DNA from: Synergistaceae bacterium
Lineage (GTDB): Bacteria > Synergistota > Synergistia > Synergistales > Aminobacteriaceae
Length of the DNA: 35,798 nucleotides
Direction: 5' to 3'
NCBI GenBank assembly: GCA_017444345.1
Contig: JAFSWW010000120.1
Coordinates: forward strand, 1-35,798
Below, one piece after another: positions 1-35,798 of the stretch (position 1 is its first letter; every line of letters begins with the position of its first letter). The notes under the pieces were generated by a model. It ran no database searches. It worked only from the letters and a program-made list of their open reading frames with translations, and was not told where the DNA came from. The position numbers and the translations under genes are program-made.

Positions 1-237
1 AGCTATGGCAGCCTCAAATAATTCTAACTGTTTTGCTGCGTCGTCATCGTGTGAGAAACATTTAGGAGTATAACCGAGTACTGTAACTTTAGCGGCTCCG
101 ACTCTCTGTTCAGTTCCGTAAAATGGATTTGATGTTGAAGGAGTAATAATATAGATAATCCCCCCTGCAGCAAACGCACTTACTGCAAAGCAAACGACTA
201 ATAATGCGGATAAAGCGACAACAAGTAATTTTTTCAT
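1..237 (-). CDS. Periplasmic sugar-binding protein of an ABC transporter (RbsB-like), N-terminal part only
   Basis: Reading the minus strand from the ATG at 237 gives 79 codons with no stop before the window edge, so the gene is cut off. The N-terminus is a Sec signal peptide (MKKLLVVALSALLVVCFAVS, then AFA before the cleavage site). It is followed by GIIYIITPSTSNPFYGTEQR, which resembles the first beta strand and sugar-contact loop of the Peripla_BP_4/RbsB family, and by a Gly-Tyr plus helix segment typical of that fold. A perfect AGGAGG lies 8-13 bases upstream of the ATG. It is divergent from the mutarotase and ribokinase genes across a 630-base spacer, which supports a sugar uptake role. 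The sugar cannot be told, and no transporter ATPase or permease is visible in the window. Confidence 0.75.
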   Translation of the reverse strand, partial: MKKLLVVALSALLVVCFAVSAFAAGGIIYIITPSTSNPFYGTEQRVGAAKVTVLGYTPKCFSHDDDAAKQLELFEAAIA

Positions 238-240
238 TAC

Positions 241-870
241 GAAATTACCTCCTGAAATATAAATATAAATTATTAAATTGTGTAAAAAATTTTGATAAAC
301 ATAATATATATAATCAACTAAAAATTTTCAATGCGTGAATTTATGTATATTGCGGAAAATATTTTTAGAGAGTGCGAGGGCGTGAGTCAAAAAATTTTCG
401 TGTTCATGTAAAAAATTGCGTGTAATAAAAAATTTTCTCCTGTGTTCGTGTTCGTGTTCGTGTAAAAAATTTCGTGTCTATTCATGAGAGAGTCAAAAAA
501 TTTTGCTGTTTTTCTTGTAAAAAATTGCCTGTGTGATAAAAAATTTTCTCATGTGTTCGTGTGAGAGAGTCAAATATATCCGCGTGAAAATCTCTAAAAA
601 ATTTTGCTGCATTTCTCGTAATAATAGGCGTGATAATTTTCTGTGTGTTCGTGTGAATTCGTCAAAAAATTTTGTTCATATTCGCGTAAAAGTCTCTAAA
701 AAATTTCGCTGATTCTCCCGCAAAAATTCTCGCAAAAAAATTATAATACAACAAAAAATTTTTACTTTATGAGTCATTGCTATAACCGGAAAATTTTAAT
801 ATTTCTGTAGCTGTAAATGTAGCTGTAAAATCTCTCTCTTAATTAATAAATTTCACGCAAATATTCTATC
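241..870. repeat. AT-rich spacer with tandem degenerate repeats of about 75-95 bases
   Basis: I see no gene in this 630-base stretch. From about 373 to 740 it holds roughly four imperfect tandem copies, starting near 375, 485, 562 and 653. Each runs GAGAGAGTC, an AAAAAATTTT block, GCTG plus pyrimidines, CGTAAAA, a second AAAATTTTCT block, then TGTGTTCGTG. The first copy ends in a short TTCGTG microrepeat (about 442-461). The AAAAATTTT blocks are self-complementary and the array has no open frame. It separates the divergent binding-protein gene and the mutarotase gene. Confidence 0.6.
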
Positions 871-1365
871 ATGTATAATTATAATCACTCACAAAAAAAT
901 TTTATAGAAACGGGGTTATCTAAATTGTTAAAGGGTATTCCTGATGTATTATCCGGCGATTTGCTGAAGGTTTTAGCAGACATGGGACACGGCGACAAGT
1001 TAGTAATTTCTGACGGCAACTTCCCGGCGGCTTCAATGGGCAAAAATGGAGTAGTTATTAACTGTAAGGGGCTTGGAGTTCCTGAAATTCTTGACGCTGT
1101 ATTGAGTTTATTTCCGCTTGATACTTTTGTTGATAAGCCTGTTACTTTAATGAAAGTAGTTCCCGGCCAAGAAGTAGAGACTCCCATATGGGACACTTAC
1201 AAGCAAATAATCTCGAAATATGACGAGCGCGGAGAAAATGCGATTAATTTTGTAGAAAGATTTGACTTTTACGAGGAGTCAAAAAAATCATATGCCATCA
1301 TTGCAACGAGTGAGAGCGCTTTATATGCCTGTATGATTCTGCAAAAAGGAGTAATTAAGCCGTGA
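871..1365 (+). CDS. RbsD/FucU-family sugar mutarotase
   Basis: Probable pyranase/mutarotase interconverting sugar anomers or ring forms, ahead of phosphorylation by the adjacent kinase. The protein contains the family hallmark LKGIPDVLS...LLKVLADMGHGD followed by SDGNFPAAS. The His of MGHGD is the expected catalytic residue, and the C-terminal FY....YAIIATSE segment matches the FucU branch better than RbsD. The ATG at 871 gives 164 residues, longer than the usual 140-147, and has no visible Shine-Dalgarno. A TTG at 925, preceded by GGGG at 912-915, would start the protein exactly at the family-typical LLKGIP (146 residues) and may be the true start. Its 3' end overlaps the kinase start by four bases (1362-1365), implying translational coupling. 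Confidence 0.85.
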   Translation: MYNYNHSQKNFIETGLSKLLKGIPDVLSGDLLKVLADMGHGDKLVISDGNFPAASMGKNGVVINCKGLGVPEILDAVLSLFPLDTFVDKPVTLMKVVPGQEVETPIWDTYKQIISKYDERGENAINFVERFDFYEESKKSYAIIATSESALYACMILQKGVIKP

Positions 1366-2255
1366 AAGTTTTATCGTTCGGATCTCTAAATATTGACTAT
1401 GTTTATAACGTGCCTCATTTTATAGTGAGAGGTGAGACTCTGGCGGCAAAATCCCTTAACACTTACAGCGGCGGGAAGGGGTTAAATCAATCTGTCGCAC
1501 TTTCACGGGCCGGCTTAAAAGTTTTCCATGCGGGTGCAGTCGGGGAAGGGGCAAATTTTTTACTTGATGAGCTTGTTTCAGCCGGAGTAAATATTGACTT
1601 TATAGCAAAACTCGAAAATATTCGCACTGGTCATACTATAATACAACGCAGTGATGACGGCGATAACTGCATAATTCTTTACGGCGGAGCGAATCAGGCA
1701 ATTACTCGCGAACAAATAAATAGAACTCTTGAGAATTTCACAAGCGGTGATGCCCTAGTAATTCAGAACGAAATAAACGAAATCGAGTATTTATCCAAAT
1801 GCGCGCGTGAGAAAAATATGATTGTAGCCTTTAATCCGTCGCCTATGGACTCGAGTATTATTCCCGTGTTTAACAATGCTGATTATATTTTGCTTAACGA
1901 GATAGAGGCCGGGCAATTCCTGAATCAGGATATTACAAGCATGACTCCGGAAGAAATAGTCGGCGGACTTTGCGAAAAATTACCGGATTCAAAAATTGTC
2001 TTGACTCTGGGCGTGAACGGCTCAATTTATCGGGATAAAAATATAATTTGCAGGCAGGAAGCAATAAAAGTTAAAGCAGTCGACACAACAGCGGCGGGAG
2101 ATACTTTTACGGGATTCTTTCTGTCAGGAATCTTTGAAGGTCAATCACCTGAATGGGCTATGAAATTCGCTGCAAACGCCTCAGCAATCGCAGTAACTCG
2201 ACCGGGGGCAGCTCCGTCAATACCGTCAAGAAATGAAGTACTAGCAAAATTATAA
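1362..2255 (+). CDS. PfkB-family carbohydrate kinase, ribokinase type
   Basis: Cytoplasmic ATP-dependent sugar kinase of 297 residues. The N-terminal GSLNIDYVYNV strand and the GGKGLNQSVALSRAG segment are the PfkB signature 1 and sugar-binding region of ribokinases. Near the C-terminus, VDTTAAGDTFTGFFLSG is PfkB signature 2 with the catalytic Asp and the GAGD-like anion hole (here AAGD). NPSPM is also typical of ribokinase. It starts at a GTG at 1362 overlapping the end of the mutarotase gene, so the two are co-translated. With the sugar-binding protein gene at 1-237 this forms a sugar uptake and activation locus. Ribose is the default guess, but the FucU-like neighbour makes another sugar possible. 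Confidence 0.88.
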   Translation: MKVLSFGSLNIDYVYNVPHFIVRGETLAAKSLNTYSGGKGLNQSVALSRAGLKVFHAGAVGEGANFLLDELVSAGVNIDFIAKLENIRTGHTIIQRSDDGDNCIILYGGANQAITREQINRTLENFTSGDALVIQNEINEIEYLSKCAREKNMIVAFNPSPMDSSIIPVFNNADYILLNEIEAGQFLNQDITSMTPEEIVGGLCEKLPDSKIVLTLGVNGSIYRDKNIICRQEAIKVKAVDTTAAGDTFTGFFLSGIFEGQSPEWAMKFAANASAIAVTRPGAAPSIPSRNEVLAKL

Positions 2256-2262
2256 TAATAAC

Positions 2263-2298
2263 GCCGGGACTCGCATAGTATGAAATGAGAATCCCGGC
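2263..2298. terminator. Hairpin between convergent kinase and thioredoxin-like genes
   Basis: A perfect 7-base stem GCCGGGA (2263-2269) / TCCCGGC (2292-2298) is extended by CTC/GAG after a two-base bulge. It lies between the kinase stop (2255) and the stop of the minus-strand thioredoxin-like gene (2306). Flanking T tracts are short and interrupted on both strands, so it may act in both directions, weakly. Confidence 0.6.
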
Positions 2299-2305
2299 AA
2301 AAAAT

Positions 2306-2644
2306 TTAAATATTTATTCCTGCATCCGTGAAAACTTTTATAACTTCATTTGCTGGCCTGTAACCTATTTCTTGAGCTATTTCTTTGCCTGTTGCGTCCC
2401 TAAATATCAAAGTCGGCACAAATCTCACGTTATATTTTCTCGCTATATCGGGGTTATTTTCGAGATATATATGTGCTGTATTAATTCGGCCGCGATATTG
2501 TGTATTAATCTCACGCAGGACTCCCGACATTTTCATGCAGGCCGGGCAATCTTGAGTCGACAACATTATAACCGTCGGCAATGAGGCAAATGCAGCAGAA
2601 CATAACGCAAGAATTAACAAGACAGCTAATAAAAATTTTTTCAT
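2306..2644 (-). CDS. Secreted thioredoxin-fold protein with CPAC motif
   Basis: Small 112-residue protein: a signal peptide (MKKFLLAVLLILALCSAAFA) followed by a thioredoxin fold. The redox motif is Cys-Pro-Ala-Cys (STQDCPACMKM) after the first core strand, and the cis-proline occurs in RFVPTLIF, so both essential elements of an active disulfide oxidoreductase are present. It probably acts outside the inner membrane on thiols of exported proteins. I chose the ATG at 2644 rather than the upstream one at 2662: a GGGAG lies eight bases upstream of 2644, and the signal peptide then begins cleanly with MKK. It stands alone, convergent with the kinase gene and divergent from the operon at 3001. Confidence 0.85.
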   Translation of the reverse strand: MKKFLLAVLLILALCSAAFASLPTVIMLSTQDCPACMKMSGVLREINTQYRGRINTAHIYLENNPDIARKYNVRFVPTLIFRDATGKEIAQEIGYRPANEVIKVFTDAGINI

Positions 2645-3000
2645 GATAAATACTCCCTTCATGTTGTTATAATTATTTATAGTAGAATAAATCAGCAGCT
2701 AAGAAATTTTCTTGTTATAACAGGCTGTAAACGCGGACTCTATAAAAATTTTATTCACTCTCCTAATATAATAAATTATAATTTAGGCAAATTTTAAAAC
2801 TTTGAGCGATATTCTTAAATCCATAATAATAACTAAATTTTATTGCGCTATAATTGCATTTATATAATGATATGTAGAGATTTCAAGATTTTAATGCTCT
2901 ATTCCGATTATAGATAAATAATTTCAAAGAAGGAGGGTAAAAATCTGCTGCATTCTGGCGAATAGAGATATATATTTATGCAGCAGTCAATATTATAAAC
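2645..3000 (+). promoter_or_regulatory. Intergenic leader with a start-less Shine-Dalgarno and a 9-base-pair hairpin before the 3001 operon
   Basis: No gene of normal size is visible. TATAAT boxes occur at 2849-2854 and 2863-2868 without a convincing -35. A strong AGGAGGG sits at 2931-2937 but no ATG, GTG or TTG follows at usable distance in the frame of the 3001 gene. Instead there is a perfect inverted repeat CTGCTGCAT (2945-2953) / ATGCAGCAG (2978-2986), then the start codon at 3001. The right arm opens a six-codon reading frame (2978-2998) that ends two bases before the ATG. This could be a translational control leader, which is inference. Confidence 0.4.
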
Positions 3001-4185
3001 ATGGACGAACAAGGGAAGATTATTAGTTCCTGCGACATTGACGAAAATTTAGCTTTGCAAATATGGACACGCGGGAAGACTCCTAGACTGTCAATTTTTA
3101 ACAAGAATAAGAATCAGCGCAAATTAATACATGTTGCATGGGTCGAGAAGCGCGACAGGACTCTATCAATCAACGGCAAAAAAAAGGGTGAAAATGTCTC
3201 GTATACTGTTCAGGATTTCGAACCTGCTATACAGAAAATTTTAGCCCTCTTTGCTGTAAATACTAATTTCAGAGTAAAATTTTTTACCGTTGTAGTAGAT
3301 TTAGAGAAGGCTTTACATCATCCCGAATTTGTATCAGGAGCTAACGAGCTCGCTCTAATGTCTGAAGATAAACGCTCTTCTTTATGGATTAATGACTGCT
3401 CAGGCGATAAAGATGATTACCCGTTCGGAATTTTCCGGCCGTTCTTCCCAGTTAAAGACTCCGAGTCAGCCGTAATTATTCCTGAAAAATTGCGGGTCCC
3501 TTCTCAAGCTGCACGAGGTATTGAGGGCTTAATAAATACAGGAATCCCCGCTTCACTCAAGAAAGCAAACCCCGAACGCTGGCACTATGTAATACGAGTA
3601 ACTGCGGCGGCCATGTTATTAGGATTCTCATACTGCGGCGGAGAAGGCATAAAAATGTCCGATTATTTATGGTCAGCAGGCGAGAAACAGAAAGCTCCCG
3701 GAAATTTGCCCGGTATGAAGATTCCCGTAAAAAAATTGTCTCTTCACGATCCCGCTTTATTGAAACTCGGCCATAAATTAGCGGCTTATGTGAGGCACTA
3801 TTATTATATTGATGAGATTGATATAAATTACGTCGGCGACAGTGAGAAGGACGCTCAAGAAAGGGGCTTTACTAGATCGCGGCGTGTAGATTTCTCAACG
3901 GGGACACTGGGTGATGTGCCTTATCGAGTAACTTTTTTTGAGAATGAGACGATGGGATTAACGGCCTTTGGATGTTCTCCCAGAATGAACACTACAAGAC
4001 ACACAGGCGACATGATGATAACTATTCCGACAGAAATTTATAAAGCTGCTTTGCATAATGACACAATGGGCGGCCCTGATGATGATTTCTTTACTTTGAC
4101 GCGTTTATTATGGGCTAAAAACTTTAAAACTTGGTACGAAAATATTAGGCCATATGTTAAAAGTTTTGTAGGACTGGTGAATTAA
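3001..4185 (+). CDS. Unrecognised 394-residue protein, first gene of a five-gene operon
   Basis: I do not recognise this family. There is no signal peptide or transmembrane segment, so the protein is probably cytoplasmic, unlike the four exported products that follow. It looks like a mixed alpha/beta protein. The C-terminal third is rich in aromatic and acidic residues (RHYYYIDEIDINYVGD; GGPDDDFFTLTRLLWAKNF). The centre holds the least polar stretch (VTAAAMLLGFSYCGGEG). The start at 3001 is the first ATG in the open frame but lacks a nearby Shine-Dalgarno; the closest strong one is 64 bases upstream, across a hairpin. The stop is directly followed by the ATG of the next gene (4186), so co-transcription is almost certain. 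Codon use matches its neighbours. Confidence 0.7.
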   Translation: MDEQGKIISSCDIDENLALQIWTRGKTPRLSIFNKNKNQRKLIHVAWVEKRDRTLSINGKKKGENVSYTVQDFEPAIQKILALFAVNTNFRVKFFTVVVDLEKALHHPEFVSGANELALMSEDKRSSLWINDCSGDKDDYPFGIFRPFFPVKDSESAVIIPEKLRVPSQAARGIEGLINTGIPASLKKANPERWHYVIRVTAAAMLLGFSYCGGEGIKMSDYLWSAGEKQKAPGNLPGMKIPVKKLSLHDPALLKLGHKLAAYVRHYYYIDEIDINYVGDSEKDAQERGFTRSRRVDFSTGTLGDVPYRVTFFENETMGLTAFGCSPRMNTTRHTGDMMITIPTEIYKAALHNDTMGGPDDDFFTLTRLLWAKNFKTWYENIRPYVKSFVGLVN

Positions 4186-5214
4186 ATGCGAGCTAAAAAA
4201 TTTTTATGCCTGATAATATTATTATTGAGTGCTAATATTTGTTATGCTGACTCGCGGCGTATTTCAGTCGTTATATTTCCTGCGCAGAATTCTACAGAGC
4301 TTCAAGTCTGGGAGAGTAAATTTTATCCGTATGATATATTGACTCAGAAAATGAATGACTATTTAGAGTCAATGTTCAAGCGTTCGCCGTTTATTGACGT
4401 AAGAGTCCTAGACGAGGCAGGAATGAATCGCTGGCTGTCATCTTCACGGCGGGGCGATGATATGGCCGTACAAATGGAATTATTCAGCTCTACAATGCAT
4501 GACAGGCACATAATCGGCAATTATGAGTCGGGCAAATTCTTAATACGCTTAAAAGTTTATGACACCGCACGAGCTAAACAAATCGCAGTCAAAAATGTTA
4601 AAGGCACTGACAGAAGATTCACGCTGGACTCGCAGGAAGATTTATTCTGGTTTGAGTCTACAGTTAGGGGACTCGGACGGCCGTTTACTGAAGGTTTAGA
4701 CCTGTTTAACCTGACTGAAGGGAAGGACAAAGGCCAAAAAATGAGTCGTCCAACATGGGCGCAATTTAACGGGACTCCTTACTGGGAAGCGATAAAGAAA
4801 GCTATACAAGAGGCACAGAGTCAGGCAATGGCACAAATTCGCAACGCAGTACGCAGCAATGATCCGACCGATAATTTTGCAACTTATCAGACAGTAGGCA
4901 GAATCTTATCACCCACTAAGGACTCTAAACGAAATCACAGAAAATATATTATTTCGCTGGGAAGATTCGCAAAAGGTGATCAGGATTCAGTCAGAGTCGG
5001 TGAAATTCTTGACGTTGTAAGATCAGATACTTATATAACAGTGTCGCCTGAAGATCCAGTTGCAATTATTCCTAAATCAGTCGGCAAAGTCAGAGTCATT
5101 CAAGTTTTTGATGATAATGCTATAGTCCTCGTTATCCGCAGCGACAAGAAAGAGCCTGTACAGCTCAATGACTTAGTGATAAAGCGGGCTTCTACAGCTA
5201 TAACAGGAAGGTGA
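4186..5214 (+). CDS. Exported FlgT/CsgG-like envelope protein
   Basis: 342 residues with a clear signal peptide (ending near ANICYA/D, residue 21). Residues about 25-80 (RISVVIFPAQNST...LTQKMNDYLESMF...VRVLDEAGMNRWL) resemble the opening of CsgG- and FlgT-like periplasmic domains, where an alpha/beta fold binds near the outer membrane. Residues about 265-335 (GEILDVV... GKVRVIQVFDDNAIVLVIRS...VQLNDLVI) look like a C-terminal FlgT-type beta domain. The similarity is weak and judged by eye; no flagellar gene is present here. The gene abuts the 3001 gene with zero spacing and is six bases from the next. A role in building or anchoring an envelope structure is inference. Confidence 0.6.
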   Translation: MRAKKFLCLIILLLSANICYADSRRISVVIFPAQNSTELQVWESKFYPYDILTQKMNDYLESMFKRSPFIDVRVLDEAGMNRWLSSSRRGDDMAVQMELFSSTMHDRHIIGNYESGKFLIRLKVYDTARAKQIAVKNVKGTDRRFTLDSQEDLFWFESTVRGLGRPFTEGLDLFNLTEGKDKGQKMSRPTWAQFNGTPYWEAIKKAIQEAQSQAMAQIRNAVRSNDPTDNFATYQTVGRILSPTKDSKRNHRKYIISLGRFAKGDQDSVRVGEILDVVRSDTYITVSPEDPVAIIPKSVGKVRVIQVFDDNAIVLVIRSDKKEPVQLNDLVIKRASTAITGR

Positions 5215-5220
5215 TAAACA

Positions 5221-6552
5221 ATGAGAAAATTTTTAACGCTTTCAATAATAATTTTGTGCCTGATAGTAAATCCTGCTTACTCCGGCGGAGAACCTGATGA
5301 CGACAGCACGCCCTATAATCCATATCCTGAACAGCCAGCAAAGCCGCAAAATAATAATGTTCAGACTCCGAAAAAATCTGTTCGCAAGGTCAAAGCAAGA
5401 AAGCCAGCTCCCAAGCCCAAACCTAAAAAAGTTATAAAGCCTGCGCCCCCTAAACCTGATTATTTACAGCAAGCAAAAATTTTACTTGAGCAGGGACGTT
5501 ATAAGGACGCTAAGCCGTATTTACTCAAGGCCATTCAGAATAATAGACGAGATGCTAATGTTTGGTACTGGTACGGAAAATATCACGAGTATATCGGCAA
5601 TTTTTCAGAAGCTCAATATTATTATACTAAGACAATACATTTAGATCCGGGATTTGAGCCGCTTTCACGAGTCGTATATTATCCTAATGACCCGTTAAAG
5701 ACTCCCCTATGGGATCCCAGGAGACCCGCGAGCATTTATCCCGTTGCTACAAAGAATCAGGGAATTACGACAATCCCCCCGAATGCACGCGACAGAAATA
5801 AATATCCCGATTCAAATAATGATCCTCAAGTGCCGCATGTTCCTGTGTATACTCCGCCCGAACCCGGCTCAAGACCTGTTAACGGTGATTCGTGGCTGCC
5901 TTCTGTTTATGTTCCGCCCGCTCCTGACGAGATAGAGACTCAAACAAGAACGCCCGCATATGTTCCGCCGTCAAATAGTTCGATTATTGCTGAAGATAGC
6001 TCAATTTTTAGTCAAGTCTCAGCAGATTCTATTATAAGAATTCCTACAAGACAGCCCGAACAGCAAAATATCAGAGTCGACAAGCCGCTTTATAATCCCC
6101 CGGAGCCCGGCCAGAAAGTTGCAGCAAAGACTATAAAGCAAAATAAACCGGCCAAGTCAGCACCGGCAAAAACTCAAACAAAACGAGTCCCAGTTAAGCC
6201 CAGAATCAAGACAAAGACTCAGACTCGGACTCAAACTGTGAGGACTCCGGCAAAAAATGAACAGCAGCAAAGGACACCGACGACTCCGACTCGCCCGGCT
6301 CAACCTGTGCAGACTCAGCCGACAAGACCGACTCCGACTCCTCAACAAACGCCCGCGCCTCGTCCGACTCCGACTCCGATTCCAGCACCTGAACCGACTC
6401 GCCCGCTTCCTCCGAGAATTTCCGAGCCTGAACCCGCGCCGACTCCACGACCTCAGCAGCAATATTTACCGCCGGTGGGTCAATATTCGCCTGATCCCGG
6501 GACGATTTCAGAGACTCCGATTCCTCCTGTAGGTCAGGGCAATCAAGAATAA
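5221..6552 (+). CDS. Exported TPR protein with long proline-rich tail
   Basis: 443 residues: a signal peptide (residues 1-21, NPAYS/GG), a Lys/Pro-rich linker (about 40-75), then two tetratricopeptide repeats (about 78-145: YLQQAKILLEQGRYKDAKPY and ANVWYWYGKYHEYIGNFSEA). The remainder is a disordered tail. The first half of the tail repeats a Tyr-x-Pro-Pro motif (VYTPPEPG, VYVPPAPD, AYVPPSNS, LYNPPEPG). The second half, about 330-440, is Pro/Thr/Gln-rich, like periplasm-spanning segments. At DNA level the tail is a GACTCC-type low-complexity tract, which creates long false open frames on the other strand. TPRs imply protein-protein docking, plausibly with the other secreted products of this operon. 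I cannot assign a named family. Confidence 0.7.
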   Translation: MRKFLTLSIIILCLIVNPAYSGGEPDDDSTPYNPYPEQPAKPQNNNVQTPKKSVRKVKARKPAPKPKPKKVIKPAPPKPDYLQQAKILLEQGRYKDAKPYLLKAIQNNRRDANVWYWYGKYHEYIGNFSEAQYYYTKTIHLDPGFEPLSRVVYYPNDPLKTPLWDPRRPASIYPVATKNQGITTIPPNARDRNKYPDSNNDPQVPHVPVYTPPEPGSRPVNGDSWLPSVYVPPAPDEIETQTRTPAYVPPSNSSIIAEDSSIFSQVSADSIIRIPTRQPEQQNIRVDKPLYNPPEPGQKVAAKTIKQNKPAKSAPAKTQTKRVPVKPRIKTKTQTRTQTVRTPAKNEQQQRTPTTPTRPAQPVQTQPTRPTPTPQQTPAPRPTPTPIPAPEPTRPLPPRISEPEPAPTPRPQQQYLPPVGQYSPDPGTISETPIPPVGQGNQE

Positions 6553-6567
6553 TGCGGGGTGTAAATT

Positions 6568-7332
6568 ATGAACTCTAAAAAATTTCTCGTAATAATTTTT
6601 CTTGTTATGAGTCTGAATATTAATAAATCATTTGCGGCAGATAAAGCAATTCTTGTAACGCAGCCTGCTTATCATTATATGAGCTTTCATGTTTACAAGC
6701 CCGCTAATTTGCCCGGTGATATTTACGCAACTTTTGACGGCTATCTTGTATATCAACAAAAAAATATCTGGTACTATGCTTCATATAATAAAGGCTCAAT
6801 CACAAAAACGGGCTATGTTGTAGGCTCTGTGATTCCTCAAGTCGTCAAGCTCAAGCCATATAACGCGCGTATTTCGTCAACAGCTCCCATTTTAGACACT
6901 GAGTCAATAAATCAAGACTCGCCGCGAATTATTTATACTCCGCCGAGTTCAAAGCCTGAAGGATATAATATTTATTTGCCGAATAATATAGACTGGACTC
7001 AAAACGAAAAATTTATGTCAATAGGCAAATGGCAAGGAACAGTAAACAAAATCGGAGTCTTAAGCCGTCCTAAAATCCCCGTTGCATGGAAGGGCGATTA
7101 TCCGGAAGTAATTTACGCGTGGACGGGGGCAAAATGGAAACAAATTTTTACGCGTAATAAATTCTCTAGTGCGTTAAGTACTTTGAGGCGCGAAATATAT
7201 GATCTTACAATCGAGTCAAGAAAATCTAACTTGCTTTACTGGTCAGACGATGACACCCGAATTTTAGCGCAATATTCAGGTGCGTGGGCTTATGAATGGC
7301 TCGGCGTTATAAATTTACTGGAGAGTGATTAA
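6568..7332 (+). CDS. Exported protein, paralogue A of a tandem pair (unknown family)
   Basis: 254 residues with a signal peptide (ending near KSFAA/D, residue 23). I do not recognise the family, but it is clearly homologous to the next gene product. Shared blocks, in order, are VYKPxNxP, FDGYxVxxQ/K, a Trp-Tyr segment, GYVVGSVIP, an FMxIGxWxGTV block followed by IGVLxxPxxPVAW, and PxxIYxWTG. The two halves read like small beta-rich modules with conserved Trp and Gly. A YTPPSSKPEG stretch near residue 125 echoes the YxPP motif of the TPR protein upstream. It sits 15 bases after that gene and three bases before its paralogue, so all are one transcript. No cysteine pairs or catalytic motif are evident. 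Confidence 0.7.
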   Translation: MNSKKFLVIIFLVMSLNINKSFAADKAILVTQPAYHYMSFHVYKPANLPGDIYATFDGYLVYQQKNIWYYASYNKGSITKTGYVVGSVIPQVVKLKPYNARISSTAPILDTESINQDSPRIIYTPPSSKPEGYNIYLPNNIDWTQNEKFMSIGKWQGTVNKIGVLSRPKIPVAWKGDYPEVIYAWTGAKWKQIFTRNKFSSALSTLRREIYDLTIESRKSNLLYWSDDDTRILAQYSGAWAYEWLGVINLLESD

Positions 7333-7335
7333 ATC

Positions 7336-8085
7336 ATGAAAAAATTATTTATTGCGATTCTTGCTGTAATAATTCTTGAATCAATAGCGAGCGCAAAATT
7401 ATATGTCGCTGAACCCCTTTTAGTTCCTGAGTCTCCTTATTCGGGAATGACATTTTATGTATACAAGCCCTATAACATGCCTAAAAACTGGTATATAACA
7501 CTTGACGGCTACCCGGTGAAAAAGAATCCCGATGGGATGTGGGTATATGGCACGTCAGAAGGGCCGAATCTAGTCGCGACAAGTTATGTAGTCGGCTCAA
7601 TAGTTCCTGAGACAGCAGGAATTACAAAATGGGTAACTGACGCTCAAATTTCTTCAATCAGGAGACTCCCCGGCGATGAATTTATAACAGTCAAGCAGGG
7701 ATCTTATACGCGTTCACAAATGGCCGGCGATCAAAAAAATTCTACGTATATTCCCGACTGGGCATTTAGGGGCGATTTTATGGCAATAGGTAACTGGAAA
7801 GGAACAGTAGACAGAATAGGAGTTCTTGATAAACCAGCAGTCCCAGTGGCTTGGCATAGTTCGAGGCCGAAAATTATTTATATATGGACAGGGCGGTCAT
7901 GGTATCAGATAGAGAAGAGGCCTTCAGAGAGTGTAGCAAGTTCAATCAGGCGCGAATATACAAAGATTCAAAAATTTGTGAGGGACTCCGGCTTCAAATG
8001 GTACGAGCAGGATATGCCCTATTTAGCTCAACAGTCAAGAAAATGGGGCTTTTACTGGCTGGGAGAAATTAGCGTAACGAAATAA
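7336..8085 (+). CDS. Exported protein, paralogue B of a tandem pair (unknown family)
   Basis: 249 residues with a signal peptide (ending near ESIASA/K, residue 20). It matches the previous gene along its length (FYVYKPYNMP, TLDGYPVKK, SYVVGSIVPE, FMAIGNWKGTVDRIGVLDKP, VPVAW, IIYIWTG, YLAQQSRKWGFYWLGEI), with divergence concentrated in the middle. The pattern suggests an old tandem duplication in which both copies were kept, perhaps as subunits of a heteromer. It is the last gene of the operon; the terminator at 8094-8129 follows at once. Function unknown. Confidence 0.7.
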   Translation: MKKLFIAILAVIILESIASAKLYVAEPLLVPESPYSGMTFYVYKPYNMPKNWYITLDGYPVKKNPDGMWVYGTSEGPNLVATSYVVGSIVPETAGITKWVTDAQISSIRRLPGDEFITVKQGSYTRSQMAGDQKNSTYIPDWAFRGDFMAIGNWKGTVDRIGVLDKPAVPVAWHSSRPKIIYIWTGRSWYQIEKRPSESVASSIRREYTKIQKFVRDSGFKWYEQDMPYLAQQSRKWGFYWLGEISVTK

Positions 8086-8093
8086 ATTTATTG

Positions 8094-8129
8094 ATGACTC
8101 TGTAAAAAAATTTCGCGGAGTCATTTTTT
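8094..8129 (+). terminator. Rho-independent terminator of the 3001-8085 operon
   Basis: Stem ATGACTC (8094-8100) / GAGTCAT (8118-8124) is perfect over seven base pairs with a 17-base A/T-rich loop, followed by a T run to 8129. It begins nine bases after the last stop codon of the operon. Confidence 0.85.
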
Positions 8130-8177
8130 GTGCGTTATAATTCATGGAAAATTTTTTTATTTTACGGAGGTTAATTA

Positions 8178-9320
8178 ATGATTGCTAACTTACTTGCTTA
8201 TAGCATGCCAAATTTAAATATTCCCCTTCATGATGTGATTGACTATACATTTAAAAATAATTGCGCGGCTGGTAATTTATGGCATAATTATCTAGCTTGT
8301 ATGATTCTTTTGGATGTAAATTTTTTCTCGCTTTCATGTGAGAGACGACAAGCCCCCGACGGTGCATTAAAGGATATTGCGCTTAATGATTTCGAGCAGT
8401 ATATGAAATTCTTTCACTATAAACGCGACACAATTATATTTAAGTCCGAGAAAACAAAATATATTATTAAAGAACTTTGCGAGATTGCAAAAAAATTAGC
8501 GGACTCAAAAACTCCTGAAGAATTCTATAATCATATAACGAGCTTTTACGAAAATTACGGCGTTGGAATCTTTTCTCTGAATAGGGCGTTCAAATATGAC
8601 GGAGAAGATATTATCCCAGTTATTAGCGATAATATAAAACTTGCTGATATAGTCGGCTATGAGATTCAGAAAAATGAATTAATACGCAACACAGAGGCAT
8701 TTATAGCGGGACGGCCTGCAAATAATGTGTTACTCTACGGCGACGGAGGCACGGGCAAATCTTCAAGCGTTAAGGCTCTCTTAAATGAATATTTCTCGCA
8801 GGGTCTGAGAGTTATAGAAATCTACAAGCATCAATTTAAGGATATTCTAAAAATTTCAGGCATGTTAAGAAGGCGCAATTATAAATTTATTATATTCATT
8901 GATGACTTATCATTTGAAGAGAATGAAAGCGATTATAAATTTCTCAAGGCCATAATCGAGGGCGGAATCGAGTCAAAACCTGAAAATATTTTGATTTACG
9001 CAACGTCAAACCGCCGGCACATAGTCCGTGAAATTTGGAAGGATCGCGACGACATGGAACATAACGGTGATATTCACAGGTCTGACACTGTAGAAGAAAA
9101 ATTATCGCTCGCTTCAAGATTCGGGATTGCGTTAAATTATTCGAGCCCTTCACGAGAAAATTATCACGAAATAGTAATCTCACTTGCAAATAAAGCCGGA
9201 TTAAATATTGAACAGGAAAAATTATTATACGGTGCTGACAGATGGGAGATTCAACACGGCGGCAAAACAGGACGGGCAGCAAGACAATATATTGATTATC
9301 TGCTCGGAGAAAATAAATAA
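8178..9320 (+). CDS. DUF815-family AAA+ ATPase
   Basis: 380 residues. The C-terminal two thirds match DUF815 ATPases: LADIVGYEIQKNELIRNTEA leads into the Walker A GDGGTGKSS (residues 188-196), Walker B FIIFIDDLSFEE (D242, D243) and a sensor-1 segment YATSNRRHIVRE. These support ATP binding and hydrolysis. The N-terminal ~170 residues are helical and less conserved. The cellular role of DUF815 proteins is not established to my knowledge. The start is supported by CGGAGG eight bases upstream of the ATG. It lies after the operon terminator and before gatC, and the gatCAB promoter begins just after its stop, so it appears to be a single-gene unit. Confidence 0.9.
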   Translation: MIANLLAYSMPNLNIPLHDVIDYTFKNNCAAGNLWHNYLACMILLDVNFFSLSCERRQAPDGALKDIALNDFEQYMKFFHYKRDTIIFKSEKTKYIIKELCEIAKKLADSKTPEEFYNHITSFYENYGVGIFSLNRAFKYDGEDIIPVISDNIKLADIVGYEIQKNELIRNTEAFIAGRPANNVLLYGDGGTGKSSSVKALLNEYFSQGLRVIEIYKHQFKDILKISGMLRRRNYKFIIFIDDLSFEENESDYKFLKAIIEGGIESKPENILIYATSNRRHIVREIWKDRDDMEHNGDIHRSDTVEEKLSLASRFGIALNYSSPSRENYHEIVISLANKAGLNIEQEKLLYGADRWEIQHGGKTGRAARQYIDYLLGENK

Positions 9321-9322
9321 AT

Positions 9323-9331
9323 TGCTATAAT
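9323..9331 (+). promoter_or_regulatory. Extended -10 promoter for gatCAB
   Basis: TGCTATAAT is a perfect extended -10 element (TG-N-TATAAT). It starts three bases after the DUF815 stop and about 50 bases ahead of the gatC start. No -35 box is obvious, as expected for this promoter class. Confidence 0.55.
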
Positions 9332-9381
9332 ATTCACGGAAAAATTTTATTTTGCATAATCATAGAAGGAGAGTTAAATTC

Positions 9382-9672
9382 GTGAAACTAACAAGCGAAG
9401 AAGTAAACAGTATCGCATTAGAGTCCCGTTTGCTATTAACTGAAAGCGAATTAGACGGCGCAGTGCGTTACATTAATAATTTTCTTGACATGCTCGACAG
9501 ATTTAGAGAATTAGACTTAAAAAATGTTGAGCCTTTCAGTTTTGCTGAAGTCCTAGAGTGCCCGTTGAGAGAAGATAAAGTCTCGCAATTTCCTGACACT
9601 GAAGCAATCTTACACGAGAGCGAACACGTTGACGGATCTTATTTCAAGGTACCGCGCATTATGGAGGAATAA
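9382..9672 (+). CDS. gatC: Glu-tRNA(Gln)/Asp-tRNA(Asn) amidotransferase subunit C
   Basis: 96-residue GatC, the small subunit that wraps around GatA and links it to GatB. The family pattern is present: LTSEEVNSIALESRLLLTES near the N-terminus, then INNFLDMLDRFRELD, the Asn-Val-Glu-Pro turn (KNVEPF) and a C-terminal LREDKV segment. I place the start at the GTG at 9382, because AAGGAGAG lies eight bases upstream and the protein then begins VKLTSEEV as in homologues. A longer TTG start at 9352 would add ten atypical residues. The gatA ATG follows the stop by three bases and its GGAGG lies within the end of gatC. Confidence 0.93.
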   Translation: MKLTSEEVNSIALESRLLLTESELDGAVRYINNFLDMLDRFRELDLKNVEPFSFAEVLECPLREDKVSQFPDTEAILHESEHVDGSYFKVPRIMEE

Positions 9673-9675
9673 AAT

Positions 9676-11118
9676 ATGGAACTTTACGAATTAAATTTAT
9701 GGCATCTCGTGCAGGGACTTCAAGACAAAAAATTTTCAGCCAATGAATTATTCGAGTCCTGCAAAAAAAGAATTGACTCATGTGAGGGGAATATTCACGC
9801 GCTAATAACTCGCACTGACGATTTAGCAGCAAAGCAGTTAAACGAGTCAAATTCCGGAATCTTGTCAGGAATTCCCGCGATCATAAAGGATAATTTATGC
9901 ACTAAGGGACTCAAGACAACAGCAGCCAGCAAAATTTTAGGAGATTGGCGGCCTCCCTATGACGCAACAGCATGGAAATTTTTACGTGATTCAGGGGCTA
10001 TTCTCATGGGTAAAGCTAACATGGACGAGTTCGCAATGGGCGGAACTTGTGAGAAATCAGCATACGGGCCGACTCATAATCCGAATGATTTATCAAGAGT
10101 GCCGGGCGGAAGTTCGGGCGGAAGTGCTGCGGCTGTCAGTGCCGGCTATGTTCCTTTTTCGCTCGGAAGTGATACGGGCGGTTCAATTCGTCAGCCTGCT
10201 GCATATTGCGGTGTATATGGATTCAAGCCCACTTATGGAATGGTGAGTCGTTACGGCTTAATTTCTTATGGCTCATCACTTGATCAAATAGGCCCATTTG
10301 CCCGGACAGTTAGAGATTTACAAATTATAATGTCAATAATTTCTGAATATGACCCTATGGACTCTAGCTGCTTTAGAGAGAAAAAGCACGATTTTACATA
10401 TAACGAAAATATATCGCTCAAGGGCAAAAGAGTCGCACTTGTTAAAGAATTTCAGGACTTCACCCTTGAGTCGCCAATTTCTGAAGCAATGAAGAGGACT
10501 CAAAAGATTCTCGAAGACGAGGGCGCAATTATTAAAGAAGTCTCGTTACCAGTTATAGCACGTTATGCAGTTGCTTGTTATTATGCGCTGGCAATGAGCG
10601 AGGCTCACACGAATTTAGAACGTTATGACGGAGTCCGATACGGCTACACAGTTAAGGACGCTGTAGGAATCAAAGAAATGTTTGAGCGCGTGAGATCTGA
10701 AGGATTCGGCTCTGAAGTTAAAGCTCGTATACTTGCAGGAACTTGTTTAACTGAACCGACCCGCTGTGAAGAATATTACGTAGCAGCCACTAAAGTAAGG
10801 ACTTTGATTGCTCAAGAATTTGCGCGTGCGTTCAGTGAGACCGATTTTATTTTGCAGCCAGCATCGCCCACTCTTCCCGGAAAAATAGGTGTCTCCGATT
10901 ATAATCCATTAAAAGAATACGAGGCCGATTTATATACGTTGCCCGTGAATTTAGCGGGATTGCCGGGGCTTTCTTTCTTTACTGGGTATTACGGAGATTT
11001 GCCGGTCGGGTTGCAGTTAATCGGCGCAAGATGGAGCGACACGGATTTATTGAACGCTGGAATCATTATCGAGCGTCATACAGGGTCGCCAAAAATCGCA
11101 AATGAGGGAGTGAAATGA
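9676..11118 (+). CDS. gatA: Glu-tRNA(Gln)/Asp-tRNA(Asn) amidotransferase subunit A
   Basis: 480 residues, the usual length. GatA hydrolyses glutamine and passes ammonia to GatB. The amidase Ser-cisSer-Lys triad is intact: the Lys in PAIIKDNLC (K71), the cis-Ser in the amidase signature GGSSGGSAAAVSAG (from residue 144), and the nucleophile in SDTGGSIRQPA (S170). With GatC and GatB it completes an indirect route to Gln-tRNA(Gln) and/or Asn-tRNA(Asn), implying that the organism lacks glutaminyl- and/or asparaginyl-tRNA synthetase (inference from the pathway). Its TGA overlaps the gatB ATG (ATGA at 11115). Confidence 0.97.
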   Translation: MELYELNLWHLVQGLQDKKFSANELFESCKKRIDSCEGNIHALITRTDDLAAKQLNESNSGILSGIPAIIKDNLCTKGLKTTAASKILGDWRPPYDATAWKFLRDSGAILMGKANMDEFAMGGTCEKSAYGPTHNPNDLSRVPGGSSGGSAAAVSAGYVPFSLGSDTGGSIRQPAAYCGVYGFKPTYGMVSRYGLISYGSSLDQIGPFARTVRDLQIIMSIISEYDPMDSSCFREKKHDFTYNENISLKGKRVALVKEFQDFTLESPISEAMKRTQKILEDEGAIIKEVSLPVIARYAVACYYALAMSEAHTNLERYDGVRYGYTVKDAVGIKEMFERVRSEGFGSEVKARILAGTCLTEPTRCEEYYVAATKVRTLIAQEFARAFSETDFILQPASPTLPGKIGVSDYNPLKEYEADLYTLPVNLAGLPGLSFFTGYYGDLPVGLQLIGARWSDTDLLNAGIIIERHTGSPKIANEGVK

Positions 11119-12581
11119 TCATGTCTGAATTAACATTTACGCCCGTAATCGGAATAGAGATTCATATAAGACTCAAGACTGATACAAAAATTTTCTGTTC
11201 GTGTTCAACAAATACAGATGTCCCGCCTAACACTCATATTTGCCCGATTTGTATGGGTTTGCCCGGTTCATTGCCGCATTTAAATCACAACGTAGTAGAG
11301 CAGGGAATGCTCGCAGGAATGGCCTTAAATTGCACAGTTCAGCCTAAATCTTTATTTTTCAGAAAGTCATATTTTTATCCCGACTTGCCAAAGGGTCATC
11401 AAATAAGTCAATGCGATCTGCCAATCGTTGCTAATGGATATATAGAAGTCCACGACGAAAACGGGAATCTCAAGAAAATCCGCGTCCATCATTTGCATTT
11501 GGAGGAAGATGTAGGGAGTCTTCATCATAGCGCGTCGGACGGAAGACTTGAGGGGGCTGATACTTCATACGTTGATTATAATCGTTCGGGAATGCCGCTC
11601 GCTGAAATCGTCTCAGAACCCGATGTATCTTCAGCACGTGAGGCAGTAGAATATGTTACGACTCTAAGAAGGCGCGTTATTTATTCGGGAGCTTCTGACG
11701 TTGAACTCGAAAAAGGTATGATGAGATTTGACGCAAATGTTTCAATGAAGTGTTCAGACGGCCGCTGGGGTCGTAAAGTTGAAGTCAAGAACATGAATTC
11801 ATTTAAGGCACTTGAGCGCGCTATTGAGTTCGAAATCAAGCGTCAGAAAAAATTAATGCTCGCTGGTGAAGAAGTCAAACAGGAGACCCGCCACTGGAAC
11901 GACGCAAAGGGAGTTACTACGGCATCACGAGTTAAGGAATTTTATCGCAAATTCATTGTTGAGCCTGATTTACCGCCGTTATTTATTAATCAGGAATGGA
12001 TCGACAAAATGAAAGCAAAGATGCCGGAAATGCCCGACGTTAAAGCAAATCGCTACGTGAATGAATATAATTTACCGCGTGAAGTTGCTGACGTAATAAC
12101 AGATGACAAAAATTTAGCTGCATATTTTGAGTCATGCGTCAAAGCCGGTGCTAATCCCGTTAGAGCTGCTCACTGGGTGCGTACTGAAGTTTTGCGCGTA
12201 ATGAACGAACGACAGCTAAAAATTTCGGATTTCATGATTTCACCTGATATTTTAGCGGGACTTGTTGCTAGAGTCGACGAGGGCAAATTGTCAACTACTC
12301 AAGGCAAAGAAGTATTTGATTACATGTGCGCTAATAATTGCAGTATTGACGAGGCTATTAATAAACTCGGAATAACTGAAGGCGGAGTCGCCGGCAATGC
12401 TTTAACGGAAATAATAAATAATGTAATCAAAGCAAATTCCGATGTTCTCGACGAAATTAAATCAGGTAAGGACAAGAAGGGCAAGAAGTTAAAATTTTTA
12501 CAGGGTCTAGTCATGAAGGAGACTAAGGGGCAGGCCAAGCCTCAGGAAGTCGCCGCAGCAATTGAAGCAGCAATAAAATAA
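11115..12581 (+). CDS. gatB: Glu-tRNA(Gln)/Asp-tRNA(Asn) amidotransferase subunit B
   Basis: 488 residues. GatB activates the mischarged aminoacyl-tRNA with ATP and receives ammonia from GatA. The N-terminus has TPVIGIEIHIRLKTDTKIFC. The four zinc-ligand cysteines are present in CSCSTNTDVPP and CPICMGLPG, and PDLPKGHQISQ and DYNRSGMPLAEIVSEPD match the cradle domain. The C-terminal YqeY-like helical tail (about 345-488) that contacts tRNA is complete. It may start at 11115 (ATGA overlap with gatA, Shine-Dalgarno four bases away) or at the ATG at 11121, which has more usual spacing from GGGAG. It is the last gene of the operon, followed by a terminator. Confidence 0.97.
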   Translation: MIMSELTFTPVIGIEIHIRLKTDTKIFCSCSTNTDVPPNTHICPICMGLPGSLPHLNHNVVEQGMLAGMALNCTVQPKSLFFRKSYFYPDLPKGHQISQCDLPIVANGYIEVHDENGNLKKIRVHHLHLEEDVGSLHHSASDGRLEGADTSYVDYNRSGMPLAEIVSEPDVSSAREAVEYVTTLRRRVIYSGASDVELEKGMMRFDANVSMKCSDGRWGRKVEVKNMNSFKALERAIEFEIKRQKKLMLAGEEVKQETRHWNDAKGVTTASRVKEFYRKFIVEPDLPPLFINQEWIDKMKAKMPEMPDVKANRYVNEYNLPREVADVITDDKNLAAYFESCVKAGANPVRAAHWVRTEVLRVMNERQLKISDFMISPDILAGLVARVDEGKLSTTQGKEVFDYMCANNCSIDEAINKLGITEGGVAGNALTEIINNVIKANSDVLDEIKSGKDKKGKKLKFLQGLVMKETKGQAKPQEVAAAIEAAIK

Positions 12582-12592
12582 TATAATATATC

Positions 12593-12632
12593 TTCCCCTT
12601 TGTGAGTGATTGCAGAGGGGAATTAATTTTTT
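12593..12632 (+). terminator. Rho-independent terminator after gatB
   Basis: Stem TTCCCCT (12593-12599) / AGGGGAA (12616-12622), followed by TTAATTTTTT. It lies between gatB and the convergent glycosyltransferase gene ending at 12635. The T tract favours the plus strand. Confidence 0.8.
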
Positions 12633-12634
12633 AG

Positions 12635-13582
12635 CTAGAATAATAAAATTTTTACGAGATTTATAATTTTTTCGATTGCGCAGAATCTTGATAAATAATG
12701 AGTCTTGATTATAGCATTGATTCGTGTTAATTTGTTATAGCTGTAAATCTTTAAATACTCGTCAAGATAATTCAAATTTTCGCTCTTAATTTGTCCTGAA
12801 TATCTCTCACGGAAAAATAATAATCTTGCTTTATCCTGATAAAAAAATTGCTTTGACTGCTTAAATTTTCGTATGGGCGAATTAATTATCAAATATAAAC
12901 GTTTGAAAATATTTATTTCCTTGCCTCCGATTGAATTATCCGTGTGAATTCGATAATAAATTAATGCCTTGTTTACATGAGACACGACTCCGCAAGCCGA
13001 CGCATATAATACCGCCCACCAGTCATGAAGATTTATATTTGAGTCATATTCGCCTAAATTCGAGTATAATTCACGGTTAAGCATTTCAGTACAGCCGCTC
13101 GCACAATTTCCGGAGATTAATTTTTTGAAGTCATAATCTGATTTAGTTATATTTATTGCCATGAATTGATTTAGAGTCTTTAAATCAGCGTCAACTCTTT
13201 CAAGCCCGGTAAATACGCAAATGGGCACGCCGGGATTTTCACGTTCGCAAATTTTCATGTGATCAAGAGTGATTTTAACTTTATCGGGCAGCCAGTAATC
13301 ATCTTGATCCGAGAACATTATATATTTTGCGCTCGCATATTTTATTAGCTGGAAAAAATTTTTTGTCGGGTGCCTGCATATTTCATTATCGTGAATAATT
13401 ATAATTTTATCGGGATATTTGCGCGAATAATCTTCAATAATTTCGGGCGTGTTATCTTGTGAACCGTCATCACGTATAATTATATTGAAATCCTGAAAAT
13501 TTTGCGCCAGAATCGAGTCAATCTGCTGTGATATAAATTTCTCACCGTTATAGCTTGCAAGTAATATATTAATCTCAGGCAT
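12635..13582 (-). CDS. Family 2 glycosyltransferase
   Basis: 315 residues. The GT-A nucleotide-sugar fold opens with INILLASYNGEKFISQQIDS and IIIRDDGSQDNT (D38-D39). The metal-binding motif SDQDDYW (residues 91-97) follows, as in rhamnosyltransferase-like GT2 enzymes of O-antigen or surface polysaccharide pathways. LHDWWAVLYAS is the usual acceptor-side HDWW motif of that group. The C-terminal ~80 residues are basic and helical and may lie against the membrane. The gene starts six bases after the nusB stop with no own Shine-Dalgarno, so it probably relies on read-through from nusB. It is an unexpected last gene in a translation/transcription-factor operon. The sugar specificity cannot be told. 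Confidence 0.88.
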   Translation of the reverse strand: MPEINILLASYNGEKFISQQIDSILAQNFQDFNIIIRDDGSQDNTPEIIEDYSRKYPDKIIIIHDNEICRHPTKNFFQLIKYASAKYIMFSDQDDYWLPDKVKITLDHMKICERENPGVPICVFTGLERVDADLKTLNQFMAINITKSDYDFKKLISGNCASGCTEMLNRELYSNLGEYDSNINLHDWWAVLYASACGVVSHVNKALIYYRIHTDNSIGGKEINIFKRLYLIINSPIRKFKQSKQFFYQDKARLLFFRERYSGQIKSENLNYLDEYLKIYSYNKLTRINAIIKTHYLSRFCAIEKIINLVKILLF

Positions 13583-13588
13583 AATAAT

Positions 13589-14068
13589 TTATTTAAAAGT
13601 TGATTCTAATTCCCGTAATGCCTCAGCCTCTAAAAATTTCGACGCTTTGAACATTATTCCCGTAATAAATCGTGATGAGTCTTTAGTCCCGAATGATTCC
13701 GCGAGTCTCTTAGCCTCACTCATTGCAGACTTAACAGGCAGCGACTTTATAATAAATCCCTCAAATATCATTAACCGCAAAATTGTCCGGTCTACAATGT
13801 CTATGCGTTCAGGCCTCCACCCCGTTATGATTCGCAGTAAAAGCGAGTCAATTTCATTTTTCCTGCTGGATACTTCATAAGCTAATTTTTTGCAGTGTGC
13901 TTTAACTTCCGGTTTGTCATTGTGCGTTAATTCGTCATTGTTAATAAATAATTCAATTGCTGTATTAAAATCTTGATTCTGATTAATTTCAAGCGAAAAC
14001 AAAAATTGTAAAGCAAGCTCCCTCGCTCGGTGAAGTGCATCAAATTTTTTGCCGATGTATTCTCTCAT
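13589..14068 (-). CDS. nusB: Transcription antitermination factor NusB
   Basis: 159 residues, all helical. NusB binds boxA RNA with S10 (NusE) to promote antitermination of rRNA operons. Family segments visible are HRARELALQFLFSLE at the N-terminus, WRPERIDIVDRTILRLMIFE in the middle and LPVKSAMSEAKRLAESFGTKDSSRFITGIM near the C-terminus (the NEAVELAK..G...S..FVNGVL pattern). The arrangement after an Asp23-family gene is the one seen in many Firmicutes. The start is six bases after the upstream membrane protein gene. Confidence 0.93.
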   Translation of the reverse strand: MREYIGKKFDALHRARELALQFLFSLEINQNQDFNTAIELFINNDELTHNDKPEVKAHCKKLAYEVSSRKNEIDSLLLRIITGWRPERIDIVDRTILRLMIFEGFIIKSLPVKSAMSEAKRLAESFGTKDSSRFITGIMFKASKFLEAEALRELESTFK

Positions 14069-14074
14069 GTTGTA

Positions 14075-14524
14075 TTATGCGCTCCAAATTTTATTAGTGA
14101 TAAATGCAAAAGTTTTTACTACAAACCACGCCGCCGATCCCCAGAATAATGTCCAGAAAAAGCCTTCAAAGCCCGCCGTTATTATTATCGTAAAGCATGA
14201 AGCAACGCCCGCCCATGTCCATGTACTGCGCAGAAGTGAAGACAGCCAGTTTTCAGGAGCAGCCCATATTACTGTAGAAATAATGCCTAGTGGTTTCATG
14301 ACTGATTTTAAATGCGACTCGATAATTTTTCTTGTTTCAGGTATTAAATCATCTTCGGACAGTACAATGCTTAAATCCGCGTCATCATTTTTTCTGCCCG
14401 AAGGTGATAGAGTTATGCTGTAAAGCCTGAGACGAGATTTTAACGTGCTGTTGATAAATTCATAGAGTCCTCCGCTTGAAATTCTTATAGTTCCGTAGCT
14501 CGTATTCTTCCATAAAAAATACAT
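14075..14524 (-). CDS. AmaP-like membrane protein next to Asp23 homologue
   Basis: 149 residues. The N-terminal ~85 residues (TIRISSGGLYEFINSTL... LSIVLSEDDLIPETRKIIES ...MKPLGI) have the look of a small Asp23-like alpha/beta domain. The last third has two hydrophobic segments (about 102-118 and 121-143) forming a membrane hairpin. In Firmicutes, AmaP anchors Asp23 to the membrane and is encoded next to it, but its membrane hairpin is N-terminal; here the order is reversed. Its ATG follows the Asp23-like stop directly, so the two are translationally coupled. The functional link is inference from position and domain content; sequence identity to AmaP is not obvious. Confidence 0.6.
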   Translation of the reverse strand: MYFLWKNTSYGTIRISSGGLYEFINSTLKSRLRLYSITLSPSGRKNDDADLSIVLSEDDLIPETRKIIESHLKSVMKPLGIISTVIWAAPENWLSSLLRSTWTWAGVASCFTIIITAGFEGFFWTLFWGSAAWFVVKTFAFITNKIWSA

Positions 14525-14929
14525 TTAATCGGCCTCTTCATCTTTCGCGGGCAAGTCTATATTAATCTGATAGTTATCGCCCGACCCTGCATAAATTCCC
14601 TGAACAGTTACATTAACTGCTTTGACATCATAACCGGTGTAACGCTCAAGATTATCTTTTATTTTTTCCTGAACGTCCCACGCTAAATCCGGAATTCTCT
14701 GGCCAAATTTCACGAGTATATTTGCGTCAAGGCTTATAGTTCCCTGTGTATGATCTATTGAGGCGCGAATACCTGTATTTTTCCGGCCAAGCCCGAATTT
14801 ACTCGCAAGTTTTGAGGCAACTTTTATATTTGGAATCCCCTGAATAGTCTTTCTTGCAAGTTCAACTATAACATCCCCGGAGATATGAATTAATCCGCCG
14901 TTATTTGCTTTATCGTCTCTAGCTGGCAT
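14525..14929 (-). CDS. Asp23/Gls24 family envelope stress protein
   Basis: 134 residues. GLIHISGDVIVELARKTIQG at the N-terminus, the alternating hydrophobic strand GTISLDANILVKFG and the closing TGYDVKAVNVTVQGIY are the Asp23/Gls24 pattern, for which DUF322 is an older name. In Staphylococcus the family forms membrane-associated assemblies linked to cell-envelope homeostasis. It is coupled to efp upstream (18-base gap) and to the AmaP-like gene downstream with zero gap, and nusB follows. Confidence 0.92.
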   Translation of the reverse strand: MPARDDKANNGGLIHISGDVIVELARKTIQGIPNIKVASKLASKFGLGRKNTGIRASIDHTQGTISLDANILVKFGQRIPDLAWDVQEKIKDNLERYTGYDVKAVNVTVQGIYAGSGDNYQINIDLPAKDEEAD

Positions 14930-14947
14930 TGTTTAATGGATAAAAAA

Positions 14948-15523
14948 TTAATTTTTCTTTGCGCGCTCAAGATAAAGTCCTGTGCGTGTATCTACAACAA
15001 TATCTTCTCCGGGTTCGATAAAAACAGGAACAGTTACAACGAGTCCAGTCTCAAGAGTCGCAGGTTTTCCGCCGCCTGTTACTGTATCGCCCTTAAAGCT
15101 CGGAGGGGTCTCTACAACTTTCATTGTTACACTTTTAGGCAGTTCTATGCCCATGACTTTACCCTCGAAAAATTCAAGCTGAATCTCAAGATCATCAACT
15201 AAATATTTTGCCGCGTCGCCTAAAACTTGCGGAGATAAACGCATTTCTTCATATGTAGCTAAATCCATGAAAACATAATCTTCGCCGTCTCTATATGAAT
15301 ACTGCGCGGGTTTGTCTTCGTAAATAATGCGCTCAAATTTTTCACCCGGTTTAAATGAATTCTCAACGATTGAGCCGGTTTCTACATTGCGTAATTTAGT
15401 GCGTACAACTGCACCGCCCCGGCCCATTTTGTGATGATCATATTCTACGATTTCCCATATGCCGTCCTGCCAGCGCAATTTTAAGCCGACATAAAATGTA
15501 GTAGTATCTGCTACTTGTGCCAA
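14948..15523 (-). CDS. efp: Elongation factor P
   Basis: 191 residues, standard three-domain EF-P that relieves stalling at polyproline stretches. TKLRNVETG follows the domain I tip, and GDTVTGGGKPATLETGL with VDTRTG in domain III is the family signature. The tip loop reads HHKMGRGGA: the residue equivalent to E. coli Lys34 is Arg35, and the usual Pro two before it is Met33. The protein starts at a TTG at 15523 with GGAGG ten bases upstream. It follows the secretin gene by 57 bases on the same strand. Proline-rich exported proteins encoded at 5221-6552 are plausible clients. Confidence 0.96.
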   Translation of the reverse strand: MAQVADTTTFYVGLKLRWQDGIWEIVEYDHHKMGRGGAVVRTKLRNVETGSIVENSFKPGEKFERIIYEDKPAQYSYRDGEDYVFMDLATYEEMRLSPQVLGDAAKYLVDDLEIQLEFFEGKVMGIELPKSVTMKVVETPPSFKGDTVTGGGKPATLETGLVVTVPVFIEPGEDIVVDTRTGLYLERAKKN

Positions 15524-15580
15524 TTTATAATTTCCTCCTGATAAAACAAAAAATTTCGTGATTATTATATTATATTCAAG

Positions 15581-17224
15581 CTATTTACTGTCAAGAATAT
15601 AAGGCGTTACTACCATAACAACTTGAGTTTTATTTTTTTCTCTTGATCTCGTCCTGAATAAATCGCCAATCAATGGAATATCCCCTAAAACCGGAATCTT
15701 TAAAACTTGTCTGACTGTATTTTCTCTGAACAGGCCTCCAACAACAAAGGGCATTCCTTCACGGACTCTGATTTCTGTCTTGACACTGCGGCTTGAAGTA
15801 CGTGGCATTTGTTCACCTGTGCTGCTTGTCATTGTGTCGAGCACGTCGCCCGTCTGAATATCAATTTTTAGATTCACGAATCCATCCCGCCCGACCCTCG
15901 GTGTAAAAGTCAATTTCGGCCCTACGTTTTCAGTCGACCATGTAACATTACCGGCCTGATCTCTTGCTGAAATATACGGGTAATCTTCAGTTAGGCTGAT
16001 TTCTGCCTGCTGTCCGTCTATTGCAATAACAGAAGGATTTGCGAGAACTTTTCCGACTCCCCTGCGCTCCAAATTCGAAAAACTATTCGTTATAATTTTC
16101 TGCATATCAGTTACTGTGTTGTCATAAGTGATAGTGCCTGCACCTGCTGCCCACTGTATAGCGTACTCATTATAAATTATGTCAAGGGCATTTGCTACTT
16201 CTCTTGTTGCAGTGTCCGAGAACTCTAAGATACTCGCGCGGATCATTATTTGCTTTCCGGGCATGTCGATTTTATTAATAATTTCCGTAACTTCCTGCAT
16301 TTTCGCGGGATTCGTCCTGACGTGTAAAGAGTGCAGCCTCTCATCAACTACTACATCAGAGTCCCGGATTCCCGAAAGACTCACGATCATAGTTTTTACT
16401 GCATCAGGTTTTGCGTAAGAAATATCAAACGTTCTCGTCTCGTCTTCTCCTGAAAGTTTATAGAGTCCTTCACGAGTCCCGAAAACTGTAGTATTTGCTC
16501 CGGCTGAATAACAGGCTATATTATAAGTCCGCATTAAGTAATTCAGGACTTCATCAATTCTGACATCTACAAGCGATAAAGTAATATTTACGCTTTTAGG
16601 GAATGAATTATCAATTATGACATTGCGGCCAAGCTGAGTCATGAACATTCTTATAACGTCCATTAAGCTGATTTCGCGCAATTCTATCGTAATTTTTTCG
16701 TCGGCATTGAATGGCAGCAAAGATTTCGGCTTTGTTACGACTTTTACGGGACTCGCGTTTGTCCTGAATTCGACATTATTATTTTTTGCTATGAGTCTTA
16801 GGCTGAAGCCCTCACGTATCTGCGAGAGTGTATGCAGCTTCAGGGGATTTGCTGTTGTTATCGTGATTGCTGCCTTGTTTATTAAGTCGTCCGATAAATT
16901 TTCGATTTTGAAGTCAGTTATAATCGGTATTGTTTCAGTGTATGCTTGAATTTCTGCGTTAAGTTTTTCGGGCTTATTCACGAGCGTATTATATAGAGTT
17001 ATATAACATACATTATTATTAAATTGTATGAGAGGCTCTGAAAGTTTATCACCGTTGAGTCTTAATACAAATTCATCCGTGCCGAGCTGGTAAATACTGC
17101 AATTTGTCAGCACTGAATCAGAAAATTTTTTTGACTTACTAGGAGTCGTGCGTGCAAATAAGCTATCACTCCCTGCAAATATGAACGCTGTCAAGATAAA
17201 TATAAATAAAAACTTTTTTTGCAT
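15581..17224 (-). CDS. PilQ/GspD-type secretin
   Basis: 547 residues. A signal peptide (MQKKFLFIFILTAFIFAG) is followed by a weakly conserved beta region (about 40-165, AMIN-like position). Next come an STN/N0-type domain (ITIELREISLMDVIRMFMTQLGRNVIIDNSF), an N1 domain (about 255-320, DISYAKPDAVKTMI to INKIDMPGKQIMI), and the secretin core ending VPVLGDIP-type (IPVLGDIPLIGDLFRTRS, VMVVTPYIL). It would form an outer-membrane gated channel for type IV pili, type II secretion or a related system; no pilus ATPase or pilin gene is in view. I prefer the ATG at 17224 over the upstream one at 17242, since a GGGAG precedes it and the signal peptide then starts MQKK. A consensus promoter lies 45 bases upstream. 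Confidence 0.9.
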   Translation of the reverse strand: MQKKFLFIFILTAFIFAGSDSLFARTTPSKSKKFSDSVLTNCSIYQLGTDEFVLRLNGDKLSEPLIQFNNNVCYITLYNTLVNKPEKLNAEIQAYTETIPIITDFKIENLSDDLINKAAITITTANPLKLHTLSQIREGFSLRLIAKNNNVEFRTNASPVKVVTKPKSLLPFNADEKITIELREISLMDVIRMFMTQLGRNVIIDNSFPKSVNITLSLVDVRIDEVLNYLMRTYNIACYSAGANTTVFGTREGLYKLSGEDETRTFDISYAKPDAVKTMIVSLSGIRDSDVVVDERLHSLHVRTNPAKMQEVTEIINKIDMPGKQIMIRASILEFSDTATREVANALDIIYNEYAIQWAAGAGTITYDNTVTDMQKIITNSFSNLERRGVGKVLANPSVIAIDGQQAEISLTEDYPYISARDQAGNVTWSTENVGPKLTFTPRVGRDGFVNLKIDIQTGDVLDTMTSSTGEQMPRTSSRSVKTEIRVREGMPFVVGGLFRENTVRQVLKIPVLGDIPLIGDLFRTRSREKNKTQVVMVVTPYILDSK

Positions 17225-17268
17225 TGATATATAGACTCCCATGAATTATTATATTTATGAACGCGATT

Positions 17269-17297
17269 ATTATACGATTAAGCGATTATACATGCAA
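17269..17297 (-). promoter_or_regulatory. Sigma-70 promoter for the secretin-efp-nusB operon
   Basis: On the minus strand, TTGCAT (17297-17292), a 17-base spacer, then a perfect TATAAT (17274-17269). Transcription would begin about 17262, 38 bases ahead of the secretin start at 17224. Confidence 0.75.
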
Positions 17298-17329
17298 GAA
17301 ATTACGTAATATTACTAGATAAAAATTTT

Positions 17330-17435
17330 GCGAAAGTCTTTATAACATGGCAAGTTACACACAAAAAATTTTTAGCGATTTCTGCACACTATAACGCCGC
17401 AAAACTCTTCACAATATGGCAGCTACACACGCAAA
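17330..17435. repeat. Imperfect direct repeat in the secretin/aldolase intergenic region
   Basis: Two copies of about 37 bases begin at 17330 and 17399 (period 69). The best-conserved core is ATGGCA followed by TACACAC. They are unlike the coding sequence on either side. Role unknown; they lie upstream of the secretin promoter and could be binding sites. Confidence 0.4.
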
Positions 17436-17442
17436 AGTTTAT

Positions 17443-17496
17443 CCCCCGCATTGTCGAGTCCCCTCCCGCCCACCCGCCCCCCAATATCGATCCCCC
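17443..17496 (-). other. G-quadruplex-forming G-rich island (minus strand)
   Basis: In this AT-rich region the plus strand is abruptly C-rich. On the minus strand, positions 17482-17460 read G6-C-G3-T-G3-C-G3-A-G4: five G runs separated by single-base loops, a canonical parallel G-quadruplex. A further G5 run lies on each side (17443-17447 and 17492-17496). It sits between the divergent secretin and threonine aldolase genes, outside any reading frame I trust. Confidence 0.75.
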
Positions 17497-17597
17497 GCGC
17501 AAAATAATTAAATAAATTCTCACACTATAATAAAAACGTAATATAATAGCTAAATTGTATATTTTTGCTTAAACAAAGAAAGAAGGGACATTACATC

Positions 17598-18656
17598 TTG
17601 CAAAAAATTAAATTCGAGACCGACTATCAAGAAGGCTGTCATCCTAAAATTTTAGATATGCTTTCACGCACTAATCTTGAACAGACTTCAGGCTACGGGG
17701 TTGACGAACACTGTGTACGGGCTAAAAATTTGATTCGCAAGTTCATTAACAAACCTGACGCAAAAGTTTTCTTTATGTTAGGCGGGACTCAGGCGAATAC
17801 GACAACAATAAAATTTTTCTTGAATCCTGTCGAAGGAGTAATAAGCGTTGACTCCGGTCATATAAACGTACACGAATCCGGCTCAGTTGAGTCAACAGGT
17901 CATAAAATTTTGACATTGCCGAATCATGGCGGGCTGTTAGATCCTGAAGATTTGCGCAAATATTTAGCTGCCTTCCATGCAAGTGACTCAAATGAACACG
18001 CAGTACAGCCGGGACTCGTTTATATTTCTTTCTCGTCAGAATATGGGACTCTCTATACACGTGAAATGCTAGAAAATATTAAATCAGTCTGCAATGAATA
18101 TGACTTGAAATTATTTCTTGACGGTGCCAGACTCGGCGTGGGCTTGACTTCAGAATCAGAACACGCAGATATTGACGATATTGCAAGATTTTGCGACGCA
18201 TTTTATATCGGAGGCACTAAGAACGGGGCATTATTCGGCGAGGCTGTAGTATTTCCGAATCCTGAAATCTTTAACGCGAAAAAATTAAACACTTTCCGAA
18301 CGTTCATAAAGCAGCAATGCGGGCTTCTAGCTAAGGGGCGTTTAGTGGGAATTCAGTTCGAGGCGTTATTTGATGACGATAATTTATACATAAAGAATGC
18401 GACTCACGCGAATAGACAAGCAATGAAGATAAAGCAGGCATTTATTGACTCAAAAATTCCCTTCCTGATAGAGTCATTCACTAATCAGCAATTCCCGATT
18501 TTGACTCTCGAACAGCATAAAATTTTATCAAGCAAATTTGACTATGAAGTTTGGCAGCCTTTGGAAGATAATAGACTCTGTGTAAGATTTTGCACAAGCT
18601 GGGCTACTAGTGATGAGTCAATCGAAAAATTATCACAGGAGATTAAACAATTATGA
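17598..18656 (+). CDS. Low-specificity threonine aldolase (PLP-dependent)
   Basis: 352 residues, fold-type I PLP enzyme cleaving L-threonine/allo-threonine to glycine and acetaldehyde. Visible features: MLGGTQANTTTIKFFL (cofactor phosphate region), DSGHINVHESGSVE (His stacking on PLP), LFLDGARLGVGL (Asp and Arg) and the PLP Schiff-base lysine in YIGGTKNGALFGE (K208). I chose the TTG at 17598: AGAAGGGA lies nine bases upstream and the protein then begins LQKIKFETDY like its relatives. A TTG at 17565 would add 11 residues. Possible -10 boxes TATAAT occur at 17526 and 17542. The stop overlaps the valS start (ATGA at 18653). Confidence 0.92.
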   Translation: MQKIKFETDYQEGCHPKILDMLSRTNLEQTSGYGVDEHCVRAKNLIRKFINKPDAKVFFMLGGTQANTTTIKFFLNPVEGVISVDSGHINVHESGSVESTGHKILTLPNHGGLLDPEDLRKYLAAFHASDSNEHAVQPGLVYISFSSEYGTLYTREMLENIKSVCNEYDLKLFLDGARLGVGLTSESEHADIDDIARFCDAFYIGGTKNGALFGEAVVFPNPEIFNAKKLNTFRTFIKQQCGLLAKGRLVGIQFEALFDDDNLYIKNATHANRQAMKIKQAFIDSKIPFLIESFTNQQFPILTLEQHKILSSKFDYEVWQPLEDNRLCVRFCTSWATSDESIEKLSQEIKQL

Positions 18657-21319
18657 ATCGTAACAGAAATCTTGAGAAAAATTATTCACCGGATTCAATT
18701 GAACAAAAATGGTATAAAAAATGGCTTGAGGCTGGACTCTTTGACGCAAATATAAATCCTGACGCAAAAGCATTTTCTATTGTGATACCGCCTCCGAACG
18801 TAACTGGCTCTCTTCACGTTGGACACGCATTTGATCACACTTTTCAAGATATAATGTGCCGAGCTAAAAGAATGGAAGGTTACAGCGTTTTATGGCTTCC
18901 GGGAACAGATCACGCAGGAATAGCGACTCAAAATGTAGTGGAGAAGGATTTAGCGAAAAAGGGAATCTCACGTTATGATCTTGGCCGCGAAGAGTTCGTA
19001 AAAAAAGTATGGGAATGGAAAAAAGTTTACGGCTCAAGAATTATCGAACAAATGAAGAGACTCGGGAATTCATGCGACTGGCGGCGTGAGAGATTCACTC
19101 TTGACGAGGGATTATCGCGTGCAGTCCGTGCTGTTTTCGTGAGATTATATAAGAAGGATTTAATTTATCGAGGGAAGTATATAGTAAACTGGTGCCCCCG
19201 TTGTGCTACGGCTATATCTGATTTAGAGGTCGAATACAGCGAGGAACAGGGCAATTTTTACTATGTCAAGTACCCACTGATAGAACAGGACTGCGGAGAA
19301 AATTTTATTATAGTAGCAACAACAAGGCCGGAAACTATTATAGGCGATGTAGCTATAGCAGTTCACCCTAGGAGCGAGAAATATAAACACTTAATCGGCC
19401 GTCATGTCAAAGTCCCGTTAACTGAGCGAGTTATACCCATAATTCAAGATAACATGGTAGATCCTGAATTCGGGACGGGCTGCGTGAAAATTACTCCGGC
19501 ACATGATCCTAATGATTTTCTTGTAGGCTTGAATCACAATTTAGAGCAGATTCAAGTAATTGACTCACAGGGCATAATGAACGAGAACGCCGGCAAATAT
19601 CAGGGAATGACCATAAAAGACGCTCGCACTGAGTCCGTGAAAGATTTAGAATCGCTTGGCCTGTTACTCAAGACTGAACAAATTACGCACTCTGTCGGAC
19701 ATCGTCAACGCTGCGGGACGACTGTAGAGCCGTATTTATCTGAACAGTGGTTTGTGAAGACAAAGCCCCTAGCCGAACGAGGAGTCCAAGCAGTTAAGGA
19801 CGGCCGTATAAAATGGGTTCCTGAACAATGGGAGAAGACTTATTTTAACTGGATGGAAAATATACGGGACTGGTGTATATCGCGTCAATTATGGTGGGGA
19901 CATAGAATCCCCGCGTGGGAGTGCAAAGACTGCGGACATATAACAGTCGCTGAAGTTGACCCTACAGAATGCGAAAATTGCCATAGCAAAAATATAATTC
20001 AAGAAAGCGACGTATTAGACACATGGTTTAGTTCTGCATTATGGCCGTTTTCTACAATGGGATGGCCCGACAACACTCCGGAATTGAAATATTTTTATCC
20101 GACTTCTTTAATGGTAACTGGATTTGACATTATATTTTTCTGGGTTGCAAGAATGATCATGATGGGACTTGAATTTATGGACGATGTGCCGTTCAGGGAT
20201 GTATATATTCATTCATTAATACGCGACGAACACGGCAAAAAAATGAGCAAAACTAAAGGCAATGTAATAGATCCCCTCGTCATGATAGAGAAATACGGCG
20301 CGGACGCATTAAGGATGACTCTGGCGGCTTTATCAGTTCAGGGGCGCGACATTCTTTTATCGTCAACAAGAATCGAGACATATAGATTTTTCATGAATAA
20401 ATTATGGAACGCTGCGAGATTTGCATTAATGAATCTTGACGACGACTCACACGAGATAAACCCGAATAATTTGCAGATGCACGATAAATTTATTTTGACT
20501 CGGACTCAAGAAATGGCCTCAAAAGTCCGTGAATTAATTGACTCCTACGATATAGGCACAGCAGCAAGGAGTCTTTATGATTTTGTCTGGGGCGATGTCT
20601 GCGACTGGTATTTAGAGATGTCAAAACCTGCACTCAAAGGCGACGAGGGAGAAGACAGGCGCAAGACTACAGCGGGAGTTCTTGAAGAAGTCTTTAAAGT
20701 TACTTTGCCATTATTGCACCCGTTTATACCGTTTATAACTGAAGAATTATGGGCGGCCTTTGGATATGGAGAAAATTATATAATGCGCTGTTCATGGCCT
20801 GAGTCTAAGCAGGAATTTATTTTTGACGGAATAATAGGAGAAATGCGAGTCTTACAGGATTCAGTCAGGGCTTTACGAAATTTGCGGGCAGAAGCTCATG
20901 TACCTCCGCAGCAATGGCTTAATAAGGCAGTTATACGCGTTAAATCAGACTCAGAGAGCGCGAAAATTTTACGTGAATCATTAAATCAAGTCTGCAATTT
21001 ATGCAAGATTCGTGATGTAATTCTTGAGGAGCCTTCAGAGAGTTGGAATTATGGCGCGTCATTGTCTTCAGTAACAGGCGAGTCAGAAATTAAATTACCG
21101 GTCGGGGATGTTCTTGACGTTCAGAAGGAAATAACGAGATTGACTCAAGAAATTGCATTAATCGAGAAAAATATAGCGTCGAGTCAAGCAAGATTAAACA
21201 AGTCTGATTTTGTAGCGCGTGCACCTGCTGAAGTAGTAGAGAAAGAACGCAATAAAGTCAGTGAAGGACTCACACAAGTTGAGAGACTCAAGGCAAATCT
21301 TGAGAGCTTAAGCAAGTAA
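18653..21319 (+). CDS. valS: Valyl-tRNA synthetase
   Basis: 888 residues, full length. Class I synthetase: HIGH motif as HVGH in VTGSLHVGHAFDHT (residues 55-58) and KMSKS as KMSKT (residues 530-534, followed by KGNVIDP). The CP1 editing domain is seen in IVATTRPETIIGDVAIAVHP and TGCVKITPAHDPNDF. A Cys-rich zinc-type knuckle is seen in WECKDCGH...CENCHSK. The C-terminal ~60 residues are the usual Val-arm coiled coil (VQKEITRLTQEIALIEKNIA). Its ATG overlaps the aldolase stop, so expression is coupled. Confidence 0.97.
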   Translation: MNRNRNLEKNYSPDSIEQKWYKKWLEAGLFDANINPDAKAFSIVIPPPNVTGSLHVGHAFDHTFQDIMCRAKRMEGYSVLWLPGTDHAGIATQNVVEKDLAKKGISRYDLGREEFVKKVWEWKKVYGSRIIEQMKRLGNSCDWRRERFTLDEGLSRAVRAVFVRLYKKDLIYRGKYIVNWCPRCATAISDLEVEYSEEQGNFYYVKYPLIEQDCGENFIIVATTRPETIIGDVAIAVHPRSEKYKHLIGRHVKVPLTERVIPIIQDNMVDPEFGTGCVKITPAHDPNDFLVGLNHNLEQIQVIDSQGIMNENAGKYQGMTIKDARTESVKDLESLGLLLKTEQITHSVGHRQRCGTTVEPYLSEQWFVKTKPLAERGVQAVKDGRIKWVPEQWEKTYFNWMENIRDWCISRQLWWGHRIPAWECKDCGHITVAEVDPTECENCHSKNIIQESDVLDTWFSSALWPFSTMGWPDNTPELKYFYPTSLMVTGFDIIFFWVARMIMMGLEFMDDVPFRDVYIHSLIRDEHGKKMSKTKGNVIDPLVMIEKYGADALRMTLAALSVQGRDILLSSTRIETYRFFMNKLWNAARFALMNLDDDSHEINPNNLQMHDKFILTRTQEMASKVRELIDSYDIGTAARSLYDFVWGDVCDWYLEMSKPALKGDEGEDRRKTTAGVLEEVFKVTLPLLHPFIPFITEELWAAFGYGENYIMRCSWPESKQEFIFDGIIGEMRVLQDSVRALRNLRAEAHVPPQQWLNKAVIRVKSDSESAKILRESLNQVCNLCKIRDVILEEPSESWNYGASLSSVTGESEIKLPVGDVLDVQKEITRLTQEIALIEKNIASSQARLNKSDFVARAPAEVVEKERNKVSEGLTQVERLKANLESLSK

Positions 21320-21330
21320 AAAAATTTTAT

Positions 21331-21374
21331 GCCTTCTCGTGATTGGATAAAAATTTGCGGGAGGGCGTTTTTTT
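21331..21374 (+). terminator. Rho-independent terminator after valS
   Basis: Stem GCCTTCTCG (21331-21339) / CGGGAGGGC (21358-21366), nine pairs including two G-U, followed by GTTTTTTT. Confidence 0.85.
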
Positions 21375-21428
21375 ATGCAATAATCTGCACAAATCAGTGA
21401 AAACTCTGTAAAATGCCCGTCTAATCTC

Positions 21429-21456
21429 TTGCATAATTCATAAAAGCTGATAAAAT
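21429..21456 (+). promoter_or_regulatory. Sigma-70 promoter for the HU gene
   Basis: TTGCAT (21429-21434), a 16-base spacer, TAAAAT (21451-21456). It lies 31 bases ahead of the HU start codon, which has its own CAGGAGG. Confidence 0.65.
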
Positions 21457-21487
21457 GCAGGAAAGTTTTATTCAGGAGGTGTAATTA

Positions 21488-21781
21488 ATGACTAAAGCAG
21501 AACTTATTGACGCAATCACTACTAGACTTAATATGCGCAAAAAAGATGTTGCTCCGGTCGTTGATGGAGTTTTTCAGGAAATAGAGGGCGCACTCGCAAA
21601 GGGTGATCGCTGCACGTTTGTGGGCTTCGGAGTTTTCGAGGTCAAAGAGAGAGCCGCAAGAGAAGGACGCAACCCGCAGGATCCTACAAAAGTCGTTCAC
21701 ATCCCGGCAAAGAAAGTCCCTATGTTCAGACCCGGTAAAGATCTGAAGGACAAAGTTCTTGACGCTCCTATCAGCAAATAA
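21488..21781 (+). CDS. HU-family nucleoid DNA-binding protein
   Basis: 97 residues. MTKAELIDAITTRLNMRKKDVAPVVDGVFQEI is the dimerising helical half and GFGVFEVKERAAREGRNPQ the conserved strand before the DNA-binding arm. The arm itself is present (DPTKVVHIPAKKVPMFRPGKDLKDKV), with the prolines that intercalate at its tip region. CAGGAGGTG precedes the ATG. It is a single-gene unit with its own promoter and terminator. IHF cannot be fully excluded, but HU fits better. Confidence 0.95.
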   Translation: MTKAELIDAITTRLNMRKKDVAPVVDGVFQEIEGALAKGDRCTFVGFGVFEVKERAAREGRNPQDPTKVVHIPAKKVPMFRPGKDLKDKVLDAPISK

Positions 21782-21807
21782 TTTTTTCTGGTATAACTTG
21801 AAATCTT

Positions 21808-21840
21808 AGGCGGCTTTGTATTATTCAGGCCGCTTTTTTT
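21808..21840 (+). terminator. Rho-independent terminator after the HU gene
   Basis: Stem AGGCGGC (21808-21814) / GCCGCTT (21829-21835), seven pairs with one G-U, ending in a T run to 21840. Confidence 0.85.
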
Positions 21841-21877
21841 GTGTATATAAATTTTTCGTGAAGGGAATTATATAATT

Positions 21878-22765
21878 ATGCTCGAATTCAGGCCTTTACA
21901 GTGGCAGGATAAAGAAATTTTCACGCGCTATTATTCAGACTCTCCGGTTCATTATGCCGAGTACTCATTTTTTTGTCTATGGGCATGGAGGCACGCTTAC
22001 CCGATTGATATAGCTTTTAGCAAGCAAAATTTATTATGGTTCAGATCCGGCGGAACTATTCCGGGAATATTCGGCCCTATTGGAAATTGGCGGGATATTA
22101 ATATAAACTGGGACAATGAATTATCGCAATTTGAACGCGGCAGCATTATTTACGACGTGCCCGGCGATTTATGCAAAATTTTAGAGTCCCGCGAAAATAT
22201 AAGACTCACTAAAGACAGAGATCAGCACGAATATATTTATGCATGTAAAGATTTAATCGCTTTGAAAGGTAAGGCCTTTGCACATAAACGCAACAGGGTC
22301 CGGGCATTTCTTGACGGTTACGAATGGGATTATTTCCCGATTAAGCGCGAAGATTTTGACGATATTATTAACTTTCAGGAAAAATGGCGCATTCACAGGG
22401 ACGCAACACTGAATCAAGACGAGGCGGCTTCACTCTTAGACGAGGACGAGGCCATAAAGGAAGCATTAAATCACTGGGACGAATTTAATTTTATAGGCGG
22501 CCTGATAAAAGTTAATGATAATATAATTGCTTATACAATAGCGCAGGAGTTAGACACTCAAAATTTAGATGTCTGCTTTGAGAAGGCATTTGCTGAATAC
22601 GCAGGAAGTTATCAGGCTATAAATTATTTATTCCTGAAAAATTTGCCGAAAACTTATTTATATATTAATCGCGAGGAGGATATGGGCGAGCCTGGACTCA
22701 GAGAAGCAAAATTATCTTATAATCCCGTCATGATGCTCGAAAAATATCAGCTCGAAATATTATAA
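21878..22765 (+). CDS. DUF2156 (phosphatidylglycerol lysyltransferase-like, GNAT-fold) protein
   Basis: 295 residues. The pattern of DUF2156 proteins is present: YYSDSPVHYAEYSFFCLWAW at the N-terminus, EYIYACKDLIALKGKAFAHKRNRVRAF in the middle, and the closing YLYINREEDMGEPGLREAKLSY. These are soluble paired-GNAT proteins related to the catalytic domain of MprF/LPG synthases. No transmembrane part is present, so membrane lipid aminoacylation by this protein alone is uncertain, and the actual substrate is not known. A GAAGGGA lies 11 bases upstream of the ATG. The next gene starts 32 bases after its stop, probably in the same transcript. Confidence 0.88.
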   Translation: MLEFRPLQWQDKEIFTRYYSDSPVHYAEYSFFCLWAWRHAYPIDIAFSKQNLLWFRSGGTIPGIFGPIGNWRDININWDNELSQFERGSIIYDVPGDLCKILESRENIRLTKDRDQHEYIYACKDLIALKGKAFAHKRNRVRAFLDGYEWDYFPIKREDFDDIINFQEKWRIHRDATLNQDEAASLLDEDEAIKEALNHWDEFNFIGGLIKVNDNIIAYTIAQELDTQNLDVCFEKAFAEYAGSYQAINYLFLKNLPKTYLYINREEDMGEPGLREAKLSYNPVMMLEKYQLEIL

Positions 22766-22797
22766 ATTTATAGTGAAAGCAGGCGGAAAATTAAATC

Positions 22798-24696
22798 ATG
22801 ATTTATCTTGTAATAGGCTTATTTGTTGCGCTGGCTGTAGGTGCATTCTTAAGACAGCAAAATAAATCTGCTAATCCCGAAAATAATTCACAGTCTCAAT
22901 CTGAAGGCGAAGAACTTGCGCCCGTTGTTGTTGAGAATGAATCGCTGGATTTGCCGGACGATGACTCACAAAATGAAGGCGGCTTTATTCTCTCTGCACG
23001 TCCTGTAACTGACGCTGATACAGTATCAGGAGCAACTTATTCATCACATGCCCCGGCCGGTGAAGAGTCCCCCTATGGATTATCAAGCGAGCCCAAGAAA
23101 AAAGCTCAAGCACAATCAAATTTATTACGATGGTGCGGTCGTGCAGGCTCAATACAGATTAATAATATAGTCGTTCCCGGCCCTGTTGTTTACTGGTCAA
23201 ACGGGGAATGCGCGACTCCTGAGCCTTCATGTATTGATGTAACTTTGCCGATTGAATTTCCTAAACAGGGCGAAAATTTACCCGCTGAAGGTGCAGAAAG
23301 TTACGCGGCAATGAGTCCATTACAACGGGGGATTTATTTAACTTGGCTGTCAGGTGCTAGAATTCAACCGCCTTTGCATATTTGTTATCCCACTATATGG
23401 CTTTACGGAATCGAACGCCGCACAATTATTGATAAATTAGATCTCGGTTTATGTATTAATGAAGCGTTTAGATTGCTGCCTCTTATGCGCTGGGAAGCTC
23501 TGACAGAAAATATTATCACGTTTATAACTTGGCTTGCTATAAAAATTTGGCTCCCCGATGAAGATTTATTAAATTTTTGCAGTCGTTTATCAATAGTGCC
23601 TGAAGGTTTGCTTGATATTTTGTTGAATTCTTACGCAAATTCTATGCTGCCCCTTCCCAGTTCAGTAGCTTTTACTGTTGCAAGGACTTCAAAGCATTTA
23701 CACCGGGATAATGACCCTTGGCTGCCTCACTCTGAAGAATTATTACAGAAATTTACGCCGATCTATAAAGAGTTATGCAAAGGAGGGCTAATACTTGCAA
23801 AGCCTCAAGACACCCTAAAAATTTCGTACACGCCTAATAATCCCTCTATACAACTAAGCAAGAAAGATAATGAAACAGTAGAAGTGCCTGATTTCTTCAA
23901 GAATTTAACAATTTTCAAGCCCTTATTAGACTCGTGGGAGGTATTCTTGACCGCTAATAAACAATCTGAGAAATTGCCGGATCTGTCAAATATTGAAGAA
24001 CGCCCCGATTTTGAAGGATTTATCAAGACTCTAAGGCCTGAAGGGAGCGAGCTGCCTTTAATTTCTACACTGGGCAATCTCGGAAGATTATTCAAGTTTA
24101 AGATTTCTCAGGACGTAAAATTAACAGGTAAGGAACGCAAGGCAATTGTCGACACTGCACAAGTTGAAGGCTGGCAGATTGTACCGGATTTAGGAATTTC
24201 GGGGCGGGATTATCACTGGGACGACAAAATTTTATTTCTTGAGCTTAAACAAGGGACTCAATTATCACAAAGTTATAGAGTAGCTTCTTTCATGCTTGAA
24301 TTTATCTGCGCGTCTGTTGCTGTCGATGAAGATAGAGTTTTCGAGCCTTTAAGACAACGAATGAATGAATACTTCCCATTAACTGAAGACGATAATATAA
24401 GACTCGAATCACAAAAGCCGCTGAACTCCCCGACTCAATACGGGCCTGACTATTACGGCGAATTCTTGTGTGCTTGGCTGTCTGATAGTGAACGTAAAAG
24501 CGTCAGAAATTTATTAATCGATGTAGTAAGCTTTTTGCCCGAATTTAATAATAACCCTGAAGTAAATTCTATTGCGTGTGAAGTCTTAAAGCTCCGTGAA
24601 GATGAAGAGATTCCAGCCAGTGAATTAAGCAAGACTCCTAAAGAAAAGGGCCGCGATGTATTGAAGTTAATGACTCTGTTATTCAAGAATAATTAA
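22798..24696 (+). CDS. Membrane-anchored TerB_N/TerB_C-type protein
   Basis: 632 residues. One N-terminal membrane segment (IYLVIGLFVALAVGAFL, residues 2-18) is followed by an acidic, low-complexity linker (about 20-105). A TerB_N-type domain follows from about 115: GPVVYWS, then SPLQRGIYLTWLSGAR (173-188) and WLYGIERR (201-208), which are its recognisable core. Around 470-550, KLTGKERKAIVDTAQVEGW and MLEFICASVAVDEDRVFEPL suggest a degenerate central TerB-like helical module with acidic metal-type residues; TerB_C would follow. TerB-related proteins are linked to tellurite and chemical stress or phage defence, but a stand-alone membrane-anchored form has no assigned function. A terminator follows. 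Confidence 0.75.
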   Translation: MIYLVIGLFVALAVGAFLRQQNKSANPENNSQSQSEGEELAPVVVENESLDLPDDDSQNEGGFILSARPVTDADTVSGATYSSHAPAGEESPYGLSSEPKKKAQAQSNLLRWCGRAGSIQINNIVVPGPVVYWSNGECATPEPSCIDVTLPIEFPKQGENLPAEGAESYAAMSPLQRGIYLTWLSGARIQPPLHICYPTIWLYGIERRTIIDKLDLGLCINEAFRLLPLMRWEALTENIITFITWLAIKIWLPDEDLLNFCSRLSIVPEGLLDILLNSYANSMLPLPSSVAFTVARTSKHLHRDNDPWLPHSEELLQKFTPIYKELCKGGLILAKPQDTLKISYTPNNPSIQLSKKDNETVEVPDFFKNLTIFKPLLDSWEVFLTANKQSEKLPDLSNIEERPDFEGFIKTLRPEGSELPLISTLGNLGRLFKFKISQDVKLTGKERKAIVDTAQVEGWQIVPDLGISGRDYHWDDKILFLELKQGTQLSQSYRVASFMLEFICASVAVDEDRVFEPLRQRMNEYFPLTEDDNIRLESQKPLNSPTQYGPDYYGEFLCAWLSDSERKSVRNLLIDVVSFLPEFNNNPEVNSIACEVLKLREDEEIPASELSKTPKEKGRDVLKLMTLLFKNN

Positions 24697-24712
24697 ATTT
24701 TTTGCTAGTTTT

Positions 24713-24748
24713 GCCCGGTGTTGAATTATGCCGGGTAATTTTTTTTTT
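24713..24748 (+). terminator. Rho-independent terminator after the TerB_N gene
   Basis: Stem CCCGG (24714-24718) / CCGGG (24731-24735), closed outside by a G-U pair, followed two A later by a run of ten T (24739-24748). Confidence 0.8.
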
Positions 24749-24790
24749 GCTGTATTTCGTGATTTATTCTAAAAAAGTCCACAAAAAACT

Positions 24791-24873
24791 AACAAGGGTT
24801 GTGCTATAATAAAAAGTGTTCGATTCTTTTATTACACGTGGCTAGGAGTTAGTAACTTCTTTCCACCCTTGTT
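24791..24873 (+). ncRNA. Candidate structured leader or small RNA upstream of the VWA pseudogene
   Basis: A perfect nine-base inverted repeat AACAAGGGT (24791-24799) / ACCCTTGTT (24865-24873) encloses two further hairpins. The first pairs AATAAAA.G with CTTTTATT (about 24809-24831) around a TGTTCGATT loop. The second is AGGAGTT (24844-24850) / AACTTCT (24854-24860) with a three-base loop and outer GG/CC. The shape is a three-way junction. An extended -10 box lies inside the 5' arm region, so if that promoter is used only the second half would be transcribed; the element might instead be a DNA inverted repeat. I do not match it to a known RNA family. Confidence 0.4.
24802..24810 (+). promoter_or_regulatory. 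Extended -10 promoter ahead of the VWA pseudogene
   Basis: TGCTATAAT, identical to the box ahead of gatC. Transcription would start near 24817, leaving a leader of about 140 bases before the ATG at 24955, which has AGGAGG nine bases upstream. Confidence 0.5.
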
Positions 24874-24954
24874 TTATGCTTAATTATACCATAAGGCAGG
24901 CGGGCGGGCAGTCATGTGTAAAAATTTTTATTCAATTTTAGGAGGTTTGCTATA

Positions 24955-27900
24955 ATGAAGCAACGGAAATTTTTTGCGCTCGTTTTTATGTTGATCTTGT
25001 TATTCGCTGGCTTTGTGAGTGCAGGCTGCGGCGGAGGCGGAACACTTTATAATTTGCCTGATAATCCGGAGAGTCCCGATGTTCCCGTGCCCGATGTCCC
25101 GGAATTGCCGACGAGTCCCGATATACCAGAGACTCCCGAGAAAACAGATTATTACACAATTACATTTGATTCTGACGGTGGCAGCAAAATCGAAAAACAG
25201 ATAGTTTCACAAAATGAAGCAGTTAATGAACCTGAAGAACCTTTAAAAGATGGCTTCACTTTCTTAGGTTGGTTTAATGATGAGGGCAGAATGTTTTATT
25301 TCGGAGAATCAATCGATCATGATATTACGTTAAAAGCTGAATGGCTAAAGACGGTTTCATCTACTCCCGAAGAACTTAAGATACTCGAAAATAGCGAATA
25401 TAATAGCACTATGTCTTTATCGCTTGATAACGGCGGAGCATTGATTCATGTTGAAGTACAGTGCGTTACTGAAGGTTTTGCGATAATTGAAGCTTCAGAA
25501 GTTCAAAACGATCCAATGAAGAACGCGCCCGGTTAATAGGTTGTCCTGTTGAAATTTCTAACATTGGCGGATAAGTAAAAGAAGCCTTAATCACATTCTA
25601 TTATGATCCGGAAAAATTGAGCATTGATCCTGATAATTTAGCTATTGTCTGGTATGACGAAGAAAATCAAATATTAACGCTCTTAAGCAATGATACTACA
25701 GTTGACAAAGCTAATAATTCAGTTTATGTTGTAACAAATCACTTCAGTAAATACGGCGTAGTCGATAAAGAAAAATGGCTCGAAATGTGGAATACTAAGC
25801 TTCCAGCTGTAAGAACATCAAATGTGCATTATAATATCGTTCTTGCTATGGATTGTTCGGGAAGTATGTACGGAGATGCTATGTCAAACAGTATAAAATC
25901 AGCTCAAAATCTCGTTGATACATTACGGGACGGCGATCAGGTTGCAATAGTAGCATTTGGCAGTTATTCAAGAGAAATATTACCGTCAACTATTATCCAG
26001 TCTAATACAAGAAATACGATAAAAAACGCTCTTGACTCATTAAAAGCTACTGACAATGATACTATAATCGGCAGTGCACTAAGTTATTCATTAAGATATG
26101 CTGTAGAAAATGAGAATTATTACTCACTTGTAATATTACTTTCTGACGGCAGATCTTATGATGTCAGTAATAATATATTTAATTCGTTAAATGAAAAAAA
26201 TATGCGCGTTATTACTGTAGGGCTTGGCTCATATGTTGACAACGCACTTCTAACAAAAATAGCAGAGTCTACAAATGGGACATACTTTTTTGCTCAGACA
26301 GCAAATAATTTACAGGAAAAATTTAACGAAATCGCAGAAAATGAGTTGGGCTCAAATCTTGACAGCGACGGAGACGGCTTATCAGATTCTGCCGAGAAAG
26401 AAGGAATGCGCGATCAATGGGGTTATCATATAAAGACAGACCCGAATAATGTTGACGCTGACGAAGACGGTCTTAATGACGATATGGAAATAGGAGTATA
26501 TGATCCCGCTACTAAAACTTTTACGCGACTTTCAGATCCAAGCAAAACTACAATTATAAGCAACTTATCCTATATAAGTTCAGCAAAGAGTGATACTAGT
26601 TATTACTATCCCGAAGACAAATCAGTGTTGCTTATGACTGTATTTTACGCAAAAAGAATTCTTGATTATGGCGATACAGAATATTTATACAAAATTCCAG
26701 AATCATTACAATGTGCTCGACAATATTCTAATAATTATACTGTTGTAGATAGCAAGTTCACATTTGAAGATTTGAAAGACGGAAGACGCAAATATATCTG
26801 TACAGTTATGTTATCATATAAAAATAGTCCTGGAAAAAATGATAATATAAAATGGAGATTATCTGCTCCGGGTGTTCGTTTTGTTTCATCAGGTACTAGA
26901 GACCAAGCGACAGAATATATCGAATGGGAACAAAATATAATATCAGATCCTGTTGGCAGTTATGATGACTTGGCAGAAAAAATAGAAGCCAATCTTGCAA
27001 TGGTAGAAAAGGCTTTTATTGATATTTTCTCTAGCAATGCAGAGGCTGCTTTACAAAAAACTGATAATAATCAAGATCTTAAAAGTAAATTAGAATCTGT
27101 AAAGAAAAAGTTGGTAATACGCCCTACAAGTATAAGCACAGTTCCGGAAGAAGTATGTGAGGCTTTTGCACTTTCTGTGCTTAGCGGCTTCTATTCATCA
27201 GGCTCTAAATCAGAAAAATATAATTCAGATAATAGCACTCTATTTAATCAGCTTATAGAAGAAATAGGCAACACTGTTCAGAATGGTGAATTTAAAGTTG
27301 TCGTAAAAGAACAGCTTTACAGAGTTAAATATACAAGTTTAAATGCTCTTAGTACTGGTATAGGTGTAGAATTTGCATGGGTCTATCTTGGAGACAGCAA
27401 TGCAAGTGTTGCTATTATTTCATGGGGAAGTTCATTCGAGGAAATGAAATCGGCTCTAGCAGGTTATTGTGCAAAACTTGCTGAACTTAACAAAGATATT
27501 CTTAATGATCTTGTAGTCTCGTATGTTCACGGTGCTTTTAAAGATTTGGGCATAGGACTAAATAAGAAAACAGTAAAAAATTTCTTTAAACTCGCAGAAC
27601 AAACTATTAAAGCTATTAATGGAGACAAGGGAGCTATTAAAGAATATAGTAAAAACATTGTGGAGCATTGCAGGCGATAAGATAAGCGGCAGGGATAAAA
27701 TACCTGATTTAATCTCTACAGAATTCAAGGAAGGGCCTAAAATTGTGAAATCAGCAGAGCTACTTCTAAAAATGCGCACAAGTGTAGATGATTTCAAAAA
27801 TTCACGTGGTTTTTTGGGAATCATCGGAAATTTCTTTAATGGTAATAATGATGCCGCTGCACAACATGCTTTTGAAAAAGTCAAGACACTTTATCAGCAG

Positions 27901-27975
27901 CTCAATACTGATAAATTATTTGAGAAATATTTTAAGGTTGACCGTCCTCTTACAGAGTGGCCTGAAGGTTGGTAA
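24955..27975 (+). pseudogene. Broken gene for a secreted VWA/InlB-repeat lipoprotein
   Basis: Intact it would encode about 1,006 residues. Three lesions split it. (1) A one-base deletion near 25533 truncates frame 1 at a TAA (25534-25536), although the sense continues at once in another frame as LIGCPVEISNIGG. (2) A TAA in that frame sits at 25572-25574, probably a GAA change. (3) An extra base in the A5 run at 27651-27655 ends the middle frame at 27680, while coding continues in frame 1 to 27975. Domains in order: lipoprotein-type signal with Cys25 (VSAGC), a Pro-rich linker, an InlB B-repeat (TITFDSDGGS...FLGWFNDEG...LKAEW), a VWA domain with MIDAS DCSGS and LLSDGRS, calcium-binding DSDGDGLSD and DADEDGLND repeats, and a helical C-terminus. 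Assembly error is an alternative for single lesions. Confidence 0.8.
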
Positions 27976-28984
27976 ATTCTCGTAAAATTGTGAAGTAAAA
28001 TTTTCCAGTCAAGCGAGTCATTTCGTTCACTGTTATAATTTTTGCGGGATCGATCTGGCTTGCTTCTCCTGACTCAATAAAATTTTTTATCGCCTCACGC
28101 CACTCGTCAACATTTCCGGCTTTAACGAGTCCCCCCCGTGAAATTTCATGCAATGCGGGCAAGTCCGACGCTATAACTGGCAGTCTCATAGAAGCAGCCT
28201 CAAGAACTGACAAGCCCATGCCTTCACTAAGAGACGGAAATAATAAACATGAAGACTTTGACATGAATAATTTAACTTCTGATTTAGATTTGACACCGTG
28301 AAAAGTTACGCGCTGATTTAGATTTAAATTTTTTACGAGTGATTCTAACTCTTCACGCTTTGAGCCGTCGCCTATAATATCAAGTGTCCAGTTGTATTTT
28401 ATTAGCCCTGATAATGCTTTTATTGCTATATCGAGTCCCTTAATTCCCGTTAAACGCCCTACAAATAAAAATTTTATGCTTTCTTGTGAGTCATTATTAT
28501 TAAATATTTCAGGCGGGTTTATGCCATTATAGATAATTTTCACGTTATTAGCAGGCAAATATTTTCTTAAATGATTCTTTACTGATTCAGACACACAAAT
28601 AATTCCGTCGGCATGTTTTAACGGAGTCAAGCCCAAATTCAACGAGTATAAAGCATGTGCAGTCATAAGCCATTTAACGCCGGTTAAACTCGATAACAGC
28701 CAAGCAACCCACGCGGGGACTCTCGAATGAACGTGTATAATGTCCCAGCAAAATTTTTTATTGAGCCTAGAAAGTTTTATAGCCGCATAAATTATAGTAA
28801 AAATATTTTTCCGGGCCGACTCAACGTGAATAATTCTGACATTCTCAGGAAGCAATGACTCAAGACTGCCTCCGTTAGTTGCTAGTGTGATTTCATGTTC
28901 GCCCGCGAGTCCCTGAATTAGATTCAATAAATGATATTCTGCTCCGCCCTCGTTAAATTCAGGAATTATATATAAAATTTTCAT
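27950..28984 (-). CDS. Family 4 glycosyltransferase
   Basis: 344 residues, GT-B fold. MKILYIIPEFNEGGAEYHLL opens the acceptor domain. FLFVGRLTGIKGLDIAIKAL begins the donor domain, and EGMGLSVLEAASMRLPVIAS is the E-x7-E motif binding the nucleotide sugar. It probably adds a sugar to the LPS core or a related glycolipid on the inner face of the membrane. I use the ATG at 28984, which overlaps the upstream stop as ATGA; the ATG at 29002 would add six residues. It is the last gene of the Kdo operon. Its 3' end overlaps the convergent pseudogene by 26 bases. Confidence 0.9.
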   Translation of the reverse strand: MKILYIIPEFNEGGAEYHLLNLIQGLAGEHEITLATNGGSLESLLPENVRIIHVESARKNIFTIIYAAIKLSRLNKKFCWDIIHVHSRVPAWVAWLLSSLTGVKWLMTAHALYSLNLGLTPLKHADGIICVSESVKNHLRKYLPANNVKIIYNGINPPEIFNNNDSQESIKFLFVGRLTGIKGLDIAIKALSGLIKYNWTLDIIGDGSKREELESLVKNLNLNQRVTFHGVKSKSEVKLFMSKSSCLLFPSLSEGMGLSVLEAASMRLPVIASDLPALHEISRGGLVKAGNVDEWREAIKNFIESGEASQIDPAKIITVNEMTRLTGKFYFTILREFTNLQATL

Positions 28985-30054
28985 ATTTGATTTAACAGCC
29001 ATTCAGCCGCTCTCTTGGCCTCGTTGAATTCCATATTATGACGCTGTTCTTCAGGCTCTAAAAATTTTTCAAAATATGGGATCTCGCCTAAATCTTCAAT
29101 TAAGCCTCTTCTCTTCATTTCGTCAAAAGTAGCGTCAAATTTCTGAGTCCCTCCGCCGAATAATTTTTTAACAAATCCCGTAGTTCTCGGCAAACGAATT
29201 AAGCCCGCTTTAAATCCCGCCGTTATTACTTCTGAGACCATAGAAATAGAATCCTCCGTAACAAAAACATGCGTGGCCTGACCTAAAATCGCAGTCAATA
29301 AGTTCATGTTTACATTTCTCGACATTAAATGCATGTGAGCTACTGAAGGATGACCCGAAAAAATTTGCTCGATTGCGTTCTCTACTGCTGTCCCTGTTCG
29401 TCTCGATGTCGTTATAAAAATTTTGATTCCCTCTATATATTGCAGCGGCGATAATATATCTTCTACCCATTCAGGCGTAATTTTATAGTTCGAGTCATTC
29501 CCGCCGATTATAAGCCCGACAACTTTTTTACCTGCAAAATTAAATTCTTCTCCCCTGAAAAATGTCTCTGATATTGCCCTTAAATCATCAGGATATATGT
29601 GATTAGGCGCGCCCAGTGTCGTAAAAATATGCTTGTCTCCCTTGTCGTATTTATCATGAGTGGGAATTATAGCAAAGTCAAACGGCTTCGTGCCAAGTAC
29701 AGACGGAGTCATTATTACAGCGCATTTATTACCAGTCGCACGAGCATATGCCAAACAAAACGGTGCAGCAGGCCCGCCAGCAGAAATAAATAAAGTCCCC
29801 GGCGCAAAATTTTTAACTTTAACGCCCGCAGCTTTGAGCCAATTTGTTAAATATTTCTTGTCCTGTGAGTCTAGAGTGCTGCCTAAATATTTCATGTGTA
29901 TTAATTTCTTAAATCCATGCAAAACAGGTACAGTTATCATAGGCTCAACTGTAACATTTGATAATCTTTTGAGCCAGTTCGCTACTCCCATTGATTGATG
30001 GAAATGTCCGCGGATTCCGTCGCTTAGTACTACTACACGTTCTAATTTTGGCAT
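28981..30054 (-). CDS. ELM1-like (Mito_fiss_Elm1) GT-B-type protein, copy A
   Basis: 357 residues. The family blocks are clear: VVVLSDGIRGHFHQSMGVANWL at the N-terminus, TLFISAGGPAAPF, FDFAIIPTHD followed by TTLGAPNHIYP, VVGLIIGGNDSNYKITPEW, IFITTSRRTG, and VFVTEDSISMVSEVITAG. The last three resemble the nucleotide-sugar side of a GT-B glycosyltransferase. Bacterial members sit in LPS gene clusters, and the name comes from a plant mitochondrial protein. Here it follows its paralogue by 28 bases (SD-like AAGAAGAG). Transfer of a sugar to Kdo-lipid A or core is inference from context. Confidence 0.8.
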   Translation of the reverse strand: MPKLERVVVLSDGIRGHFHQSMGVANWLKRLSNVTVEPMITVPVLHGFKKLIHMKYLGSTLDSQDKKYLTNWLKAAGVKVKNFAPGTLFISAGGPAAPFCLAYARATGNKCAVIMTPSVLGTKPFDFAIIPTHDKYDKGDKHIFTTLGAPNHIYPDDLRAISETFFRGEEFNFAGKKVVGLIIGGNDSNYKITPEWVEDILSPLQYIEGIKIFITTSRRTGTAVENAIEQIFSGHPSVAHMHLMSRNVNMNLLTAILGQATHVFVTEDSISMVSEVITAGFKAGLIRLPRTTGFVKKLFGGGTQKFDATFDEMKRRGLIEDLGEIPYFEKFLEPEEQRHNMEFNEAKRAAEWLLNQI

Positions 30055-30082
30055 TTAATATCTCTTCTTTCAGGTAAATATA

Positions 30083-31153
30083 TCATGATTGAGACAAAAT
30101 CCATTCAGCCGCGCGTCTTGCCTCGTTGAAGTTTTTGCCGTGTTTCTGTTCAGGAAAATTTATAAAACTTGCAAAATCAGGACTCGCGCCTAAATCAGCA
30201 AGCAAATCTTTATCTCTCATTGAAGCAAATAAATTATCAAATCTTACAGCCCCGAATCCGAATAAATTTTTTATGAAATTTGACGCTCTGGGAACTCGAA
30301 TAAGGCCGACTCTAAATCCTGCAGTAATTGACTCAGATACCATTGAGACGGAGTCTTCAGTTACTAAAACATGATCCGCTGCTCCTAACATTGCGGGAAT
30401 CGGGTTAATTTCGGGCTCTCGTGAAGCTAATAACATGTATGCTAAATTTTTTGAATCAATAAATATTTTTTCGATCATATTATCAAGTGCCGCCCCTGAA
30501 CGTCTTGACGTAGTAATCAAAATCTGCGAGTCTTTAATATCTCTTAACGGCATAAAAATTTTTTCTGCCCATTCAGGAGTCAATTTATAATTTGCATCAC
30601 TTCCGCCGATTAATAAAGCTATAATTTTTTTTGTGCGGTCAAGTTTAATATTTGCTAAAAATTTGCGTGACTCCTCTTTCAAGTCAGGCCTATAAATATG
30701 ATTAGGAGCTCCCAGTGTTGTAATTATATTTTTGCCGCTTGAGTCGTGTTTATCATGTTCGGGAATTACAGCAAAGTCAAAAAATTTAGTTCCCAGCACA
30801 GACGGAGTCATTATTACTGCTGATTTATTGCCTGTAGATTTTGCCAGAGCCAGACAGAACGGAGCCGCCGAACTCCCAGCAGAAATAAAAAGTGTATTAG
30901 GCTTGAAATCTATATCTATATCTGCACCGGATTTCTTGAGCCATTCACGGGAATATTCAGGACTCTGCGCAATTTTTCGCACAAAAATTTTTGTCATGAG
31001 TAATTTTTTGATTCCGGTTAATTTCGGGACTTCTATAATTTCTCCCTGTTTCACTTCCGCGAGTCTCTCAAGCCAATTTGCCACGCCTAATGACTGGTGA
31101 AAATGTCCCCTTATGCCGTCGCTTATAATTACAACGCGTTTAATTCCCTGCAT
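30083..31153 (-). CDS. ELM1-like (Mito_fiss_Elm1) GT-B-type protein, copy B
   Basis: 356 residues, close in sequence to copy A along the whole length (VVIISDGIRGHFHQSLGVANWL; TLFISAGSSAAPF; FDFAVIPEHD; IIALLIGGSDANYKLTPEW; ILITTSRRSG; VLVTEDSVSMVSESITAG). The start lies 14 bases inside the 3' end of kdsB, so translation is coupled to CMP-Kdo synthesis. Differences are concentrated in the acceptor-side N-terminal half (about 35-80), which would fit two enzymes with the same donor but different acceptors; this is speculation. No transmembrane segments are seen. Confidence 0.8.
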   Translation of the reverse strand: MQGIKRVVIISDGIRGHFHQSLGVANWLERLAEVKQGEIIEVPKLTGIKKLLMTKIFVRKIAQSPEYSREWLKKSGADIDIDFKPNTLFISAGSSAAPFCLALAKSTGNKSAVIMTPSVLGTKFFDFAVIPEHDKHDSSGKNIITTLGAPNHIYRPDLKEESRKFLANIKLDRTKKIIALLIGGSDANYKLTPEWAEKIFMPLRDIKDSQILITTSRRSGAALDNMIEKIFIDSKNLAYMLLASREPEINPIPAMLGAADHVLVTEDSVSMVSESITAGFRVGLIRVPRASNFIKNLFGFGAVRFDNLFASMRDKDLLADLGASPDFASFINFPEQKHGKNFNEARRAAEWILSQS

Positions 31154-31877
31154 TGATAATATCTCTCACTCTCTGTAAATCTTCGGGGGTATCGACTCCG
31201 ACATTTTGACTCTTTGAGCTTGTAACTTTCACGCTGATTTTATAGCCATGTTCTAAAATTTTTAGCTGTTCGAGTGATTCTGCTTCACTTAACGGAGTAA
31301 CAGGAAGACTCACATATTTTCGCAGGAAATTTATTTTATAGCCGTAAATCCCTATATGCTGATAAACCGGCAAATTTATTTTATTGCGCATAAATGGTAT
31401 TAACGAACGAGAAAAATATAACGCTTCCCCTTTTAGATTCATGACAACTTTTACAACATTTGGATTAATATATTCGCTCTCGTCATTGAGTTCACGGCAC
31501 AAAGTAGAGCACTCACTATTTATTAATAATTCTGCAATCTCGTCAATCATAACCGGATCAAGTAAAGGCTCATCACCCTGAATATTAATTACTGAGTCGA
31601 TTTCTTGATTATAAAATTTTGCTGCCTGTTCACATCTCGCCGTCCCGTTCGGCAAATCTGAATCCGTCATTATTGCATTTGCCCCGAAATTCTTTGCGCA
31701 ATTATAAATTCTCTCGTCATCAGTTGCTATTATTACATCAAATAAAGATTTAGACATTTTTGCTCGCTCATAAACTCTCTGAATCATGCTCTTCCCGCAA
31801 ATATCGGCGAGGGGCTTACCCGGGAATCTAGTAGATTTATAGCGGGCGGGAATTATTCCTAAAATTTTCGTGTTCAT
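31140..31877 (-). CDS. kdsB: 3-deoxy-manno-octulosonate cytidylyltransferase (CMP-Kdo synthetase)
   Basis: 245 residues. Activates Kdo with CTP. IIPARYKSTRFPGKPLADICGKSMIQ is the nucleotide-binding opening, VINIQGDEPLLDP the metal/Kdo site, and PVYQHIGIYGYKINFL and LSEAESLEQLKILEHG the conserved C-terminal parts. The ATG directly follows the stop of kdsD/kpsF. This proves the intent to make Kdo-containing LPS or capsule and so a diderm envelope. Confidence 0.96.
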   Translation of the reverse strand: MNTKILGIIPARYKSTRFPGKPLADICGKSMIQRVYERAKMSKSLFDVIIATDDERIYNCAKNFGANAIMTDSDLPNGTARCEQAAKFYNQEIDSVINIQGDEPLLDPVMIDEIAELLINSECSTLCRELNDESEYINPNVVKVVMNLKGEALYFSRSLIPFMRNKINLPVYQHIGIYGYKINFLRKYVSLPVTPLSEAESLEQLKILEHGYKISVKVTSSKSQNVGVDTPEDLQRVRDIINAGN

Positions 31878-32852
31878 TTATGCGACACCTGCCTTCAAAA
31901 GCTCGTGAATGTGAATGATTCCGACCGGTTTATTATTCTCAACTGCGATTAATACGCTAATTTCGTGCTGCTCGATAATTTTTACTGCCTCAGCTGCTAA
32001 TGAGTCCGGGCTTATAGTTCGGGGATTTCTCGTCATAGCGTCATCGATTTTTACGTCAAATGCTTTAACGCCCCTTTTCTCCATTAAACGCCGCAAATCT
32101 CCATCCGTAAAAATTCCCGTCAAATTCCCTGACTCGTCAACAACACAAGCCGCCCCGTAGCCCTTCCCAGTTATGACAAATAAGGCATCTTTAACGCTGA
32201 CTCCCTGATTTATAACGGGCAATCGTTCGCCGGTTCCCATTATGTCGCGTACTCGTGTCAACAATTTCCGGCCAAGTGAGCCGCCCGGATGGAATAAAGC
32301 AAAATCTTCACGCTTGAGTCCCCTCAAAATTGCCACTAATGCCGCGATTGCGTCCCCTTCTGAGAGTTCTAATGCCGCACTGCTCATCGGTGCTAATTGT
32401 AAAGGGTCGCCCTCTGATTCAACATGAGCATTAATTACTATATCGGCATATTTTGCTAGGGGTGAATTCATTTCGCCTGTTATAGCGATTAATTTTGCGC
32501 CGAGTCTCCTGAAATGAGGCAGTAATTCTACAAGTTCAGACGATGAGCCGCTGTTACTTATAAATAATCCTACATCTTCAGATCTTACCATTCCTAAATC
32601 ACCGTGTAGAGCTTCGGCAGCGTGCAGGAAAAATGACGGAGTCCCCAGTGACGCAAGAGTCGCCGAAATTTTACGCCCTATATGGCCTGATTTGCCCAGA
32701 CCAGCAACGACGACTCTCCCCTGACACTCATAAATTAAGCGCGAGGCATTTACTATAGAATAATCAAGACTTTCAGAAGCCCGCAAAATTTCTTGTGCCT
32801 CAGTCCGCATTAACTTTTTAGCAGAGTTTAATAATTCTTTATCAGTCAGCAT
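31878..32852 (-). CDS. Arabinose-5-phosphate isomerase (KdsD/KpsF family)
   Basis: 324 residues: an SIS domain (about 35-170; GRVVVAGLGKSGHIGRKISATLASLGTPSFFLHAAEALHGDLG, and the sugar-phosphate loop SNSGSSSELVELL) followed by two CBS domains (about 205-324; RDIMGTGERLPVI and DDAMTRNPRTISPDSL). It interconverts ribulose-5-phosphate and arabinose-5-phosphate, the substrate of KdsA. The start overlaps the 3' end of kdsA by 11 bases. KdsD and KpsF are not separable by sequence here, but the neighbourhood favours the LPS enzyme. Confidence 0.93.
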   Translation of the reverse strand: MLTDKELLNSAKKLMRTEAQEILRASESLDYSIVNASRLIYECQGRVVVAGLGKSGHIGRKISATLASLGTPSFFLHAAEALHGDLGMVRSEDVGLFISNSGSSSELVELLPHFRRLGAKLIAITGEMNSPLAKYADIVINAHVESEGDPLQLAPMSSAALELSEGDAIAALVAILRGLKREDFALFHPGGSLGRKLLTRVRDIMGTGERLPVINQGVSVKDALFVITGKGYGAACVVDESGNLTGIFTDGDLRRLMEKRGVKAFDVKIDDAMTRNPRTISPDSLAAEAVKIIEQHEISVLIAVENNKPVGIIHIHELLKAGVA

Positions 32853-33681
32853 TATTAATAAAATCCTTCACTGCATTATGAATCGCTATAATCTCATCTA
32901 AGAATCTAGGCATTTGATCAAGGGGAATCATATTCGGGCCGTCGCTTAATGCCTCCTTAGGATTCGGGTGGGTCTCGGCAAAAATCGCGTCAATTCCCAC
33001 TGCTGCGGCTGCACGTGCTAAAGGAAATGCGAGTCTGTAATCTCCCCCGCTCATACCTCCGAGTCCTCCGGGTTGCTGTGCGCTGTGAGTAGCGTCAAAC
33101 ATAACAGGATAGCCAAATTCACGCATTGTAATTAATCCCGTCATATCAGATACTAATCTGTGATAGCCCATGAAAGTCCCCCGCTCACAAAAAATTACGT
33201 TGTCGTTTCCTGCTTCACGGCATTTAGCAGCTACGTAAATCATATCATCAGGAGCTAAAAATTGAGCCTTCTTAACGTTTATAATTCGTCCAGTCTTGGC
33301 CGCTGCTACTAATAAATCAGTCTGCCTGCATAAGAACGCCGGAATCTGAATTATATCAACGACTTCACCGGCTTTAACTGCTTGGCTGCTCTCGTGAATA
33401 TCCGTCAAAACAGGAACATTTGCGAGTCTCTTAATTTCTGCTAACTGTTCGAGTCCTTTTTCGAGTCCCGGCCCTCTCCATGCGTGTATTGACGTTCGAT
33501 TAGCTTTATCAAATGAGGCCTTGAAAATATATAATAAATTTCGTTCGCCGCAAATTCTTTTCATGAACTTGGCAACACGCAGACCGAGATCTAAATTTTC
33601 AAGCGAACACGGCCCCGCAATAACTGCGAGGCTTCCATCGCCTATAAATCTATCATTGATAGAATATTTCTTAACGCTCAA
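32842..33681 (-). CDS. kdsA: 3-deoxy-8-phosphooctulonate synthase (Kdo8P synthase)
   Basis: 279 residues. Condenses arabinose-5-phosphate with phosphoenolpyruvate. LAVIAGPCSLEN contains the Cys (C25) typical of metal-dependent KdsA, where metal-independent forms have Asn. FKASFDKANRTSIHAWRGPG, VPVLTDIHE, FLAPDDM, VMFDATHSAQQPGG and AETHPNPKEALSDGPN carry the remaining active-site residues, including the His and Asp ligands. It starts at a TTG at 33681, two bases after the fba stop, with AAGG nearby. kdsC (the phosphatase of the pathway) is not in the window. Confidence 0.96.
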   Translation of the reverse strand: MSVKKYSINDRFIGDGSLAVIAGPCSLENLDLGLRVAKFMKRICGERNLLYIFKASFDKANRTSIHAWRGPGLEKGLEQLAEIKRLANVPVLTDIHESSQAVKAGEVVDIIQIPAFLCRQTDLLVAAAKTGRIINVKKAQFLAPDDMIYVAAKCREAGNDNVIFCERGTFMGYHRLVSDMTGLITMREFGYPVMFDATHSAQQPGGLGGMSGGDYRLAFPLARAAAAVGIDAIFAETHPNPKEALSDGPNMIPLDQMPRFLDEIIAIHNAVKDFINNAD

Positions 33682-33683
33682 TT

Positions 33684-34547
33684 TTACGCCTTACTGTCAG
33701 AGCCGAATAATTTAATTTTTTCGCGCACTGTGTCCTTGATTGCCTCAAAGCCGGGAGCTAATAATTTTCTAGGATCGTAGCCCTTGCCCTCGTTATCTTT
33801 GCCGGCCTCGATATATTTTCTTGTTGCTGCTGCGAATGCTAATTGACATTCTGTATTAACGTTGATTTTGCAGACTCCGAGCGTGATTGCTTTCTTTATC
33901 ATTTCGTCGGGAATTCCTGAACCGCCGTGAAGAACTAAAGGCATTTCACCCGTTTTTGCCTGAACAGCTGCCAGAGTCTCAAATGATAAACCTTTCCAGT
34001 TCGCCGGATATTTTCCGTGAATGTTTCCGATTCCTGCTGCTAACATGTCAACGCCTAAATCAGCAATTTTTTTGCACTCGTCGGGATCTGCACATTCGCC
34101 CATTCCGATAACTCCGTCTTCCTCGCCGCCGATTGCTCCGACTTCTGCCTCGATTGACATTCCCAGATTATGAGCTACGTGGGTTAACTCTTTAGTCTTC
34201 CAAATGTTTTCGTCAATGGGATAATGCGAGCCGTCGAACATAATAGACGTGAAACCGGCTTTAATGCACTTGTATGCGCCCTCGTAAGTTCCGTGATCTA
34301 AATGCGTGCAAACGGGTACAGTGATTCCCAGTGATTTGTCCATAGCTGCGACCATTGATTGAACGGTCAAGAAACCGCCCATATATTTTCCTGCGCCCTC
34401 AGAGACTCCGAGTATGACGGGAGCTTTTAACTCTTCTGCGACTTGTAAGACGGCCTTTGTCCACTCAAGATTATTGATGTTGAATTGACCGACTGCGTAA
34501 TGACCTGCTTTTGCTGCTTGTAACATTTCTTTTGCGTTTACGAGCAT
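33684..34547 (-). CDS. Class II fructose-1,6-bisphosphate aldolase
   Basis: 287 residues. Zinc-dependent aldolase of glycolysis/gluconeogenesis. Metal ligands and signatures are visible: the His pair in VCTHLDHGTYE, the Glu in GMSIEAEVGAIGG, the His in IGNIHGKY and the His in LVLHGGSGIP. Tagatose-1,6-bisphosphate aldolase of the same family cannot be fully ruled out. AGGAGG precedes the ATG at a somewhat long 12 bases. It is the first gene of the Kdo operon, so sugar-phosphate metabolism and LPS precursor synthesis are transcribed together; a TATAAT on the minus strand (34597-34592) is a possible -10 without a good -35. Confidence 0.93.
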   Translation of the reverse strand: MLVNAKEMLQAAKAGHYAVGQFNINNLEWTKAVLQVAEELKAPVILGVSEGAGKYMGGFLTVQSMVAAMDKSLGITVPVCTHLDHGTYEGAYKCIKAGFTSIMFDGSHYPIDENIWKTKELTHVAHNLGMSIEAEVGAIGGEEDGVIGMGECADPDECKKIADLGVDMLAAGIGNIHGKYPANWKGLSFETLAAVQAKTGEMPLVLHGGSGIPDEMIKKAITLGVCKINVNTECQLAFAAATRKYIEAGKDNEGKGYDPRKLLAPGFEAIKDTVREKIKLFGSDSKA

Positions 34548-34771
34548 AATTTAATTCTGCCTCCTGATTAAAAAATTTTTGTAATATCTGAATTATATAG
34601 CATTTTGCGATTTATTGATTGATGATATTGCGTGAAATTTTTTTATTTACGAACGGGAATAAAGCACTAACGCGGGCGAGAATATATTTATTACACCTTA
34701 TATTTGCGCAAGATTTATTTATTATACATGCATGAATTTATTAATGCTCAGAAAATGGAGATGATTTTATA

Positions 34772-35798
34772 ATGTATCATGATAAAGAAAAATTTCTTAT
34801 ACTTGGAATCTTCATAAATGGCTGTGAGGCTGTTAATGACATGATAACCCGCGAACCTGACGGAGTAGAATTTTTTGCGGCATGTGATAATGAAAACGTG
34901 CTGAATTCCTGCAAAGCTGCTAAAAAATTTCTCGTTAATAATATTATTCAAGACGACCGGCAATTTTTCAACGATAATTTTATTGAGGCTGATATAATTT
35001 TTATAGTATTAGGCTCAGGAGAAAGTAATAAAAATTTTGCGCTCAAGATAGCACGTTCTGCCAAATTAAACGGGATATTAACGCTTGTGATTCCTGTTAA
35101 TGCTCAAGAAATAAATAATAATGACATTCAAGAATTCAAAAATTATTCTGACTCTGTGATATTACCGTTAATGAATAAATATGACGCTTCTATGATAGTT
35201 AAAAATATAATTTACTCGATAATTAAAGCAGGCTTCGTAAATATAGACTTTGCCGACGTTAAATATATTTTATACAATACGGGCACTGCATTTTACGGGA
35301 GTTTATGCGTATCGGGTCATGATAAAATTTCAACAGTCAGCAGCAAAACATTAAACATGTGCGAAAATATACGAGGCTCGCGAAATATTTTAATGAATTT
35401 CATAACAGGCGCAAATATAACACTGGGCGAATTATTAGACATTTCTAAAATTTTTGAGTCGTTGATTTCTCCTGACTCGTTATTCATATGGGGTCATTCT
35501 CTCGACGAAAATATGAGCGATTCTATCACGATAAATTTTATTATAGGCATGAATGACGGCGGCTATAAAAATTATCACGAATTATTTAATCACGAACGCC
35601 CGGAAATTCTGAAAAATTTAATTATAAACGGCCTTAGTGATTCACAAATCGTAAAAATGGGATCATATAAAAATTTTTTTACTTCCTGCATAATGTACGG
35701 CACTCCCGAATTAGTAAAATTTTTCATAAATAACGGCCATAACCCGCGGGAACTTCAAGAAAATGGAGTCTTCCCTGAAAATATTTTTGACGAGTTAA
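34772..35798 (+). CDS. Degenerate FtsZ-like protein with C-terminal ankyrin-like repeats, cut by the window end
   Basis: An open frame from the ATG at 34772 runs 342 codons to the window edge with no stop. Residues 1-260 follow the FtsZ order: LGIFINGCEAVNDMITREPD then GVEFFAACDNE (FtsZ GGGGxNAV... GVEFxAxNTD); ADIIFIVLGSGESNKN (76-87 region, replacing the GTP-binding GGGTGTG); NGILTLVIPV; SDSVILPL; the T7 loop GFVNIDFADVKYIL with N157, D159 and D162 kept; ILMNFITGANITLGELLDI; and IWGHSLDENMSDSITINFIIGM. Residues about 265-342 look like ankyrin repeats (HERPEILKNLIINGL and FFTSCIMYGTPELVKFFINNG). The GTP-binding motifs appear broken, so it is likely a pseudo-GTPase. GGAG lies 11 bases upstream. 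Confidence 0.75.
   Translation, partial: MYHDKEKFLILGIFINGCEAVNDMITREPDGVEFFAACDNENVLNSCKAAKKFLVNNIIQDDRQFFNDNFIEADIIFIVLGSGESNKNFALKIARSAKLNGILTLVIPVNAQEINNNDIQEFKNYSDSVILPLMNKYDASMIVKNIIYSIIKAGFVNIDFADVKYILYNTGTAFYGSLCVSGHDKISTVSSKTLNMCENIRGSRNILMNFITGANITLGELLDISKIFESLISPDSLFIWGHSLDENMSDSITINFIIGMNDGGYKNYHELFNHERPEILKNLIINGLSDSQIVKMGSYKNFFTSCIMYGTPELVKFFINNGHNPRELQENGVFPENIFDEL

Follow-up and report, generated by a model that had tools for sequence, protein, structure and literature searches.

In FtsZ, residues of the T7 (synergy) loop work on the GTP of the adjoining subunit, and regulators of the WYL type have frequent links to phage defence or stress. The T7 face of FtsZ is held to be the binding site of SulA, MciZ and the phage protein Gp0.4 (PMC13423816), all of which act at the longitudinal FtsZ interface, and in CapRel-Ebc/FtsZ-Gp0.4 immunity this face is part of phage sensing (PMC13423816). 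Proteins related to FtsZ but carrying further domains have been described as well. ARC3 of plant chloroplasts joins an FtsZ-derived domain to a MORN repeat domain, with true FtsZs alongside; it blocks FtsZ assembly and is restrained by its repeats (PMC5855766). FtsZl1 and FtsZl2 are families that have diverged within the FtsZ superfamily and contain additional domains (Makarova and Koonin 2010, PMC2875224), and the word ankyrin does not occur in the text of that paper. A literature search for FtsZ-ankyrin fusions, in which Babela was also looked at, found no paper. Here we describe an FtsZ-derived gene that resembles ARC3 in its repeat domain and in the presence of a true FtsZ, that has kept the T7 face, and that heads an operon with a nuclease similar to the PDDEXK_4 nuclease of the PADLOC candidate PDC-S26.

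FtsZ-like gene and its continuation into ankyrin repeats

The window, by which we mean the whole stretch of DNA analysed (35,798 nt), is all of contig C120 in the draft genome of a Synergistales bacterium (2.33 Mb, completeness 96%). Near its end, a reading frame starts on the forward strand with the ATG at 34772 and is open through the final base of the contig; its 5′ 342 codons occupy 34772-35797, and a GGAG resembling a ribosome-binding site (34757-34760, forward strand) lies 11 nt before the ATG. The product is a genuine FtsZ homologue. It matched the ftsZ profile TIGR00065 with E=9.4e-21 and 74.5 bits (below the equivalog cut-off of 295.2 bits) and the FtsZ_C profile PF12327 with E=8.8e-8, over the gathering score, and the top PDB chain was an FtsZ (2.8e-17). 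An AlphaFold2 model (pLDDT 73.5) consisted of the FtsZ fold followed by helices, and its best PDB match in Foldseek was 6ll6 (E=6e-22, TM 0.72 on the target); because the underlying alignment was shallow and included FtsZ rows, the fold is support for, but not proof independent of, the sequence. The initial annotation had aligned the first ~260 residues by eye along the FtsZ fold and had named beforehand, as evidence against this identity, a lack of FtsZ matches or of an FtsZ core in the model; the profile and PDB searches returned FtsZ, and so did the model. Chance resemblance to FtsZ is ruled out by the profile, PDB and Foldseek matches.

The annotation had further claimed that this protein lost its own GTP site while keeping the T7 loop, and the alignments agree on each point. 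The glycine-rich T1 loop is degenerate (ILGIFINGCEA, residues 10-20, 34799-34831; GIFINGCEAV at the first glycine loop), and the T4 tubulin signature GMGGGTGTG is replaced by LGSGESNKN (residues 80-88, 35009-35035). Beyond what the annotation had claimed, the nucleotide-binding T6/H7 stretch is shortened as well. The T7 loop is intact as GFVNIDFADV (residues 154-163, 35231-35260), with N157, D159 and D162 exactly as the annotation gave them. It lies in the FtsZ C-terminal domain, which comprises the end of H7, T7 and H10 (residues 142-262, 35195-35557; PF12327, TIGR00065 and model). Beyond it, a helical linker and the first ankyrin-like helices (residues 263-342, 35558-35797) replace the FtsZ tail, as seen in the model and in an alignment with fusions of six other genomes; the conserved C-terminal peptide and the disordered linker of FtsZ are absent, and an ankyrin-bearing tail stands in their place. 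All these features are on the forward strand. The ankyrin-like helices proposed at first stood in part: helices do follow the FtsZ fold in the model, but a profile search found no Pfam ankyrin match within the window part of the gene.

The ankyrin repeats themselves appeared on reading downstream. The last 99 bases of the window (35700-35798) also occur, without mismatch, on C137, another contig of this genome, as is typical of an assembly branch, and C137 carries the frame onward. A longer overlap of 378 bases is identical at 365 positions, from which strain variants cannot be distinguished from two near copies. Joined, the two contigs give a single frame of 999 aa in which an FtsZ-like domain leads through a helical linker into many ankyrin repeats (Ank_2, 1e-48 in the C137 part); this gene is followed on C137 by a WYL regulator and then a PDDEXK_4 nuclease. 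Genes for FtsZ-ankyrin, WYL regulator and PDDEXK_4 nuclease follow each other in this order also in G036, an uncultured Synergistales bacterium from reindeer, whose orthologue lies in full on a single contig of 107 kb (875 aa, 41% identical in the part that both share) and has ankyrin repeats that match Pfam at 3e-27. In a full-length model of this fusion (pLDDT 61.5, pTM 0.38) the FtsZ part and the first repeats were fair and the middle was poor, so we draw nothing from its overall shape. The separate true ftsZ that the initial annotation expected in the window genome (G000) was found on C67: it encodes 421 aa with canonical motifs and follows an ftsA-like gene, whereas the window gene lies outside the division cluster.

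Two further observations concern this genome. On C137 (L005, 3164-5020, forward strand), a second, far more divergent FtsZ-like and ankyrin protein of 618 aa, in which T7 is lost, faces the operon. In the window, positions 28981-31153 hold tandem paralogues, of which 28981-30054 matches Mito_fiss_Elm1 (PF06258) and 30083-31153 its paralogue by eye; they adjoin genes resembling kdsB, kpsF/kdsD and kdsA by eye.

FtsZ-derived family and retention of T7

About 30 FtsZ-derived genes were found in 20 of the 43 genomes of one Synergistales genus; the genomes are drafts, mostly fragmented, and the searches took in one genome per species and named collections. Beyond the window gene, the family includes six ankyrin fusions and the divergent seventh of L005, stand-alone FtsZ-like proteins of 207-297 aa, a single FtsZ-like domain joined to a nuclease domain of the PDDEXK_4 type (L044), and nine small proteins (~139-182 aa) that consist of the T7-bearing C half only, behind a short new N-terminus of the form MKxTLxFDGxxIxF. 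Open frames of 850-1000 aa occur in the family. In four genomes such C-domain-only genes adjoin a cstA-like gene (L046 4346-4765, L047 4340-4768, L048 4031-4450 and L057 3974-4408), and a related set lies near ilvC/ilvD-like genes (L049, L050 and L053).

A C-domain tree placed 24 of the 26 FtsZ-likes together to one side of a single branch (95/93), beside the FtsZs of the genus itself; its finer order is unsure, as the alignment had just 136 columns and several branches were long. The window gene is shown to derive by duplication from the FtsZ of its own lineage, and it has lost all of the GTP-binding apparatus while keeping the C-domain and the T7 face. One genome, G094, has a 297-aa FtsZ paralogue with a near-intact GGSTGSG directly upstream of the true ftsZ (L113, 3018-3911). 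This copy is a possible evolutionary intermediate, and its position suggests that the family arose by tandem duplication.

Among the matches listed in phylum-wide searches, no FtsZ mimic came from beyond the genus: the one FtsZ-region hit there in a frame over 600 aa, in G169, was a normal FtsZ whose frame is long and GC-rich. An origin from phages, plasmids or viruses was considered and rejected, as tblastn against phages and plasmids returned distant (<60%) matches only, which looked like ordinary FtsZ. In IMG/VR scans no FtsZ-ankyrin relative was found, and FtsZs retrieved with an FtsZ profile served as alignment rows only. A diverse alignment of the FtsZ/ankyrin junction had no stretch conserved enough for scanning, and a scan with a two-sequence junction alignment had the reindeer MAG as its sole match.

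We compared what the family has lost and kept. The canonical T4 GTP signature occurs in none of the 30 FtsZ-likes as against 44 of 45 true FtsZs, and the T7 motif N-x-[DE]-x-x-D is intact in 22 of the 30. Among the 54 C-domain positions that are at least 93% conserved in true FtsZ, T7 residues rank near the top for retention (G212 second, D217 third, D220 fourth and N215 sixth; mean of all positions 0.47), with P=4.7e-5 when the sequences are treated as given, a value that is only indicative because it ignores their kinship. E281, at the start of H10, ranks first. Two near-invariant FtsZ positions within T7 have changed, F218 being kept in 27% and A219 in 12%, and so the contact made by this loop may differ from that of FtsZ.

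The copies without T7 follow a pattern. The ankyrin fusions that lack it in L038, L041 and L043 are each preceded by an FtsZ-like gene with an intact T7, and as a result all nine operon loci counted (G000, G036, G035 twice, G004, G029, G010, G031 and G011) show exactly one intact copy, with the caveats that L036 is truncated on the 5′ side and that the T7-bearing partner in L038 is split into two frames. T7-less copies are mostly second copies; the others are in genomes with an intact copy, except in G096, which has none. The ratio pN/pS was ~0.3-0.4 in C-domain-only pairs and in one stand-alone pair, and ~0.5 in another stand-alone pair and in the FtsZ-ankyrin fusions. Retention of T7 without an own GTP site, noticed at first in the window gene, is thus supported as a selected property of the whole family.

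Operon with a WYL regulator, a nuclease and an AAA+ ATPase

Relatives of the FtsZ-like gene stand first in an accessory operon, which also encodes a WYL regulator, in most cases a PDDEXK_4 nuclease, and in some cases a twin-AAA+ ATPase. The WYL regulator (PF13280, 6e-10) has orthologues of at least 69% identity in ten genomes, in addition to one truncated copy (G012), and its upstream neighbour, wherever readable, is an FtsZ-like, ankyrin or PDDEXK_4 gene; the copies in G016 and G035 contain in-frame stops. The linked nuclease matches the PADLOC phage-defence candidate PDC-S26 with E=5e-58, and its D...ExK site is present in five stand-alone nucleases, so the operon has the two components, a nuclease with a PD-(D/E)XK site and a WYL regulator, by which a PDC-S26/WYL-type locus is recognised. 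In the fused nuclease of L044 the acid of ExK is replaced (IAIRVK for IAIEVK), and this nuclease is probably inactive. The twin-AAA+ ATPase, IetA-like in PADLOC, was seen in L035 (10256-12460), L039 (6268-8562), L057 (1778-3925), L111, L118 and L159. It occurs in 7 of the 43 genomes and in all seven is linked to FtsZ-like genes or their operon, the link in G009 being inferred across a contig gap from a repeated small gene at both contig ends.

Comparison of G004 with G029 points to an exchange of the 3′ half of the operon between species: 37-56% of synonymous sites differ in the flanking genes (pS 0.37-0.56), whereas only 6-17% do so in the ankyrin part, the nuclease and the WYL gene (pS 0.06-0.17), and the FtsZ-like start is strongly diverged. 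Exchange between species is often seen for defence loci.

Other neighbours were noted in individual loci. A gene resembling, by eye, a microbial protein of the PARG/TIGR02452 type lies between the AAA+ ATPase and the FtsZ-like gene in L111 (2171-3019), and an Mrr-type restriction endonuclease stands beside the WYL gene or a C-domain-only FtsZ gene in L043 (9019-10104) and L052 (1791-2852). In G031 the operon region appears twice, on C2 (40000-54000) and C10 (16000-30000) (L043 and L045), with identical matches, which is either a real duplication or an assembly artefact.

Discussion

A T7 loop that is kept while the GTP site is lost would be usable only on a partner. This favours docking on the true FtsZ, and our tentative preference, held with rather less than even confidence, is for an inducible FtsZ mimic whose T7 face docks on FtsZ, with arrest of division as the outcome. 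In response to damaged DNA or an infecting phage, the WYL protein would turn the operon on (induction is assumed here), and the T7 face of the mimic would dock onto the exposed GTP face of the true FtsZ. As the mimic carries residues that complete a neighbour's active site and has no GTP face of its own, we propose that it would cap or poison FtsZ filaments and so stop division for as long as the nuclease is at work. The ankyrin arm may sense a partner or keep the mimic in check, as ARC3 of plants is kept by its MORN domain. For the window gene, its sequence is compatible with the role of FtsZ cap or regulator initially suggested for it. DriD, a WYL regulator of Caulobacter, induces a damage-dependent division inhibitor (PMC4211646), and WYL proteins are found together with defence islands (PMC9122601); with these precedents, the WYL partner fits both division arrest and the use of the mimic as a decoy.

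The decoy is a close rival, nearly as serious as division arrest, even if we find it somewhat doubtful. A phage FtsZ inhibitor would bind the T7 face of the mimic, upon which the ankyrin arm would release or activate the nuclease module, a form of effector-triggered immunity. Since SulA, MciZ and Gp0.4 share the T7 face as their site, conservation of T7 fits such a bait equally well, and a phage-encoded ligand is at hand: in a model accompanied by binding data and mutants, Gp0.4 of phage T7 binds the synergy-loop face of FtsZ, and the complex of the two sets off CapRel immunity (PMC13423816). The PDC-S26 match of the nuclease, the direct fusion of a mimic to a PDDEXK_4 domain in L044, the patchy distribution, and a 3′ half exchanged in one species pair while the FtsZ-like part changes faster also suit a decoy. 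However, it would be odd for a pure surface mimic to keep the catalytic acids and change the neighbouring T7 residues, the nuclease domain of L044 is probably inactive, and C-domain-only genes lie by cstA or ilvC without such a nuclease alongside. Taken further, this would amount to bacterial immunity of a new class: a GTP-stripped FtsZ would be bait or switch, the ankyrin repeats would relay, and the PDDEXK nuclease, AAA+ ATPase and WYL protein would respond. We consider this proposal slightly more doubtful again.

Two other explanations were considered. The FtsZ-derived domain could be a scaffold inside a complex of its own operon (mimic-mimic, mimic-AAA+ or mimic-nuclease) and have given up contact with FtsZ, as the pairing of FtsZ-likes with and without T7 in one operon and the constant linkage of the twin-AAA+ gene (across a contig gap in one genome) might indicate; we think this unlikely, for it leaves unexplained why residues acting on a neighbour's GTP are retained if no partner bears GTP. 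That the genes are functionless, decaying ftsZ duplicates is already disfavoured and seems very improbable to us. The split first copy in L038, the in-frame stops in the WYL genes of G016 and G035 and a pN/pS of ~0.5 in the FtsZ-ankyrin fusions would agree with decay, but the lower ratios in the C-domain-only forms and one stand-alone pair, the selective retention of T7, the conserved operon and the long open frames argue against it.

An FtsZ mimic with an ankyrin arm in an operon with a nuclease and a WYL regulator looks like a previously undescribed tie of division to defence. If division arrest by the mimic is true, a protein of bacterial division has been converted by its owners into a GTP-dead component that controls or guards division, with a catalytic T7 loop conserved only for acting on another molecule. 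The family would then be a natural, genetically separate test of T7 face function, and would offer a direct handle on the coupling of division arrest and phage defence.

It would also be a bacterial counterpart to plant ARC3. The two differ in that ARC3 has MORN repeats, whereas those of the family described here are ankyrin repeats by Pfam, and in that ARC3 is a eukaryotic plastid protein without a nuclease/WYL operon. FtsZl1 kept the nucleotide-binding domain, has no FtsZ-like C-domain and shows a misfit at S6-T7 (PMC2875224); the window gene, with its PF12327 match, is the opposite. SulA, MciZ and Gp0.4 are not homologues of FtsZ and bind its T7 face, while the window protein bears this face itself. 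CapRel-Ebc immunity relies on the FtsZ that the cell already has and on a toxin-antitoxin fusion, with no FtsZ-derived gene (PMC13423816). PDC-S26, finally, is a candidate listed on its own, whereas here the nuclease is paired with an FtsZ mimic, a WYL regulator and sometimes an AAA+ ATPase.
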